This document shows, one piece after another, positions 1-64,000 of a stretch of DNA of 64,000 nt. The DNA is from Sulfolobales archaeon. GTDB lineage: Archaea; Thermoproteota; Thermoprotei_A; Sulfolobales; AG1. Both the position numbers and the translations under genes were made by a program. Location: NCBI GenBank assembly GCA_038881635.1, contig JAVZPJ010000003.1, positions 62,001 to 126,000 on the forward strand, written 5' to 3'. A model generated the notes under the pieces. That model worked only from the letters and a program-made list of their open reading frames with translations, did not search any database and was not told the DNA's origin. Every line of letters starts with the position of its first letter. Positions within the stretch are counted from its first letter, which is position 1.

Positions 1-593
1 ACGCCTTAGAACCATACATTATTGAAGAGATAATGAGAGTACATCATCAGAAGCATCATCAAGGCTATGTAAACGGTGCCAATGCAGCCCTAGAAAAACT
101 CGAGAAACATCTCAGAGGAGAAGCCCAGATAGATGTAAGAGCAGTCTTAAGAGACCTCTCGTTCAACCACGGAGGACACATTCTACATACGATCTTCTGG
201 CCCAACATGGCTCCCCCCGGAAAAGGTGGAGGAACTCCCGGCGGTAGAATCGCTGACGCTATAAATAACGTGTTTGGATCATTTAACAAGTTTAAAGATT
301 TATTCTCCACAGCAGCTAAGAACGTTGAGGGTGTGGGGTGGGGAGTTCTAGGATATGATGTACTAAGCGAAGAGTTAAGGATCTATCAGATCGAGAAGCA
401 TAATCTTCTTCAAACAGCTGGGATAATACCACTCCTGGTCATAGATGTATGGGAACACGCATACTATCTCCAATATAAGAATGATAGAGGATCCTATGTG
501 GATAACTGGTGGAATGTAGTTAACTGGGATGATGTTGAACGAAGATATAATGCGGCTCTGAATAAAGGTAGAGAGGCTTATCTACTGATCTAA
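1..593 (+). CDS. sod: Fe/Mn superoxide dismutase (5' end outside window)
   Basis: Converts superoxide to oxygen and hydrogen peroxide in the cytoplasm. The open frame is already running at base 3 and encodes ALEPYIIEEIM before the first ATG at 33, which matches the family's usual N-terminus, so the true start lies before the window and the ATG at 33 is internal. Visible metal ligands: the His of the MRVHHQKHH stretch, the His in GHILHTIFW, and Asp and His in DVWEHAYYLQY. The WWNVVNWDDVERRY C-terminus is typical of iron/manganese enzymes. It implies exposure to oxygen even if the host is largely anaerobic. The choice of Fe or Mn cannot be made from sequence alone. Confidence 0.96.
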   Translation, partial: ALEPYIIEEIMRVHHQKHHQGYVNGANAALEKLEKHLRGEAQIDVRAVLRDLSFNHGGHILHTIFWPNMAPPGKGGGTPGGRIADAINNVFGSFNKFKDLFSTAAKNVEGVGWGVLGYDVLSEELRIYQIEKHNLLQTAGIIPLLVIDVWEHAYYLQYKNDRGSYVDNWWNVVNWDDVERRYNAALNKGREAYLLI

Positions 594-652
594 GAAATTT
601 AAAAAGAACATTTTTTAGCTTACATCTACATATCATTATAAAGGTGGCGTGA

Positions 653-1090
653 TTGAATGATAATGACGAGTATAAAGGCTATCTCGATAAGATTGTATCA
701 GAGATCTATAATAGGATTCTTAAGAGTGGTGAAGAGAATATTATAGAGATCACTGGTATGGAGAGCTTTACTAAGTTTATATCGTCAGGCTCCTCAGTAA
801 TAGTCTTCTACAATCCAAACTGCCCCGTATGCAAGAGATTTATGCCTGTATACGAGGAATATGTGGCATCTAAGAGATCTTCTAATAACTCTGTTAAGTA
901 TGGAAAGATCAATACGACCAAGAAGGATAACATTATAATTAGCATAATATATGGTGTCTACGCAGTGCCTACCATAGCTTTATTCAGAGATGGTAAGATT
1001 ATAGCAAGACATGAAGGATATATGAACAGAGAGGAATTAGAAGAATTTATAGATAAAGAGCTCTATGCAAATCAAGATAATCATGAATAG
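653..1090 (+). CDS. Thioredoxin-like protein with CPVC active site
   Basis: A 145-residue protein with a thioredoxin fold: the VIVFYNPNCPVCKRFMPVYEEY segment (about residues 50-70) holds the redox CxxC pair, and the later YGVYAVPTIALFRDGK contains the conserved cis-proline. An N-terminal extension of about 40 residues precedes the fold. No signal peptide is seen, so it is probably a cytoplasmic disulfide reductase. The start is TTG, because the nearby in-frame GTG and ATG triplets are followed by stops or lie in other frames; a GGTGG element sits just upstream. It follows superoxide dismutase after 59 bases, consistent with a shared role in oxidative stress, which is inference. Confidence 0.85.
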   Translation: MNDNDEYKGYLDKIVSEIYNRILKSGEENIIEITGMESFTKFISSGSSVIVFYNPNCPVCKRFMPVYEEYVASKRSSNNSVKYGKINTTKKDNIIISIIYGVYAVPTIALFRDGKIIARHEGYMNREELEEFIDKELYANQDNHE

Positions 1091-1105
1091 CTTCTCAACT
1101 ATCAT

Positions 1106-1732
1106 CTAACCCTCCTTCTTCCCCTCCAGCCTAGACTTAGAAAAACTCTGCCTTCCTATGATTCCTTTCTCAAGAAGCATTCTAATACTCTTCTTAAGAA
1201 CTCTTCTAACAAGATATCTCTTTCCAATATCTCCATATAATTTGAGTGCAACGGCTCTTATACTTCCCAGATCTATGAGAAGATTCAGGATCTTCTTATC
1301 CTCCTCACTTAGCTCTTCCGCCAAATATTTAAGTGAGATCCTTGCTATATCAGAGGGTTTTAATCCTAGGTAGGGTTTTTCTATGTCAAGAGAATCTAAT
1401 CTCTCGAGTACTCTAAATCTTATAATAGTTATGATACTATCGTTTCTAAGCCTTTTCCCATAGATCCTTTTCAATTCTCTTATAAGCTCCTCTAGACTGT
1501 TGTATCCTTCTTTCTGAGCATCCTCAATACTCAGATCCTTTAATCTCTTATGAATAACCTCTTCAATGTAAGCTTTAGCAATAGGAGCACCGCCGCTGTG
1601 TATGATCACTATCTTCTTCTTAGGAACTATATAACCTAGGCGAATTGTACTCTTCTTCTTATTACTTATAACCATGCTAGCATACTCTTTTCTAAGCATT
1701 ATGTGAGAACCTAGAAACTTGATCCCTTTCAA
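1106..1732 (-). CDS. ASCH/PUA-like domain protein with C-terminal helical domain
   Basis: The first 110 residues look like an ASCH domain, a PUA-related fold thought to bind RNA: MVISNKKKSTIRLG gives the basic G/K-x-x-T pattern and IAKAYIEEVIHKRLKDL the following strand and helix. Residues 130-195 form a helical, probably winged-helix segment (IGKRYLVRRVLKKSIRMLLEKGII). Function is unknown; RNA binding is inferred from the fold. The start is uncertain: a TTG at 1732 gives the longest form, while an ATG 11 codons in also precedes the whole domain. It lies convergent to the thioredoxin-like gene, with 15 bases between the stops. Confidence 0.7.
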   Translation of the reverse strand: MKGIKFLGSHIMLRKEYASMVISNKKKSTIRLGYIVPKKKIVIIHSGGAPIAKAYIEEVIHKRLKDLSIEDAQKEGYNSLEELIRELKRIYGKRLRNDSIITIIRFRVLERLDSLDIEKPYLGLKPSDIARISLKYLAEELSEEDKKILNLLIDLGSIRAVALKLYGDIGKRYLVRRVLKKSIRMLLEKGIIGRQSFSKSRLEGKKEG

Positions 1733-1769
1733 CTATCTGAAACCTCTAAACTCTTTATTTCTTCCCTCT

Positions 1770-2951
1770 CTAGATCTCATAGTACTGTAGTTGCTCTAGA
1801 ACATATTTTCTTATTTCAATAGGCTTAGGAAGATTCATCTCGATCTTCCCACTACTCATGTATTTTACTAGAAGAGGTTTAGGAGATTTATTATCCGGAC
1901 ATTTAGGAGGCTCTTGAGCCCATGGTACCATGATATTCTTCAAAGGATTCAGACACCTATACACCTGTTTAGCTCCTGGCATCTTACCTCTCTTAGTTAT
2001 AGGAATCCACTTATCTCCTTTCTTAATCTCAACTATATCCATACTGAGATCAACACTTGGCGGAAATGCTATCGACGTTCCCACTCCGAAGCCTTCTACT
2101 ACGTCTCTTAGTTTTAGAATCTCCTCTTCATCAATACCGCCGCTCACATAGATCTTGACATCAGATCTTCCCATGAGATTTAATGTCCACCTAACTTCTT
2201 CGACTATTTTCCTCATGTTACCTCTTCTAGAGCTGGGAGTATCAAGTCTAACACCGGCAAGCTTCTTCCCTAGAGCGTTTACAGCCATCATAGTCTCTAC
2301 TCTCTCATCATAGAACGTATCTACCAGAGCAATCCTAGGCACATCAGGTTCTACAACCTCATCAAAAGCCTTCCAAGCCTTAACCTGATCTTCGAATATC
2401 AGAATAAGCGCGTGAGGCATTGTACCCATAGGCTTCACTCCTAATAACTCTTCGCTATAAGCACCTGACACGGCATCACAACCGCCTATAAAAGCAGATC
2501 TATCTAAGGTGAAAGCTATAGCCGGATGAGCCGACCTTAATCCGAAGAATAGGACTGTTCTATCTCCAGCAAGCTTTCTAATCCTGGCAGCCTTAGTTGC
2601 AACTGATGTAGCATGTCTTAGAATCCCTAAGAGTGCTGTCTCTAGCTCTAGAAACTCTCCTACAGGTCCCTCGATCATCATCACAGGCAGTGTTTCCTCG
2701 AATATGGTTCCCTCAGGCATTGCATAAACATCTATATTCCTACCCTCTAGAAGATATAAAGCCTCTTCCAAACCTGCAAAAACAGCCCACCTATAGTTTT
2801 TCGGAAGGCTATAAGCATGGATCTCTGCCCTAACATATGTTCTGTCAAGATTATATGCCTTAAGAATCTTCATAGTCCTCTTAAAATACACATCTGTCAC
2901 AAACCCATTTTTAATAGCATCCCATGATGGTATGAATTTAACCAGCCCCAA
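1770..2951 (-). CDS. pncB: Nicotinate phosphoribosyltransferase
   Basis: Makes nicotinate mononucleotide from nicotinate and PRPP, the entry step of NAD salvage. The 393-residue length is that of the archaeal enzymes. The core [22 protein letters not shown], followed by [21 protein letters not shown], is the type II phosphoribosyltransferase barrel; the [12 protein letters not shown] and [10 protein letters not shown] segments supply phosphate-binding loops. The C-terminus (residues 325-355) carries spaced Cys residues ([15 protein letters not shown]) that may bind a metal. The start is TTG with no clear Shine-Dalgarno site. A second NAD gene, the NAD(P)HX repair enzyme, is at 35.8 kb but is not linked. 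Confidence 0.92.
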
Positions 2952-3114
2952 AAAAGTATAACTCTATAGCAGTATTATAAGATTTCATAGATCTATTCAT
3001 CATATCATGATTATAAATGATTCTAGACAGTGTAATACTTAAAATATGATAAGATAGAGGAGGCCGGTATAAATATTCTCTATTAGCAAATAGTTATCTT
3101 GAGGAAAGACTGTA

Positions 3115-4365
3115 TTGAGCCTAGAACATCCTTCCAAGGATATTATAGGTAAATCTGCCAGAACACTACTCGAACATTCTATAATTCTAGGTGTCACAGC
3201 AAGTGTGTCACTCTACAGATCTCTCGATCTAGCTCGAGAACTCATGAGAAGAGGTGCCGAAGTATATCCTGTGGTAAGCAGAAGTGCTGCCAAACTTATA
3301 TCACCTATGATGTGGGAGTGGGCTACAGGCAATAAAGCCTATGTTGAATTCGGTGGAGAAATAGGTCATGTAGAGCTTGCCAGAATATCTTCAGGTATGG
3401 TTATTGCTCCAGCCACCGCCAATACTATAGCTAAGATAGCCTATGGAATAGCTGATACCTCGGTGACTCTGGCAGCACAGATCATACTAGGAGTTGGCAA
3501 GAAACTTCTGTTAGTACCAGCTATGCACGAACCCATGTACAGATCTCCTCCACTAGTTAATGCGCTGAAGATATGTAGAGATCTTGGTATATCGATTCTA
3601 CCACCAATCATAGAAGAAGGGAGAGCTAAGTATCCGGATCCTATATGGGTTGCTGATAAGACTGAAGCACTGATTCTCAGAGGAGAGGATCTTAAGAATG
3701 TGAAGATTCTAGTAACAGCCGGACCTACTAGAGAGCATCTGGATCCTGTGAGGTTTATATCTAATCCAAGCACCGGTAAGATGGGTGTTGCAGTAGCTTC
3801 TGAAGCACATTATAGAGGTGCTGATGTAATGCTGATCCACGGCCCCCTTACCATACAATCTCCTCCTTGGATCTCTCGCGAGGAGGTAACTTCGGCAGAT
3901 GAGATGCTAAAAGCTGTTCTCAAGCATATTAGAAGAGAGAATCCACATGCAATCATACTATCAGCTGCACCAGCTGATTATAGGTTCTCTAGAAGAGAAG
4001 ATAAGAAGATACCCAGTGAAATAGCCAAGATAGAGGTGGCACTTGAAGCAACACCAAAAATAGCATCTCTCGTCAGAAAAGAAGCTAGCGAGAGCATTAT
4101 CGTGGGCTTTGCCGCAGAAACAGTCTCATCAGAAGAAGAGCTTATAGAGAAGGCCTTGAAGAAGCTGGATAAGTACAGCTTTGATTTTATAATGGCAAAC
4201 ATAGTCGGAGCTCCTGGCACAGGTTTTGGAGCTGATACCGATTTAGGAGTTCTAATAGATTCTAGCGGTAGGATTATCAAAAAAGGTTTCATGCTTAAGC
4301 GTGAGTGGGCTAGACTAATACTAGATATGGTGAGAGAAAGAATCCTTAGAAAGAAGGTTCTTTAA
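3115..4365 (+). CDS. coaBC: Bifunctional phosphopantothenoylcysteine decarboxylase/synthetase
   Basis: Joins cysteine to 4'-phosphopantothenate and decarboxylates the product, two steps of coenzyme A synthesis. The N-terminal flavoprotein half (CoaC, residues 1-195) shows the GVTASVSLYRSLDL nucleotide loop, the APATANTIAKIAYGIADT segment and the PAMHEPMY motif around the decarboxylase site. The C-terminal half (CoaB) begins at VKILVTAGPTREHLDPVRFISNPSTGKMG and ends with the dimer and substrate segment SFDFIMANIVGAPGTGFGADTD. The TTG start is backed by a GAGGAAAG element about 10 bases upstream; a TATA-like GGTATAAATATT lies at about 3066-3077. Length is normal for the family. Confidence 0.95.
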   Translation: MSLEHPSKDIIGKSARTLLEHSIILGVTASVSLYRSLDLARELMRRGAEVYPVVSRSAAKLISPMMWEWATGNKAYVEFGGEIGHVELARISSGMVIAPATANTIAKIAYGIADTSVTLAAQIILGVGKKLLLVPAMHEPMYRSPPLVNALKICRDLGISILPPIIEEGRAKYPDPIWVADKTEALILRGEDLKNVKILVTAGPTREHLDPVRFISNPSTGKMGVAVASEAHYRGADVMLIHGPLTIQSPPWISREEVTSADEMLKAVLKHIRRENPHAIILSAAPADYRFSRREDKKIPSEIAKIEVALEATPKIASLVRKEASESIIVGFAAETVSSEEELIEKALKKLDKYSFDFIMANIVGAPGTGFGADTDLGVLIDSSGRIIKKGFMLKREWARLILDMVRERILRKKVL

Positions 4366-4434
4366 CAGCTTAGTAGACCTCTTTCTTTATGATATAAAGC
4401 TTTGCTATCTAATAATCTCTTGAGAGGTATTCTA

Positions 4435-4674
4435 ATGAAGAGAAGACACACCTGCATAGTATGTGGAAGAGTCTTTCCAGAAGGCCAGGGTGTGATCCTT
4501 AAAATAGGTGAGAATCAACTGACATTTCATAGCAAATCTTGCGCTATTAAATTCATCAGATATTACCTAGATCTTCTAGATCTTCAGTGCGCTGAAAAAA
4601 GTTTAAGAAAAGCTGTTGAAGATTTTGAGAAGATTCGAGAGAATAGAACTAGAAAGAAATTCCTTGAAGAGTAG
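4435..4674 (+). CDS. Small zinc-finger (TRASH-like) protein
   Basis: A 79-residue protein starting MKRRHTCIVCGRVFPEGQG. A CxxC pair, a second Cys in HSKSCAIKFIRYY and the spacing between them resemble TRASH/L24e-like treble-clef fingers. The C-terminal half is a basic amphipathic helix (KSLRKAVEDFEKIRENRTRKK). The ATG at 4435 is preferred over an upstream start at 4402 because GAGAGGT stands just before it. Such small fingers in archaea may bind nucleic acid or sense metals; neither is shown here. It follows coaBC by 69 bases with a possible promoter (GATATAAAGC) between. Confidence 0.65.
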   Translation: MKRRHTCIVCGRVFPEGQGVILKIGENQLTFHSKSCAIKFIRYYLDLLDLQCAEKSLRKAVEDFEKIRENRTRKKFLEE

Positions 4675-4686
4675 ATCTCTCTAAAT

Positions 4687-5841
4687 TCATAGGATTCTTA
4701 GAGAATTTCTAAATAGTGTGATTCTAATACTCTCAATACCTCCTCTCTTTATAATGCTGAGATATATGTTTCCAGATCTATCCGGATTAAGCCACTCCGA
4801 TTTTAAGCCTATTAATGCAGCTTCTAGACCTTCTTCAATATAGTTTCTAAACCCAAATATCTCTCCACCATATACCGTAGCATACTTGAGCACCTCACGA
4901 GGATCAAAACCAAAGTGTTTTAATCTCATGACATCTACTAATACCTCTGCCTCTCTCCATAGATCTGGTTTAATCCATCCTGCATTATCTGTTCCAAGAC
5001 CTATTCTAAGATCTTCTATCTCGAACATATTCTTATTAACCTCCCCAGATCCGAACCACATATTGCTTCTAGGACATATTATAAGACTCACCCCTCGATC
5101 CCTTAGCTCTAACAACTCGTCAAAGCTTAGATAAATCCCGTGAACCACAGCCCTAAGCCTTCTCAAATCTCTTAATCTCTCGAAATCTCTTTCTTCTCTA
5201 ACATCTCTAGTCTCAGCTACGTGAGATATAATCCACGCATCATGTTCTCTTGCATAGGAATCTATTAATTTTAATAACTCATGATCATAGTAGTGAGGAG
5301 AAGAAATACCAATCCATTTTGTCATACTAAGTGCTTCTCTTATCTCTTTTTCCAAGGAATCTCTAGACTCCGGATCTGGCATATAAGATGGAATATAGAT
5401 CATATCATTAAAACTTTCTCCAGCCTTCACACCCTGTCTGAGACCTTTCAATCCCATCTCTCTAAAGTCATTCAACATCATAACACCAGAATCTCTGGAA
5501 AGTCTGAGAGCTCTAGCTATATATCCTGGAACCTCTTTCTCGAATTTTCTGAGCATGATATATTTAAGACCGTAAGGTTCTCCAACAAGAGAGTCTATAT
5601 CGAGATCCCATCCAACCTCTTCAAAACCTATGTCAGCCATATGAATGTGCGAGTTGACTAGAGGGGGCATTATAATACCACCCCTGAGATCTATTCTAAT
5701 AGTTCTCGAATCCATAGATGTTGAGAAGCCTTTCAAACCTATACTACCTATAATACCATCCTCAACGTATATCGAAACATTTCTCTTAATCTCAAGTTCT
5801 CTACCCATTAGAAGTATATCTGCTTCTATGATATACCTCAT
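4687..5841 (-). CDS. Amidohydrolase-family metal-dependent hydrolase
   Basis: A TIM-barrel amidohydrolase of 384 residues. Metal-site motifs are all present: NSHIHMADIG (HxH), the SHVAET histidine, VHGIYLS, and the GTDNAG aspartate. The SRSNMWFGSG loop resembles cytosine/adenosine deaminase-like members, so it may deaminate or hydrolyse a nucleobase-like compound; the substrate is not identifiable. The upstream region has a TATA-like GATTTATACTATA and a 6-bp inverted repeat CTATAC/GTATAG (about 5861-5878) that could be an operator. It follows the Nip7-like gene on the same strand with 51 bases between them. Confidence 0.8.
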   Translation of the reverse strand: MRYIIEADILLMGRELEIKRNVSIYVEDGIIGSIGLKGFSTSMDSRTIRIDLRGGIIMPPLVNSHIHMADIGFEEVGWDLDIDSLVGEPYGLKYIMLRKFEKEVPGYIARALRLSRDSGVMMLNDFREMGLKGLRQGVKAGESFNDMIYIPSYMPDPESRDSLEKEIREALSMTKWIGISSPHYYDHELLKLIDSYAREHDAWIISHVAETRDVREERDFERLRDLRRLRAVVHGIYLSFDELLELRDRGVSLIICPRSNMWFGSGEVNKNMFEIEDLRIGLGTDNAGWIKPDLWREAEVLVDVMRLKHFGFDPREVLKYATVYGGEIFGFRNYIEEGLEAALIGLKSEWLNPDRSGNIYLSIIKRGGIESIRITLFRNSLRIL

Positions 5842-5892
5842 ATGATTCTAACTCCATAAACCTATACTCTGGGGTATAGTATAAATCTTATC

Positions 5893-6477
5893 TTAGTATA
5901 GATCCTCATCTTGAGCTCTTAGATAAAGTCCTAAATCTATTATATTATAAACCACAGGTCTTCTCATATAATCTCTCGTTCTGGGCCATCTCAGGATCTC
6001 ATCAGCGTCTTCCGCAGCAAACCCCACACCCACAACTCTATTATCTGATCTATCTATCACCGCTACCGTAAGCTTTTTTCTAAAAGGCCTCAAGATTTCT
6101 ACAACACTCTCGTAAAGCAGATCCCTGCCATAGAGAAACACCCTTACACCCTCTTCTCTAGCGATAACGGCACCTCTCACAGTGTCTAGGGTTCCATATA
6201 GAAGTTCTAAAAATCTTGGTGATGGTATGAACAACTCTCCATATATCAACCCTATGAGAACTCCCGCGGCTTGAATCTCCACACCTCTATCATATAATCC
6301 AAAGATTCTCTCCAGCAGTCTTTCTTCAACAAGATACATGCGTTTACAAGGCTCTTCAAAACACAATATTACTGAGTCTAGTCTTTTGAGAACCTCTTCT
6401 AACGCTACTTCGAATACCTCTCTAATATAAAGATCTAATGATCTTAGTTCTTTATAAGACCTTATAACTCTCATCAT
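5893..6477 (-). CDS. Nip7-like pre-PUA/PUA ribosome-biogenesis protein
   Basis: The C-terminal half aligns by eye with the Nip7 family: VRVFLYGRDLLYESV corresponds to the FLYGNHVLKS block, NRVVGVGFAAED to the PLGFGVAA block, and YNIIDLGLYLRAQDE to the final QADIGEYVRHE block. The N-terminal half (CKRMYLVEERLLERIFGL) fits the pre-PUA domain. Nip7 binds pre-rRNA during 60S assembly in eukaryotes; archaeal forms bind RNA through the PUA domain. It starts 3 bases after the m5C methyltransferase on the same strand, so the two are probably co-translated. Recognition is from memory of family motifs, without a search. Confidence 0.75.
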   Translation of the reverse strand: MMRVIRSYKELRSLDLYIREVFEVALEEVLKRLDSVILCFEEPCKRMYLVEERLLERIFGLYDRGVEIQAAGVLIGLIYGELFIPSPRFLELLYGTLDTVRGAVIAREEGVRVFLYGRDLLYESVVEILRPFRKKLTVAVIDRSDNRVVGVGFAAEDADEILRWPRTRDYMRRPVVYNIIDLGLYLRAQDEDLY

Positions 6478-6480
6478 AAT

Positions 6481-7512
6481 CTACTTCCGTCTGAGAACAC
6501 ATATAAAGTATCCTTCCATAGAATGCCTATGAGGCCATACTCTAACACATTTCTCAACTTCTGGAGAAAACTCCAGACCTAGAAAACCTCTCAAACCTCT
6601 AGACCACATATTAAAAACTGGAGATACCACTTCAACCTGTTTATCATAGTGCTCGAGAATTTTGGAAACAACATACTCGTTTTCCTCGGGAGCTATAGAA
6701 CATGTAGCGTAAACTATAACACCTCCCGGTGCTAATGCTTCTATAGATGAGGATAGGATCTCTATCTCTCTTGAGACAAGCTTGGCAAGAGTTTCATAGT
6801 CTGTTCTATATCTCCTACTACGATCAAACATTATAGCTCCCTCAGCGCTACAAGGAGCGTCTACAAGAATCTTCTTAAGCTCTTCTCTGAATATCTCATG
6901 AGTTTTTCTAGCATCGAATCTTGTTATTACATAGCTTCTAAGACCAAGCCTGTCTAGATTGAATCTCAGAGCTTTAAGACGTTCTCTGGAGATATCATTA
7001 GATATAACCAAACCTCGATCCTTCTTAAGTATTATCATGTAAATACTCTTACCTCCTGGAGCTGCACAACAATCAAGTATATCCTCATCCTCTCTGGGTT
7101 CTATCAAGAGAGGTGGGATTAGCGATGCAGGGTCTCTATAGATATAGTAGTAGCCTTTCATAAACTCATGTGTTGAACCTAGGGTAGGAGATCTAGGACT
7201 TCTTATAACTCTATAAGCATAGGAAGACCATAGGATCTTCTCAAGACCGAAACCCTGATCTACAAGCCTATTAACAAGCTCGCTACATTCAATTCTCATA
7301 GGATTACACACTATAGCAGGTTTATAGAGATCTTTTTTATCAAAAGATTCGAGAAGTTCTATAGTCTCGCTCTCACCAAGCATATCTACATACCTAGCAA
7401 TCATATAGGGTAGGAATCTATACTTCTCAGAGATCTTTCTAACCTCATCCGACACCTTGACCCTATCCTTAAACTCCTCATAGATCCTAGAATAGCTGAT
7501 GTTTAGCACCAT
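6481..7512 (-). CDS. NSUN/Nop2-family RNA m5C methyltransferase
   Basis: A 343-residue SAM-dependent cytosine-5 RNA methyltransferase. Motif I is ILDCCAAPGGKS; motif IV, DAPCSAEGAIM, holds one Cys and motif VI, YATCSIAPEENE, holds the nucleophile Cys. The C-terminal WPHRHSMEGYFICVLRR is the family signature end. An N-terminal helical domain of about 100 residues precedes the motif PRSPTLGSTHEFMKGYYYIYRDPAS, which is typical of Nop2/Trm4 types. The target may be tRNA or rRNA; pairing with the Nip7-like gene 3 bases downstream favours rRNA or ribosome assembly, which is inference. A second family member is at 57.9 kb. Confidence 0.9.
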   Translation of the reverse strand: MVLNISYSRIYEEFKDRVKVSDEVRKISEKYRFLPYMIARYVDMLGESETIELLESFDKKDLYKPAIVCNPMRIECSELVNRLVDQGFGLEKILWSSYAYRVIRSPRSPTLGSTHEFMKGYYYIYRDPASLIPPLLIEPREDEDILDCCAAPGGKSIYMIILKKDRGLVISNDISRERLKALRFNLDRLGLRSYVITRFDARKTHEIFREELKKILVDAPCSAEGAIMFDRSRRYRTDYETLAKLVSREIEILSSSIEALAPGGVIVYATCSIAPEENEYVVSKILEHYDKQVEVVSPVFNMWSRGLRGFLGLEFSPEVEKCVRVWPHRHSMEGYFICVLRRK

Positions 7513-7592
7513 ATCCTATGATTACTAACTCTAGCAAGTTCTTAAGAAAGCTATACACAATATAGCTACACTTCTAAAACCCCCACCACTCT

Positions 7593-7611
7593 AAACCTAG
7601 TATAGAGGTTT
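7593..7611. promoter_or_regulatory. Inverted repeat upstream of ABC transporter, possible operator
   Basis: The arms AAACCT (7593-7598) and AGGTTT (7606-7611) are separated by 7 bases and stand directly before the TATA-like region of the transporter operon. The position suits a regulator site that would block or aid TBP/TFB binding. A function is inferred only. Confidence 0.35.
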
Positions 7612-7612
7612 T

Positions 7613-7633
7613 GACTTATAAAGCCTTTAAACA
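7613..7633 (+). promoter_or_regulatory. Candidate promoter of the polyamine-type ABC operon
   Basis: GACTTATAAAGCCTTTAAAC contains two TATA-like boxes 25-45 bases before the GTG start at 7658, which has a strong GGATGAAGGGG Shine-Dalgarno stretch. Either box would give a short leader. Confidence 0.5.
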
Positions 7634-7657
7634 AGTGTTTAGATTGGATGAAGGGGG

Positions 7658-8719
7658 GTGGGGGAGCACCTAGTTCTTGAGGATATATGGAAGTATTATG
7701 GAAATAATCCTGTTTTGAGTGGTATATGGCTATCCGTCGAGAAAGGAGAATTCTTCGTCTTGGTAGGACCTTCAGGTTCTGGAAAGACTACTATACTCAG
7801 GATCATAGCAGGCTTTGAGGAACCTACCAGAGGTTTTATTGTATTAAATGGTGAGAAGATTAACGGCAAGCCTCCTAACAAGAGAAATCTGGGTGTGCTG
7901 TTTCAAAGACCAGCTTTGTTTCCTCATATGAATGTATACGAGAATATAGCCTTTGGTCTTAGAGTTAGGAGATGGTCTGAAGAAAGGATCAGAGCTAGAG
8001 TTAGAGAGCTACTCGAACTAGTAGGATTAGATCCTGCGACCTACGAGAGGAGAATGCCTCATCAATTGAGTGGCGGCGAGCAACAGAGAGTTGCACTGGC
8101 AAGAGCTCTAGCTCCGGATCCTGAGATTATTCTTCTAGATGAGCCTCTCAACTTCTTAGATTATATGCTTAAGAAGAAAGCCATCTCCGAGTTTAAAAGA
8201 CTTCATAGAGAGCTTGGAAAGACTCTATTCTATATAACCCACGATCAGTGGGAGGCTATGTCTCTTGCAGATAGAATAGCTGTCATCTACAAGGGTGTGA
8301 TCCAGCAGGTGGGAAAACCTAGAGAAATCTATGAGAAACCTAAGAACTTGTTTGTAGCATCTTTCATAGGAGATAACAATCTCCTCGAGGGTTTGATCTC
8401 TGATAATAAAATATATATACCATCTCTCCATATAGCTTTAGAAAATATAGATGGCTACGAGAATAGAGAGAATAGAAAGATTTCAATCGCTATAAGACCT
8501 GAGAATATCATAGCTAGGAAATGCGATGAAGAGAATACCGGTGGAAGAGGTGTTATCAGGGGAAGGATATTAGAAAAGACCTACCTAGGATCAATTACGA
8601 TGCTAAAGATTTTAGTAGGAGATAAAGAGATTATAGCAAGACATGAAGGCGAAGATGTGGAACCTGGCGATACGGTATGTCTAGATATTAACGAGGAGAA
8701 AATAATTGTATTCGAATAA
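7658..8719 (+). CDS. ABC transporter ATP-binding protein, PotA-like
   Basis: The ATPase of an importer. Walker A is GPSGSGKTT, the signature is LSGGEQQRVALARAL, Walker B is IILLDEPLNFLD, and the switch His is in YITHDQWEAMSLADR. Residues 235-353 form a TOBE-type regulatory domain as in PotA/FbpC/MalK proteins (ISIAIRPENIIA and ITMLKILVGDKEIIARHEGED). The DEPLNFLD loop replaces the usual DEPLSALD. The GTG start is well placed after a purine-rich stretch. It heads an operon with two permease genes; a binding protein of the same class lies apart at 47.3 kb. Polyamine is the likely substrate class by family, but iron or other small cations are possible. Confidence 0.9.
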   Translation: MGEHLVLEDIWKYYGNNPVLSGIWLSVEKGEFFVLVGPSGSGKTTILRIIAGFEEPTRGFIVLNGEKINGKPPNKRNLGVLFQRPALFPHMNVYENIAFGLRVRRWSEERIRARVRELLELVGLDPATYERRMPHQLSGGEQQRVALARALAPDPEIILLDEPLNFLDYMLKKKAISEFKRLHRELGKTLFYITHDQWEAMSLADRIAVIYKGVIQQVGKPREIYEKPKNLFVASFIGDNNLLEGLISDNKIYIPSLHIALENIDGYENRENRKISIAIRPENIIARKCDEENTGGRGVIRGRILEKTYLGSITMLKILVGDKEIIARHEGEDVEPGDTVCLDINEEKIIVFE

Positions 8720-8756
8720 CTTGCAAGAAGATCTTCTTCATAGAGAGTAATATGAT

Positions 8757-9563
8757 ATGAAGTCTTTCATAGGATACAAACTACTGCAAGTGTTAAGGGA
8801 TCCTCTTAGTATAGTGCTTCTCATAGTATTTCTCTACATGCTGATCTTTCTATACATACCGCTTGCAGTATCTGTAGGAGAGATACTTCTGGGCGGCGGT
8901 GTAAATACTGGTATAATAGCGAACTCTCTCCCCATACTGGTAAGATCTGTTTTAATAGCTCTTATATCATCGGCCCTATGTCTTCTTATAGCAATCCCCA
9001 TATCATATTTACTCTCCTTCTACACGAAACCTCTTGAGAAAAATATGTTTATAGTACTTATTTTAGCACCTTACTGGGTTGGCAGTCTTCTCAAGATATA
9101 TGCCCTAGCATACTTAATCCTGGTTCTCGAGAGTATAGCTGGAACGAGAATACTCTATACAGAGACATCTCTATATATAGGTCTTATCTACAACTATTCT
9201 CCACTGGCTATAATACCAATATTCTTGTCTATGGAGAGAATCGATAGAACTCATATAGAAACCTCTAGAAGTCTCGGAGCAGGTGCTCTGTACACTCTTT
9301 TTAGAGTTATACTTCCAATAAGTTCTCCGGGAATCACTTCTGCGTTCTTCCTAGTCTTCGCAGGAGTTGTAGGAGAAGTTGTGGTTCCTCAGATTCTTAT
9401 GGGAGCTTCAAACTATATGGTAGGACAGTGGATCTATCAGCTCACGTTTTCTTTCCACAGGCTTTCTGACGCATCTCTACTTTCAATGCTTTATTTAATA
9501 CTCACACTAGCTCTTTTAGTGCTCATTGTTAGAAGAGGTGGTGCAGGAGGTTTTACCATATGA
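8757..9563 (+). CDS. ABC transporter permease, PotB-like
   Basis: A 268-residue inner-membrane permease with about six transmembrane segments. The cytoplasmic coupling loop (EAA motif) reads TSRSLGAGALYTLFRVILPISSPGI, followed by a long hydrophobic run. Its likeness to PotB-type permeases comes from the ATPase partner, the length and the LAPYWVGSLLKIYALAYLI region. The stop overlaps the start of the next permease gene by 4 bases (ATGA), so translation is coupled. Forms a heterodimer with the following gene product. Confidence 0.87.
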   Translation: MKSFIGYKLLQVLRDPLSIVLLIVFLYMLIFLYIPLAVSVGEILLGGGVNTGIIANSLPILVRSVLIALISSALCLLIAIPISYLLSFYTKPLEKNMFIVLILAPYWVGSLLKIYALAYLILVLESIAGTRILYTETSLYIGLIYNYSPLAIIPIFLSMERIDRTHIETSRSLGAGALYTLFRVILPISSPGITSAFFLVFAGVVGEVVVPQILMGASNYMVGQWIYQLTFSFHRLSDASLLSMLYLILTLALLVLIVRRGGAGGFTI

Positions 9564-10345
9564 AGATAGGGATGAGATATATAGCTTTATCTATTATAAT
9601 TCTCTATCTTATTTTTATCTATACTCCGATACTAGTGAGCATACTAGGATCTTTCTCTTCCAAGAGATTTTCTATAGATCTAAGTAATCCAACTCTCGAA
9701 TGGTATATGAGAGCACTCAGTAATAGAGATGTAATATCTGCTGCTGAGAATTCTATCAGACTAGCGCTCTCAGCGGCAGTAATATCTACAATGACTGGAA
9801 TGATCGTTGGCTACGCGTATATCCATAGAAGGCCTAGAAGCTTTATAGAGACTTCCATATACATTCCTATAGTGATTCCAGAAGTGATAGAAGCTTTCAC
9901 CCTAGCATTACTCTATATAAGGTTAGGAGTTGAGATGGGCTTCATAACAGTTCTAGCAGGTCATCTCACCTTTAATATAGCCTACGCTTTCATGGTGATA
10001 AGATCTAGGATTGAGATGATCCCTAGAGAGATCATAGATTCAGCAAGAATACTAGGTGCTGGTGACAGGATGATCCTATTAAAAATTATACTGCCTCTAA
10101 CATATCCAGCCCTACTCTCAGCAATGCTACTCACGTTCGCACTCTCCTTCGACGATCTTATTAAAACTCTATTTACGAGTGGGCCTGGTTTTAAAACACT
10201 TCCCGTGCTTATATGGTCTATGGTGGGTAGAGGTGGGGTATCTCCAGAGATTAATGCTGTTAACTCTATAATACTATCAATATCTCTAGTGATCTCAGGT
10301 TTTATATCATATATCATCAGAAGAGATCTTCAGAAGATTCTCTAG
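9560..10345 (+). CDS. ABC transporter permease, PotC-like
   Basis: A 261-residue permease with about six transmembrane segments. The EAA loop is IDSARILGAGDRMILLKIILPLTYPALLSAMLLTF, and SFDDLIKTLFTSGPGFKTLPVLIWSM is the PotC-class signature region following it. It starts inside the stop codon of the preceding permease gene. No substrate-binding gene follows; the next 486 bases hold no convincing gene. Confidence 0.88.
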   Translation: MKIGMRYIALSIIILYLIFIYTPILVSILGSFSSKRFSIDLSNPTLEWYMRALSNRDVISAAENSIRLALSAAVISTMTGMIVGYAYIHRRPRSFIETSIYIPIVIPEVIEAFTLALLYIRLGVEMGFITVLAGHLTFNIAYAFMVIRSRIEMIPREIIDSARILGAGDRMILLKIILPLTYPALLSAMLLTFALSFDDLIKTLFTSGPGFKTLPVLIWSMVGRGGVSPEINAVNSIILSISLVISGFISYIIRRDLQKIL

Positions 10346-10831
10346 CAACTTTCTCCCAAGTAAAAACCCAAGATCAGATATCATGAAGGGGTTCAGCTCT
10401 TATAGGTTTATATTGGTTGTTTTCATTGCTTCATTTCTTTCCCTTGCATAGGTCTTTGGATTGCACCACTCTTAGGGGTGTTTAGGGGTATTCTTAAATC
10501 CTCATATCTTGAGTAGTGTCATCCTTGGAGAGAGTCTTCTCATTTCTATGGTTTTCAATTCCTCACCGGGTAGCTCATCACATCTAGAGTTGTGGAGAGA
10601 GGTTGATAATGTTTTTCATATATTCTGCTTAACCAGATACAGCATTATAAGATGCGGTACACCAAGACTCCCACCCATCCACGGAAGAAAAGTCTACACA
10701 CCGATCATATCAGAAGAATAGCATCAGGTAATACAAACCTGTATGAAACCTGAAACAGTTGCTAAAGGTGTTTAAGTTTAATAGCTATCACAATTAGAAT
10801 CCTAAGGAAAAGCTTCTGAGGGCGTTTATAG
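10346..10831. other. Intergenic region with a dispersed short repeat
   Basis: 486 bases without a convincing protein gene. A 70-codon frame at 10509-10721 has no recognisable features and poor start context. Bases 10388-10434 resemble a stretch in the gap after tRNA-Tyr (53247-53290). A TATA-like TGTTTAAGTTTA at about 10769-10780 probably serves the ATPase subunit I gene. Confidence 0.6.
10388..10434. repeat. Dispersed repeat, copy 1
   Basis: GGGGTTCAGCTCTTATAGG with flanks matches GAGGTTCAGCTCTTGTATAGG at 53247-53268. The match is broken by a 2-base insertion and continues weakly to a shared ATTGCTTC. Read on the minus strand, the shared core is AAACCTATA..AGAGCTGAACC. It is not part of a recognisable mobile element. 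Confidence 0.45.
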
Positions 10832-12937
10832 TTGTTCATGCCGGATAAAATGAGTGAACTAAAGATCCTAGCACCAGCGGACTATGTGGAGGAGGTAGCT
10901 CTAGCACTTATTGAGAGCGGGGTTTTTCAGGTTACTTCAAAGCCTGGGAGAGGAGTTCTAGCTGAGAGATCTAGAAGAGAACTTGTTCTAATAGAAGAGG
11001 CTATAATGAGAATGGACCAGTATCTCGGTATGATCGGTGCGAGAGTTGATAAAGAACCTCATGAAAGATTGCAACCTAGGCCGGATTCTTTGAGTAGATC
11101 TCTCGAGAGTGTGAGAGAAAAGCTTAAGATCATAGATCGAGAGTTTGGGGAGTTGCTAGATAGATATCGTGAGTATGAAGCTAAGATCTCCGAGTATCAG
11201 AATCTTTTAAGCTATCTAGAGAATCTGAGAGATCTAGACGTGGATCTCTCAAGACTTATCTTAGGAGTCTTTCTCAGAATGAAGATTCTTATAATAGGAG
11301 TAGAAAGATTAGATACCTTCAGAGAAGAGATAAACAGAAGAATCCCAGCACATGCTTTTATGTGCTCTCTCTCTAGAGACGCCAGAGAAGAGATTTGTCT
11401 GCTCATATATCCAGCGGAAAGCGAGGGAGCTGTAGGAGAGATCATCAGAAGTCATAGAGCTAGAGTTTTCGAATTAAAAGAAGGTCTTCCGAGCAATCTC
11501 GCTAGAGCCTATGAAGAGGCTTATAGAGAGTTTGAGAATATGAAGAATTTTATGTATGGTATCAAAGATGAAGCTAAGAGAAGGTTTACATCTATAGGTT
11601 CTCTGTTTAGAGAGACTTATCAAGAGCTTGTAATATTAAGAGATATGCTGAGAATTCTCGCTCACTCATATTTCACATCATCATATGTAGTAATAGAAGG
11701 CTTTGTACCTCATAGCATGAGGAAGAGAGTATCGGATAAGGTTTTAAGAGAAGGCGAGAACAGAGTTCTACTAGAATTCCGCGAAATAAGCAGACTTGAC
11801 AGACTAGAGGAAGAGCCTCCTACATCATATAGAATACCTGATCTTCTAAAACCCTTTAGAATGATACCAGATCTATATGGAACTCCTTCATACAACGAGA
11901 TCATACCAGTTTTCTTGGCATCTATTACTTTCCCTATAATATTCGGACTCATGTTTCCAGATATAGGGCATGGTCTTGCCATATTAATTGCGGGGATCAT
12001 CATTATAAGATTTTTTAAGAGACATGGATTAGAAGATCTAGGACTTCTTCTAGTGTACCTGGGAACTGCATCAATAATAACAGGGTTCTTGGCAGGAGAG
12101 TTCTTCGGTCCTGCAACACCCGTGTCCAAGTACATTGAAGGATTTTACGAGGAGCTTCATTTAAGCCCTCCTCTGAATCTCCCTATATACAAGCCTGAGG
12201 CAGGTCTTACCGAAGCTCTATATTCTTTCATCCTTCTATCGGTTAGGATAGCTGTTATAACACTCTTTGTAAGCTCTCTCTTGGGGTTTCTAAATGGCGT
12301 GATCAATAGAGAGACAGATTATGTGTTAGCTCTTGCCCTGCCCAGACTGCTTATATTCACAAGTATAATGATCCCATCATTCATTTCTAATAATCTAGGT
12401 GATGTTGGAGGGTTCTATTACCATATGAGCCTTGGACAACTCACAGGAGTTCTAGGAGTTTCAGAGAGCTATAAGCATCCTCAGATCATAGAGATCATGA
12501 AATGGGTTCTCAATATATCTCTTCTATGGATTATCTTCGGAGAATCTATTGTAGAGAGCATTAAACACGATCTGAAAAGTGGTCTGAAGAAAATAGGCTC
12601 AGGTTTTCTCGAGGTCTTTGACACTATTATAATGGTTATAGGGAATACAATGAGCTATATGAGGATCATGGGTATCGCACTAGCACATATAGCAGTAGTA
12701 GTATCATTTTACGTTCCAGCTCTATCGCTTTTCCAAAGCCCTAGCATATCAGATCAGATCGCAGCCTGGGCTATGTATTCTGTAGGAAATCTAATTGCAA
12801 TGACACTTGAAGCAGTGATAGCATTTGCACACACCTTACGACTACATCTATACGAGATGTTCAGCAAATTCTACAGAGGTCTTGGAAGACCTTACAATCC
12901 ATTCACACCGGTTATTTATAGAATTGAAATCAGCTAG
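10832..12937 (+). CDS. atpI: A-type ATP synthase subunit I (a subunit)
   Basis: The membrane stator and proton (or sodium) half-channel of the archaeal rotary ATPase. The first 335 residues are cytoplasmic with coiled coil (LESVREKLKIIDREFGELLDRYREYEAKI). Then come about eight transmembrane segments, with the family marks FGLMFPDIGHG, SYMRIMGIALAH and the essential arginine in AHTLRLHLYEMFSKFYRG near the C-terminus. At 701 residues it is full length. The start may be TTG at 10832 or in-frame ATG at 10838 or 10850; GAGGGCG at 10818 favours the first. The other ATPase subunits are not in the window. Confidence 0.94.
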   Translation: MFMPDKMSELKILAPADYVEEVALALIESGVFQVTSKPGRGVLAERSRRELVLIEEAIMRMDQYLGMIGARVDKEPHERLQPRPDSLSRSLESVREKLKIIDREFGELLDRYREYEAKISEYQNLLSYLENLRDLDVDLSRLILGVFLRMKILIIGVERLDTFREEINRRIPAHAFMCSLSRDAREEICLLIYPAESEGAVGEIIRSHRARVFELKEGLPSNLARAYEEAYREFENMKNFMYGIKDEAKRRFTSIGSLFRETYQELVILRDMLRILAHSYFTSSYVVIEGFVPHSMRKRVSDKVLREGENRVLLEFREISRLDRLEEEPPTSYRIPDLLKPFRMIPDLYGTPSYNEIIPVFLASITFPIIFGLMFPDIGHGLAILIAGIIIIRFFKRHGLEDLGLLLVYLGTASIITGFLAGEFFGPATPVSKYIEGFYEELHLSPPLNLPIYKPEAGLTEALYSFILLSVRIAVITLFVSSLLGFLNGVINRETDYVLALALPRLLIFTSIMIPSFISNNLGDVGGFYYHMSLGQLTGVLGVSESYKHPQIIEIMKWVLNISLLWIIFGESIVESIKHDLKSGLKKIGSGFLEVFDTIIMVIGNTMSYMRIMGIALAHIAVVVSFYVPALSLFQSPSISDQIAAWAMYSVGNLIAMTLEAVIAFAHTLRLHLYEMFSKFYRGLGRPYNPFTPVIYRIEIS

Positions 12938-12973
12938 GCTAGAGAATCAGATAAGAGATTTGGAAAACACGAG

Positions 12974-12985
12974 ATAAAAATATTT
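12974..12985 (+). promoter_or_regulatory. Candidate promoter of tRNA-Gly
   Basis: ATAAAAATATTT is a TATA-like box about 31 bases before the tRNA's first base, in an AT-rich spacer. Confidence 0.5.
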
Positions 12986-13010
12986 TAGACTTCACACACA
13001 ACTTAAATGG

Positions 13011-13086
13011 GCGGCGGTAGTCTAGCCTGGTCCAGGACGCCGGCCTGCCACGCCGGAGATCCCGGGTTCGAATCCCGGCCGCCGCA
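13011..13086 (+). tRNA. tRNA-Gly (GCC)
   Basis: A full cloverleaf. The 7-bp acceptor is GCGGCGG with CCGCCGC; the anticodon stem CCGGC/GCCGG has loop CTGCCAC, giving anticodon GCC for glycine; the T arm is CCGGG-TTCGAAT-CCCGG; the discriminator is A. It has no intron, and the CCA end is not encoded (ATTT follows). The very GC-rich stems in an AT-rich region fit a hyperthermophile. Confidence 0.97.
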
Positions 13087-13095
13087 TTTATTCGG

Positions 13096-13830
13096 TTACT
13101 TCTCTCCGATCTCTCCAGGTATTTTCTTTATCAGGGCACTTATCTTGCTCAGGATCTTTATGAGTATGTTTATCTCGGTTTTTGTAAGATCTGATTTACG
13201 TAAGATTCTTCTCAAGGTTGTTTTAACTTCTTCAGACCTCATCCTATTTTTGAAGATCAGATCCGTTATCTCTGATAAGTATTTTTCAGCAAGCCTGAAA
13301 TCTTCCGGGCTTGGAGTTTCAAGATTCTTTATACTTGATTCTCCAGCATAAGCTGAGTGTATCTCGTAAAGTGCTATTGCAACAGCATGAGAAAGATTTA
13401 GAACTGGATATTCTCTATCTGCTGCTATGTGAACATATAGATCGCATTCAGCTAATTCTTCTCTTGTAAGTCCTGTGCTCTCTCTACCGAAAACCAGAGC
13501 TATAGATTCGTATCCTTTGATCAGCTCTACAAATCTTTTAAGTTCTATCGGCTGTCTTAAGAGATCTCTATCTAAGGGTACTATGGAAGATGTACATGCA
13601 ACTAGTTCGACTCCTTCGAATGCTTTCTTGAGATCATCTACGACAACAGCCTTAGCTAGCACCTCAGCACCTTTTACAGCATATCTAAGTGCTTCTTCAC
13701 CTATGGAAGCCTCTGGTTTGACTAGGTATAGCTCTTCAACTCCAAAATTCTTACAAAGCCTCGCTACAAATCCTAAGTTTATAGATCCTTCTACTCCTAC
13801 TAGCACTACCCTGATCTTCTTACTAATCAT
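13096..13830 (-). CDS. trmJ: TrmJ-like tRNA 2'-O-methyltransferase (SPOUT family)
   Basis: Methylates the ribose at position 32 of tRNA in characterised relatives. SPOUT motifs: GVEGSINLGFVARLCKNF (motif 1), LVFGRESTGLTREELAECD (motif 2), and YPVLNLSHAVAIALYEI (motif 3), together forming the SAM-binding knot. The last 75 residues are a basic helical extension that may bind tRNA. It ends only 9 bases from tRNA-Gly on the opposite strand, and is preceded on its own strand, after 6 bases, by an unknown small gene that is probably in the same transcript. Confidence 0.9.
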   Translation of the reverse strand: MISKKIRVVLVGVEGSINLGFVARLCKNFGVEELYLVKPEASIGEEALRYAVKGAEVLAKAVVVDDLKKAFEGVELVACTSSIVPLDRDLLRQPIELKRFVELIKGYESIALVFGRESTGLTREELAECDLYVHIAADREYPVLNLSHAVAIALYEIHSAYAGESSIKNLETPSPEDFRLAEKYLSEITDLIFKNRMRSEEVKTTLRRILRKSDLTKTEINILIKILSKISALIKKIPGEIGEK

Positions 13831-13836
13831 CGGGTC

Positions 13837-14289
13837 TCAACTTCTTCTATAGAGCTTCAGGTTCTTAAGAACATCCATGACATGGGATACAAATATTTCA
13901 AGATCTCTTCTTGCAACTCCTCTCCTCTCAGCTTCTAGATACACGATCTCCTCAACAGCTGAATAGTTTTTAAATCTCTCATTAAGCTCTCTCCATTTTA
14001 TATTCTTCAAAGCTTTAGCAAGTCTCTCATCATATGGTAGAACACCTTTAATCATTAAAAACGATATTATAGGATACCCTACATAACCTCTATACGTAGT
14101 TCCATTATCGCTACTATCAACAATACCTCTAGAGAGATCTGCAAAGACCTTGTAAACACGATCACCTTCAGAGCTTATAACCTCAGCATTAAATTCGTCA
14201 AGAACCTTAATTCTCTCATCAGCTATAGCTCCTAAAGCCTCCAAAACTTTAATCCTAGGAGGAAGTCTTAGAAGCTTCAAAGCATGCAA
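13837..14289 (-). CDS. Conserved archaeal protein of unknown function
   Basis: A 150-residue protein I do not recognise. It begins MHALKLLRLPPRIKVLEALGAIADERI and has a compact alpha/beta make-up without membrane segments, Cys pairs or a nucleotide loop. Segments such as GYVGYPIISFLMIKGVLPYDERLAKALKNIKW look helical. It lies 6 bases upstream of trmJ on the same strand, so a role in tRNA handling is possible but unproven. Base and codon use match the neighbours, and the ORF is intact, so it is probably a real gene. Confidence 0.7.
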   Translation of the reverse strand: MHALKLLRLPPRIKVLEALGAIADERIKVLDEFNAEVISSEGDRVYKVFADLSRGIVDSSDNGTTYRGYVGYPIISFLMIKGVLPYDERLAKALKNIKWRELNERFKNYSAVEEIVYLEAERRGVARRDLEIFVSHVMDVLKNLKLYRRS

Positions 14290-14330
14290 CCACTAAAGTA
14301 AATATTTCTAAAAATATTAAGGATATTGAA

Positions 14331-14405
14331 GGGCCCGTAGCCCAGCCAGGATAGGGCGTCGGCCTGCGGAGCCGGAGGTCCCGGGTTCAAATCCCGGCGG
14401 GCCCG
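14331..14405 (+). tRNA. tRNA-Arg (GCG)
   Basis: The acceptor is GGGCCCG with CGGGCCC; the anticodon stem TCGGC/GCCGG has loop CTGCGGA, giving anticodon GCG (arginine, codon CGC). The T arm is CCGGG-TTCAAAT-CCCGG; the discriminator is G. No intron, and CCA is not encoded. CGC codons are rare in the window, where arginine is nearly always AGA or AGG. A TATA-like TCTAAAAATATT lies about 20 bases upstream. Confidence 0.95.
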
Positions 14406-14574
14406 TGGTCTTCTACCTAACACTCTAGCACTCTCTCACATTGTTTTCTGAGATCTAATTTTTCGATTTGAATACAATGCTCGAGAGAGAATAGATCCAT
14501 GGCTGTGTAGTGTATCATCTCTCAGTGAATAAAATTCGCGGATTTTAAATGTTTATATATTTACAAGACTTTAG

Positions 14575-15501
14575 CTAGGAAGATATTGTAGTCAATATGT
14601 TTAGAACCTCATTATGGCTGGGAACCTCATAGGATCCCAGTTTTCTTATTTTTAATGCCGCAGTAGCATTTGCATATAATAAGGCTCTCTTCAGATCAAA
14701 TCCTCTTATTAGTGCTGTTAGAAATCCTGATGCAAAAGCATCTCCAGCTCCCGTGGTGTCTACCACTTTATCGACTCTAAACGCAGGCACTCGTTCTCTA
14801 AGATCTTTGTATACAGCATATACACCCTCAGCTCCTAGTTTTATCACCACGATCTGAGGTCCTATGGATCTTAGGATCTCGGCTGCTCTCTCATAATCTC
14901 TTTCACCCGTAATATAATAAGCCTCAGCGCTCGTGAGCATGATTATATCAGTATTCTCAAGGATTCTTCTAAGCTCTTCTAAACCTCTTCTAGCGAGAAC
15001 TCTTCCAGGATCCCATGAGATTTTAACATCATATTTCCTGGCTAGAGACATAGCTTTAAGAGATGTATCTATCCTCAGACTCGCTATATGCATATATTTG
15101 GATCTACTTATAACTTCTTCATCGAGATCCTCGGGTTCTAACTCTTCCGCAGCTCCTTTAAATCCATACATGACTATCTCGCCTGATGAGTTTATAGCTA
15201 CAATTGTAAATCCCGTTCTATCCCATGAAACTCTAAGCCCTCTAGTATCAACACCTTCTCTCAGAAGTTCGTCTACTATGATCCTACCAAAATTATCAAA
15301 ACCAACCTTGGCTATGATACTGCTCCTAAGACCAAGCCTTTTAACACCGATAGCAACATTCACAGCAGAACCTCCGGCACTCCATCTCTGTTCCAACACT
15401 GTACTCTCCTGATCTGGTTGTGGAAATGAATTAACTCTGATTCTTATGTCAACTAGCGCATGCCCCACCGTGACAACATCAAAAATCTTCTCTGAAGTCA
15501 T
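14575..15501 (-). CDS. PfkB-family (ribokinase-like) sugar or nucleoside kinase
   Basis: A 308-residue kinase. The N-terminal GHALVDIRIRV strand and RWSAGGSAVNVAIGVKRLG form the substrate lid and first PfkB signature; the C-terminal DTTGAGDAFASGFLTAL carries the anion hole and catalytic Asp. The substrate is not clear: ribose, a nucleoside, or a keto-acid sugar are all used by archaeal members. It lies 28 bases downstream of a class I aldolase gene on the same strand, which hints that it phosphorylates a sugar whose phosphate is then cleaved. Confidence 0.87.
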   Translation of the reverse strand: MTSEKIFDVVTVGHALVDIRIRVNSFPQPDQESTVLEQRWSAGGSAVNVAIGVKRLGLRSSIIAKVGFDNFGRIIVDELLREGVDTRGLRVSWDRTGFTIVAINSSGEIVMYGFKGAAEELEPEDLDEEVISRSKYMHIASLRIDTSLKAMSLARKYDVKISWDPGRVLARRGLEELRRILENTDIIMLTSAEAYYITGERDYERAAEILRSIGPQIVVIKLGAEGVYAVYKDLRERVPAFRVDKVVDTTGAGDAFASGFLTALIRGFDLKRALLYANATAALKIRKLGSYEVPSHNEVLNILTTISS

Positions 15502-15529
15502 CTCGCAATTCTACCTCGTTCTCAGATCT

Positions 15530-16369
15530 TTATTCAACAAGTCTTGCTACTTCTTCTACCTCCTTACCCTCATGTATTATCATTCTCAGAGCTCTAACCA
15601 TGGAAATAGGATTCTTATGCTGAAATATGTTTCTTCCAACTACAGCACCATTAGCTCCAGCATTCATCACAGATTTTACATCTCTAAGGAAGTCTACAGG
15701 ATTATCTCTAGTCCTCCCACCACTCATAAGAATCGGTGTTCCAGAAGCTATTCTAACAACTTCTCTAAAACTCTCTTCAGAACCTGTGTAATAAGTCTTA
15801 ATAAGATCCGCGCCACTCTCTATGGCAGCTCTCACACCGTATTTTACAATCTCAGGATCATACGGGTTTTTAATCGCAGATCCTCTTGGATAAGCCAGCT
15901 GAAGAGCAGGAACTCCATATCTTTCAGCGGTGAGTCTTATGCTGAACCATCTTTCAAGCATCAGATCCTCGTACTCGCTACCCCAGTACACTGTCGCAGC
16001 AACAGCGTCAGCACCTATAGCGATGGCATCTCTTACAAATCCAAAAACACTCTGAAGAAGTCTCTGAGGCTCAGGTCTTAAGCTAGTCTTCCCGGTAAGC
16101 TTTATTATAATAGGAATCCTCCCACCCCAGATCTCGTAGGTCATGGAAGCTATACCAAGAGTAGTCATTATAGCATCAACACCTCCTTCAACTACCATTC
16201 TAATAACAGAACGAGGATCAACTCTATCCTCAGGAAAGTCACTAGGACCATGCTCCACGCCATGATCAAAGGCAAATATAAGAGCTCTACCATTCTTGAG
16301 GATCCTATTCAATCTTATTCGCTTACCAATACCGTTATATGCTCCTCCGCTCACCATACACACCATCAT
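15530..16369 (-). CDS. Class I fructose-bisphosphate aldolase, DhnA/FbaB type
   Basis: A Schiff-base aldolase for fructose 1,6-bisphosphate or a related phosphosugar. The barrel shows [11 protein letters not shown] near the N-terminus, the lysine in [17 protein letters not shown] (catalytic Schiff base), and the phosphate-binding [13 protein letters not shown] and [13 protein letters not shown] loops. Related proteins also work as transaldolase-like 2-amino-3,7-dideoxyheptulosonate synthases, so the substrate needs care. The longest form starts at 16369, but a GGTG element stands 6 bases before an in-frame ATG at 16357 (MVSGGAYNG), which is the better start. Confidence 0.88.
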
Positions 16370-16525
16370 AATATGTAGTCTGGCTATATTAAGTATACTC
16401 TTTCTCTAACCTCTTAGGTTTCTTTTTAAACTCGAAGAAAACCCGATCTGAATACTTGATAGAGAGAAGCTAGAGGAGTTAGGAGAGAATAAGCTTTTGC
16501 TAGAGGAGAAATACGCCTCTAAATA

Positions 16526-17155
16526 TTATAAAATCTTATTTAAGCTTGATGTTGCGAGAATCGAGTGCAAAATAATTCTCGATAAATCCTCTACCACCTC
16601 TACCTTATTAAGAGCTTTATAAAGGTTTTTATCAAAAGCTACGACACCATGATCTTTTAAGATCGCTATTGAAGTTTTTTCTCTGTATAGAGCTTCTGCC
16701 ACCGATCTGGCAAGCTCTTCAGTTCCGGGCTCAAGTCTTCCTAGAATAGCTACTCTTCCTCCTATGTAATACTTTACTTCATAAAGATCTCTAGAATACT
16801 CCTCAACAATCCTTCGCAGGGTTTCCTCCTTAAGAGCGTGTGCTAGTGCTATCATGTAGGGAGGGTGCGCATGCACTATAGCTTCAGCATCATCTATACT
16901 TCTATATATCTCTAGATGCATTCTATATTCTGAAGATGGTTGTAAACCAGCTACTCTCTCCCCGCTCTCTATATCTACTAGTGAGAGATCCTCAGGATCT
17001 AGAAGGTATTTATCAGCACCCGACGGAGTTATCCAGAATCTTCTCCTATCATTAGCTCTTCTGCTCACATTACCACTCATACTTGTTATAAGTGCTCTCA
17101 TATACATCCTTCTCATCACACTCACAATCTCTCTTCTAATATCTAGATCGAGCAT
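16526..17155 (-). CDS. Class II aldolase/adducin family protein (fuculose-phosphate aldolase-like)
   Basis: A 209-residue zinc aldolase. The SMSGNVSRR substrate loop, VHAHPPYMIALAHAL (two of the zinc histidines) and KDHGVVAFDKNLYKALNKVE (third His region) are all intact. Family members cleave L-fuculose 1-phosphate or act in lactaldehyde production for cofactor F420; neither is certain here. It lies upstream of the DhnA-type aldolase on the same strand, but 156 bases away with a small hairpin (AGAGG/CCTCT) after its stop, so it may form its own transcript. Confidence 0.85.
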   Translation of the reverse strand: MLDLDIRREIVSVMRRMYMRALITSMSGNVSRRANDRRRFWITPSGADKYLLDPEDLSLVDIESGERVAGLQPSSEYRMHLEIYRSIDDAEAIVHAHPPYMIALAHALKEETLRRIVEEYSRDLYEVKYYIGGRVAILGRLEPGTEELARSVAEALYREKTSIAILKDHGVVAFDKNLYKALNKVEVVEDLSRIILHSILATSSLNKIL

Positions 17156-17213
17156 GTGAACACCTGATAATACTTGTAGAGATATCTTATAAGACTATCC
17201 GCTTATAACATAT

Positions 17214-17708
17214 ATGGGCAGGATGAGTAGAATAGAGATAAGATATAATAATGGTGTATTCGTAGTAGAAAAAGGATCTGAGAGATACAGAGAAGGAGAA
17301 GCAATAGAACCTCTTGAAGTGGCATATCTTCTTCAAGAAGAGAGAGCTATAGTGCTCGATGAGAGTAACAGAGTTCTAGAACTTAAAGATCTTGTGATGA
17401 TTTATTCCAGCAAGAGAGAATGGTGGCTTCTCTTCACAGTATTATATGATCTACATAAAAGAGGTAGAATCGCTAGAAGAGGTTTTGGAGATAGAGATCT
17501 TATATTAGAAAGAGAAGGAAAGAAATATCAGATCTACGTGACCGAGGAGAATGTCTTCATACCAATATCTATAATACTCGATTGGATTGAAAGTTCTATG
17601 AAGAAAGGTTTTATACCTGTGATTGCAGTGGTCGACATGTATGGAGATGTAACATATTATAAAGCTTCGAAACATTCTTTTAGGAAGATAGAACGCGAAG
17701 AAATATGA
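17214..17708 (+). CDS. tRNA-splicing endonuclease, probable structural (non-catalytic) subunit
   Basis: The C-terminal half has the EndA fold: LLFTVLYDLHKRGRIARRGFGDRDLIL, then a beta-rich part ending in KGFIPVIAVVDMYGDVTYYKAS. The catalytic subunit's HSxY histidine is missing, its place being taken by KKYQIYVTEEN, and the final lysine signature is not evident. This matches the structural subunit of the crenarchaeal alpha2-beta2 enzyme, which accepts relaxed intron motifs. The catalytic subunit is not in the window, but a likely substrate, intron-bearing tRNA-Tyr, is at 53.1 kb. Assignment is from the fold and context. Confidence 0.75.
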   Translation: MGRMSRIEIRYNNGVFVVEKGSERYREGEAIEPLEVAYLLQEERAIVLDESNRVLELKDLVMIYSSKREWWLLFTVLYDLHKRGRIARRGFGDRDLILEREGKKYQIYVTEENVFIPISIILDWIESSMKKGFIPVIAVVDMYGDVTYYKASKHSFRKIEREEI

Positions 17709-17746
17709 TCCCTGTATCTCAAAAGATTTTCCAGATCTTGAGGAAT

Positions 17747-19006
17747 CTAGTATCTGTACAACTCGATCTTTTCTATTATATGATATATCATCTGATCTGG
17801 AGTTATAGCGATAGGATTCAAACCCTTAGATCTCATGATCTTCATAATATTCTTCTCTCTCTCTAATTCTGAAGCTATTTTTATTCTGTATATAAGTGTT
17901 GCTTCACTTTTTAAAGCCTTTATATCATATAAAGATCTGATTGGCATTAAAATAAGAAGCTTATGACCACCCGCTCTTAGGGTATCTAATAATCTTGTTA
18001 ATTCAGCTCTCTCAGCGGTTAAAGGATCTGTAAACAGCAATATCAGGCTTCTTTCTCTGCCAGCTATCTTAGATATCTGAAGCTCAATCCTTCTAGTAAT
18101 TATATCGAGAGAAGTCTTATAACCTGAGCCAGCCTCTTCATTTAGAACCTCTTCAAAATCGACGCTGGATATTATCTTAGCTATATCTATGTAGCTTTTA
18201 AATCCCTTCCTAAAACCTCCCGAACTATACACCATGTAAGGTAGTGCTAGTATAATAGCTTGGTGATCAGATCTGTATGCTAGATACCTAGAAAGAGTTC
18301 CTATGACTCTTGCTGTATGCTCATAAGGTGTTGCCCTATATATTCCTTTGAACATTTCTGGCGAGCATAATAATATATAGATTACCTTCAGAGATGACTC
18401 TCTTTCTAATTCTTTTACTATAAGTCTTCCAAATCTAGCATACTTCTTCCATACGATTCTTCTTATATCATCTCCAGGTCTATACTCTCTCACAGATCTC
18501 ATCTCAACACCTTCGCCACTCTGCCTGGCTCTTATATAACCTATGTTTCTCGCATAGCTGTAAATCCTTCTAAGAGTGGTTCTGTGAATTCTGGGATAGA
18601 TCTCTAAATAAAATGCTTTGTCCAATACGATTTCAGAGGATCTATATAAGCCTAGAGGATCTCTCAAAACAGCCTTAAGAGGGCCGATCCTATGTCTTCC
18701 AATTCTTCCCTCAAATACCGCTTCAAAGATCAGCGTATCTCTAGGTAAAACCACTGCAAGAGCTCTACCAATGCTTTTCCTCTTAATATACTTAGAATGA
18801 TCTATTTGAAGCTCTAGAAATAATATTGGAATCATACTTCTATTTTCGATTCTATATACGATCCTTATGTCATCACCTTCAATCTCTCCAAAAATCTCTC
18901 TCGAAACTCTAGCCCTTGTAAGCATTGCTATAGAGACTTCTAGATAACCTCTTAAAGTGATAGATATTAGAAGCATTGCAGAACCTAAAAGCATGAAGCT
19001 ACTCAC
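17747..19006 (-). CDS. DUF58 protein of MoxR cluster; true start probably upstream
   Basis: The DUF58 signature is SVREYRPGDDIRRIVWKKYARFGRLIVKELE at about residues 155-185, followed by a vWA-like domain (VIYILLCSPEMF, LILLFTDPLTAERAEL). DUF58 proteins partner MoxR ATPases. The first usable start is GTG at 19006, but the frame stays open to 19135 and encodes a second hydrophobic stretch (FSIYLFASLSILVYGIIRTV) typical of the family's two N-terminal membrane segments. A GGAGGTC element (19116-19122) stands 5-8 bases before ATC and ATA codons at 19111-19106, with no ATG, GTG or TTG. Translation may start at ATA or ATC. Confidence 0.85.
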   Translation of the reverse strand: MSSFMLLGSAMLLISITLRGYLEVSIAMLTRARVSREIFGEIEGDDIRIVYRIENRSMIPILFLELQIDHSKYIKRKSIGRALAVVLPRDTLIFEAVFEGRIGRHRIGPLKAVLRDPLGLYRSSEIVLDKAFYLEIYPRIHRTTLRRIYSYARNIGYIRARQSGEGVEMRSVREYRPGDDIRRIVWKKYARFGRLIVKELERESSLKVIYILLCSPEMFKGIYRATPYEHTARVIGTLSRYLAYRSDHQAIILALPYMVYSSGGFRKGFKSYIDIAKIISSVDFEEVLNEEAGSGYKTSLDIITRRIELQISKIAGRERSLILLFTDPLTAERAELTRLLDTLRAGGHKLLILMPIRSLYDIKALKSEATLIYRIKIASELEREKNIMKIMRSKGLNPIAITPDQMIYHIIEKIELYRY

Positions 19007-19112
19007 AGTTCTTATAATGCCGTAGACTAGAATAGATAATGATGCGAAGAGATATATGGAGAATCTAATTGTAGGTTTAGAAAGTATTATATCTCCAGCA
19101 ACGTATATGATC

Positions 19113-20813
19113 TCAGACCTCCGAGATCTTTTTCTCTAAACCTTCTCCCATATCCTTGATCAACTTATAACTCTCTAGAGCGGCTTTCTTCACAATCCTA
19201 CTCCACCAAAAAGGCTTTAGAAAGCTTCCTAAACCTTTTCTCGTTGCTATCCTATAGTATTTGTTCATGAACTCCTGATACATTCTAACTCTTTCCTGAT
19301 CGATTCCGAACCTGCTGGAGATATGACTTGGAAGAACTGGATCTAATAGATCCATGTTTACATACGATTTCATTAGGTTGTTGATAAAATTATAGAGCTC
19401 AATAAAATCATCTCTGCCAAACCTATGCCTGCCACGCTTAATTCTCTCAACGAGCTCGCTAAACTGAAGTATGTCTTTATAATCTACCTCTCTAAAAGGC
19501 TTATCCCTATACATCTCTTCCCTTCTAAGCCAGGGGATTGAGAAGATCAAAACCAGTAGCAGTATCAGCATAGGTCTTACAAAGAACGTTCTCAGGAGGT
19601 CTAGTATGAAATTGTTAAACCATGAAATGACAGGAGGTAGCCAAGTTGCTGGATGGAGAATTCTTGCTAAGAAGAACGCTATTAACTGATAGAGGGGTAC
19701 AAGTCTTACCAGACTCGGGTCTTTAATAGCCTCAAGAGGTTCTAACCCTAAATACTTCGAAGAATCAAAAAGAATAACACATCTCTCATCGTTTTCACAT
19801 AGATATCTAATGAGATCTAGAGATAAGTTAAGATAGAGATCTCTGTAACCCGACCTGAAAACCTGATTGAGAAATATAGATCCATCGCTAACAACCAGTA
19901 TACGAGATCCTCTAGTCTCTTCTATGACACCTACAGGAGCAAAATATATCAGAGGTAGAGACGAAATATTCTCAATTTCAAATTGTGTCTTAGATTGAGA
20001 ATACTGCGCTAGAGAACTACTTGAATTTATAATACGAAGAAGACTATAGTACTCTCTCCCTGAAGTAGAATACTCTTGAACCACATAATACTCTGGAGAA
20101 ATAATGCTACTACTAGCTATAAGACCAGAGGGTATGTATCCTATTACTGTTATATTATGATCTGATTCTCTATTGTATGTTATGAATGAAGCTATATCAA
20201 GAGTTACATTGTAAGACTTATAATAACTTGAATTCCCGCCAGCTTCTAAGAGTTTTAGATCGAATAAAGCCTTCGGGTAAATCAGACTCTCTACAGGAAA
20301 TACAACTGCACTCGTATTCCCCAAGCTAACTTTATATCCTCTAAGATCTCCTGGTTCTGGTTTTTCTAGAATAATAGATCCTGTGATCTCTATACTCGAA
20401 TTGAAAGCTCTTAGAAGAGCGCTTGAATTAGCAGTCTCATCAGCTATGAATATGTTAAATGAACCACATTTACTTGCCAGATCCTTTATATTGTAAATCT
20501 CTTTATCACTGTATACTTCCTCAGGCGAAATAACCACCAGAACGGCTTTATCGCAGTTAGAGAGCTTAATATGATCCAGCCAATTCGTTACTATAAGAGT
20601 CCTAGGATAGATCTCTTTGATCTTCATGTAGAAATCCGAGGTTCCTAAAGGACCTGTGTTTAGAGGAGAGGATCCTGTAAAGATCCTTACCGAAGGAGGG
20701 CCTTGCTCCAATACTGCCACAACTCCTATAAAGAGTAGAGCAGCAAGAGTTCCCATCATGATCATAGGCATATGTTTCATTCCATCTCTTTTCTTCGCAT
20801 ACATTACTCTCAC
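19113..20813 (-). CDS. DUF4350-like membrane-anchored protein of MoxR cluster
   Basis: A 566-residue protein. One N-terminal membrane segment (PMIMMGTLAALLFIGVVAVL) is followed by a large outside domain of about 350 residues in which short blocks (NWLDHIKLSNCDKAVLVVISPEE, ILVVSDGSIFLNQV) recall the DUF4350/glutamine-amidotransferase-like fold. A second hydrophobic region (about residues 375-430, LIAFFLARILHP and FVRPMLILLLVLIFSIPWL) leads to a charged cytoplasmic tail. It overlaps the upstream small gene by 4 bases. Its role is unknown; the context suggests a surface or envelope function with the MoxR ATPase. Confidence 0.72.
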   Translation of the reverse strand: MRVMYAKKRDGMKHMPMIMMGTLAALLFIGVVAVLEQGPPSVRIFTGSSPLNTGPLGTSDFYMKIKEIYPRTLIVTNWLDHIKLSNCDKAVLVVISPEEVYSDKEIYNIKDLASKCGSFNIFIADETANSSALLRAFNSSIEITGSIILEKPEPGDLRGYKVSLGNTSAVVFPVESLIYPKALFDLKLLEAGGNSSYYKSYNVTLDIASFITYNRESDHNITVIGYIPSGLIASSSIISPEYYVVQEYSTSGREYYSLLRIINSSSSLAQYSQSKTQFEIENISSLPLIYFAPVGVIEETRGSRILVVSDGSIFLNQVFRSGYRDLYLNLSLDLIRYLCENDERCVILFDSSKYLGLEPLEAIKDPSLVRLVPLYQLIAFFLARILHPATWLPPVISWFNNFILDLLRTFFVRPMLILLLVLIFSIPWLRREEMYRDKPFREVDYKDILQFSELVERIKRGRHRFGRDDFIELYNFINNLMKSYVNMDLLDPVLPSHISSRFGIDQERVRMYQEFMNKYYRIATRKGLGSFLKPFWWSRIVKKAALESYKLIKDMGEGLEKKISEV

Positions 20814-21076
20814 TCTCTCCTCTCAGAAGCCTCCTCTTTATATTTCGAAAGAGAATACACATACGCAGAGATCTTGAACATGTAGAGAGCTCCTGACATC
20901 ATTGTAAAACCTATCAGAGCTGTTAAGAGAGATGTTGCAACTAAGCCGCTCTGCATATAACCTATTGAAAGTATTAGAAGAAGTATAGATAGGATCATGA
21001 GTATTGATGCCACCGAGACATACACGAGCCATCTAGTGGTATCAGAGACCCTGACTCTAATCTTTCTAAGGGACAA
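20810..21076 (-). CDS. Small two-span membrane protein of MoxR cluster
   Basis: An 88-residue protein with two hydrophobic segments: VSVASILMILSILLLILSIGYM and ATSLLTALIGFTMMSGALYMF. The C-terminus is short and charged (SKYKEEASERRE). It overlaps both neighbours (11 bases with the upstream gene, 4 with the downstream gene), so it belongs to the same translated unit. I do not recognise the family; it may be a helper subunit of the adjacent membrane proteins. Confidence 0.7.
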   Translation of the reverse strand: MSLRKIRVRVSDTTRWLVYVSVASILMILSILLLILSIGYMQSGLVATSLLTALIGFTMMSGALYMFKISAYVYSLSKYKEEASERRE

Positions 21077-22196
21077 ACCCCATCACCACACCTAATGTCT
21101 CTATCAGGTAGTATAGAAGATAATAGTATCTATACACTGTAGAATATATAAACTCGTCGAGAGGTTTCAGTCTTAGAATACCTTGAGAAGGATCCCATCC
21201 CCAGGCAACGTATGAAACTATATATATAATAGCTATAAGGATGACACCAAGACCCAACCCTCTCATATTTGGTGTGCTTTGTGAAAGTATCAGGTTAAAA
21301 AGGATCTTTATCAATATCCATGAGAGTATGAAGGAGATAAAAGCCATAAGATAATCCCAGACACCTCCTGGATAGAATCCGGAGAATCTATTCAAAACAC
21401 CTAGAATGAGTGAGTATACAAATGGTGCTAGAAGAAGAGATACAAAGAAATCCCTTAGAGAGCTAAGAGGTATCTTAAAATAAGAATCTAGATCTGATAC
21501 ATCTCTGAAAAACTCGTTAAAAAGATTTTTCGAAGGCTTTAGTATATATAGTGATAATATAGTGAAGAACCCCCAAGCTATTAGAGAGAAAGCTGATAGA
21601 AATACGAAGGTTAATATCATTATACCCACAGGATTTCTGGTTATAAACTCGATCAAGGATGCTTCATAAATGTTATATGCTCTGAGAAGACCTGCTGCTA
21701 GACTTATAAGGCTCAGGATATATGCTGATGCTGAGACCGGTATTAATAGCGTGAATACTATTATTAGAGCTGATGCTAATAGAATTCTTAAGAATCTCAT
21801 CAAGCCTTTACTCTGAATATGAAGAAATCTTAATTCTCCAGCTCTATAAGTATGAGCTAGAGTGCTGTGCATTAACAGTGATACGGTAATTACAACTCCT
21901 ACTAAGATCTGATTCATATCATACCTTTCAGAAATAACCATCATAAGAATCATAATAGACGCCGCAGTAGGGCTTAGAAAAACTATTATGAAAACCATGG
22001 GTATTATAATAAGAGAGCTTATCACAATACCTACCAGGTAGATGATGCTAAGAGAAATCTTTCCTGTAGATAGAAGCGTGTACAGTGTCTCGAGATCTCT
22101 TATAGAGTTCAGTATGATAGGGTATGAGAGAAGAAGTGTAGCTACTCTCAGAGAAATTGCGAGAGCTATTCTAAATACATCAGAGTCTTCTTTCAA
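21066..22196 (-). CDS. Polytopic membrane protein of MoxR cluster
   Basis: A 376-residue protein with about nine to ten hydrophobic spans (for example YLVGIVISSLIIIPMVFIIVFL, ALIIVFTLLIPVSASAYILSLI, FLSAFSLIAWGFFTILSLYIL) and no recognised soluble domain. A conserved-looking loop of about 30 residues (LKPSKNLFNEFFRDVSDLDSYFK) sits between the halves. It overlaps the DUF4129-like gene upstream by 17 bases and the two-span gene downstream by 11 bases. The family was not recognised; a transporter or scaffold role would be a guess. Confidence 0.75.
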   Translation of the reverse strand: MKEDSDVFRIALAISLRVATLLLSYPIILNSIRDLETLYTLLSTGKISLSIIYLVGIVISSLIIIPMVFIIVFLSPTAASIMILMMVISERYDMNQILVGVVITVSLLMHSTLAHTYRAGELRFLHIQSKGLMRFLRILLASALIIVFTLLIPVSASAYILSLISLAAGLLRAYNIYEASLIEFITRNPVGIMILTFVFLSAFSLIAWGFFTILSLYILKPSKNLFNEFFRDVSDLDSYFKIPLSSLRDFFVSLLLAPFVYSLILGVLNRFSGFYPGGVWDYLMAFISFILSWILIKILFNLILSQSTPNMRGLGLGVILIAIIYIVSYVAWGWDPSQGILRLKPLDEFIYSTVYRYYYLLYYLIETLGVVMGFVP

Positions 22197-23385
22197 ATCT
22201 CTTCAACTCATTAAAACTCTTCCGGGCCTCCTCCTCGAGCGAGGCTTCTGATAATCCTGCATATCTGGAAAGCTCATATGCTTTTGTTAGATTCTCAAGC
22301 GGAGTTATAATCTCTTTATAGTAGTTATCTCTCTTAAATTTCTCTAGGTACTCTCTATGTGTCTCACTATCCTGCTTAGGAATCTTTCTAGAAAGTATCT
22401 CTACAGCCATCCAGTATAATCTTACGGGGAGAGATTTTCTAGAGAGGGAATCTAGATCTGGAAACCTGGAGTTGGAGAATCTAGATTTTAGAAATGCCAG
22501 TGGGTTAACGCCTAGAAAATCTAATACCGGGATTAAAATAACAAAAGAGGCTAGAAATATTAGCGGTATCAGCCAGCTTAAAGGTATTAAAGGAAGGCTT
22601 GGTATTATTATCTGTGTATTACGCAGATCTGATAGAATATATGGTAAGGTTCTCAGAACTTCCTCCCTGCTAGAGTTAACCGAACTTCCACCACCACCAT
22701 ACGTGGTAAACCCTATAGTATTTGAAATTATCTTAGCAAGACTCTGATTTATGAAATCCGCGAAGATCTTCATCTCCAACTTATTAACTTCATTATATAC
22801 TTCGTATGCACCCTTCTCCTGGGATAATCTTTTTAAAATCTCTAAGGCCGCTACATACTCTCTCGAGGAAATCCTACCGGTAGAATACATGTTATTAATT
22901 GTAGAGGATGTCGTCTCGAAAAGTCTGATGAAAGTATCTGGATCTGTTTCATTGAGCATTTTGAGAAGATTGATCAGATCAAGATTCTCTATGTATGAAT
23001 AGAGATTACTATCATTCTGGCTAGATATAAGAAGCTCTATACCAGGATATAGATCCTCAGGAGCTACTTCAGCTCTTTTAAGATTGTTAATTATAGAAGT
23101 TAGATTACCCCGATAGTTTTCTTTGATGCATTCAATGCTACTACAACTTCCAGCGAGATTTTGAAGTTCCTTTAACTGATCTAGAAATTCAGTCAAATTT
23201 GTCGGTAGGATCTTCAGATATGAGGAAGACGTGATATCGCTGGGAAACCCTATTGTATGTCTCTCATCATATATATCTTGGGCTTGGGAAAATCTTATAG
23301 AGTGTAAAGAAATGAGGAGTATTACTAGAAGCAGATATTTGTATACAGCTTGAACATGCTTATAAGAGTATACTAATGATTTCAT
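22180..23385 (-). CDS. DUF4129-like membrane protein of MoxR cluster
   Basis: A 401-residue protein with a signal or anchor segment (YLLLVILLISLHSI), a 210-residue outside domain rich in Asn and Ser, one central membrane span (LPLIPLSWLIPLIFLASFVILIPVL), and a cytoplasmic C-terminus resembling DUF4129: PVRLYWMAVEILSRKIPKQDSETHREYLEKF and LTKAYELSRYAGLSEASLEEEARKSFNEL. DUF4129 tails often accompany DUF58 and MoxR genes. The stop overlaps the next gene by 17 bases. The exact biological role is not known. Confidence 0.75.
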   Translation of the reverse strand: MKSLVYSYKHVQAVYKYLLLVILLISLHSIRFSQAQDIYDERHTIGFPSDITSSSYLKILPTNLTEFLDQLKELQNLAGSCSSIECIKENYRGNLTSIINNLKRAEVAPEDLYPGIELLISSQNDSNLYSYIENLDLINLLKMLNETDPDTFIRLFETTSSTINNMYSTGRISSREYVAALEILKRLSQEKGAYEVYNEVNKLEMKIFADFINQSLAKIISNTIGFTTYGGGGSSVNSSREEVLRTLPYILSDLRNTQIIIPSLPLIPLSWLIPLIFLASFVILIPVLDFLGVNPLAFLKSRFSNSRFPDLDSLSRKSLPVRLYWMAVEILSRKIPKQDSETHREYLEKFKRDNYYKEIITPLENLTKAYELSRYAGLSEASLEEEARKSFNELKRFERRL

Positions 23386-23448
23386 CCAACCACTATTATA
23401 TTTAATCTTCTAAGACCTATTATATTTCTCTGTAGAGAAGGAAGTTTT

Positions 23449-24378
23449 CTAGGGCTTAGGCACAGGTGTCTTAGACAAGATCTGATCTATTATAGCCTCC
23501 GGTGTTACCCCTTCAACCTCATACTCGCTCTTAAGTATGATTCTATGAGACATAACAGGTTTAGCAGCTTTTTTAATATCATCTGGTATAACATAGTTTC
23601 TACCATCTATATATGCTAGAGATCTTGCGATCTTGATCAGGGCAATACCTGCTCTAGGAGATCCTCCTAACCTCACTGAGGGATGTCTCCGTGTTGCTTC
23701 AACTATATCTGCAACATACTTGTATATACTCTCATCAACTCTAACATTTCTAACTTCCCTCATGTGATATAGTAATTCCTCTCTACTTATCACAGGCTTT
23801 ATATCTCTCACCCTCTCCTCAATTTCATCGATCTTGCTCATGATCTTTATAAAACCAGCTGTAGAAGGATATGTCGTAGTGATCTTAACCAGAAAACGAT
23901 CTACCTGAGCTTCTGGAAGTGGGAAGACTCCTTCAAATTCTATGGGGTTCTGAGTTGCTATAATCATGAAAGGTTCTTCAAGAGGTATCGTCTCACCCTC
24001 TATCGTCACCTGTCTTTCTTGCATAGCCTCTAGAAGAGCACTCTGGGTTCTAGGCGAACCTCTATTAATCTCATCAACAAGAACTATGTTAGCAAATATA
24101 GGTCCCTTTCTTAGAATGAATTCTCCTGTTCTCTGATTATATACGTAGGAGCCTAGAATATCTGCAGGTAGAAGATCTGGGGTCATCTGAATTCTTTTAA
24201 AACTAAGATCGAATAATCTTGCAATAGTCTTAGCAGTAAGCGTTTTAGCAATTCCTGGCACTCCCTCCATAAGTGCGTGACCTGATGATAGCAATGTTGA
24301 CACTATAAGAGAGATCTCATACTCTCTCTCGATGAGTATTTCAGAGGTTGCGTCAAGGATTCTTTTTAGAATAGTCAT
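23449..24378 (-). CDS. MoxR-family AAA+ ATPase
   Basis: A 309-residue AAA+ chaperone-like ATPase. Walker A is EGVPGIAKTLTAK, Walker B is IVLVDEINRGSPRTQSALLEAMQE, sensor 1 is FMIIATQNPIEFEGVFPLPEAQVDRF (with the arginine finger region following), and sensor 2 lies in GGSPRAGIALIKIARSLA. MoxR proteins remodel or activate partner proteins, often vWA or DUF58 ones. It is the first gene of the operon on the minus strand, with GAGGGTG before the ATG, and is followed after 63 bases by the DUF4129-like gene. Confidence 0.93.
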   Translation of the reverse strand: MTILKRILDATSEILIEREYEISLIVSTLLSSGHALMEGVPGIAKTLTAKTIARLFDLSFKRIQMTPDLLPADILGSYVYNQRTGEFILRKGPIFANIVLVDEINRGSPRTQSALLEAMQERQVTIEGETIPLEEPFMIIATQNPIEFEGVFPLPEAQVDRFLVKITTTYPSTAGFIKIMSKIDEIEERVRDIKPVISREELLYHMREVRNVRVDESIYKYVADIVEATRRHPSVRLGGSPRAGIALIKIARSLAYIDGRNYVIPDDIKKAAKPVMSHRIILKSEYEVEGVTPEAIIDQILSKTPVPKP

Positions 24379-24456
24379 TATTAAACACCCTCTTCTTCTA
24401 TACCGCTCCTAAGAATATTGAAGTCAAGATAAATATTCTTCAACATATGATCTTTT

Positions 24457-25179
24457 CTATTTCTTCGGTATTCTCATGATCTCTCCAGAAAGCATTCCCA
24501 CTACAATTTCATAGTCGGCATAAGGGAAGATTCCGGTTGTGATAACTCCCTCAATACTTCTGATCATACTATCTACTCTCACAGGATCTTCTATAGATCC
24601 TTTTATCACTATATCGGCAAGTATATTACCATTATCAGTTATAAGAGGTCCAAGCTTTCCTTCAGAGGTTCTTGGCACGAGTTCTAGAGACATTCTCATG
24701 AGAGCTTTCCTAACATAATTATAGGCGTAGGGTGCTATCTCTACTGGTATGAGTCCTCTTCTACCTAGTTTGTCTACCAGCTTCATCTCGTCAGCTATTA
24801 TGATTCTTTTGATAGCACTTAGAAGAGTTATCTTCTCTCTAAATAAAGCTCCTCCACCACCTTTAAGCATGTTTCCCAGACGATCTATTTCATCAGCGCT
24901 GTCAACAGCTATATCGATCTCCTCCGGAGGCATATCAGTTATAATACATCTAGCACCTGCACTAGATAGAGCGAGAGTCGTGTCATAGCTTGTAGAGATA
25001 AAACACTTCTCTCTAAGAAACTCTCTCGACAGCATACCTATAAATACTTTAATAGTCGAACCACTACCCACACCTATGATATCTGCTTTCACACTCTCTA
25101 TAATTCTGATAGCCTCTTCAGAAGCTCTGACCCTAGCTCTAAGAACCTCGGACCGGATCTCGCCAACTATTATTTCCAC
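24457..25179 (-). CDS. rpiA: Ribose-5-phosphate isomerase A
   Basis: Interconverts ribose 5-phosphate and ribulose 5-phosphate, feeding nucleotide synthesis. Family marks: GVGSGSTIKVF (phosphate loop), STSYDTTLALSSAG, the catalytic-site DSADEIDRLGNMLKGGGGALFREKI, and the C-terminal ITTGIFPYADYEIVVG. The 240-residue length is typical. The start is GTG. It is on the minus strand, divergent from hel308 with only 55 bases between, so the two promoters must be compact. Confidence 0.95.
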   Translation of the reverse strand: MEIIVGEIRSEVLRARVRASEEAIRIIESVKADIIGVGSGSTIKVFIGMLSREFLREKCFISTSYDTTLALSSAGARCIITDMPPEEIDIAVDSADEIDRLGNMLKGGGGALFREKITLLSAIKRIIIADEMKLVDKLGRRGLIPVEIAPYAYNYVRKALMRMSLELVPRTSEGKLGPLITDNGNILADIVIKGSIEDPVRVDSMIRSIEGVITTGIFPYADYEIVVGMLSGEIMRIPKK

Positions 25180-25234
25180 CTAATCATTAGTATAAGAGAT
25201 AAGGTTAAATCCTCAAACTGTTAATAGCATTCAA

Positions 25235-27424
25235 TTGGTGTATAAGGAGAGTAGCTTGCTAGCGTGTCCTGAGAAGCCTGTTCCCATCGAAGATGTTGAG
25301 ATGCCCGAGAAGATTAGGAGTATCATAAGAAGTAGGTATACTCATTTAACACCTCCGCAGGCTGAAGCTATAAGGAGAGGTCTTTTCAGCAGCAGGAATA
25401 TGATCATAGCAACACCCACGGCTAGTGGTAAGACTCTTATAGCATATATATCGTTATTGAACTCCTTCATGAATGGTTTTAAAAGTATCTATACTACACC
25501 TCTTAAAGCGCTGGCTTCAGAGAAGTATGAAGAGTTGAGAGATCTAGCCAGAGAGATAGGAGCTAGTGTAGGGATCAGCACCGGCGATTATGATAGTCCT
25601 GGCGAAGAGCTTAGGAGATATGATATACTTGTCACAACATATGAGAGGCTTGATTCAATATTGAGACTCAGACCTTCATGGTTTAAAGATGTGAAGACCA
25701 TCGTTATAGACGAGATCCATGAGATAGGAGATGGAGATAGAGGACCTGTTATTGAGATGATCATAGCGAGAGCCGTGAGACTAGATAAACAGATCATAGG
25801 ATTAAGCGCTACCATAGGAAATCCCGATGAGATCGGAAGATGGATTGATGCTGAGGTTGTTAAGTGTAGCTGGAGACCTGTTCCATTAATAGAAGGCTAC
25901 TATGATAAGAGAAGGAATAAGATTATATTCGTGGATGGTAGAGAAGAAGATGTTTTAGGAGATCTTGTAAGTCATTCAGTTTCAAAAGCATTCAGAGAAA
26001 ACTATCAGCTACTTATATTCAAACAATCTAGAAGAGAAACAGAATCTCTAGCCACTAGAATAGCTTCCGAGATGGGACTGCTGAGCACAAGAATCTCTAG
26101 GAAGGATATCAGCATAGTCTTAGAAGAATTAGAACAAAAAGTATCATCAAGATATGAAAGAGAAGTGCTGAAAAAATTATTTGTAAGAGGAGTATCTTTC
26201 CACCACGCAGGACTCTCGCCGGAGGCTAGGAAGGTTATTGAAAAAGGCTTCAGAGAAGGTGTCCTGAAAATAATTGTGGCAACTCCAACACTAGCTGCTG
26301 GAGTTAATCTACCTGCTAGAAGAGTTATAGTATTTACACGAAGATATGAAAGAGGTTTCTACGAACCTATTTCAGTGATGGAGTACAAGCAAATGGGTGG
26401 AAGAGCTGGAAGACCTCAATACGATCCTTATGGCGAGGTTATTATAGCAGATCTAGATCCTGATACAGCTGTTAGATACATAAGATCAGAACCTGAAGAC
26501 GTTGTTTCAATGCTTAATAACGAGAGATCTCTCAGGATTCATGTTCTATCTCTACTAGCCTCGAGATACGCCTCAACAATGGAAGGTCTGATAGATGTAT
26601 TTATGAAAACCTTCTATTCATATAAGAACATAAGAGGTCTAGAGGTCAGAGATTTTTGGAGGAATACTTTTAAGAGGATATTAAGAACTTTAGAAGATTT
26701 TGGAGTAGTAAGAGTAAAAGAAGATAGGATCCATGTTTCAAGACTTGGAGAGCTTATATCTAGCTTATACATAGATCCTCTCACAGCAATAAGAGCTCTA
26801 GAGCTGATCTCAGAAGTTGAGGATAGAACTCCAGAGGATCTATATTATCTCCATGTGATCACTTTAACACCAGATTTTCAGAGAAGCATTAGTAGGAGAA
26901 TCAAAAGAAAAGAAGTTCTAGAAAGACTCTCTGAGAAGATCGAGAGAGGAGAGGCTCCTCCGATACCAGATGATCTTGATGAAGAAATGTATATCACAGG
27001 ATATCTCTATGCTGAAGCTCTTCAGAGATGGATCGAAGAAGAAGATGAAGATAAGATTATGAGTGAAACCGGCCTACCTCTAGGAGATCTAAGGGTTGCA
27101 GTTGAGACAGCTACATGGATAGCATACGCTCTCTCAAAGGTTTTCGAGGAAAAGAGAATGACGGAACACATGAGAAGAATGAGTGTGATATCAAGAAGGC
27201 TTGAGGCTGGTGTGAGAGAAGAGTTATTAGAACTAGTAACACTAAGAGGTATAGGAAGAGTTAGAGCTAGAGCTCTTTATAAAGCTGGTGTGAGAAGTAT
27301 TAAGGATCTTAAGATGTTATCACTCGACCAGATACTATCCATAGAAAGCATTAACAGAGGCGTCGTAAGAGAACTCTGCGAACAGATCTCTGATGCTGCT
27401 TTCTGCACTAGATCAGGTTTCTAG
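25235..27424 (+). CDS. hel308: Hel308-type DNA helicase
   Basis: A Ski2-like superfamily 2 helicase that acts at stalled replication forks in archaea. Motif I is ATPTASGKTLIA, motif II is IDEIHEIGD, motif III is GLSATIGN, motif VI is QMGGRAGRPQYD. A winged helix and ratchet domain follow, and residues about 660-720 form a helix-hairpin-helix (LVTLRGIGRVRARALYKAGVRSI). It starts TTG at 25235 or GTG at 25238; a TTAAAT box 25-30 bases upstream and no Shine-Dalgarno site suggest a leaderless transcript. Its 3' end overlaps that of convergent nikR by 12 bases. Confidence 0.94.
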   Translation: MVYKESSLLACPEKPVPIEDVEMPEKIRSIIRSRYTHLTPPQAEAIRRGLFSSRNMIIATPTASGKTLIAYISLLNSFMNGFKSIYTTPLKALASEKYEELRDLAREIGASVGISTGDYDSPGEELRRYDILVTTYERLDSILRLRPSWFKDVKTIVIDEIHEIGDGDRGPVIEMIIARAVRLDKQIIGLSATIGNPDEIGRWIDAEVVKCSWRPVPLIEGYYDKRRNKIIFVDGREEDVLGDLVSHSVSKAFRENYQLLIFKQSRRETESLATRIASEMGLLSTRISRKDISIVLEELEQKVSSRYEREVLKKLFVRGVSFHHAGLSPEARKVIEKGFREGVLKIIVATPTLAAGVNLPARRVIVFTRRYERGFYEPISVMEYKQMGGRAGRPQYDPYGEVIIADLDPDTAVRYIRSEPEDVVSMLNNERSLRIHVLSLLASRYASTMEGLIDVFMKTFYSYKNIRGLEVRDFWRNTFKRILRTLEDFGVVRVKEDRIHVSRLGELISSLYIDPLTAIRALELISEVEDRTPEDLYYLHVITLTPDFQRSISRRIKRKEVLERLSEKIERGEAPPIPDDLDEEMYITGYLYAEALQRWIEEEDEDKIMSETGLPLGDLRVAVETATWIAYALSKVFEEKRMTEHMRRMSVISRRLEAGVREELLELVTLRGIGRVRARALYKAGVRSIKDLKMLSLDQILSIESINRGVVRELCEQISDAAFCTRSGF

Positions 27425-27826
27425 AAGAGGCAGTATAATATATTTTAAGTATGAGATTCTTAGACTGCTAAGATCTCTCAAAAGATCCTCAATCTTTTTT
27501 ATAACTCCCTTGACTGCGATGATCTGTACACAATAATTTTTAGATACATGTATATGTTGCATTGAGATCACTATATCAAGATACTCATGTTGTAGATCAA
27601 TGAGTTTTTCATCTATCTCGTGAATCTCATGATTATAATATATAGCTATAATACCGATCGCGCTAGCATTCTTATCATAAGATTCTTTGTATTGTGATAC
27701 GAAGATTCTTATAGCTTCTTGAACTCCTGCAGATCTATTTCTAAAACCTCTTTCTTTTATGATCTTCATAAACTCTTGGTATAAGCCTGAAGGTATTGAA
27801 ACTCCTATTTTAACTACTTTATCCAA
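27413..27826 (-). CDS. nikR: NikR-family nickel-responsive regulator
   Basis: A 137-residue ribbon-helix-helix repressor with a nickel-binding ACT-like domain. The N-terminus (VVKIGVSIPSGLYQEFMKII, then NRSAGVQEAIRIFV) is the DNA-binding ribbon and helices. The C-terminal domain keeps the four nickel ligands: His in LQHEYLDI, the pair in MQHIHVS, and Cys in NYCVQIIAVKG. It would control nickel uptake or nickel enzymes, but no nickel transporter or hydrogenase gene is in the window, so the target is elsewhere. It diverges from the DUF4443-like gene across 51 bases. Confidence 0.9.
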   Translation of the reverse strand: MDKVVKIGVSIPSGLYQEFMKIIKERGFRNRSAGVQEAIRIFVSQYKESYDKNASAIGIIAIYYNHEIHEIDEKLIDLQHEYLDIVISMQHIHVSKNYCVQIIAVKGVIKKIEDLLRDLSSLRISYLKYIILPLLET

Positions 27827-27877
27827 TGGCTACACCTTTTTCTGATACAGTGCTGTTAATAATAAATTTAATAAGAT

Positions 27878-28555
27878 ATGTCACATGAGAGTATGAAGGA
27901 GCTCTCAGAATTACGCCGGGTTTTCTCAGAGCTTGAAAGATATATCAAAAGATCTGGTTTCAGCTACTATCATGCTCTAAAATTACTAGATCTTCTGGAT
28001 AGAGAAGGTGCTATAGGTAGAAGCCTTGCATCAAAGTATCTGAAGCTGGGTGAAGGTTCTAGCAGAAATCTAATGAGGAAACTAAGATCTCTAAAACTTA
28101 TAGAAATAGATCCTGTTGCTGGAGGAATCATGTTGGATAGAGGAAGAGCTATTGTAGAGTTCTGGAGAGAAATTATATTTAGCAGCTGTTCTGAAGGTTC
28201 TGATCTAATTCCATGGAAGTATATTTGCGTACATAGCATATCTAAATTTGCTGAAGAAACGATACTCAGAGATTATGTTAGAAATGTAATAGCTTTAAGA
28301 GATGAGATCATTAGAAGAGGATGTTCTGGAGCATTAATATTAAGAGTGATCGAAGGAGATCCTATGCTTCTCAATACTAGAGGAGAACCTGATTACAGCA
28401 TTAAAGGAACAGATCTCGGATCTAAAGTGCTGAGAACATGTGAAAGCTTCTGCATAGTGACAGGTTCTGAGAAGGATATGAATGAAGCTGAAGCATGCAT
28501 GTGGAATCTAATTGTAGATCTAATAAATATTATGAGATCCGGTGTAGATTCATGA
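27878..28555 (+). CDS. DUF4443-like winged-helix protein
   Basis: A 225-residue protein with an N-terminal winged helix (residues 28-90: YYHALKLLDLLDREGAIGRSLASKYLKLGEGSSRNLMRKLRSLKLI) and a C-terminal alpha/beta domain with Cys residues. This arrangement matches the archaeal DUF4443 type, which is probably a regulator. The ATG lies directly after an AT-rich stretch (AATTTAATAAG) with no Shine-Dalgarno site, so it may be leaderless. Its stop overlaps the ATG of dph6 (ATGA), so the two are translationally coupled. The link between its function and diphthamide is not established. Confidence 0.75.
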   Translation: MSHESMKELSELRRVFSELERYIKRSGFSYYHALKLLDLLDREGAIGRSLASKYLKLGEGSSRNLMRKLRSLKLIEIDPVAGGIMLDRGRAIVEFWREIIFSSCSEGSDLIPWKYICVHSISKFAEETILRDYVRNVIALRDEIIRRGCSGALILRVIEGDPMLLNTRGEPDYSIKGTDLGSKVLRTCESFCIVTGSEKDMNEAEACMWNLIVDLINIMRSGVDS

Positions 28556-29244
28556 GATCCGCTATAGTTCTATATACAGGAGGTAAGGATAGCCACTATG
28601 CTCTATTAAGAGCTTTAAAGAATCAAGATCTTGATCTTGATAATATTACTCTTGTCAATATAAGGTCTGAGAGAGAAGATCTACTTCTACTCCATACTAT
28701 TAATAGTAGATGGGTAGATGTTCACGCCAATCTTATGAAGCTTCCTATGAGAATATTTCATATATCAGGTGAGAATGAACTAGAGGAGATTTCAGAGATA
28801 ATCTCTAAGACTGTTAAGGATTCTAAAGCCAGATACATAGTTTCAGGAGTTGTTGCTAGCGGTTTTCAGAAAAGGTTCTTAGATTCTCTTGCGAAAAGAC
28901 TTGGAGTAGATCATTACTCACCTTTATGGGGCATGAATCAAGAGAATCTTCTTAGAGAAGAGGTTTTGAAAGAAAGAATAGAATTTATAATAGTAGCTGC
29001 CCAAGCAATGGGTTTTAATGAGAGATGGGTTGGAAGACTCATATGTAGAGAAGAAGATGTAGAAGAACTGATCAAACTTTCTCAAAAATACAGCTTCTCA
29101 CCAGTGGGAGAAGGAGGAGAGTATGAAAGCTATGTAGTGGCCTCACCTCTATTTAAAGATAGAAAAATAAAGATCAAAGGCCGTAAAGAGTGGTATCTAA
29201 GCGGTTGGGGATACTTCCGTATAGAGAGTGTAGAGATAGAATAG
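28552..29244 (+). CDS. dph6: Diphthine-ammonia ligase
   Basis: Amidates diphthine to finish the diphthamide modification of EF-2, using ATP and ammonium. The N-terminal PP-loop reads VLYTGGKDSHYALLRAL, and the C-terminal PVGEGGEYESYVVASPLFKDRKI is the Dph6 signature. The ATG at 28552 sits in the stop of the preceding gene and directly precedes the PP-loop strand, whereas an upstream in-frame ATG at 28495 lies inside that gene and adds no fold. EF-2 with its conserved target histidine is encoded at 61.4-63.6 kb in the same window. Confidence 0.93.
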   Translation: MRSAIVLYTGGKDSHYALLRALKNQDLDLDNITLVNIRSEREDLLLLHTINSRWVDVHANLMKLPMRIFHISGENELEEISEIISKTVKDSKARYIVSGVVASGFQKRFLDSLAKRLGVDHYSPLWGMNQENLLREEVLKERIEFIIVAAQAMGFNERWVGRLICREEDVEELIKLSQKYSFSPVGEGGEYESYVVASPLFKDRKIKIKGRKEWYLSGWGYFRIESVEIE

Positions 29245-29449
29245 AGAATCTTAATACTTAATTCGAGGAGAATACGAGAAGCTCTCTTTCTCTTTCAATG
29301 ACAAGAGATGCTGTAGACATGCCTGATCAGGTAAATATACGTGATGAATTATATAGTATTCACAGGTCTTTGTTAGATAATGTAAAATGGTGTCTGGTAT
29401 CATGTTAATAGATATTTAAGCCTATGAGGCATAGTTGTTAAGGTGGATA

Positions 29450-31288
29450 ATGAGAATACTATTGATACATGCTGCGGAATTCAGTTATAAAGCTAGAGAA
29501 CCTGCTGTTGAGAATTATGAGAAAGATATTCCTCTCGAGGGTGGTTTTAAAAATGTTCTCGTAGTTTTTACTAGTGTTGAGAAGGGTGATGACAAGGATC
29601 CTCTGTTAATAGATAGAGCTGCTTCAGAAATTATAAATCATTTCAGGAATATCAAGGCTGAGAGCATTCTAATATACCCCTATGCTCATTTATCATCAGA
29701 TCTAGCTCCTTCAGATGTTGCCATACAAATTATAGCTCGATTAAGCGAGAAACTTGCCAGCGAAGGTGTTAGGGTTAGTAGAGCTCCATTTGGATGGTAT
29801 AAGGAGTTTAATTTGAAAAATCTAGGTCATCCTCTTGCCGAGCTCTCTAGATCTATCAAGCCTGGAGAAAGGGTTAGACCTCAGATATCTAAAAGCTACT
29901 ATATCATGGATCTGGATGGAAATCTGTATGATCCTTACGAGTACGAGTATAAGGATCCAGACCTGAGAGCTCTAGTAGAGAAAGAAGTCTTCAAAAAAGA
30001 ACTTGAGAAAGTAAGACCTAGAGCTGCGGAATATATGGAGAAATTCGGATTTGAGTGGGAGCCTTACTCAGATCATGGCCACATGAGGTATGAACCTCAT
30101 GCAGCAACAATCCTCGAAGCTGTTTCCCAATACTCCTGGAATGTCGTTAAGTCTCTAGGAATACCTGTTTTCAGGGTTAAGGGTACCAATATGTTTGATC
30201 TTAATGTAAGAGCTGTTAGAGAGCATGCAGATCTCTTTGGAGACAGGCTTTACGAGGTCTCTATGGAGGGAGAAACTCCCCTGGTTATGAGATATGCGGC
30301 ATGTCATCAGCAGTTTGCAATTCTGAAAGACTGGATCATAAGTTACAAGGATCTACCCTTAGGAATGTTTGAGGTTGCTGACAGCTATAGATTCGAGCAG
30401 AGAGGAGAACTCATACTAGGATTCAGACTCAGAAGATTTTACATGCCCGACCTCCATGTTCTAACGAAAGATCTTGAGGAGGCTAAGAAGGTGGCACTCA
30501 TTATAAGAGATAAGATATTTGAAGAGATAAGAAAACTGGGAAGAGATTACGTAGCTATAATAAATGTATCAAGAAGATTCCTAGATCAGGAGAGAGAATA
30601 TATAAGAGAACTCGTAAGAAGAGATGGAAGACCAGCTCTAGTGGTTGTAGTACCTGATGATATATACTACTGGGTTATTAATATAGAGTACAATATTATA
30701 GACAGTTCTGGTAAACCTCGAGAGATAGCTACATTTCAGATTGACGTAGGTAATGCCAGAAGATTTAATATAAGATATGTAGATGAGGAAGGTAGAGAAA
30801 GATATCCGATTATAATTCACACAGCCATAATAGGTAGCGTAGAGAGATATATATACGCGTTATTCGACTCAGCAGCTTTGAGAGAGAAAGAGAATAAAAC
30901 TCCCACACTACCATTCTGGGTCTCTCCAATTCAAGTAAGGATTCTCCCCGTATCTAGGGGGCATATAAACTATGCTTTAAAGGTTTATGAGGAGATCTCT
31001 AGAAGAGGATTTAGAGTTGATATAGACGATAGAGATGAAAGTCTTGCTAGAAAAATGAGAGATGCAGGACTTGAATGGGTTTACTTCACCGTAATAATAG
31101 GAGATCGCGAGATTCAGACAGAGACAATAACGGTAAGAGAAAGAGAATCAGGTTTTCAGAGATCCTATAAATTGGAAGAGTTTATAGAGCTACTAGAAAA
31201 ACTTCAGGGAGACTACCCTAGAGTGGATCTAGGCATGCCCGCTCTTATAAGTAAAAGACCTTCACTACCGTATCTAAGAGCTTTATAG
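29450..31288 (+). CDS. thrS: Threonyl-tRNA synthetase with archaeal editing domain
   Basis: Charges tRNA-Thr. The N-terminal 140 residues are the archaeal editing domain related to D-amino-acid deacylase (MRILLIHAAEFSYKAREPA), followed by the class II catalytic core (motif 2 around YRFEQRGELILGFRLRRFYMPDLH, with LVMRYAACHQQF before it) and the anticodon-binding domain (ILPVSRGHINYALKVYEE). The enzyme is unsplit, unlike some crenarchaea that have separate catalytic and editing genes. AAGGTGG at 29440 fixes the ATG at 29450 rather than the in-frame TTG at 29435. The 205-base gap upstream shows nothing else convincing. Confidence 0.95.
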   Translation: MRILLIHAAEFSYKAREPAVENYEKDIPLEGGFKNVLVVFTSVEKGDDKDPLLIDRAASEIINHFRNIKAESILIYPYAHLSSDLAPSDVAIQIIARLSEKLASEGVRVSRAPFGWYKEFNLKNLGHPLAELSRSIKPGERVRPQISKSYYIMDLDGNLYDPYEYEYKDPDLRALVEKEVFKKELEKVRPRAAEYMEKFGFEWEPYSDHGHMRYEPHAATILEAVSQYSWNVVKSLGIPVFRVKGTNMFDLNVRAVREHADLFGDRLYEVSMEGETPLVMRYAACHQQFAILKDWIISYKDLPLGMFEVADSYRFEQRGELILGFRLRRFYMPDLHVLTKDLEEAKKVALIIRDKIFEEIRKLGRDYVAIINVSRRFLDQEREYIRELVRRDGRPALVVVVPDDIYYWVINIEYNIIDSSGKPREIATFQIDVGNARRFNIRYVDEEGRERYPIIIHTAIIGSVERYIYALFDSAALREKENKTPTLPFWVSPIQVRILPVSRGHINYALKVYEEISRRGFRVDIDDRDESLARKMRDAGLEWVYFTVIIGDREIQTETITVRERESGFQRSYKLEEFIELLEKLQGDYPRVDLGMPALISKRPSLPYLRAL

Positions 31289-31289
31289 A

Positions 31290-31346
31290 AAGATCAGCGG
31301 AGGTTCATTAGATCACAGATCACTCGGCGAGCGGTCATCATCAGTT
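31290..31346 (-). ncRNA. Candidate C/D box guide RNA
   Basis: On the minus strand: box C ATGATGA (31341-31335), a 12-base guide (31334-31323), a weak D' (TGAT), a C'-like GTGATCT (31316-31310), a second 12-base guide (31309-31298) and box D CTGA (31297-31294). The spacing is that of archaeal 2'-O-methylation guides. A TATA-like TTATTTTTATT on the same strand lies about 25 bases upstream (31377-31366). D' is degenerate and the terminal stem is weak. The first guide shares 9 bases of complementarity with the conserved GCGGCGAGCGAA near the 5' end of 23S rRNA, from memory. Confidence 0.5.
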
Positions 31347-31382
31347 AAATGAATAATATCTGAGAATAAAAATAATTCTCTT

Positions 31383-31856
31383 ATGGGAGTGCTTTTGAAT
31401 TATTCGGCTATCACAACAATAGGTGTAGAGATTTCATGTATAGCTCACGCTACAGAGGATTATAATAAGGTTGTTCAAGCTATATTAAATACAGCTCCGG
31501 AAGGTATCAGAGATCTTCTTAAGAACAAGCTTTCATATGAGGATACACAGGGGTATTATAAGGATCCTATAAGGATCTATAGAGCAAGATTAGAGAAGAA
31601 AGAAGCTCAGGAATACATTGCTCATATCATTAGAAGATTGAGCAAAGCCGAGTTTGAAGTCTTAATCCTCGCACTAGAGGAGAGATATGATCCGAGAGAT
31701 GGGAGGCTGTATATTAGGATCTCTAAGCAGGATGCTTTTAGAAATATTATAAGTCTTGCTTTTGATGATGATGTAATACGTCTTGTAGCTACTCTGGCAG
31801 GAACTAGAGATGTTAAAAAAGTTGAGGAGTTTTTGAGAAGTCTCAGAGAGGTTTAG
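31383..31856 (+). CDS. Exosome-associated RNA-binding protein, DUF54 type
   Basis: A 157-residue protein with the RNA-binding DUF54/COG1325 fold: VEISCIAHATEDYNKVVQAILNTAP, GYYKDPIRIYRARLEKK, and LYIRISKQDAFRN. The family is usually encoded with RNase P or exosome genes in archaea, as here: it is followed 4 bases after its stop by rnp3. No catalytic residues are seen; a role as accessory RNA binder in RNA processing is inferred from the family and context. Confidence 0.85.
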   Translation: MGVLLNYSAITTIGVEISCIAHATEDYNKVVQAILNTAPEGIRDLLKNKLSYEDTQGYYKDPIRIYRARLEKKEAQEYIAHIIRRLSKAEFEVLILALEERYDPRDGRLYIRISKQDAFRNIISLAFDDDVIRLVATLAGTRDVKKVEEFLRSLREV

Positions 31857-31860
31857 AATC

Positions 31861-32472
31861 ATGTTATATGCTGATCTCCTTCTTCAAACGCTAGATCGAT
31901 TCATTCTAGAACTTTATAAGGAGAGCGGTGTGAGAATTATAGGACTGCCTGAGGATCTTGGTGAAAAAGATGATCTGAGAGATTTCATGGTGATAAGAAG
32001 ATCTATTATAGATGATATTGATAGAGTGAGGCCTAGAAGAAACAATCTAATAGCTTTTAAACCTTCGGATAAAGAGAGCGCTAGAAGAGCTGGTAAGATC
32101 AGTAGCTTTCCATTTACAATTATTCTTGATGAAGATAGCATAGAGTACTGCACTAGAGAACAGATAGAGATTATGAGAGGTGGGAGAGCCTCTCTAGAGA
32201 TTCTAGCTAGAGTGATCTTGCAAGATAGCGAGATATCTAGATATCTTAGGATTCTAAAACCTTGTGTGAGGTATGCCATTAAAAATGGCATAGATGTTAT
32301 ATTATCATCTGGATCCAGAGTATCTGAAGAAGTCTTCCCACCGAGATCTTTTAGAATTCTCGAGAGATACCTCGTAGGATTAAGAGGTGTTCTCACATAC
32401 TCATGGTATCACTTGCTTGAGAAATGGAATAAGGATCTGGTGAGATCTATTGAACAAACTTGGAGCAGATAA
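31861..32472 (+). CDS. rnp3: RNase P protein component 3 (p30)
   Basis: A TIM-barrel-like protein subunit of RNase P, which trims tRNA 5' ends. The 203-residue length is typical of archaeal Rpp30. Blocks include LIAFKPSDKESARRAGKISSFPFTIILD, RGGRASLEILARVIL and AIKNGIDVILSSGSRVSEEVFPPRSFRIL. It sits between the DUF54 gene and rnp2, whose start it overlaps by 23 bases, so all three are expressed together. The protein pairs with Pop5 (next gene) in the holoenzyme. The RNase P RNA gene was not found in the window. Confidence 0.88.
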   Translation: MLYADLLLQTLDRFILELYKESGVRIIGLPEDLGEKDDLRDFMVIRRSIIDDIDRVRPRRNNLIAFKPSDKESARRAGKISSFPFTIILDEDSIEYCTREQIEIMRGGRASLEILARVILQDSEISRYLRILKPCVRYAIKNGIDVILSSGSRVSEEVFPPRSFRILERYLVGLRGVLTYSWYHLLEKWNKDLVRSIEQTWSR

Positions 32473-32797
32473 AAAAGCTAGGAAGAGATATCTAGTATTC
32501 AAACTTTACACGATAGGTTCATCACCTGATTTTGAAACTCTCTCTAAAGAGATCAACGATTCTCTGACAAGATTTCTAGGAGTCTCAGGATTCATAAATT
32601 CATCTATAAAACTAGTTAGATACGACCCCTTGACACGATACGGTGTGATAAGAATCATCTCAAGAGATATAGACCTAGTGCTCCTAGGCATCATAAGAAT
32701 AAGAAGATTCAATAATACAACAGGCGTTATAGTACCACTGAGACTCACAGGAAATCTAAGCAGAGCAATAAAGCTGATAAAAAAACTAGAGAGATAA
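32450..32797 (+). CDS. rnp2: RNase P protein component 2 (Pop5)
   Basis: A 115-residue protein with the Pop5 pattern: KKARKRYLVFKLYTIG, then LTRFLGVSGFINSSIKLVRYDPLTRYGVIRIISRDIDLVLLGIIRI. It forms a complex with p30 that supports catalysis by the RNA. The start is TTG at 32450 inside rnp3, with GGTGAG five bases upstream. A poly-lysine-rich N-terminus (DKKARKRY) is normal for the family. The 5S rRNA gene follows 46 bases after the stop. Confidence 0.88.
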   Translation: MNKLGADKKARKRYLVFKLYTIGSSPDFETLSKEINDSLTRFLGVSGFINSSIKLVRYDPLTRYGVIRIISRDIDLVLLGIIRIRRFNNTTGVIVPLRLTGNLSRAIKLIKKLER

Positions 32798-32811
32798 GAC
32801 GCCCGAAGAGA

Positions 32812-32823
32812 AAAACTTAAAAG
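32812..32823 (+). promoter_or_regulatory. Candidate promoter of 5S rRNA
   Basis: AAAACTTAAAAG has a purine-rich BRE-like start and a TATA-like core centred about 26 bases before the first base of 5S rRNA. This is the usual spacing for archaeal stable RNA genes. Confidence 0.6.
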
Positions 32824-32843
32824 CCTTCAATACACAATAATCA

Positions 32844-32971
32844 CGGCCGACCCGGTCATAGCGGCCGGGCAACACCCGGACTCATATCGAACCCGGAAGT
32901 TAAGCCGGCCGCGTTGTAAAGGCTGTAAGGTCCGCAAGGACTTGCAGCCTTTACAAGCCGGGATCGGCCTC
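32844..32971 (+). rRNA. rrf: 5S ribosomal RNA
   Basis: The core CAACACCCGGACTCAT followed by CGAACCCGGAAGTTAAGC is universal for archaeal 5S rRNA. Helix I pairs GGCCGA at the start with TCGGCC at the end, and the long hairpin TTGTAAAGGCTG...CAGCCTTTACAA forms helices IV and V around a GCAA loop. The gene stands alone, away from the 16S-23S operon, as in most crenarchaea. The exact ends are set by helix I and may be a base or two off. It lies downstream of rnp2 on the same strand, with its own promoter. Confidence 0.96.
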
Positions 32972-33093
32972 CAGCAATTATTACTCGTCTTTACACTGAT
33001 AAGAGTTCTTTTCTTAAAGCCAAGAATACTAGAACTTTAGATCTTATCGTAGAGGTTTAAAGTTAAGTTATTCTGTATTAGCTGTTCAAAGAA

Positions 33094-33102
33094 TATTTAA
33101 AC
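33094..33102 (+). promoter_or_regulatory. Candidate promoter of ferredoxin gene
   Basis: TATTTAAAC is a TATA-like box about 35 bases before the TTG start. The resulting leader would hold the AGAGGGG Shine-Dalgarno stretch. Confidence 0.5.
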
Positions 33103-33132
33103 CCTTGTAGCAAGATTTATAGAGGGGTTCTA

Positions 33133-33441
33133 TTGAAAGAGAGAATCGTTATAGACCAAGACATTTGCATAGGCTGTGGAGCATGCGTAGCTGTCTGTCC
33201 TACACAGTCTATGGAGATGAATGAAAGTAATAAAGCTAGATATGCCTGGGATACATGCAACAGTGATTTCGAGTGTGTTAAGATATGCCCTGTTAATTGT
33301 ATATGGCCTGCATCTCAGGCTCCTGCTGAGGCTAAAAGTAAGAATGGCTGGTACAAGTTTAGCAAGCCTCTTGAGGGTCCTCTTAGAGAAGAATTCGAGA
33401 AATGGAAAGCTACATATGGCGTGACAGGACTACCAGCTTGA
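33133..33441 (+). CDS. Ferredoxin, bacterial-type two-cluster
   Basis: A 102-residue electron carrier. Cluster-binding motifs: CIGCGACVAVCP (N-terminal) and CNSDFECVKICPVNC (C-terminal), giving two cubane clusters, both probably 4Fe-4S since all four Cys of the first motif are present. A C-terminal tail of about 40 residues (WPASQAPAEAKSKNGWYKF...) extends beyond the usual 60-residue core, as in archaeal ferredoxins that serve 2-oxoacid oxidoreductases. The start is TTG with a strong purine-rich leader. It is probably the main low-potential electron carrier in the cytoplasm. Confidence 0.92.
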   Translation: MKERIVIDQDICIGCGACVAVCPTQSMEMNESNKARYAWDTCNSDFECVKICPVNCIWPASQAPAEAKSKNGWYKFSKPLEGPLREEFEKWKATYGVTGLPA

Positions 33442-33512
33442 TCTAATATATCGATCGCTGTGTATCCAAACCCATTATTTTTTAGTCTTGTTGAACAAAT
33501 TATCTTATTAGT

Positions 33513-34376
33513 ATGATACCTCGTGTATCCCTGGTAGAATATGATCGTGAAGCAGATCGATTAATAGCTGTTGCTTCTAAGAGATCTTTATCTTCAAAAG
33601 ATTTCCAAGACATAGATGAGCGAATGAGCGATGAAGAGATTGAAGAGTGGATTAGAGAGACTTTTAGAAGAGGTCATCTAAGCCCTTGGGAGCATGTATC
33701 ATACACCTTTGAGGTTATATGCTCTAGAGTTTGCTCGCATCAGCTTGTGAGACATAGAATAGCTAGCTATACTCAGCTTAGCCAGAGATATAATGATAAA
33801 CTCTTACAGCCTGAAGATGAGAGATATTGGACAGAATTATCCGGGAAAATCCTCGGAGGAGATGAAGAATCCTATAAGAGAATTTCAGAGATCTTCTTTA
33901 TAGATCCTGATTGGAGTAAGGATACAAGATTCAAAATAGCCTCGGAGTATGCGAGATCTGTTGCTAACTACTGGTTTTTAAGAAGAAATGGAATGAGTAG
34001 AGAGGAAGCTAGATATGTGCTTCCACAAGCAATCGCTACTAAAATAATCGTGACTATGAATGCTAGAGAGATACTTCATTTTCTAGGACTTAGAATGTGC
34101 ACTCACGCTCAGAAAGAGATAAGACTTGTTGCATGGATTCTATGGAGTGAACTGATGAAAATTCATCCAAGACTGTTCAAATACGCAGGACCCTACTGTC
34201 TTATAGATTCTAACATGCATTCTTATCACACATACTCTCTAGAGGATCTTATAGAAAGAGACATACCCATAGGTATCGAAAGATGCAGAGAACTAGTACC
34301 TAGGGATGGCATTAGAAAATGTGTTATACACTCATTCGAACTCTATAGAAGAAGATATATAGATGCTCAAGGCTAA
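33513..34376 (+). CDS. thyX: Flavin-dependent thymidylate synthase
   Basis: Makes dTMP from dUMP with methylenetetrahydrofolate (or the archaeal pterin) and FAD. The defining ThyX motif RHRxxSxxxxSxRY reads RHRIASYTQLSQRY at about residues 90-103. Supporting blocks are HLSPWEHVSYTFEV and LRMCTHAQKEIRLVAWILW. At 287 residues it is somewhat longer than the smallest bacterial forms. No classical ThyA is seen. It lies between ferredoxin and the ion permease on the same strand with gaps of about 70 and 47 bases. Confidence 0.96.
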   Translation: MIPRVSLVEYDREADRLIAVASKRSLSSKDFQDIDERMSDEEIEEWIRETFRRGHLSPWEHVSYTFEVICSRVCSHQLVRHRIASYTQLSQRYNDKLLQPEDERYWTELSGKILGGDEESYKRISEIFFIDPDWSKDTRFKIASEYARSVANYWFLRRNGMSREEARYVLPQAIATKIIVTMNAREILHFLGLRMCTHAQKEIRLVAWILWSELMKIHPRLFKYAGPYCLIDSNMHSYHTYSLEDLIERDIPIGIERCRELVPRDGIRKCVIHSFELYRRRYIDAQG

Positions 34377-34423
34377 GATCCGAAGCTTAGAGCTTATAAG
34401 AGTTTGGAATAAGTATAAACCCG

Positions 34424-35767
34424 GTGTCGTGTATAGAGACCACGCAGATCGCGTCATCTCTAGTATTTGCAATCACAATACTATTAATCATAACTAGGAG
34501 GCTGGAGGAATCTCATGCCGCACTTCTAGGAATGTCTTTGATTCTAATATTAGGATTACTAGATCTCTATAAGGCTTTTTCATCATACGTGGACTGGAAT
34601 ATAATCTCAATTCTTATTGGTATGTGGATTCTAAGTTTTCTTCTAAGAGATTCAGGATTCATAAACTATATAGCTATGAAAATCATTGAGAAGACACATA
34701 GTGTACCTATGATCGTATTATATGTCAATATACTCGCAGGGATTATAACAATGTTCGTGGATAATGTTCTAGTAGTACTTCTTCTAGTACCCGTAACTCT
34801 TGAGATGCTCAGATCTGTTGAAGTAGATCCTGTGAAACCATCTATAATGGTTGCTCTCTCAGCGAATTTCATGGGCACAGCACTTCTGCTAGGAGATCTT
34901 CCGCCACAACTTCTTCACGTAATATTCGGTGCTGAATTCATAGATTTTATATGGATGAATAATAAGCCGGCGGCTTTTCCCATACTACTTCTATCATTTA
35001 TACTAACTCTCTTCATCTCTTCAGGAGTCTTACTTAGATCTGAGAGGAATCTAAAAACAATTATAGAAGCCAAGACAGTAGCTGGAAGCCTTTCAAAAGA
35101 ATCTTATGATAAGGTTTACATGGTTATCTCACTTCTAGCATTCATAGCTACCGTAGTTCTCATGGCTCTTAGAAAGCCTATTAGCGATCTTGCTGGATAT
35201 GAAATTAGACTAGGCGTCTTCCCTCTTTTTACGTCGGTTGTCACCTCACTATATCTGGTTGTTACTAGAAGAGTATCTTTTGAGAAGATAATAGATGAAG
35301 GTATCGATCTTAATGCTATACTATTTTATATAGGATTATTCATATTAGTAGGCTCACTCGAAGAAACAGGAGTTCTAGATATCATAGGAAGTATCATAGC
35401 ACCTCTTCTAACATCGGCAACCTATATAGGATTCACAGTCGTTTACTGGATCTCTGCATTTTTAGTCGCATTCGTAGAACATGATGCATATATACTGGTT
35501 ATGCTTAAAACATTTAAGCACTTATATGAAGGAGGTCTTCTATCAGATCCATGGCCTTATAACTGGGCGCTACTCTTCTCTGGAACTCTTGGAAGTAATT
35601 ATACTGCTGCGGGAGCTCCAGCATTATATGTGGCATTTAGATTGATTGAGAAAACTCTGAATAGGAAGATCAGCTTAAGGGAGATATATAAGACCACAGT
35701 CACGTACTCTACGGTCTCTCTCATGACATGCTATGTAATATCGTTATTAATATGGGCTATGCTATAG
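34424..35767 (+). CDS. ArsB/NhaD-superfamily ion permease
   Basis: A 447-residue membrane protein with about eleven spans. The NILAGIITMFVDNVLVVLLLVPVTL block and the later SALVAFVEHDAYI-like loop match the ion-transporter superfamily that includes arsenite pumps, sodium/proton antiporters and anion transporters. Neither arsenic-resistance nor regulator genes are nearby, so a Na+/H+ or anion role is as likely as arsenite export. The start is GTG, with the N-terminus running almost at once into the first span. It converges with nnr, 15 bases apart. Confidence 0.82.
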   Translation: MSCIETTQIASSLVFAITILLIITRRLEESHAALLGMSLILILGLLDLYKAFSSYVDWNIISILIGMWILSFLLRDSGFINYIAMKIIEKTHSVPMIVLYVNILAGIITMFVDNVLVVLLLVPVTLEMLRSVEVDPVKPSIMVALSANFMGTALLLGDLPPQLLHVIFGAEFIDFIWMNNKPAAFPILLLSFILTLFISSGVLLRSERNLKTIIEAKTVAGSLSKESYDKVYMVISLLAFIATVVLMALRKPISDLAGYEIRLGVFPLFTSVVTSLYLVVTRRVSFEKIIDEGIDLNAILFYIGLFILVGSLEETGVLDIIGSIIAPLLTSATYIGFTVVYWISAFLVAFVEHDAYILVMLKTFKHLYEGGLLSDPWPYNWALLFSGTLGSNYTAAGAPALYVAFRLIEKTLNRKISLREIYKTTVTYSTVSLMTCYVISLLIWAML

Positions 35768-35782
35768 ATATTATTAGGTTCT

Positions 35783-37318
35783 TTATTCTTTTTTCGAGGT
35801 TTTTCTATTGATGATCTCTACAAATGTTTTCAAAGGATCCTTCATTATCTCTGGTATTATCTCGATGAGATTTTGAGGCGATGAGATCCCTTTTCTCATG
35901 TATGCAAGTTCTCCAGCCATTGCATTAATAATAACCCCTGCACATGCTGCTTCAAAAATTGTTCGTGTTCTCGGTATGAGAGATGCTATAACTCCTGTAA
36001 GAACATCTCCTGTACCACCTCTTGCCATATCAGGATTTCCAATAATACTTCTACTTCTACATCTAGAAGATTCGCATACATAATCTACAAACCCCTTCAG
36101 AACAACTACTGCCTCATATTTGCTTGAGATCTCTTTGGCAGCCTCTCTTCTAGAATCAGGATCGTTTCCAATACTTCTATTAAGAAGTATAGATGCTTCA
36201 CCGAGATGAGGTGTGAGTATCGCCTTCCAATTAAATCTTATATCAAGTTCCGAAAGAATTTTAAGAGCATCAGCATCTATCACAACCTTAACTCCTTTTC
36301 TAGAGATTTCTTCTAGAATCTCTTTAACACCTTCTCTAGTATTCTTCGAAAGCCCTATACCAGGTCCTATAGCTATTGAATCAACTCTTCCAATGAGTTC
36401 TCTTAAGACCTCAATCGAATTAGAATTGATCTCTTCACTCTTAAGTTCTACAGGAATGATCTCTGGCGAGAAAGCTCTTTCTAGAACTCTTTCTGGAGAG
36501 GCTAGATAAACAAGATCGCTTCCTGCAGCCCATGCAGCCATAGCTGTGATCCATGGTGCCCCAACATATCTATAGGATCCTCCTATGACAAGCACTCTAC
36601 CCGAGTCACCTTTCTTAGATATCCTCTCTCTCTTCCTCACCCTAGCCTCAACATCTCCAGGTCCTATCTCTTCCCAGGCTTCTGGAGGGATTCCTATATC
36701 TGCTACCACCAGCTCTCCTACACATTCTTTATTCTTCAAAAGCCCTTTCTTGGGAGCATGCATTGTTATTGTAAGATCTGCTCTAACACATATCCCTAGA
36801 TCCTCTCCGCTATCAGGATCCAAACCCGAGGGAAGATCTATAGAAACTCTATATGATTTACTTGAATTGATACCCCTTATAATCTCCGCAATAGAACCCG
36901 TCACACGACCTCTAACACCTGTTCCGAGAAGTGCGTCGATTATGACATCGTAATCCTGAGGTATAGACCCTTCATACCTAAGCATCTTCCAACCACTCCT
37001 TATGAGAACCTCTAGATTGTATCTGGCATCCTCATGCTTTACACTCTCAGGATCTGATGTGAGCATTATATCAACTTGATATCCTAATCCTTTCAAATGT
37101 CTCGCAGCTACAAATCCATCACCTGCTTTGCCTCCTCTACCGGCTACCACTAGAATCCTACTACCTCTCCTGAATCTTCTTCCGATCTCCTCTGCAACAG
37201 ATCTTCCAGCATTCTCCATTAGAAGAAGTGTTGTGACACCTAATGCACTCGAGTTTATTTCAAGCGCTCTCATCTCTACGGTATCAACAGCTTCTCTCCA
37301 TGATATGTTTAAAACCAT
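35783..37318 (-). CDS. nnr: Bifunctional NAD(P)HX epimerase/dehydratase
   Basis: Repairs hydrated NAD(P)H, which forms readily at high temperature. The N-terminal YjeF epimerase domain (residues 1-215) shows VVAGRGGKAGDGFVAARHL and IDALLGTGVRGRVTG; the C-terminal ribokinase-like dehydratase (230-500) shows GRVLVIGGSYRYVGAPWITAMAAWAAGSDLVYLA, AIGPGIGLS and GNPDMARGGTGDVLTGVIASLI. Both active regions are complete at the normal length of about 510 residues. It converges with the permease gene and diverges from reverse gyrase, with a 430-base gap between. Confidence 0.94.
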   Translation of the reverse strand: MVLNISWREAVDTVEMRALEINSSALGVTTLLLMENAGRSVAEEIGRRFRRGSRILVVAGRGGKAGDGFVAARHLKGLGYQVDIMLTSDPESVKHEDARYNLEVLIRSGWKMLRYEGSIPQDYDVIIDALLGTGVRGRVTGSIAEIIRGINSSKSYRVSIDLPSGLDPDSGEDLGICVRADLTITMHAPKKGLLKNKECVGELVVADIGIPPEAWEEIGPGDVEARVRKRERISKKGDSGRVLVIGGSYRYVGAPWITAMAAWAAGSDLVYLASPERVLERAFSPEIIPVELKSEEINSNSIEVLRELIGRVDSIAIGPGIGLSKNTREGVKEILEEISRKGVKVVIDADALKILSELDIRFNWKAILTPHLGEASILLNRSIGNDPDSRREAAKEISSKYEAVVVLKGFVDYVCESSRCRSRSIIGNPDMARGGTGDVLTGVIASLIPRTRTIFEAACAGVIINAMAGELAYMRKGISSPQNLIEIIPEIMKDPLKTFVEIINRKTSKKE

Positions 37319-37748
37319 TGATATCTCCTTTAAAATGCTTATCTATGTACGATTATATTTAATTACTAGATCTCACTGTATAGATCTTATAAAATCTTGA
37401 AACCATTTCGACACAAATAATTCTCAGATCTTTCGAAATCCTTCCAATCTATCAGGTAAGCAAATCTTTCGATCTCAGAGAAAACGAAGATCCATGTCAT
37501 AGACTCTGGAAGCAAAAAGAAGAATATGATAAAGCATTATGCATGGGCATGATTTCATGAGATAACTCTGGAAGCTGCGACAAGCTATAATACCATGAAA
37601 CGATCACCCTAGGATACAGTGAAAGATCCCTGTTGATAGCTCTGGATCTTTGAGATCTTATAATAGATATTTATAGGAGGTATAGGATCTGGCTTACTCG
37701 TTCTTTTTAAGCAATGTATATTATCTGAGCTATTTCTCAGGTTCTAAA
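37319..37748. other. Intergenic region upstream of reverse gyrase
   Basis: 430 bases between divergent nnr and reverse gyrase genes with no protein gene seen. Three short near-repeats (core CTCTGGA preceded by GATA or TAGA) occur at about 37499, 37562 and 37638. A TATA-like CTTTTTAAGC at 37703-37712 probably serves reverse gyrase. Confidence 0.6.
37703..37712 (+). promoter_or_regulatory. Candidate promoter of reverse gyrase
   Basis: CTTTTTAAGC is TATA-like and stands about 41 bases before the ATG, which would give a leader of roughly 15 bases. Confidence 0.45.
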
Positions 37749-40700
37749 ATGCACGTGATCTATAGAGACTCTTGCCCTGCATGTCACGGTCCTATAGATT
37801 CTCTAAGACTTTCTCAGGGACTTCCATGCAGATCTTGTCTCCCCAACCTTCCCAAAGAACTTCTCGCATACGATGAGAATGCTATAGAATATAAGAGAAA
37901 GATTCTATCAGATCTTCTCAGAAACCCTGGAGATTATCTTATCATGAGATATCGTGATGAAGAGTTAGAAGACTTTGAAAGATTTTTCGAAAAGATCTTT
38001 GGAAGAAGCTTGTGGCCTATACAGAGATCGTGGGTTAGAAGACTTCTTGATCGAGAGAGTTTCGCCCTAGTAGCACCTACCGGTGTAGGTAAATCAACTC
38101 TACTACAGCTCTACTCTCTCTATATGGCGGGATTTGGTAAGAAGATCTATTTCATAACACCTACAAGAGATCTAAGTTTGCAAACCTTCGATCGATTAGA
38201 GAAGTTTTCTAGGAGGGCGGGCTCCAATTCTCCTATATATCTATATACCTCCTCCACCGAAGACCTTCTACAAGATTATCTGGATCTCATTTCTAAAGTA
38301 GGTGGTGTTCTCATAACAACATCTGCATTCCTCTCTCGTAGATTTAATGATGTTAATAGGATTAAGTTTGACATAGTCATAGCAGATGATCTAGATGCTA
38401 TACTTAGATCCTCTAGAAATGCAGAAAGAATTCTAGAATTACTAGGCTACTCTAGAGAGATTATTGATTATGCTTACAAGATAAATAGGTTAAAAGAAGA
38501 TCTGTTGTTCTATAAATTCAGCGGTAGAAAAGATCTCTACGAGAAGATCAGGGAAGAGATAGAAGTTTTAAGAGCAAACATCTCATCCTATAATGTTTCA
38601 AATGATGTAGGACAACTGATCGTAGCAACAGCAACTGGGAGAAGTGGTATGAAAACCAGAGTTCTTCAGGAGGTTTTAGGACTTGAGGTAGGGGGTATAC
38701 TAGATTATGTTAGAGAGATCATAGATGCATATAAAGAGATTAGAGATGAAGAAGATCTTGAAAGTATATTAAGAACTCTAGGTCGTGGAACAATTATTTA
38801 CGTCTCAAAGATCTTCAGAAAGAAAGCCGAGGATCTTTATAAGGATCTTAGAGATAAAGGTTTTAAAATAGGGCTGGCCATGTCTGGAAGTAGAGATATG
38901 AAAAGATTTCTAGAAGGAGATCTAGATTACATAATTGCTACCGCAAGCTTCTACGGTGTAGCTGTGAGAGGTATAGATGCTCCTAAGATAGTTAGAAACA
39001 CAGTATTTCTAGAACCTCCCGCTCACATCATAAGTTTAGACAGCTTTCTAAGGGATCCTAGGAAGCTCGCTTTAGTACTTCTAGAGCTATCAAACAAATC
39101 CAGCGAGGCTGCGACAGCTTACAGAGATCTTATGAAGATTGTGAGTAAAATGAGAAGTTCGGAGATCTGGATACTTCGTAAAATGCTTTCAGGAGAATAT
39201 GAGGTTAATGATAGTAAGAGAGAGCTATATGAAAAAATGATTGAATATATAGATCTATGCATGAATCTAATGAGAAACTCCAGCTTAGATAAGATAGTCA
39301 CAAGAATAGGAATTATCAAGATACCCGAGAGAAGAGTTCTAATACCTGATATAATGACATATATACAAGCATCAGGAAGAAGCTCGAGGATCTATAATAA
39401 TACCTTTACTTTAGGCTTCTCACTAGTATTATACGAGGATAGAGATCTCTTAGATTTATTCTTAAGAAAAATGAAAAAACTTTATAACGATTTCGATCTT
39501 AGATCTTTCGATAGCATTGATCTAGATAGAATTAAAAAGCTTCAGGATCATACTAGAAGCGATCTGCCACACAGAGAAGATACTCTTTCAGAGGCTATAA
39601 CTATTAAGAGAGTTCTAATGATAGTTGAGTCTCCTACCAAGGCTAAGACTATAGCAAGACTCTTTGGCTCTAGCTCCAGAAGATCCCATAAAGGTGTTAC
39701 GGTTAGAGAGTTCAGCATAAAAGTAGGAAACAACATTTATGTTGTCGACGTGATAGCTTCACTAGGTCATGTAACAGATCTTGTATCTGATGAGGGTTTA
39801 TACGGAGTCCTCTACGAAGGAGGTTTTACACCTGTCTACGGGTTTATCACGAGATGCCTCTCTTGCGGTTACCAGACTGCTGATAAGGTTAGCAGATGTC
39901 CTCGATGTGGTAGTTCGAAGATGAGATCTCAAGAGATCATCGTAGAGATACTGAGAAAACTAGCTCAATCTGTAGATCTCATCTATATAGCTACAGATCC
40001 TGATGCAGAAGGCGAGAAGATAGCTTTCGATATATCAAATCTAATCGCACCCTACAATCCTAGGATATATAGAATAGAATTTCATGAGATCTCTAGAAAA
40101 GCTATTCTAAAAGCTTTTGAAAATCCGAGGAGAATAGATCCTAGGATCGTAAGTTCTCAGATTGTTAGGAGAATTGATGATAGATGGATAGGCTTCATAG
40201 CCAGCGGATTTCTTCAGAAGAAATACAACATGAAATGGCTCGGTGTAGGTAGAGTTCAAACACCTGTTCTTAAGTGGATTATAGATAGTTATAGCAATTA
40301 TAAGAATAATCTTGGGTATTGGATCTATATTGATACTAGTTATAGGAGCTCCATAGGTCTGCTGAGAATATTTGTAAAAGATAGAAGTGAGGCTGAAACC
40401 ATATTAAAATCAGATTCTTTAACAGTAGACAGTGTAGAGAAGATTAGAAGAGTGTTAAGTCCTCCACCACCTTTCACAACCGATGAAATGCTTTCCTCAG
40501 CAGATTCTGTCTTAGGCTTTACACCTGAGAAAACTATGAGACTAGCCCAGGACCTCTTCGAGTTAGGACTTATAACATATCATAGAACTGATTCAACTCA
40601 TGTATCGGCTAATGGAATCGAAGTAGCTCGGGAGTATGTGTCGAGAGTCTATGGAAAAGAATTCTTCAATCCTAGAAGCTGGGGTGAGGAGAAGGCTCAT

Positions 40701-41438
40701 GAAGCTATAAGACCTGTTTATCCTATGAACATTGAAGAGATCAGAGAATCTTCTCTAGCAGGAGATCTCCACTCTCTAGGTATTAGCGAGTCTCATGAAA
40801 AACTCTACGAACTTATATTCAGAAGATTTATAGCTAGCCAGATGATCGAGGCTGATGTAGAGTATTGTAAGATATATATAGATGTCGGAGGTTATAAGAC
40901 CTATGCAGAAGGACTGTGCAAAGTATATAGAGATGGTTTTCTCAGAGTTTATAACCCCTATAAGATCATACCAGAAGAGCTACAGAAGCCAGGATCCTCT
41001 ATAGAAGCTTCTAATAAATGGGTTAAAAGAGGTTCTCCTACGCCTTTGCTCAGAGGTGGAGATATAATTAGAATGATGAAAGAGAGAAATATTGGAAGAC
41101 CCAGTACCTACACTAAGGCTATCGGGAATAACTTGAGACATGGTTACGTGATCGAGAGTAGGATCAGGAGATATCTCATACCTACAAAACTTGGTATGAA
41201 AGTAGCTGAGGTTCTCCAGAAGATCCATCCAGAGCTTTTATCAGAGAAGGCTACTAGAGATCTCGAGGTTATGCTAGATAGAGTGGCTGAGGGAGGGATC
41301 AATGTTGACGAGATTCTCAAAGATATTCTAAGAGATCTCAGCGTTAGATACCCTAGTGAGATGTTAAAATTACTAGAAATAGAGAACATACCTGTGAAAG
41401 GATTGATCGGAGAGCTTCTAGGTTCTGGCGAAAACTAG
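37749..41438 (+). CDS. rgy: Reverse gyrase
   Basis: Introduces positive supercoils with ATP; found only in thermophiles and hyperthermophiles. At 1229 residues it is full length and unsplit. Order of parts: N-terminal zinc finger (CPACHG...CRSC, residues 9-31), helicase-like domain with Walker A APTGVGKST (about 107) and DDLD box (about 212), then a type IA topoisomerase starting MIVESPTKAKTIARLFG (about 622) with a second zinc finger CLSCGY...CPRCG (about 702-720) and the catalytic tyrosine in LITYHRTDSTHVS (about 943). No intein is present. It is the clearest mark of a hyperthermophilic host. Confidence 0.98.
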   Translation: MHVIYRDSCPACHGPIDSLRLSQGLPCRSCLPNLPKELLAYDENAIEYKRKILSDLLRNPGDYLIMRYRDEELEDFERFFEKIFGRSLWPIQRSWVRRLLDRESFALVAPTGVGKSTLLQLYSLYMAGFGKKIYFITPTRDLSLQTFDRLEKFSRRAGSNSPIYLYTSSTEDLLQDYLDLISKVGGVLITTSAFLSRRFNDVNRIKFDIVIADDLDAILRSSRNAERILELLGYSREIIDYAYKINRLKEDLLFYKFSGRKDLYEKIREEIEVLRANISSYNVSNDVGQLIVATATGRSGMKTRVLQEVLGLEVGGILDYVREIIDAYKEIRDEEDLESILRTLGRGTIIYVSKIFRKKAEDLYKDLRDKGFKIGLAMSGSRDMKRFLEGDLDYIIATASFYGVAVRGIDAPKIVRNTVFLEPPAHIISLDSFLRDPRKLALVLLELSNKSSEAATAYRDLMKIVSKMRSSEIWILRKMLSGEYEVNDSKRELYEKMIEYIDLCMNLMRNSSLDKIVTRIGIIKIPERRVLIPDIMTYIQASGRSSRIYNNTFTLGFSLVLYEDRDLLDLFLRKMKKLYNDFDLRSFDSIDLDRIKKLQDHTRSDLPHREDTLSEAITIKRVLMIVESPTKAKTIARLFGSSSRRSHKGVTVREFSIKVGNNIYVVDVIASLGHVTDLVSDEGLYGVLYEGGFTPVYGFITRCLSCGYQTADKVSRCPRCGSSKMRSQEIIVEILRKLAQSVDLIYIATDPDAEGEKIAFDISNLIAPYNPRIYRIEFHEISRKAILKAFENPRRIDPRIVSSQIVRRIDDRWIGFIASGFLQKKYNMKWLGVGRVQTPVLKWIIDSYSNYKNNLGYWIYIDTSYRSSIGLLRIFVKDRSEAETILKSDSLTVDSVEKIRRVLSPPPPFTTDEMLSSADSVLGFTPEKTMRLAQDLFELGLITYHRTDSTHVSANGIEVAREYVSRVYGKEFFNPRSWGEEKAHEAIRPVYPMNIEEIRESSLAGDLHSLGISESHEKLYELIFRRFIASQMIEADVEYCKIYIDVGGYKTYAEGLCKVYRDGFLRVYNPYKIIPEELQKPGSSIEASNKWVKRGSPTPLLRGGDIIRMMKERNIGRPSTYTKAIGNNLRHGYVIESRIRRYLIPTKLGMKVAEVLQKIHPELLSEKATRDLEVMLDRVAEGGINVDEILKDILRDLSVRYPSEMLKLLEIENIPVKGLIGELLGSGEN

Positions 41439-41510
41439 ATTGCTCATAGCATGAGAGAAGATTTTTAAGAGTTGAGGTAGAAGTATATTGAATTAGAGAA
41501 GTGCATTTCA

Positions 41511-42083
41511 ATGTTTATAAAAAGCCATATAGAGGCTATTCGCAGTATCGAGATGCATAAGCCTGTGAGAGTTATGATCCTACAAGATCTTGGGAAAACA
41601 GTTTTTTCAGATGTGGATCTTATAAAAGGAGTTGAGGTGGAGCTACCCAGATGGCTTGCAGAAGGTCTTGAGAAGATAGGTTACGCCAGGATCCAAAGAA
41701 GTTTAAGAAGTCTAGAGGATCTTAATAAGATAAGGTATCAAGAAGAATCTAGATTTGAAGAGTCTAAGATAGAGCTCTACAAGATCTCCTATGATATGTA
41801 TCTTGAGAGCGAGAAGATAGTTAGAGATTATAGAGAAAAACTTGAGAGCAAGGATCCTAGGGTTTTTCAGGAATTTGAGAAGGTGAAGAAAGTGGTCCAA
41901 AGAATTCTAAGACTTAGATTTAGAAAGATACTCTATCTCATACAAGTCTCGGAAAACATTGATGAGGATCTAGAGAGAAAAATGAGTTTAGAAGAGAAAG
42001 CTTTCTATAGATACTTCCTTAAAGGTATTTACCAGTGGATCAAGGATCTAGAGAGACTTGTAATAGGTGATGATAATGTCTAG
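41511..42083 (+). CDS. gins23: GINS complex subunit Gins23
   Basis: A 190-residue replisome subunit that links MCM to other fork proteins. The small B domain comes first (VRVMILQDLGKTVFSDVDLIKGVEVELPRWLAEGL), followed by the helical A domain (residues 60-180); this B-A order is that of the Gins23 class rather than Gins15. The gene lies directly upstream of mcm and overlaps it by 8 bases, the arrangement known from Sulfolobus. A TATA-like GATTTTTAAGAG is at 41460-41471. The start is ATG with weak Shine-Dalgarno context. Confidence 0.88.
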   Translation: MFIKSHIEAIRSIEMHKPVRVMILQDLGKTVFSDVDLIKGVEVELPRWLAEGLEKIGYARIQRSLRSLEDLNKIRYQEESRFEESKIELYKISYDMYLESEKIVRDYREKLESKDPRVFQEFEKVKKVVQRILRLRFRKILYLIQVSENIDEDLERKMSLEEKAFYRYFLKGIYQWIKDLERLVIGDDNV

Positions 42084-44166
42084 CGAGATAACGCAAGAGT
42101 TAGCGTCAAGAGAAACCTTAGAGAAATTTAGAGAGGCGGTATTAGAGTTATTAGAAAGCTTCTCCGATGAATCTGGAAATCTTAAATATCGTGAGAGAGT
42201 TTCAGAAGCTCTGAGAAGAGGAAGAAGATCTGTAGCCATAGACTTCATGGATATCTACGCTTTCAACGAGGATCTAGCAAAGTTCTTGAGAAATGAACCT
42301 CTAAGAGCTATCAAAGAGATCTTTCAACCTGCATTGGATTCATACGTAAGGTCTGAATTTAATGTAGAAGTATCTCTAAAGCCTAGATTCAGACAGCTTC
42401 CAGAGTCCTATAGAATTAGGGATTTAAGAAACGAACATCTAGAGAAACTCATACAGATCGATGGAATCGTGGTTAGAATGACCCCTCCAAAGCAGAGAAT
42501 CTCTAGAGCTGTGTTCGTACATTCGGAATGTGGAGGTAAGTTTGAGGTTGAAGTTGATCGAGAGTATTTTGAGATGCCCAGAACATGTCCTCTATGTCAG
42601 TCTTCGAAAGGCTCTTTTGAAATGATCGAAGAAGAGAATATCTATGTAGACTACCAAAAGATCGTGGTTTCGGAGATGCCTGAGGAGATACCTCCAGGCC
42701 ATATGCCGAGACAACTTACAATAGTCTTAGAAGAAGATCTTGTAGATATAGCCAGACCTGGTGATAGAGTCTCTATAACAGGAGTTCTGAGACTGGCTAG
42801 AGATAGAGCTGTGTCTAGAAAGAGAGCAATAAGATCTGTCTACGATGCAGAACTTTATGCAAGCAACATAGAATTAAGCCATAAAGGAATTGAACAGGTA
42901 GAGCTTACAGAGAGAGATATAGAAGAGATCAGAAGACTTGCTCGCGACCCTATGATTAGGAGAAGAATTATAGCAAGTATTGCACCGACGATCTATGGTT
43001 TATGGGATATTAAGGAAGCCATAGCACTGCTACTCTTCGGAGGAGTACCTAAGTATAGAGAAGATGGTACGAGAGTAAGAGGTGATATACATGTTCTCAT
43101 AATAGGAGACCCCGGTACTGCTAAATCTCAACTGCTTCAATTCACATCTAAGATAGCTCCTAGAGGGATATTCACTACAGGAAGAGGTTCTACAGCTGCA
43201 GGACTTACAGCTTCTGTTTTGAGAGATAAAACAACCGGAGAATACTATCTAGAAGCCGGAGCTTTAGTTCTAGGAGATCTTGGTGTCGTATGTATAGATG
43301 AGATAGATAAGATGAGGGAAGAAGATCGTGTTGCCATACATGAAGCTCTTGAACAACAGACTGTATCAATATCTAAGGCAGGCATCCATGCCACATTAAA
43401 TGCTAGAGCATCTGTTCTAGCTGCTGGCAATCCAAAGTATGGAAGGTATGAAGATGATAGGCATATCACGGATAATATAAATCTCCCTGTCACAATACTC
43501 TCAAGATTCGATCTTATATTTGTGTTGAAAGATAAGCCAAGTCCTGAGGAGGACAGAAGACTTGCATCATACATTGTAGAGGCACACTCTAGATATGATG
43601 AGATCAAACCCTCTATAGATCCTCAACTTCTTAAGAAGTACATAGCTTATGCCAGAACTCATGTGAAGCCTGTACTAAGCGATGAAGCTAGGAAAATGCT
43701 AGTAGACTTTTTTGTAGAGATGAGAAGAGCTGCTGCTGAGAGTAAGGGATCTACTCCTATTAGTATCACCGCTAGACAGATGGAATCTCTGATAAGACTT
43801 GCAGAAGCTCACGCTAGAATGGCTCTTAAAGAGGTTGTAGATGTAGAGGATGCTTCTGAAGCTATTAGAATGATGCTTCTAGTCTTGAGTAATGTTGGAC
43901 TTGATATAGAGACTAAAGAGATCGATATAGACAGTATTATGACTGGAAAACCTTTGAGCAAGAGAAGGAAGATTCATGAAATAGAAGATGTTATAAGACA
44001 GATTACAAAGATCGAGGGTAAAACCTGTGCTCCATTAAACGAAATCATAAATAGGCTTCAGCAGCAGAACATACCTCAAGAAGAGATTGAAAGACTTCTG
44101 AATACATTATATAGAGAAGGTATAGTATCCCAGGTGAAGATACATTGTTATAGACTTGTAGAGTGA
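42076..44166 (+). CDS. mcm: Replicative helicase MCM
   Basis: The hexameric replication helicase. N-terminal part (1-260) has a zinc site (HSECGG...CPLC). The AAA+ core shows Walker A GDPGTAKSQLL (about 343), Walker B VCIDEIDKM, sensor 1 AAGNPKYGRY and the arginine finger in LSRFDLIF. A C-terminal winged helix follows (IEGKTCAPLNEIINRLQQQNIPQEEIERLLNTLYREGIV). GGTGATG before the ATG at 42076 makes this the better start than the GTG at 42067. It is about 697 residues, the usual archaeal length, and has no intein. Confidence 0.97.
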   Translation: MSSEITQELASRETLEKFREAVLELLESFSDESGNLKYRERVSEALRRGRRSVAIDFMDIYAFNEDLAKFLRNEPLRAIKEIFQPALDSYVRSEFNVEVSLKPRFRQLPESYRIRDLRNEHLEKLIQIDGIVVRMTPPKQRISRAVFVHSECGGKFEVEVDREYFEMPRTCPLCQSSKGSFEMIEEENIYVDYQKIVVSEMPEEIPPGHMPRQLTIVLEEDLVDIARPGDRVSITGVLRLARDRAVSRKRAIRSVYDAELYASNIELSHKGIEQVELTERDIEEIRRLARDPMIRRRIIASIAPTIYGLWDIKEAIALLLFGGVPKYREDGTRVRGDIHVLIIGDPGTAKSQLLQFTSKIAPRGIFTTGRGSTAAGLTASVLRDKTTGEYYLEAGALVLGDLGVVCIDEIDKMREEDRVAIHEALEQQTVSISKAGIHATLNARASVLAAGNPKYGRYEDDRHITDNINLPVTILSRFDLIFVLKDKPSPEEDRRLASYIVEAHSRYDEIKPSIDPQLLKKYIAYARTHVKPVLSDEARKMLVDFFVEMRRAAAESKGSTPISITARQMESLIRLAEAHARMALKEVVDVEDASEAIRMMLLVLSNVGLDIETKEIDIDSIMTGKPLSKRRKIHEIEDVIRQITKIEGKTCAPLNEIINRLQQQNIPQEEIERLLNTLYREGIVSQVKIHCYRLVE

Positions 44167-44954
44167 ATCGAATGATATCTCAAGATGCTATAAAGTGGAT
44201 CGGTTATCTAGCTACAGTCATAACTCTTTTAATAGCATCATATAGCGATGTTAAAAGAAGAGAAGTAGATCCTAGGCTATGGATTTTTCCAAGCGTAGCA
44301 GGTTTGATTCTTATAATGCTAAGACTTCCAATTGAGAATGATCTGATCTCATATCTCTTGATAGGTTTGATCTCGCCAATAATAGTTCTAGCTCTATCTC
44401 TAATGAATCTAATAGGTTTCGCCGATTTTATAGCTATGATCGTTATAACCCTGCTACTGCCGAAGCCTTTCTATGGAGAGACTCTTCTTCCACCTTCTCT
44501 AGTAATCCTTCTACTCTCTAATATAATATACGGTGTCTCAATGACTCCTTTTATCATTAGAAACATTTTTTTCTCTAGATTAATATTAGAGAAGTGCAAC
44601 TCCTTAACGAAGTCGCTTCTGGTAATAATTACAGGACTTCCTATGAGATCTAGCACTTATATAAGCTCAGGATACTTCTTTCCATTATTATATCCCGTTA
44701 GAAGAGAAGATGGATACATAACCTGGATCTGTAGAACAAGCTTTGACATTAATGAGGATCCTAATACTCTGAAAAATGAGATCAGAAGACTTCTCAATGA
44801 AGGCTTGATCAACGGTGACGAGATTTTGATAGTTTCTTGGGGAGCTCCATACATACTATTCTTACTACTAGGCGTCCTGCTATATCCTCTAACAGCTTCT
44901 ATGATAGAGAGTTTCTTCAGATTTCTGATTCTTCACATAGCATTTTTCCATTGA
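44163..44954 (+). CDS. A24-family prepilin/preflagellin peptidase-like protein
   Basis: A membrane aspartic peptidase that would remove class III signal peptides from pilins or archaellins. The first catalytic Asp lies in ASYSDVKRREVDPRLWIFP and the second in GFADF, a variant of the GxGD motif. About six spans are present, plus an added C-terminal domain (residues 155-230) not found in the smallest PibD proteins. It starts inside the stop of mcm (GTG at 44163, or ATG three codons on), so it is translated from the replication operon. No pilin gene is near. Confidence 0.78.
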   Translation: MNRMISQDAIKWIGYLATVITLLIASYSDVKRREVDPRLWIFPSVAGLILIMLRLPIENDLISYLLIGLISPIIVLALSLMNLIGFADFIAMIVITLLLPKPFYGETLLPPSLVILLLSNIIYGVSMTPFIIRNIFFSRLILEKCNSLTKSLLVIITGLPMRSSTYISSGYFFPLLYPVRREDGYITWICRTSFDINEDPNTLKNEIRRLLNEGLINGDEILIVSWGAPYILFLLLGVLLYPLTASMIESFFRFLILHIAFFH

Positions 44955-45011
44955 GAAATCTCTCCAGTTTAATACTATTAATCTTCCACAGTATTCTATC
45001 AGGAAGGAAAA

Positions 45012-46241
45012 ATGGTTGCTCAATCAAGTATTCTGATAGGTATTATTGGTAAGACTAACGTCGGTAAATCCACGTTATTCTCGGCAATGACCATGATTCC
45101 TGTAAAAATAGAGAACAGACCTTTTGTCACTATAGAGCCTAACATAGGGATTGGATATGTGAGAAAGGTTTGCGCTCATGTATCTTTAAATCTACCTAGG
45201 TGCGACGCTAGAAATTCTATATGTGTGAATGGAAATAGATTTATTCCGGTGAAACTAATGGATGTAGCAGGCTTGATCAGAGGCGCTCATGAAGGGCGTG
45301 GCCTTGGAAACAAGTTTCTAGACGATCTAAGACAAGCAGATCTTCTAATACATGTTATAGATGCGGCAGGATCTACTGATCGTGAAGGTAATCCTGTAAA
45401 ACCCGGATCCTATGATCCTTATGATGATGTGTTAGATATAGAGAGAGAAATAGATCTCTGGATGTATTCTATTATAAGAAGAGATTGGGATAAATTCTCA
45501 AGAGGTTTAGATCATCTTTCGCCATCAGACGCTCACACAAGACTCGCGCAGAGACTTTCAGGACTTTCAATAAAACTAAACCATGTGGTTCAAGCCTTAG
45601 AAGAAACTGATCTAGCGAGAAAGAAATTTTCCTCATGGACTGAAGAAGATCTCCTGATCTTCACAACAACTCTTAGAAAGATCTCGAAGCCTACCATAAT
45701 AGCTGCGAACAAAGCCGACATTCCTGAGGCGCGAGATCTAATTAAAAGTCTCATGGAGAGACTTAAAGACAGAATTATAATACCAGTATCTGCAGAATAC
45801 GAGCTAGCACTGAGAAAAGCTTCCTCACAGGGTTTGATAAGATACATACCAGGAGATGAGGATTTCGAGATCTCTGATATGAAGAGGATATCCGCTATTC
45901 AGTTAAAAGCTTTGGAGAAGATAAGATCTTTTATGAAGATCTATGGAGGTACTGGAGTTCAAAAATTATTAGATACAGCTGTTTTCAACATGCTTAACAT
46001 GATTGTCGTATATCCTGTCGAGGATCCTAACAGATACACTGACTCATCAGGTGCCATACTTCCAGACGCGTTACTCGTTAGAAGAGGTGCTACAGCGAGA
46101 GATTTAGCATACATGATACATACGGATCTTGGGGAGGGATTTCTCTATGCTATTAACGCCAGGAGTAAGAATAGAATCGGAGCTGACTATATCTTAGAAG
46201 ATGGTGATGTTATCAAGATCGTCTCTACGAAGAAAAGATAG
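45012..46241 (+). CDS. Obg/YchF-like GTPase with TGS domain
   Basis: A 409-residue GTPase. G1 is GIIGKTNVGKSTLF, G3 is MDVAGLIRGAHEGRGLGNKF, and G4 is AANKADIPEA. The C-terminal TGS domain (GFLYAINARSKNRIGADYILEDGDVIKIVST) is typical. This is the archaeal form of the YchF/OLA1 branch, with a long insert (about residues 135-220). Such proteins associate with ribosomes and may respond to stress. AGGAAGG directly before the ATG supports the start. Confidence 0.92.
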   Translation: MVAQSSILIGIIGKTNVGKSTLFSAMTMIPVKIENRPFVTIEPNIGIGYVRKVCAHVSLNLPRCDARNSICVNGNRFIPVKLMDVAGLIRGAHEGRGLGNKFLDDLRQADLLIHVIDAAGSTDREGNPVKPGSYDPYDDVLDIEREIDLWMYSIIRRDWDKFSRGLDHLSPSDAHTRLAQRLSGLSIKLNHVVQALEETDLARKKFSSWTEEDLLIFTTTLRKISKPTIIAANKADIPEARDLIKSLMERLKDRIIIPVSAEYELALRKASSQGLIRYIPGDEDFEISDMKRISAIQLKALEKIRSFMKIYGGTGVQKLLDTAVFNMLNMIVVYPVEDPNRYTDSSGAILPDALLVRRGATARDLAYMIHTDLGEGFLYAINARSKNRIGADYILEDGDVIKIVSTKKR

Positions 46242-46258
46242 TTTAGCAGTATCATATA

Positions 46259-46777
46259 TTAGGATCTGATCTGATAGATAAATCCTGCGAAAGCTGTGAT
46301 CAAGCTTATTACAAAACCTACTATATTTGGAAGTCCTAGCATTGTAAGACCATACCATATCATTAGAAAGCCTAAGATTGAAAGACCTAAAGCTATTAGA
46401 TAGTTTGACACCAGATATATTAATACTGAGAAGACTACTACTAAGAGTATCAATAATAGTAGTGAGTTTATCTCTAGAAAGGATAGAACTAAGGTTGAGA
46501 GCATGAAACCTCCGACTAGAGAAATTATGATTTTTGTCAAGATAAATCCTAGCAGTCCTCCTAATAAAAGTCCTAGAAAAGATATGATCAGAGAGATCAC
46601 TATGCTACCAGTTAGTTCTGTAGAGTAGAGAAATGCAAAATAGGCTAGGAGTATTGCGAATACTATAGATATAACAATTCTCGCGATTTTAAGACCCCAC
46701 ACTGCTAGAAGAACTCCTAAAACCACTAATAGAGCATAAAGATAAGGATCTTTAGGTAATACAATAGCAGGCTTCAT
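46259..46777 (-). CDS. Small polytopic membrane protein of unknown function
   Basis: A 172-residue protein that is almost all hydrophobic, with about six spans (YLYALLVVLGVLLAVWGL, IVISIVFAILLAYFAFL, IVISLIISFLGLLLGGLLGFILT, and more). A glycine-rich middle (FLGLLLGGLLGFIL) recalls DUF4203/TMEM198-like proteins, but I cannot assign it with confidence. It converges with the GTPase gene, 17 bases apart. Confidence 0.65.
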   Translation of the reverse strand: MKPAIVLPKDPYLYALLVVLGVLLAVWGLKIARIVISIVFAILLAYFAFLYSTELTGSIVISLIISFLGLLLGGLLGFILTKIIISLVGGFMLSTLVLSFLEINSLLLLILLVVVFSVLIYLVSNYLIALGLSILGFLMIWYGLTMLGLPNIVGFVISLITAFAGFIYQIRS

Positions 46778-47258
46778 AGAATTTCATCTCTTATACCTAT
46801 TATACAAGGTTATAGATCTAATCATACGAGATTGAACCTCCACACCTGACAGTTCTTCATATCCTCACATTTAAAATACAAGCTATGCCTAATAATATTT
46901 CTTCTTATCAAAGACATTAGTAAAGGCATTAGTCGCAACCCTTTACATATGCTTCGACTTTATATCGGTTTGAATCGAATAATGCTCACATCTTTCCTTA
47001 TAATTAAAAATACAGGTTCCCGTGTAGATGTTCTATCTTCTCCTGATCCTTTTCCAGTAGATAGATCACCAGCCTTCCATACTTATCTCCTTATCAATTT
47101 ACCACTAATGGTAGCACTAACCTGAGGGATCTGAATTAAGAAGGAGTGATGGTAGTTCTGGAGTTTTGTTAAGAACGCGATGAAAGGAATGACTTAAGTG
47201 TGATGAGAAGATCTTTGAAAAACTTAAAATTGTTATTTAAATGAATATGCGAGGATAA
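46778..47258. other. Intergenic region upstream of binding protein
   Basis: 481 bases between divergent genes. No gene is supported: one 47-codon frame at 46982-47125 has no start signal or recognised likeness. A TATA-like TTATTTAAATG lies at about 47233-47243 close to the binding-protein start. Nothing else was identified. Confidence 0.55.
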
Positions 47259-48419
47259 ATGATGAGTCCGATAAGCAGAAGGGATCTACTGAAAAGCTTA
47301 TCTATCCTCGCTGTAGGAGGCTTAACTGGTTATCTTGTAGGAAGCATCTACCCAGCTACAGGATATATATCATCACCAGCTTCTAGGAGTGAGTATGAGC
47401 TTAGAATATATAATTGGCAGGCTTATCTGAACAAAGATATTGTCATACCATACTTCATAGGTATCGAATATCGTAATGGTAGAGGTGTGAAGGTTGTATA
47501 TGATGAGTTTAACAATGCTGAAGAAGCGTATGCCAGACTCTCTTTGGGAGGCTACTCCTATGATGTATTCAACCTAGGTATTGAGGTTATGTATAAGGCT
47601 CTTAAAGCTAATCTTCTCGAAAAATTAGATCACAGGAAAATACCTAATATCACAAATATAGATCCGTGGATCATGGAATTACTCAGGATCAAATATCCCG
47701 AGGAAATAGATCTAAGCGATTATGGAATTCCATATATGTGGGGTACGACTGGAATAGTTTATAACAAGAAGATCCTTGGTGTAGATGTGGAAAGCCTTCA
47801 TCAGCTTTTCGATGCAGAGTTTCTAAAAAGATATAGTAAAAGAATATTCATGATAGACGATCCTATAACGGTTACCATGGTGACGTTGATATACCTAGGC
47901 AGAGATTTCACAGATCCTAAAAGTTATACGAGAGAATCTCTTGAAGAAGTTTATCAAACACTAAAAAGTATTACTGGGTACATAGTATTTCTAACAACAG
48001 ACCAGCTGATCCAAGAGCTTACTAGAGAGAGCATGTATGCCGGAGTTGCATGGAATGGAGACGCTTTGCAAGCTATTGTTGAGAACAACAATCTCATCTA
48101 TAGAATACCTGAGGAAGGAAGTGATCTGTGGGTTGACATGTGGACTATAGCCTCTAACGCGAGAAATAAGGATCTGGGGTATGACTGGATTAACATAACT
48201 TTAGATCCTTGGATAGCATCTCTGAATACTCTTGCGATAAACTATGCGAATCCTATACCCAGCTCTAAAGAATATCTTCCTGAAAGCATTATCAATAATC
48301 CAGCAATATACCCGGAGGAGGATAGTGTGAGGAGATTAAAAGTATTCAGACCACTCACAAAGGAGGAGACTGATAATATTGCAGAAATAGTTTGGTCGAG
48401 AATAGCTGGAAGGATCTAA
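47259..48419 (+). CDS. PotD-like polyamine-type binding protein with Tat signal
   Basis: A 386-residue extracytoplasmic solute-binding protein. The N-terminus has a twin-arginine signal (SRRDLLKSLSILAVGGLTGYLVG), so it is exported folded. The mature start LRIYNWQAYLNKDIVIPYFI is the PotD/PotF signature strand, followed by YDVFNLGIEVMYKALKANLLEKLDHRKIPN and the ligand-site GIPYMWGTTGIVYNKK. No permease or ATPase gene is adjacent; the likely partner genes are at 7.7-10.3 kb. Polyamine is the probable ligand by family. Confidence 0.87.
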   Translation: MMSPISRRDLLKSLSILAVGGLTGYLVGSIYPATGYISSPASRSEYELRIYNWQAYLNKDIVIPYFIGIEYRNGRGVKVVYDEFNNAEEAYARLSLGGYSYDVFNLGIEVMYKALKANLLEKLDHRKIPNITNIDPWIMELLRIKYPEEIDLSDYGIPYMWGTTGIVYNKKILGVDVESLHQLFDAEFLKRYSKRIFMIDDPITVTMVTLIYLGRDFTDPKSYTRESLEEVYQTLKSITGYIVFLTTDQLIQELTRESMYAGVAWNGDALQAIVENNNLIYRIPEEGSDLWVDMWTIASNARNKDLGYDWINITLDPWIASLNTLAINYANPIPSSKEYLPESIINNPAIYPEEDSVRRLKVFRPLTKEETDNIAEIVWSRIAGRI

Positions 48420-48469
48420 CCAAAGCATCTTTTTAAGCCTTCTTCTCTAAAATCAGATTTGGTGGAGAA

Positions 48470-48742
48470 ATGGCTTCACACCAGCAGAAGCCCGAAAGTC
48501 CTTTGAAGGTACTGAGAGTATCTCTTTCGAAGACTGTAATGGTGAAACTTAAAGACGGTACTGAACTGATAGGATTAATGGATTCTGTAGATTCTACGAT
48601 GAATATAGTTCTAAGAGAAGCACTTCAAGTTGATGAGAATGAAAGGCTTATAGCAAGATTCGGCAGGATTCTTATAAGAGGTTCTCAAATCCTATATGTA
48701 GCAACCAATTATGGAGATACGAAAGTTCTTTCAATGAAGTAG
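48470..48742 (+). CDS. Sm-like RNA-binding protein (Lsm)
   Basis: A 90-residue Sm-fold protein that forms a ring and binds U-rich RNA. Sm1 is SKTVMVKLKDGTELIGLMDSVDSTMNIVLREA and Sm2 is GRILIRGSQILYVA. The N-terminal extension of about 12 residues is polar. It is followed 4 bases later by the RIO2 gene, and a TTTTTAAGCC TATA-like box lies about 40 bases upstream, so it is probably the first gene of a three-gene unit. Confidence 0.9.
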   Translation: MASHQQKPESPLKVLRVSLSKTVMVKLKDGTELIGLMDSVDSTMNIVLREALQVDENERLIARFGRILIRGSQILYVATNYGDTKVLSMK

Positions 48743-48746
48743 CATC

Positions 48747-49658
48747 ATGATATATTCATTGCAGAGAATATATTCTCAGCTACTCGATAGGGAATTTAGG
48801 ATTCTAGATGTAGCAATAAAAAACATAGACAGATATGAGTATATACCGCTAGAAATATTCATAGAAGAACTACAGCTACCTCGAAAGGTTATTTCAGAAG
48901 GTCTGGAAAAACTAACAAATTTAAAACTTCTCGTGAGGGATCCTTCTGGAGTACCTCGGTATAGGCTTACATTCTCGGGGCTTAGTATTTCTGCTCTAAG
49001 AAGATTAGCTAACAGAGGCGTGATAAGTGCTCTAGGAGGTGTGATAGGAGTTGGTAAGGAGAGTGTTGTGTATCTTGGTAAGAATTCTAATGATAATTAT
49101 GTAGCTATTAAGATCTATAGGGTGGGCTTTAAAAGCTTCAGACATTTCAAAAGAAAAAGATCTTATGCATATGAATTAGGAGGCTCTCAATGGCTTTTGA
49201 GAAGCATAGCATCTTCAGAAAGAGAATACTATATTTTCAATAGACTTTCAGAGATAAAAGTTTCTGTTCCTAAACCTTATTCTAGAGAGTTAAACGCATT
49301 AGTTATGGAGTATATAGATGGAGTAGAGTTATATAAGCTTAGAAATCTCAGAGATCCTAGAAGGATCCTGTATTCTATACTGGATAACATTAGAAGAGCC
49401 TATACAGTAGCAGGAGTTGTTCACATGGATCTCAGCGCATATAATATTATGGTGAGGAATCCTGAAACATCTGATGAGGATATATGTATATTTGACTGGC
49501 CTCAGTGGATCAGCGTAGAAGATCCTGGACATGAAAGATATTTAATGAGAGACCTTGATTATATAATAAGGTTCTTTAGGAATAGATTTGAGATTAAAGA
49601 TATTACTCTCAGTAAGGCTTATGAATATGTGACCGGCAGGTCTCACTCTATTGAGTGA
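48747..49658 (+). CDS. rio2: RIO2-type serine kinase/ATPase
   Basis: A ribosome-assembly ATPase for the small subunit. The N-terminal winged helix (residues 1-90) is typical for RIO2. The kinase core has the ATP loop GGVIGVGKESVVYLG, an invariant lysine in YVAIKIYRVG, the catalytic loop VHMDLSAYNIMV, and the metal Asp in CIFDWPQW. At 303 residues it is full length. It overlaps the DUF460 gene by 8 bases, linking it with RNA-related genes. Confidence 0.93.
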   Translation: MIYSLQRIYSQLLDREFRILDVAIKNIDRYEYIPLEIFIEELQLPRKVISEGLEKLTNLKLLVRDPSGVPRYRLTFSGLSISALRRLANRGVISALGGVIGVGKESVVYLGKNSNDNYVAIKIYRVGFKSFRHFKRKRSYAYELGGSQWLLRSIASSEREYYIFNRLSEIKVSVPKPYSRELNALVMEYIDGVELYKLRNLRDPRRILYSILDNIRRAYTVAGVVHMDLSAYNIMVRNPETSDEDICIFDWPQWISVEDPGHERYLMRDLDYIIRFFRNRFEIKDITLSKAYEYVTGRSHSIE

Positions 49659-51693
49659 GAAGAGAGAATCCTCTGAAGAACTAGTGGTAGCAGGTTTAGA
49701 TCTGTTCAGAGGCAGTGTACTTTCTAGAGAAGGAGCTTACTATTCTATATCGATAATGTCAAGAGATAGAATCCTCTATGAAGGTGAGGATCTAAGTCTA
49801 CCTAAGGTTCTTAGAATTCTTCATGAGTATAAGCCCAGGTATATCGTTCTAGATAATTTATATGAACTAGCTCATGATCAGAAGAGTCTTAACAGGATCC
49901 TATCACTACTGCCTCCATCCAGCGAGATCATATTAGCAACATATGATCCTGTATCAGGATATGTGGATCTAAGAACTGTAGCGAGCAAACTAGGAGTGTA
50001 CGAGTCTAAAAGAAAACCTGATTCTCTTTCGACAGCTAGGATCCTCGCTAAAATAGGCTTGCTAGGCGTAGGGTTTAAGATTAAAGTTTGGGAGGAGAAA
50101 GTTAGAATAACAGTTTCTAGAAATAGATCTAGCAGAGCTGGTGGGAGTTCTGAGGATAGATTCAAGAGAGCCTCCCGAGCATATGTTCTGAGAATCGCGA
50201 AAAAGATTAGAGATGCTCTAGATCGAAATGGATTCAGTTATGAGATGCTTATAAGAAGATCTAGTGGAGGCATTGAAAGAGCCGTCTTCATAGTTAACAC
50301 CTCCATAGATAAGCTGAGTGGTATTGTAAAACCTATGAAAGGTAGATATGTTAGAGTAACTATAAGACCTGTATCTAGAACTGTTCTAAATATTCCTCAG
50401 GAAACCTTTTCCCGAAAGAATCCTATTATAGTAGGCATAGATCCCGGGATAAGTTATGGAATAGCTATAGTAGATCTTAATGGAGTCATTCAGGCTACAT
50501 ACACTGTTGCAGGCGGAGATCTGGGAGAGATAATACCAAGAATAACAAAACATGGAACACCTATAGTTGTAGCTAGCGATATAAGACCTGCTCCTGAGAG
50601 TGTTAGAAGAATTGCATCTATATTTGGAGCCAGATTATACGAGCCTGAGTATATTCCTAGTGATTCCGAGAAAGAAGAACTTATAAAAGATCTAGGATAT
50701 AAACCTTCAACGATTCATGAGAGAGACGCGTTGTTCTCAGCAATGCTCTTCTACAGAAAGATGCTTCCAAAACTTCAACAGATCGATAGGATTATAAAGG
50801 ATCTAAACATAAGAATAGATCCTCTAAAAGTGAAGAGCGAGGTGATAAGAGGAGTAGACTTAGCATCAGCTATTGAAGGGATCTTTAGAGAGATACTTCA
50901 GAGTGAGGATGCTAGAAGCGAACTTATCGTTAGAGACTTTGTAAAAGAGATCATGACAACAAGCGCGAGACTTAAAAAGCTTGAGGAGGAGTATCAGAAG
51001 CTTCTTATGGAGAATAAAAGATTAAAAGAAAAGATCTCTGAGCTCAACAGATACTCTCTAAGTCTTCAGTCAGAACTTGAGAGTATAAAAAGAGATCTTA
51101 GGAGTGACGTGATGAGAGATAGAGAGGTTTCTATGCTAAGTGATAGACTTAAGATCTGTTTAAATAGTGTGAGAGATCTAGAGGAAGTTATAGAAGGTTT
51201 AAAAGGAGATATATCGAAACTGAAGAATCTAATTCTAGAAGCAGTAGAAGGAGCATATATAGCTTTAAAAATCTATAGAGAACCTAGAGATCTGTTAAAC
51301 AGTTTCAAGGAACTTCCTCTGATTAGATATAGGGATAGAAGTATTAGAATAGGTCTTCTAGATTTCGATATATCAAGCGAGTTGATAAGAGAAGTTTATG
51401 AAGTTTCAGGGAAAAATTCGGTATTAATCATATCCACGCATAAGTGCGAATCTCAATCTCTAGGAGATGAGACGTATCACGTGATATGTGTAAACATACC
51501 TGCAGAAGATGTAATTCTACGGATAGGCGATAAACTTATAATTAGAAGAGATTCTTTCGAGAGAATCTTAGAATTATATGAGAGAGTCCGTAAGATGCTA
51601 CCTAGTAGAATTATAAGATCTGAAGACGAACTAGCTAGATTACTAGATGAGTATAAGATTATGAGAGCCAGAGAAAGAGAATATAAAACCTAA
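49651..51693 (+). CDS. DUF460 (COG2433) protein with RNase H-like fold and coiled coil
   Basis: A 680-residue archaeal protein. The N-terminal 250 residues are a first RNase H-like unit (VAGLDLFRGSVLSREGAYYSISI). A second follows at about 250-375 (IVGIDPGISYGIAIVDLNG...IHERDALFSAMLFYRK), resembling RuvC-type nucleases. Residues 430-525 form a long coiled coil, and the C-terminus is a small domain. A nuclease or RNA-related role is suggested but not proven. It overlaps rio2 by 8 bases, and its TTG start lies inside that gene. Confidence 0.83.
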   Translation: MSEKRESSEELVVAGLDLFRGSVLSREGAYYSISIMSRDRILYEGEDLSLPKVLRILHEYKPRYIVLDNLYELAHDQKSLNRILSLLPPSSEIILATYDPVSGYVDLRTVASKLGVYESKRKPDSLSTARILAKIGLLGVGFKIKVWEEKVRITVSRNRSSRAGGSSEDRFKRASRAYVLRIAKKIRDALDRNGFSYEMLIRRSSGGIERAVFIVNTSIDKLSGIVKPMKGRYVRVTIRPVSRTVLNIPQETFSRKNPIIVGIDPGISYGIAIVDLNGVIQATYTVAGGDLGEIIPRITKHGTPIVVASDIRPAPESVRRIASIFGARLYEPEYIPSDSEKEELIKDLGYKPSTIHERDALFSAMLFYRKMLPKLQQIDRIIKDLNIRIDPLKVKSEVIRGVDLASAIEGIFREILQSEDARSELIVRDFVKEIMTTSARLKKLEEEYQKLLMENKRLKEKISELNRYSLSLQSELESIKRDLRSDVMRDREVSMLSDRLKICLNSVRDLEEVIEGLKGDISKLKNLILEAVEGAYIALKIYREPRDLLNSFKELPLIRYRDRSIRIGLLDFDISSELIREVYEVSGKNSVLIISTHKCESQSLGDETYHVICVNIPAEDVILRIGDKLIIRRDSFERILELYERVRKMLPSRIIRSEDELARLLDEYKIMRAREREYKT

Positions 51694-51722
51694 GCTCTTC
51701 ATTAGATGATGAGCTAGGAATA

Positions 51723-52955
51723 CTAGAATAGAGGTAGCTTCTCTTGTATAAATAGCTCTGTTAGCTTAGTTATTGTAGAGAGCTCTTGATCCACTATACT
51801 TTCTATTTCTCTTTTCATATCTATAGTTATATAACCTTTCTTCTCTGGTATAACCTTAACATTGGCTGCGAGAGGCTGATCTATGGGTCTGCCAATCTGA
51901 CTTAGAAGTTCTACATAAACCTCTTTAAGCCCTTTAACCTCTCTATGTATCCTATCAGCGATTAGGAAAGCCAGAACATTATAGATCTTACCTACATGAG
52001 ATACAGGATTCTTACCTGCTGTAGCTTCTAGACTCATAAATCTCATAGGAGTTATAAGACCATTAGCTCTATTACCTCTACCAGTCATCCCATCATCTCC
52101 ATGCTCTGCAGATGTTCCTGTGACTGTAAGATACACAATACCTCTCTCAGGAATATCTGCCGTATTAATATAGATCTCTATATCGCTGAAATCTACATTC
52201 TTAACCACATAATCTAGAACTCTCTCTCTAACCTCTTCTTTAACTGAGAGATAGTGACTGAGATCAGGTACTAGATGTGAGATCATTGAACAGGCTATCG
52301 TGATCTTAGCTTTCTCACCGATTCTTAACCCCATAACCTTCACATCCTCACCCACCTCAGGATATCTACTTTTGAAATCTCTTGAGTTTAGATATCTCTC
52401 GATCATTAGAACAGTTCTCTCAAGCCTGCTCATAGGAGCATAGCCTACTCCAAAACTTGTATCATTAGCCAGAGGAATCTTATTCAAACCCTCTTCGAAT
52501 AAGCCTTTGAGATCTCTGCTCCCCTGGCCTATTTTATAATCTACGATCACATGCTTATCAGGATCTAAAAATCTGAAGTTTCTTCTAATCCAATCTTTTA
52601 CAGCGCTAACCACTATCGTACCAATAGGAATTCTCTCAGGCTCTGAAGAACCCTGCCTATACACCAGTGCTGTTGCTCTTCCCGAGACTAGAATATATAT
52701 GGGCTGTATAACTTCTCCACCACCAAATCTAGGATTAGCCTGACCTCCGACTACGAGGGTCTTATCAAGATTATGATGAAGTATCACTCCATATCTCTCC
52801 TTATAATATCTAGAAAGCGCTATACTAGATATCTCTGAGGCTGCATCAGCTATATAATCTGGATGGCCTAAGCCTTTTCTCTCGACAAGCTCAACAACAT
52901 GATTTTCGACAGGTTGAACCTCTATCTCTTCAACGACTACATTCCTTGGATCCAT
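51723..52955 (-). CDS. mat: S-adenosylmethionine synthetase, archaeal type
   Basis: Makes S-adenosylmethionine from methionine and ATP. The archaeal family (unlike bacterial MetK) shows [14 protein letters not shown] near the start, [43 protein letters not shown] and the long block [40 protein letters not shown]. At 410 residues it is full length. Its product feeds the many methyltransferases in this window and, after decarboxylation, spermidine synthase. It converges with the DUF460 gene, 29 bases apart. Confidence 0.96.
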
Positions 52956-53096
52956 ATCTTAACACCTCAATTAAGGATATAAAATTATTCTAAAAATAAA
53001 TTTTATAACTGAAGCTTCTCTCTCTTCTTTTAAGAGAGTCATCTGTTATACGCTATGACTTCCTTAATATATAGAATAGTATAAGGGGGAATATCA

Positions 53097-53183
53097 TCCC
53101 CCCGAGGGGATTCGAACCCCTGACCACCCGGTGTCCAAGCCCCCTCACTACAGCCGGGCGCTCTACCGCTGAGCTACGGGGGG
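53097..53183 (-). tRNA. tRNA-Tyr (GTA) with 15-base intron
   Basis: Read on the minus strand: acceptor CCCCCCG with CGGGGGG, C1-G72 pair as expected for archaeal tRNA-Tyr, discriminator A, T arm AGGGG-TTCGAAT-CCCCT. The anticodon stem CCCGG/CCGGG encloses 22 bases; removal of 15 (53133-53147) leaves loop CTGTAGA with anticodon GTA. The intron lies between positions 37 and 38. Pairing across the junctions is weak (C-G, U-G, G-U, U-U), so the splice motif is a relaxed bulge-helix-bulge. CCA is not encoded. Confidence 0.93.
53133..53147 (-). other. Intron of tRNA-Tyr
   Basis: A 15-base intron, TGAGGGGGCTTGGAC on the minus strand, inserted one base after the anticodon (37/38). Its removal restores a normal 7-base anticodon loop. 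Its excision should need the tRNA-splicing endonuclease, one subunit of which is encoded at 17.2 kb. Confidence 0.85.
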
Positions 53184-53541
53184 TTCCATTGAGATATTTA
53201 CTCATGGAAGATTTAAATCTTTATCTTCTATATCTTCTATCCTAAGAGGTTCAGCTCTTGTATAGGTTTGTATATAGGATTGCTTCCTCGTCTCATCTCT
53301 TCTTCCTGCATTGCTCTCAGAGTTTCATCGCCTCCTAAAACAATCAAAGCGAACCTTCACATCTCGGGTGTCTCGGAGAGGATATCATTCAGGCGCTAGC
53401 AGTCACTCTCAATATCTTATCAAAACAGATCTCATCTTTACTGCTGTATAGCTATATAAGGTAGATCTCTATATTTACGCCTATCATCTTCTATACTTCA
53501 ATATATTCTTCTGAAAGAATAATACTTGTAGGCTGGGTAGT
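53184..53541. other. Intergenic region between tRNA-Tyr and MBF1
   Basis: 358 bases with no protein gene seen. It holds copy 2 of the dispersed repeat (53247-53290). A TATA-like TATATAAGG lies at about 53452-53460. On the minus strand several GATGA elements occur, but they do not form a properly spaced C/D RNA. Confidence 0.5.
53247..53290. repeat. Dispersed repeat, copy 2
   Basis: GAGGTTCAGCTCTTGTATAG at the start, then a run ending ATTGCTTC, matches 10388-10434 with a 2-base insertion in the core and a shorter spacer before the shared end. Origin unknown. Confidence 0.45.
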
Positions 53542-54090
53542 TTGGGTTCTTCAAAGAAGGCTGTCTATTGTGAGATCTGCGGGAGAGAGATATCAGAACA
53601 CGCAGTATTTAAGATATATGTTGAAGGTTCTGAATTTACAGTATGCCCAGAATGCTATTCTAAGCATATTATGGGTAGATCTAGAAATTCTCAGCAGAGG
53701 GCTAGCACCAGTAGTCTTCAGTCTAGTAATATTAGTAATATTAGAAGGACTACAACTTCTACTCCTCGAAGGACCTCTACTTCTTCTAAGATTATCGAAA
53801 AATATGAGATAGATCCTATGTTTCCTGAGATCATAAGAAGAGCTAGAGAAAAGAAAGGTCTTACCACTAAGGATCTAGCATTGAAACTTAGAGAGAGCGA
53901 GAATGTTATAAAGAGAATCGAAAGCGGACGGCTCACACCCACAATAGAACTTGCGAGAAGAATCGAAGATATCTTAGGAGTTAAGATACTGGTACCCCGT
54001 GTAGAAGAGAAAGAAATTCCTGAAAGCACTAAAAAGGATCTTAGGGAAGATCTAACATTAGGAGATCTTGCAACAGTGAAAAAGAAGTAA
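53542..54090 (+). CDS. mbf1: Multiprotein-bridging factor 1, archaeal type
   Basis: A 182-residue transcription or translation cofactor. The N-terminal zinc ribbon is YCEICGREISEHA...VCPECYSKH, a Ser/Thr/Arg-rich linker runs over residues 48-85, and the helix-turn-helix is at 98-150 (IIRRAREKKGLTTKDLALKLRESENVIKRIESGRLTPTIELARRIEDILGV). In archaea MBF1 has been linked to the small ribosomal subunit. The start is TTG. It stands upstream of the C/D RNA candidate and trm56. Confidence 0.92.
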   Translation: MGSSKKAVYCEICGREISEHAVFKIYVEGSEFTVCPECYSKHIMGRSRNSQQRASTSSLQSSNISNIRRTTTSTPRRTSTSSKIIEKYEIDPMFPEIIRRAREKKGLTTKDLALKLRESENVIKRIESGRLTPTIELARRIEDILGVKILVPRVEEKEIPESTKKDLREDLTLGDLATVKKK

Positions 54091-54212
54091 TAAGGATTAA
54101 GAGAGGGTTAATATAGGATCTTCTTATAGAGATGAACATCATATCTCTACACCAGTAGAAGAATCTAACTCTATCCTAGGAGTTATTAAGGTTGAATCAC
54201 TATATAGATATT

Positions 54213-54278
54213 AGAAGAATGATGAAAAGCTCTAAACCGATACACTGGAATGAGGAAACCTGTCTCAGCTGAAAGACT
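54213..54278 (+). ncRNA. Candidate C/D box guide RNA targeting 23S rRNA
   Basis: Box C is ATGATGA (54219-54225), a C'-like ATGAGGA is at 54250-54256, a 12-base guide AACCTGTCTCAG follows (54257-54268), and box D is CTGA (54269-54272). Total length and the 12-base spacing fit archaeal guides. Eleven guide bases are complementary to TGAGACAGGTT, part of a conserved 23S rRNA stretch just 3' of the peptidyl-transferase region. TCTAAACC (54231-54238), before the D' area, complements GGTTTAGA about 20 bases upstream in the same rRNA. Both targets are from memory. A TTATTAAGG box lies about 30 bases upstream. Confidence 0.6.
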
Positions 54279-54293
54279 CGAGGTATCACCAAT

Positions 54294-54902
54294 ATGAGTA
54301 GTGAGAGAAGAGTATTTATAGAAGATCTAAGACCTAGAAGTTTCGTACTAAGAATCGGACACAGACCTGAAAGAGATAAGAGAATTACAACACATGTAGC
54401 TCTTGTGTCCAGAGCTTTTGGTGCTTCAGGCTTTATTCTAGCAGGAGAATCAGATCCTAATATAAAAAGAAGTATTGAGAAAATACTTTCCAGATGGGGA
54501 GGTTCTTACTATTTCGTGTATGAAGAATGGAGAGACTATGTCAGAGAAACGAGAATTTGGAGAAGTAAAGCAGGTAGGAGGTGCATAGTTCATCTAACCA
54601 TGTACGGGCTTCCTGTAGATTCTGTGATTAACAGGATCAGAGATGAATGTGAGGAAGTTCTGATCATAGTAGGTGCTGAAAAGGTTCCTAGAGAGGTATA
54701 CGAGCTCGCCGATTATAATGTATCAATAGGTTCTCAACCTCACTCGGAAGTTTCAGCACTTGCATTATTTCTAGACAGACTATATAGAGGAGCTGAACTA
54801 TATTTAGAGTTTAGAGATGCGAAGATAAGAATCCTGCCTAGTGAGAGAGATAAGAAGGTTATAGTCTTTCCAAATCCTCGGAGAGAAGTCTCTAATCATT
54901 AG
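54294..54902 (+). CDS. trm56: tRNA cytidine-56 2'-O-methyltransferase
   Basis: Methylates the ribose of C56 in the T loop of tRNA. The N-terminal [33 protein letters not shown] and C-terminal [41 protein letters not shown] are the SPOUT-knot signatures of this family. Its 202 residues match family length. Lineages that lack this enzyme, such as Pyrobaculum, use a guide RNA instead. The adjacent guide candidate has another predicted target, so both systems seem to be at work here. Confidence 0.93.
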
Positions 54903-54971
54903 AATAGCTATGAGTATAAAGACCAAAGAATATATGCGAATGATGAAATGATATTATATAGGAGGTATCTC

Positions 54972-55505
54972 ATGAATAGCGTTTCATCTAAGATCTTAGA
55001 ATTCATCGGAGAAACCTACGGAGAAAATGCTAAGAAAGTTTTCAGCAAGTTATACGAGCTAGCCAAAGAGATAACAGACCATGAGCTAGCCGAGCTTGTT
55101 AAGATTCATGAAGCTGAGGTTAGAAAAATACTCTATCAATTATCTGAAGAAAGACTTGTATCCGTAAGAAGGGTTAGAGATAGAGAGACAAATTACTACA
55201 TATACTACTGGAAGATTAACGTACGAGAACTTCCTAGAGTTCTTTTAAATAGAAAGAAAGCAGTTATTGAAATTCTGAGAAAAAGATTAGATTATGAAGA
55301 GAAAAGAAACTTCTACTGCCCACGTTGCGGTCGTGAGTTTTCATCGGAGGAGGCTTTAGAATATGAGTATACATGTCCTAGCTGTTCTGAGATTCTTCTA
55401 AGTAGAGATAAGAGCGATCAATTAAAACGATTGAGAGGACTTATAGAGAATCTAGAGAGAGAGGTGAAGGAGGAGGAGAAAAAAATCCTCTCTAGTAGTA
55501 GCTGA
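54972..55505 (+). CDS. tfe: Transcription initiation factor E, alpha subunit
   Basis: Aids promoter opening by archaeal RNA polymerase. Winged helix at residues 1-85 (KVFSKLYELAKEITDHELAELVKIHEAEVRKILYQLSEERLVSVRRVRD); zinc ribbon FYCPRCGREFSSEEALEYEYTCPSCSEI at about 108-135; C-terminal coiled coil. GGAGGT directly upstream fixes the ATG at 54972, not the earlier 54948. The last codons cross an A7 run (55479-55485) and the start of a C5 methyltransferase frame, which is +1 relative to this gene. Confidence 0.94.
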   Translation: MNSVSSKILEFIGETYGENAKKVFSKLYELAKEITDHELAELVKIHEAEVRKILYQLSEERLVSVRRVRDRETNYYIYYWKINVRELPRVLLNRKKAVIEILRKRLDYEEKRNFYCPRCGREFSSEEALEYEYTCPSCSEILLSRDKSDQLKRLRGLIENLEREVKEEEKKILSSSS

Positions 55506-55572
55506 TCTATTTTCTGGAGCAGGAGGTTTTGCAAGAGGTTTTGAGGAAGCTGGTTTTGAGATAGCTATAGGA

Positions 55573-56439
<867 letters not shown>

Positions 56440-56725
56440 AATTGGGAAGAGTGAGAAATAGTTATTATCTTCTAAACTTATTAATAGATGGCATGCCAAG
56501 TTTAAGTGTGATAATATAGATCCATATACTATCTCTTTATGGGAGTTAGTATTTTAATTATCTCATATCATATTATAATCATGTAAACGAAGACAAATAA
56601 TGAGTGTTGAATTCTTGAGATGAGTATATATAGATTCACAAGTGTCTGTATTTGTTTTAATTAGAGTCATCTATAGATTAGAATTTATATATCTTATATT
56701 AAAATTATATTTGTGGGGGAGTAGG

Positions 56726-57817
56726 ATGAGTAGTGGTAATAATGTGAATATAGAAACCAGAAGAGTTCAAAGATTTGGAAAATCTACTCTAATGGTGTCA
56801 CTACCAGCTGAATGGGTTAAGGTAGTGAATCTAAGACCTGGAGATACTGTTACAATAGTCGTAGAAGATGATAATACACTTAGAGTATTCCCTACATTTG
56901 CTAAGCCTGGGAGGAGAGAGAGAAGACTTCTTCTCAGAACTTCGAGAACTAGTAATGCAGAACTCATATACAAGATCCTCTCATCAGCATATACATTAGG
57001 ATATGACAGGATTCAAGTTGAGGTTGTAGATGGATTTCTAGATGAGGAGCAGTTAAAGATCCTGAGAAGAAGCGTCAAAGAGCTTATAGGTGCTGAGATC
57101 GTTGAGCACATGCCTTCAAGAGTTATTATACAGATCTTTGTAGACCCGGCTAAGTACTCTATTAATGGTATACTGACTAGAATGAGTAGCATTTTAAGGT
57201 CTATTATAAACTACATGTATCTGATGCTTGTTGAAGATAAAACGCATTATCTAACAGAGATCGAGGAACTAGGTGCAGAGCTTAATAGAATAAACCTGCT
57301 CGCCGTTAGACAAACATTCGTAGGTCAGATAGATAGAATATACGCAAATACTCTCAATATAAAGTCGTATATGCTCCCAAGATACAGAAGTATAACTAGA
57401 TCTCTTACACTCATTGGAGAAAGCATTGTAAATAGCTCAAAAATTTTAGCCAACCTACCAGCTAGCGACAAGAAAGTTCTAAGAAGCCTCAGTGATGAGA
57501 TGAAAGAATTTGTAGACCTATTTATAACAGGCGTTGAAAGAGCACTTTCAGTAGTTCTCGAACCGAATATTGCAAGAGCTTTTAATGCAGATCTTCTCTC
57601 AAGAGAACTACAGTCTTATGTATCAAGGTTTATAGAGAAACATAATGATATACTAAAGAATTGTGATAATTATATCCAGATACTAGAGTTCTTCGACAAC
57701 TTCAGAAGAAGCGCTACCGATATTGAAGTTATAAGTGATGTAAGTTTTGATCTGACTCTAGAGAAACAAGAAGGGTTAATAGATCTCTCCATGGGTGAGG
57801 CTGTCAGAATAGTATAA
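56726..57817 (+). CDS. AbrB-like/PhoU-domain protein
   Basis: A 363-residue protein. The first 75 residues are a SpoVT/AbrB-type DNA-binding swapped hairpin (VQRFGKSTLMVSLPAEWVKVVNLRPGDTVTIVVEDDNTLRVFP). The C-terminal helical part (residues 175-340) looks like PhoU repeats (LMLVEDKTHYLTEIEELGAELNRINLLAVRQ). It is likely a phosphate or stress regulator by family; no phosphate transporter gene is near. GGGGGAG directly precedes the ATG at 56726. A longer reading from 56642 adds a hydrophobic, AT-rich stretch and is not favoured. Confidence 0.85.
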   Translation: MSSGNNVNIETRRVQRFGKSTLMVSLPAEWVKVVNLRPGDTVTIVVEDDNTLRVFPTFAKPGRRERRLLLRTSRTSNAELIYKILSSAYTLGYDRIQVEVVDGFLDEEQLKILRRSVKELIGAEIVEHMPSRVIIQIFVDPAKYSINGILTRMSSILRSIINYMYLMLVEDKTHYLTEIEELGAELNRINLLAVRQTFVGQIDRIYANTLNIKSYMLPRYRSITRSLTLIGESIVNSSKILANLPASDKKVLRSLSDEMKEFVDLFITGVERALSVVLEPNIARAFNADLLSRELQSYVSRFIEKHNDILKNCDNYIQILEFFDNFRRSATDIEVISDVSFDLTLEKQEGLIDLSMGEAVRIV

Positions 57818-57850
57818 AGAATGAAGCAGTAGTATCTTAGGAGAAGAAGC

Positions 57851-59032
57851 TTGTCTCATCATGATACTATCGCTAGCTTTTTAGCACGCATACTCTATGA
57901 TGTAGAGAGGTATAGTATTTCTCTAGAGAAAGCATTTGTAAGAAGTTGTAGAGAGCTAGAATGCCCTAGAAATGCCGAAGAGCGTGAAAGGCTTTATCAG
58001 CTAGCGAAAGACTTTATAAAGAATATAATAAGAATTCGATGCATCTATGGCTCCAAGGTGAGCAGGAAGGAGATCGCAAGGCTCTATCTTAGAGGTGGTT
58101 GGAAGGAGAAGCAAGATCTAGAGTCTTGGTGTCTTCATTCGCTACCTAAATGGTTTTATGAGAAGATCAGAAATCTCGTAGGATCTGAAGAAGCTGAGAA
58201 GATCTTTACAAGCATGAATGAAAGGATTTTCTGGATAAGACTAAATACGTTAAAAGCTCCTGAAGAGAAGATAATAAGATCTCTAGAAGAAGACGGTGTT
58301 GAAATAGTTAGAGATAAAGATCTATGGTATCTCTATAGGATTGTAAAAAGTAGAAAACCCTTGAGAAGCGTAAGAGCTGTGAAAGAGTTCCTAGCAATAC
58401 CCCAGGATAAGGCTTCATGTCTCGTAGTAGAAGCTTTGAAACCCGAGAAAAATGATAGAATTCTAGACATGTCCGCAGCTCCAGGTATCAAAACATCTCT
58501 TATAGCAATGCTCACCGATGACCAGGCATTGATACAGGCTCAAGATATCTCTAGAAAAAGAGTTCATATAATGAAAGATCTGATGAGAAGGTTTGGAGTA
58601 AAAAGATCTGTTGATATTATTCTGAGTGATAGCAGGTACACTCCTTCAAGAGAAAAGATCTTTGATAAAATACTCCTAGACGCGCCTTGTACTTCTTCGG
58701 GAGCTCTATGGAAAGATCCGGGAATAAGATTATCTCTTCTAAGAGAGGATAAGATTAGATACTATTCCTCTATACAGAAAGACCTGCTGAGAGAAGCATT
58801 AAAATTAGGAAGAGAGATAGTATACGCTACATGTTCTATACTGCCTGAAGAAGGAGAGTTAGTAGTATCCGAGATCATAGATAGGTCTGGGGATAGCATA
58901 CAGCTCGAAAAGCCTTTGAAAAATCTCTCACCAGGATATAGAGCTTACGATCCTCGTGAAATATTTGCTAGAACTTTTCCTCACAAGGATCTATCAGAAG
59001 GATTCTTCATAGCTAAACTTATCATTAGATGA
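57851..59032 (+). CDS. RsmB-like RNA m5C methyltransferase with NusB-type domain
   Basis: A 393-residue RNA cytosine-5 methyltransferase. The N-terminal 130 residues are a helical NusB-like RNA-binding domain. The catalytic part shows motif I ILDMSAAPGIKTSLIA, DAPCTSSGALWKDPGIR (motif IV Cys), YATCSILPEEGELVVSE (motif VI nucleophile), and the end FPHKDLSEGFFIAKLI. It is distinct from the Nop2-like enzyme at 6.5 kb, which lacks the NusB part. Likely target is rRNA or tRNA. AGGAGA precedes the TTG start by 5-8 bases. Confidence 0.9.
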   Translation: MSHHDTIASFLARILYDVERYSISLEKAFVRSCRELECPRNAEERERLYQLAKDFIKNIIRIRCIYGSKVSRKEIARLYLRGGWKEKQDLESWCLHSLPKWFYEKIRNLVGSEEAEKIFTSMNERIFWIRLNTLKAPEEKIIRSLEEDGVEIVRDKDLWYLYRIVKSRKPLRSVRAVKEFLAIPQDKASCLVVEALKPEKNDRILDMSAAPGIKTSLIAMLTDDQALIQAQDISRKRVHIMKDLMRRFGVKRSVDIILSDSRYTPSREKIFDKILLDAPCTSSGALWKDPGIRLSLLREDKIRYYSSIQKDLLREALKLGREIVYATCSILPEEGELVVSEIIDRSGDSIQLEKPLKNLSPGYRAYDPREIFARTFPHKDLSEGFFIAKLIIR

Positions 59033-59107
59033 AGCTAGCATGAGATCCTCATATCAGCTTTTAAGGAGTCTTATGCATCTTCTAATATGTGACCATGACA
59101 TTAGGAG

Positions 59108-59443
59108 GTGACAAAGCTGGAGTTCTGCCCTAGATGCGGGACTCTGATGAAGATTGAAAAGAACGTTGCGAAATGCCCTAAATGCGGTTATGAGAAGATT
59201 ATCAGCGGATCTAGCACCAGAAGTGTTATCACTACGAGAATAAGACATAATCCTAAAGAGAAGATGATAGTCATAGAGAAAGAAAGCACCCGTAGTAATC
59301 CTGTCACTAGAGATGTAAGATGTCCTAAATGTGGGCATAACGAAGCTGAATTCTGGTTTATGCAGACTAGAAGAAGTGACGAACCTCCCACTAGATTCTA
59401 TAAATGCACTAGATGTGGGCATGTATGGAGAGAGTACGAGTGA
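59108..59443 (+). CDS. tfs: Transcription cleavage factor TFS
   Basis: A 111-residue RNA polymerase-binding factor that rescues stalled complexes by stimulating transcript cleavage. The N-terminal zinc ribbon is FCPRCGTLM...AKCPKCGYEK, and the C-terminal one is VRCPKCGHNEAEFWFMQTRRSDEPPTRFYKCTRCGHVWREY, with the catalytic acidic pair (RSDEPPT) that separates TFS from Rpb9-type subunits. The start is GTG with AGGAG just before it. It leads into rpo7 and spt4. Confidence 0.95.
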   Translation: MTKLEFCPRCGTLMKIEKNVAKCPKCGYEKIISGSSTRSVITTRIRHNPKEKMIVIEKESTRSNPVTRDVRCPKCGHNEAEFWFMQTRRSDEPPTRFYKCTRCGHVWREYE

Positions 59444-59535
59444 TTTTACTATCGTATAAAAGCATTTAAATACCTGGTAGAGGAAGTTTTCATGAAGCAT
59501 AGTAAGAGCTATACTACTGGTTAAGGTGATCGAGT

Positions 59536-60063
59536 ATGTTTAGAGTGTACGAGGTGCAAGACTTCGTTAAAATACCTCCACAAAGGTATGGAGAAGATCT
59601 TAAAAAGATTGCTGAAGAGATCTTGAGAAATGAGTATGAAAATAGATTCTTTAGAGATCTAGGACTTGTACTTATGATCTATGATGTTGAGATAGATGAA
59701 CTCGGACTTATAATACCCGGAGAAGGATCTACATATCATGAGGTTAGATTTAAAATATTGGTATACATACCTCTGGTCAATGAAGTAGTCGAGGGAATTG
59801 TAAAAGATGTGAGAAACATAGGCTTGTTCGTGAATATAGGACCTATAGATGCTCTTATTCATATAAGTCAGGTGATGGATGATAAAGCTGTATATGATGA
59901 AGCAACTAGAAGAATTGTCAGCGAGGATGGAAAGAGATTCTTTGAGGTAGGAGATCTAGTAAGAGGAAGGATCACATCTGTATCAATACCTCCCGGGAGA
60001 GAGGGAGAGATCAGAGTAGCGATGACCATGAGACAGAGTGGTTTAGGAAAGATAATGAAGTGA
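59536..60063 (+). CDS. rpo7: RNA polymerase subunit Rpo7 (E')
   Basis: The stalk subunit that pairs with Rpo4 and binds emerging RNA. The N-terminal RNP-like domain (MFRVYEVQDFVKIPPQRYGEDL) and the S1 domain (VNEVVEGIVKDVRNIGLFVNIGPIDALIHISQVMDD...GDLVRGRITSVS) fill the 175 residues. AAGGTGATC before ATG supports the start. Spt4 follows 6 bases after its stop, as is common in archaea. Confidence 0.96.
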   Translation: MFRVYEVQDFVKIPPQRYGEDLKKIAEEILRNEYENRFFRDLGLVLMIYDVEIDELGLIIPGEGSTYHEVRFKILVYIPLVNEVVEGIVKDVRNIGLFVNIGPIDALIHISQVMDDKAVYDEATRRIVSEDGKRFFEVGDLVRGRITSVSIPPGREGEIRVAMTMRQSGLGKIMK

Positions 60064-60069
60064 TGTAAA

Positions 60070-60294
60070 TTGAGTAGGAAAAGTTCTTCATCAAGAGGTC
60101 TTAAGGCTTGTAGAAGTTGTAAGGCTTTGGTAGAGCTTAGCGTAGATAAATGCCCTGTATGCGGATCTACCGATTTTACTGAGGAGTGGTCTGGCATAAT
60201 TATAATATTTGATCCTGAGAGATCCAGGGTCGCATCAATGTTAGGTATCAAGAAGCCTGGAAGATACGCTATTAAACTTGGTGGAAGATATTAA
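60070..60294 (+). CDS. spt4: Transcription elongation factor Spt4
   Basis: A 74-residue zinc protein that partners Spt5 to make the polymerase processive. The zinc ribbon is KACRSCKALVELSVDKCPVCGSTDFTEEWSG, followed by the beta strand IIIIFDPERSRVASMLGI and the usual end PGRYAIKLG. The start is TTG right after rpo7, so it is translated in the same operon. Spt5 is not in the window. Confidence 0.95.
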   Translation: MSRKSSSSRGLKACRSCKALVELSVDKCPVCGSTDFTEEWSGIIIIFDPERSRVASMLGIKKPGRYAIKLGGRY

Positions 60295-60379
60295 TCTTTT
60301 GATCTGATCTTTTTCAAATATAAGCTTGCATCACGCGCTTATTAAGAATTAGTGAATATATTATTCATTGGAGTCGAAG

Positions 60380-61231
60380 ATGATGAAAGCCTACTATATA
60401 CAGCCTGTCTCGAGAAACACTGTGCTAGGTATGAAGATAAGATCTGTGATCTACAGTGGGAAGACTAGATATCAAGAGGTTGAGATAATAGACTTCGAGG
60501 ACTATGGCGTCGGACTTGTCCTGGACGGATTCGTTCAATCAACTCAAGTTGATGAACATATATATCACGAATCCCTGGTTCACCCAGCAATGATCCTAAA
60601 CTCGAGAGCGGAGGATGTTCTTATAATTGGAGGAGGTGAGGGAGCCACTCTTAGAGAAGTTCTCAAACATAATACTGTGAGAAAAGCTGTGATGGTAGAT
60701 ATAGATGGCGAGCTTGTTGAGCTAGCTAAAAAATTTCTAGGCTTCATGCATCAAGGAGCTTTCTACGATCCAAGAGCTGAGATAGTTATCCAAGATGGAT
60801 CAGAATATGTGAGAAAGACACCTGATAAGCAATTCGATGTTATAATAATAGATCTCACAGATCCTTACGAACCATCAGGTCTCGCACGAAAGCTTTACAG
60901 TGAAGAATTCTACCGAGATATTAAGAGAATATCGAGAGAAGATAGTGTGATAGTCACCCAAGCCGGTAATGCTTTCTATTACCCAAGAGAATATGAGGAC
61001 ATAGTAGCTAGTCTTAGAAAAATCTTTAGATATGTAGGAGAATACGAGTCTTGGATACCCTCATTCGGCTACGCCGTTAGCTATATTATAGCTTCTGACA
61101 CAATAGATCCGATGAAATTCTCTGAAGAGGAGTTCGACAGAAGACTAAAGAGAAGAGGTGTATCAACCAGATATATCAATGGTGTGATCTTCAGATCTCT
61201 GATTTTGAAAGGTGTTTCTCGCAAGCTCTGA
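60380..61231 (+). CDS. speE: Spermidine synthase-like aminopropyltransferase
   Basis: Transfers aminopropyl from decarboxylated S-adenosylmethionine to a polyamine. Marks: VLDGFVQSTQVDEHIYHESLVHPAM, the nucleotide-binding IGGGEGATLREVLKH, MVDIDGELVELAKKFL, and the catalytic Asp in IIIDLTDPYEPSG. Its exact product (spermidine, norspermine, or another) cannot be told. GGAG at 60369 with a 7-base spacer places the start at ATG 60380 rather than the upstream TTG at 60368. It matches the polyamine-type transporter and the SAM synthetase in the same window. Confidence 0.93.
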   Translation: MMKAYYIQPVSRNTVLGMKIRSVIYSGKTRYQEVEIIDFEDYGVGLVLDGFVQSTQVDEHIYHESLVHPAMILNSRAEDVLIIGGGEGATLREVLKHNTVRKAVMVDIDGELVELAKKFLGFMHQGAFYDPRAEIVIQDGSEYVRKTPDKQFDVIIIDLTDPYEPSGLARKLYSEEFYRDIKRISREDSVIVTQAGNAFYYPREYEDIVASLRKIFRYVGEYESWIPSFGYAVSYIIASDTIDPMKFSEEEFDRRLKRRGVSTRYINGVIFRSLILKGVSRKL

Positions 61232-61386
61232 TCTTTCTTAGGATTACAATTTTGATCTATTATCAGTAATATTAGAATATCGAGGATCTATTTTATTCTA
61301 CGTGGTAAAATTTATTCGTATGCGAAAATACTCTCTTAATTCTATCAGCATATTTTAAATTATCATGCAGAAATCATATATTAGAT

Positions 61387-63600
61387 CTATAGTCCTAGGA
61401 AGTCTTCAGGTCTAGGAGGTTCTGGTTTCAATCCTTTCCTAGTTCTTATGCTAGCGACTAGTTCGGCTAACATGTTGTCTGGTACTGGCGACCATCTGCT
61501 GAACTCAGTCCCCCAGAGAGCTCTACCCGCTGTAGCTCCTCTGAGCTGTTGTGTAAGGTCCATGCTCTCTGCTATTGGTATCTCAGCTATTATTCTGATC
61601 CAGTTTCCATAGAGTTCTGTCACCTCGAGAATTCTACCTCTCTTCCTACTTATAATAGCTGTGACTTCTCCCATGTAATCTAGAGGGATCTTTATATCTA
61701 CTTTTTGTATAGGCTCTAGAAGTGTTGGTTTTGAGAGAAGCATGCCAGCGTATATGGGGTTTCTAGTAGCAGGATAAAGCTGCGCAGGTCCTCTGTGAGC
61801 TGGATCTTCGTGTATTACTGCGTCATGTAAAATCACCTTGACACCTCTCACAGGCTCCATAGCTAGAGGACCTTCTCTCATTGCAAGTCTGAAGCCTTGA
61901 ATTATAGTGTCTCTTACTTCTCTGAGATATTGAATTCCCGTAGTTCTGTCAACCATCACATTAATATTCTCATCTATAGCCCAAATTCTTCTCGCTTCAT
62001 CATAATCCCATCCAGCTTTGTCTCTGAGAATCTTAGCTCTCTCTCTAGGATCCTGATCTTCTGAGATCTCTCCTGTAGCAATTAATCTTATAGTTTCTTC
62101 ATTTAAAGGCTCAACACTTATATAAAGCTTATTATGCTTGTTAGGAGACTTACCTTCAAGAACTTGTGAAGAAGATCTCACAGTCTCTCTATATATGATC
62201 AGAGGTGTTGAAGTTTTAACTTCAACACCAAAATTCTCTTTTAGCAGTGTGAGTGCAACCTCTAGATGAACCTGCCCCATTCCCGAGAGCAGATACTCAC
62301 CGGATTCTTCATTAATCCTGAGCACTAAATTAGGATCTTCTATGATCAGCTTCTTCAAAGCTTCAACCATTTTAGTCAGTTCTCCAGGACTTTTAGGCTC
62401 GACAGCAATGGTTACGACAGGCTCAGAAATATAAGAGATCTTCTCGAATGGAACCATGCTATCTTTAAGAGAAACTTCAACAGCAGTCTCACCAGACCTA
62501 GCCTTATCAAGACCGAGTACAGCTGCTATATTTCCAGCATATATTCTATCGACAGGTTCTCTGAATGGGCCCATATAAAGACTTGTTTGGAGAATTCTCT
62601 GAGAAGTTTTCGCATTAATAAGATAAACCTCTCTACCTTCTTCGACGTATCCTGATAGAATTCTTCCAGTAGCTACAAGTCCTGCGTGAGGGTCATGTCT
62701 CATATCGTTTATAATATAAACTAGAGGGCCTTCGGGATCCGCGTTCATCATAGCTCTACCAATCTCACTATCGATAGAGCCTTTCCAGATCTTGGGTATT
62801 CTATACTTCTGAGCTTCTCTTGGATTTGGAATGTGTTTGATAACCATCTCTAGAAGTGCTTCATGCAATGGTATTTTCTTCTGAAGATCCTCAACAGCTT
62901 CCCTACCCTTCTCATATGCTGAGATAATATCACTTATCTTAACCCCCTTCCTCTGGGAGTAGGGTATTGTGACGCCTATCTTATCTTTAGCGGATCCAAA
63001 TGCTACATGACCTTTAACAGGATCGATCTTCCACTTCTCCTTATACTCAGGCTCTCCATAGACATCTATAAGATTATTTATCTCTTTAATAATCTGAACG
63101 AATCTATCCTGAATCTCTTTAGGAGACATTCTAAGCTCTCTGATCAATCTATCTATCTTGTTTATGAATAGAAGCGGTCTCACCCTCTCCTCGAGAGCTT
63201 GCCTAAGAACCGTCTCAGTTTGCGTCATAACACCTTCTACAGCATCTACAACTACTATAGCTCCGTCAAGAACTCTTAAACTTCTAGAAACCTTACCACT
63301 AAAATCAACATGACCCGGAGTATCTATTAGATTAATCACATATGGTTTTCCCTCAAACTCATAGTAAAGACTTATGTTAGCAGCCTTAACTGTTATACCT
63401 CTCTGCTGTTCTACATTGAGATAATCTAGAGCTAGAATCTCTCCAGCAAGTTTTTCAGATATTATACCTGCTGCTGCTAGTAGTGTGTCTGTCAATGTTG
63501 TCTTCCCATGATCCACATGGGCTATTATACCTATGTTCCTAATCTGATCTATGTTTCTCATTATCTTAAGGATCTGCTCTACAGTCTTGTATCTGACCAC
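61387..63600 (-). CDS. fusA: Translation elongation factor 2
   Basis: The ribosomal translocase. G1 is [16 protein letters not shown]3 is [12 protein letters not shown]4 is [11 protein letters not shown]. Domain IV carries the diphthamide histidine in [21 protein letters not shown]. At 737 residues it is full length without intein. GTG start with little leader. It is modified in archaea by Dph enzymes, one of which (Dph6) is at 28.6 kb. It converges with speE across 155 bases in which nothing else is seen. Confidence 0.98.
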
Positions 63601-63670
63601 ACTTCACACCAAGTATACTGCTCTTATATAACCTATAACTTTATTCTTCTAGTAGCATAGTATAGATTGT

Positions 63671-63931
63671 ATGAGGATGGATAAAGAGATGATACCCCTA
63701 GAATCTGTTCTAGGATTCTTATTAATCATGCTAGGGGTTCTGATTCTTCTGATAGGTCTTCTACTATACTTCTCTCCGGAGATTCGCAGAATTCTCGAGA
63801 TCATTCCTGAGAATATAAAACCTCTCATATATATTTCTATAAAAGCCGGTTCGATAGATATTATAATATCTCCAGCTCTGATAATCTTATTCCTCCTAAT
63901 CTATATAGCTATCATATTAAGAGGTGTTTGA
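63671..63931 (+). CDS. Small two-span membrane protein
   Basis: An 86-residue protein with two hydrophobic segments, VLGFLLIMLGVLILLIGLLLYF and IIISPALIILFLLIYIAIIL, joined by a short charged loop (SPEIRRILEIIPENIKP). The family was not recognised. Its stop overlaps a TTG start of the next frame (TTGA), so it may be translated with the gene running out of the window. Confidence 0.6.
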   Translation: MRMDKEMIPLESVLGFLLIMLGVLILLIGLLLYFSPEIRRILEIIPENIKPLIYISIKAGSIDIIISPALIILFLLIYIAIILRGV

Positions 63932-64000
63932 GAATAGAGAAATCCGAAAGATCTAGGATCTTAGAATATTTATATAGAGCTTTTGATGAGAGACCTGCTA
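63928..64000 (+). CDS. Start of a gene that runs past the window end
   Basis: A TTG at 63928, after GAGGTG, opens a frame with no stop to the window end (24 codons: MRIEKSERSRILEYLYRAFDERPA). It overlaps the preceding stop. The short stretch looks helical, as at the start of a winged-helix regulator, but is too short for a call. Confidence 0.4.
   Translation, partial: MRIEKSERSRILEYLYRAFDERPA

What the first reader, a model, noticed from the sequence alone, without database searches (positions are those of the whole stretch)
54213..54278. Unannotated C/D box guide RNA before trm56 with a good 23S rRNA match
Boxes C, C' and D with a 12-base guide are visible. The guide complements 11 bases of a conserved 23S stretch (TGAGACAGGTT), and a second stretch in the same RNA complements GGTTTAGA just upstream in 23S. 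Two neighbouring targets in one guide are common in archaea and unlikely by chance. By the D-box-plus-five rule the methylated base would be the G in TGAG. The rRNA sequence is recalled, not looked up.
Basis: partly seen in the sequence, partly recalled or inferred. Interest (0 to 1): 0.58.

Follow-up and report, generated by a model that had tools for sequence, protein, structure and literature searches.

The report
Conserved archaeal C/D guide RNA
A short stretch of DNA in front of a tRNA-methylase gene in an archaeon encodes an ordinary type of guide RNA that most likely directs a methyl group onto one base beside the ribosome's catalytic centre, and its guide has changed in step with the ribosome in related archaea.

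Summary
A C/D box sRNA lies at about 54213-54278 (+): C 54219-54225, C' 54250-54256, 12-nt guide 54257-54268, D 54269-54272. The host 23S pairs with 10 bases of the guide (not 11), and N+5 predicts 2'-O-methylation of host 23S G2910 (E. coli G2599, helix 93). The case rests on comparison. The module is found in 174 of 214 genomes of the order and in 0 of 327 sampled genomes of the phylum outside it. Where boxes vary, the guide does not: 73 of 73 single mismatches fall in boxes, and guide position 11, free in the search, is A in 110 of 110. In two lineages the 23S target changed and the guide changed with it (31 of 31 and 6 of 6 genomes). Selection thus acts on guide positions 2-11; positions 1 and 12 drift. 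It is a new, unannotated member of a known kind; Rfam has no family for it. Methylation and transcription are untested.

The parts
54213..54278 (+). C/D box sRNA gene (ends approximate; no transcript data)
   Evidence: layout; conserved module in 174 of 214 genomes of the order
54219..54225 (+). box C, ATGATGA
   Evidence: sequence; a relaxed C box is also upstream in 31 of 32 assessable crenarchaeal hits and 0 of 55 bacterial hits
54226..54236 (+). D' guide; 6 contiguous pairs to 23S TTTAGA, N+5 would be host G2899 (E. coli G2588)
   Evidence: not conserved, so weak
54237..54240 (+). probable D' box, CCGA (the alternative CTGG at 54245-54248 leaves one base before C' and no GA)
   Evidence: spacing and layout scan; inference
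54250..54256 (+). box C', ATGAGGA
   Evidence: aligned in relatives
54257..54268 (+). D guide, AACCTGTCTCAG; 54258-54267 pair with host 23S 2907-2916
   Evidence: positions 2-11 invariant in 110 of 110 places; co-change with 23S
54269..54272 (+). box D, CTGA
54294..54902 (+). trm56 (tRNA ribose 2'-O-methyltransferase), start codon 21 bases after box D
   Evidence: Pfam PF01994, E 2.1e-45
53542..54090 (+). upstream helix-turn-helix protein gene; a similar C-terminal coding end precedes the RNA in G001
   Evidence: L003 sequence
54948..55505 (+). downstream TFIIE-alpha (TFE) gene
   Evidence: PF02002, E 6.5e-21

Best explanation
It is an archaeal C/D box sRNA. Its C/D and C'/D' motifs are expected to bind L7Ae, Nop5 and fibrillarin; the D guide pairs over exactly ten bases with the loop and 3' strand of 23S helix 93, and fibrillarin methylates the 2'-O of the base opposite the fifth guide nucleotide, host 23S G2910 (E. 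coli G2599), three bases from A2602 of the peptidyl-transferase centre. Shown here by sequence comparison: the layout, the pairing, its conservation and its coevolution. Inferred from the known family: protein binding, methylation and any folding role. The D' half may touch the adjacent 23S segment (E. coli G2588) in this species but is fast-changing and may be idle.
For: Layout found once in the window, null mean 0.05. Ten-base match to own 23S including N+5. Exact C'-guide-D pattern: 38 of 214 genomes of the order, reversed control 1 of 214; up to one mismatch: 108 of 214, control 1; guide fixed and boxes loose: 127 of 214, control 0; union 137. All 73 mismatches lie in boxes, none in the guide, although 9 of 17 fixed bases are guide; the free base at guide position 11 is A in 110 of 110, while positions 1 and 12 vary. 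C box upstream, which was not in the pattern: 31 of 32 assessable crenarchaeal hits, 0 of 55 bacterial hits. Coevolution: family f11 has 23S CGAGACAGG instead of TGAGACAGG in all 23 genomes with a match (of 31), and 31 of 31 carry the guide with the matching A-to-G at position 2; genera g14 and g66 have 23S with a swapped helix-93 pair (AGC..GCT for ACC..GGT) in 5 of 6, and 6 of 6 carry the guide with the matching C-to-G at position 10. Of 76 genomes with an unchanged target seen, 68 have the unchanged guide found.
Against: No RNA or modification data. The pairing to the base next to box D is missing (G opposite G). No clear terminal stem in the window RNA by eye, and only a weak pairing excess over 48 records, the window included (z 2.2 and 2.7 in two of four registers, 1.0 and -0.7 in the others); no thermodynamic structure (z 0.96), which as I recall is usual for this class. 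Eight of 76 genomes with an unchanged target have no unchanged guide found; one of these, G171, has the changed guide beside an unchanged-type 23S contig, possibly contamination. D' guide and genomic place are not conserved.
Confidence: 0.95

Rival explanations
1. The element is a k-turn leader of the trm56 mRNA that binds L7Ae and regulates trm56; the guide match is secondary.
For: Box D lies 21 bases before the trm56 start, and the order HTH gene, RNA, trm56 is kept in the genus-mate. An abstract reports that L7Ae RIP-seq suggests translational regulation in archaea (PMC5539422, title and start of abstract in the search listing).
Against: In other genomes the module lies on another contig or place than trm56, and of 30 trm56 loci held only the two of this genus carry the module in front. 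Conservation is concentrated in the guide, which a leader would not need.
Confidence: 0.03
2. A genuine C/D sRNA used mainly as an rRNA chaperone for helix 93 and the peptidyl-transferase ring, bridging two nearby 23S segments, with methylation secondary.
For: D and D' matches lie 6 bases apart in 23S; such dual contacts are proposed as chaperones (PMC4644070, section 11).
Against: The D' contact is not conserved and not clearly enriched next to the target over 53 distinct D' guides (85th percentile).
Confidence: 0.1
3. Chance C/D-like sequence without function.
For: Ten-base rRNA matches before CTGA occur elsewhere in the window (6 other sites).
Against: 174 of 214 genomes of the order carry the module, controls 0-1, plus compensatory guide changes.
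Confidence: 0.01

Closest known systems
Archaeal C/D box sRNAs (sR families; Dennis et al. 2015, PMC4644070)
   Same: C, D', C', D boxes, 12-nt D spacer, N+5 rule, target in the helix 90-93 hotspot; 262 of 489 sRNAs there are double guides with targets within 100 nt.
   Different: The site (E. coli G2599, about 2873 in their alignment by offset from 2880 = C2606) is not named in their main text; their supplement could not be read. Order-wide identity of the guide is higher than the about 17% of sites that they report as shared between species.
sRNAs guiding helix-93 base 2880 (E. coli C2606), e.g. Sac sR13 and Pca sR30
   Same: Overlapping stretch of 23S.
   Different: Their N+5 base is 7 nt further 3'; a different guide register, hence a different RNA.
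Rfam sR60, sR44, sR5
   Same: Box layout; weak hits over this RNA, 11.0-14.5 bits.
   Different: All far below the gathering scores of 40-50; different guides.
Thermoplasmata C/D RNA in L105 and L150
   Same: Carries the same ten-base guide.
   Different: Used as a D' guide and shifted by one base, so N+5 is E. coli A2600; looks like an independent solution.

Membership tests
archaeal C/D box sRNA | boxes C (RUGAUGA) and D (CUGA) near the ends | tested here: met
   54219-54225 and 54269-54272; present in relatives
archaeal C/D box sRNA | internal D' and C' boxes with short loop | tested here: met
   C' ATGAGGA clear; D' CCGA off consensus by one base, 9-base loop
archaeal C/D box sRNA | guide of at least nine consecutive Watson-Crick pairs to rRNA that includes the fifth base before D (criterion of PMC4644070) | tested here: met
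   ten pairs, positions 2-11
archaeal C/D box sRNA | guide-target pairing kept in evolution | tested here: met
   co-change in two lineages
archaeal C/D box sRNA | second (D') guide with a target | tested here: inconclusive
   8 bases incl. two of the D' box, local P 0.012-0.018, not conserved
archaeal C/D box sRNA | terminal stem and k-turn | tested here: inconclusive
   weak pairing excess, z 2.2 and 2.7 in two of four registers, over 48 records; not evident in the window copy
archaeal C/D box sRNA | stable small transcript bound by L7Ae, Nop5, fibrillarin; methylated target | not testable with these tools
   needs RNA
an existing Rfam family | score over gathering threshold | tested here: not met
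   none for the window RNA nor over the RNA in 12 loci scanned, including family f11

The most novel reading that the evidence does not exclude
This sRNA family is a natural experiment that measures, in living lineages, the stretch of guide that a C/D RNP reads: exactly positions 2-11 before box D are under pairing selection (both ends tested, by compensatory change at positions 2 and 10 and invariance at 11), while the base touching box D and position 12 drift. One lineage shows a three-way co-change: a helix-93 base pair in 23S flips and the guide flips with it. The modification, next to A2602, would then be kept by selection across an archaeal order.
Probability: 0.65. Interest if true: 0.5.

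Novelty: new member of a known kind. Interest (0 to 1): 0.4.

Why it matters
Archaeal C/D guides are described as fast-evolving and seldom shared between species (PMC4644070, section 9; PMC7994747, passages). Here one guide is kept across nearly a whole order while its partner guide and its genomic place keep changing, and it tracks two rRNA changes. That gives an annotation for a missed gene family, predicts Gm2599 in helix 93 across the order, and offers an evolutionary check on the ten-pair limit reported from in vitro work (Yang et al. 2016, as cited in PMC7089733).

Tried and rejected
Rfam gathering scan of the window and permissive scan around the RNA: no family. Thermodynamic folding: uninformative. 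D' guides of relatives tested for a shared nearby target: not significant. trm56 association: genus only (in one search a bare 7-base piece of the guide also turned up in L010, L013 and L016, without the module's printed upstream sequence). A strict whole-window search for other C/D RNAs found only this one. Paper searches for the target number and the guide sequence gave nothing relevant; a search on archaeal ribosome modifications gave reviews and Dennis 2015 (listing only). One script row was an artefact: L087 counted as having a C box because its locus is cut at the edge; it is left out of 31 of 32. The four archaeal hits outside the crenarchaeal group (L105, L112, L132, L150) had no upstream C box by that test and are not in the 32; two of them, L105 and L150, are the Thermoplasmata D' version. 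In one search, 7 of 55 records had no C box by the script's rule and were dropped from the stem test.

Full report
What is there. The region between a helix-turn-helix gene (53542-54090) and trm56 (54294-54902) holds ATGATGA (box C, 54219-54225), CCGA (probable D', 54237-54240), ATGAGGA (C', 54250-54256), a 12-base spacer AACCTGTCTCAG and CTGA (D, 54269-54272). A strict scan for this four-box layout on both strands of 64 kb found this place and no other; 20 Markov-simulated windows gave one hit in all.

Target. The window lies in a 1.4-Mb genome, 97% complete. Its single 23S match holds TGAGACAGGT at 2907-2916 of the 23S, G000:C1:112239-112248 by my arithmetic; window 54258-54267 pairs with all ten. 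Counting five bases up from box D gives host G2910. In E. coli numbering this is G2599, by counting back from C2606, the anchor in PMC4644070 section 7; the E. coli sequence itself is recalled. That places it in helix 93, three bases from A2602.

Conservation. The exact C'-guide-D pattern occurs in 38 of 214 genomes of the order, the reversed control in 1. With one mismatch allowed: 108 of 214, control 1. With the ten guide bases fixed and only TGA of C' and C.GA of D required: 127 of 214, control 0. The union is 137; with the changed guides below (31 and 6 genomes) it is 174 of 214. All six genomes of the window's own family have it. In a phylum-wide sample it is in 39 of 71 genomes of the order (one mismatch) and 0 of 327 outside. 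Among named records the crenarchaeal hits are titled Desulfurococcales, Pyrodictiaceae, Acidilobaceae, Ignisphaera, Thermogladius and others. The genus-mate G001 has a contig of the same length as the record titled Desulfurococcales archaeon EvPrim.Bin15 (L153).

Independent check. The pattern contains no box C. A box C 15-45 bases upstream of C' was present in 31 of 32 assessable crenarchaeal hits, 0 of 55 bacterial hits and 0 of 4 other archaeal hits of the named scan (L087 removed as cut).

Footprint. Among the 110 places, 73 carry one mismatch, and all 73 are in C' or D; the guide supplies 9 of the 17 fixed bases. Guide position 11 was left free and is A in 110 of 110; position 12 (A50 C33 G20 T7) and position 1 (G69 A21 C13 T7) vary. 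So positions 2-11 are kept, ten in all. This agrees with the ten-pair limit attributed to Yang et al. 2016 in PMC7089733 (passages); the original was not held.

Coevolution. The 23S stretch was sought in the same 214 genomes (104 with a match). In family f11, 23 of 31 genomes had a match, all with CGAGACAGG instead of TGAGACAGG. A search with the matching guide found it in 31 of 31 (up to three mismatches were allowed, but one place in each genome keeps CGAGACAGGT whole), with a box C upstream in the 12 loci printed, by eye. The name Sulfolobaceae for f11 is my inference. In genera g14 and g66 of f2, 5 of 6 genomes have 23S GAGCGTCGTGAGACAGCTCGG, where a helix-93 pair is swapped; 6 of 6 carry the guide with the matching change, again with box C. 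The sixth, G171, shows an unchanged-type 23S on a contig whose GTTCAG signature resembles family f5, perhaps contamination. Unchanged targets were seen in 76 genomes, and 68 of these have the unchanged guide found. These are two evolutionary events, not 37.

The D' half. With D' = CCGA, six guide bases pair with TTTAGA and two more pairs use the D' box; N+5 would be host G2899 (E. coli G2588). An 8-base match to the 200 bases around the D target has P 0.012-0.018 against window stretches. In the genus-mate the D' guide is different, and in relatives it takes many forms; 53 distinct D' guides are not clearly enriched next to the target. I treat it as possible, unproven.

Context. Box D ends 21 bases before the trm56 start; the neighbourhood is kept only in the genus-mate, so it looks like one of the common settings of archaeal sRNA genes, close to or overlapping a neighbouring gene (PMC7994747, section 8).

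Known or new. The kind is well known. No Rfam family covers it in the window or in the 12 loci scanned; Rfam sR14 found in three f11 loci is a different RNA about 200 bases away. The main text of PMC4644070 does not name this site (sections 5, 7, 9, 11, 16 and term search read), but its supplement may list it for Sulfolobus or Ignicoccus. Searches of the held library for the guide sequence found no archaeal paper (listing).

Noticed in passing
L105 about 5573-5594, L150 (and L113): Thermoplasmata MAGs hold a C/D RNA with a strong terminal stem whose D' guide has the same ten bases but one base closer to the box, so N+5 would be E. coli A2600. L113, titled 'bacterium', has nearly the same sequence and is probably archaeal.
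   Followed up: partly
many of L157-L179, also L034, L036, L037: Many relatives share a D' guide with CCACGGG; host 23S has CCCGTGG at 143, 1133 and 1717. In several (L161, L170, L172) the D'-C' interval looks like a hairpin instead of a short loop.
   Followed up: partly
genome G021: A one-contig, 99% complete genome with no Trm56 match; it may modify tRNA position 56 another way.
   Followed up: no
family f5 23S: GTTCAG instead of GTTTAG in most f5 genomes with a match: a change at a normally constant peptidyl-transferase base (E. coli U2586 by my count).
   Followed up: no
G169:C44, G171:C28: 23S fragments that look foreign (bacterial-like and f5-like), suggesting contamination of these assemblies.
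   Followed up: no
L183, L187, L193: Rfam sR14 lies about 200 bases from the f11 version of this RNA: a small cluster of sRNA genes.
   Followed up: no
L001 1501-4730: Host 23S spans 3230 bases against 2987 model positions; an intron or expansion may be present.
   Followed up: no
G082 and G117: Two copies of the guide module on different contigs.
   Followed up: no
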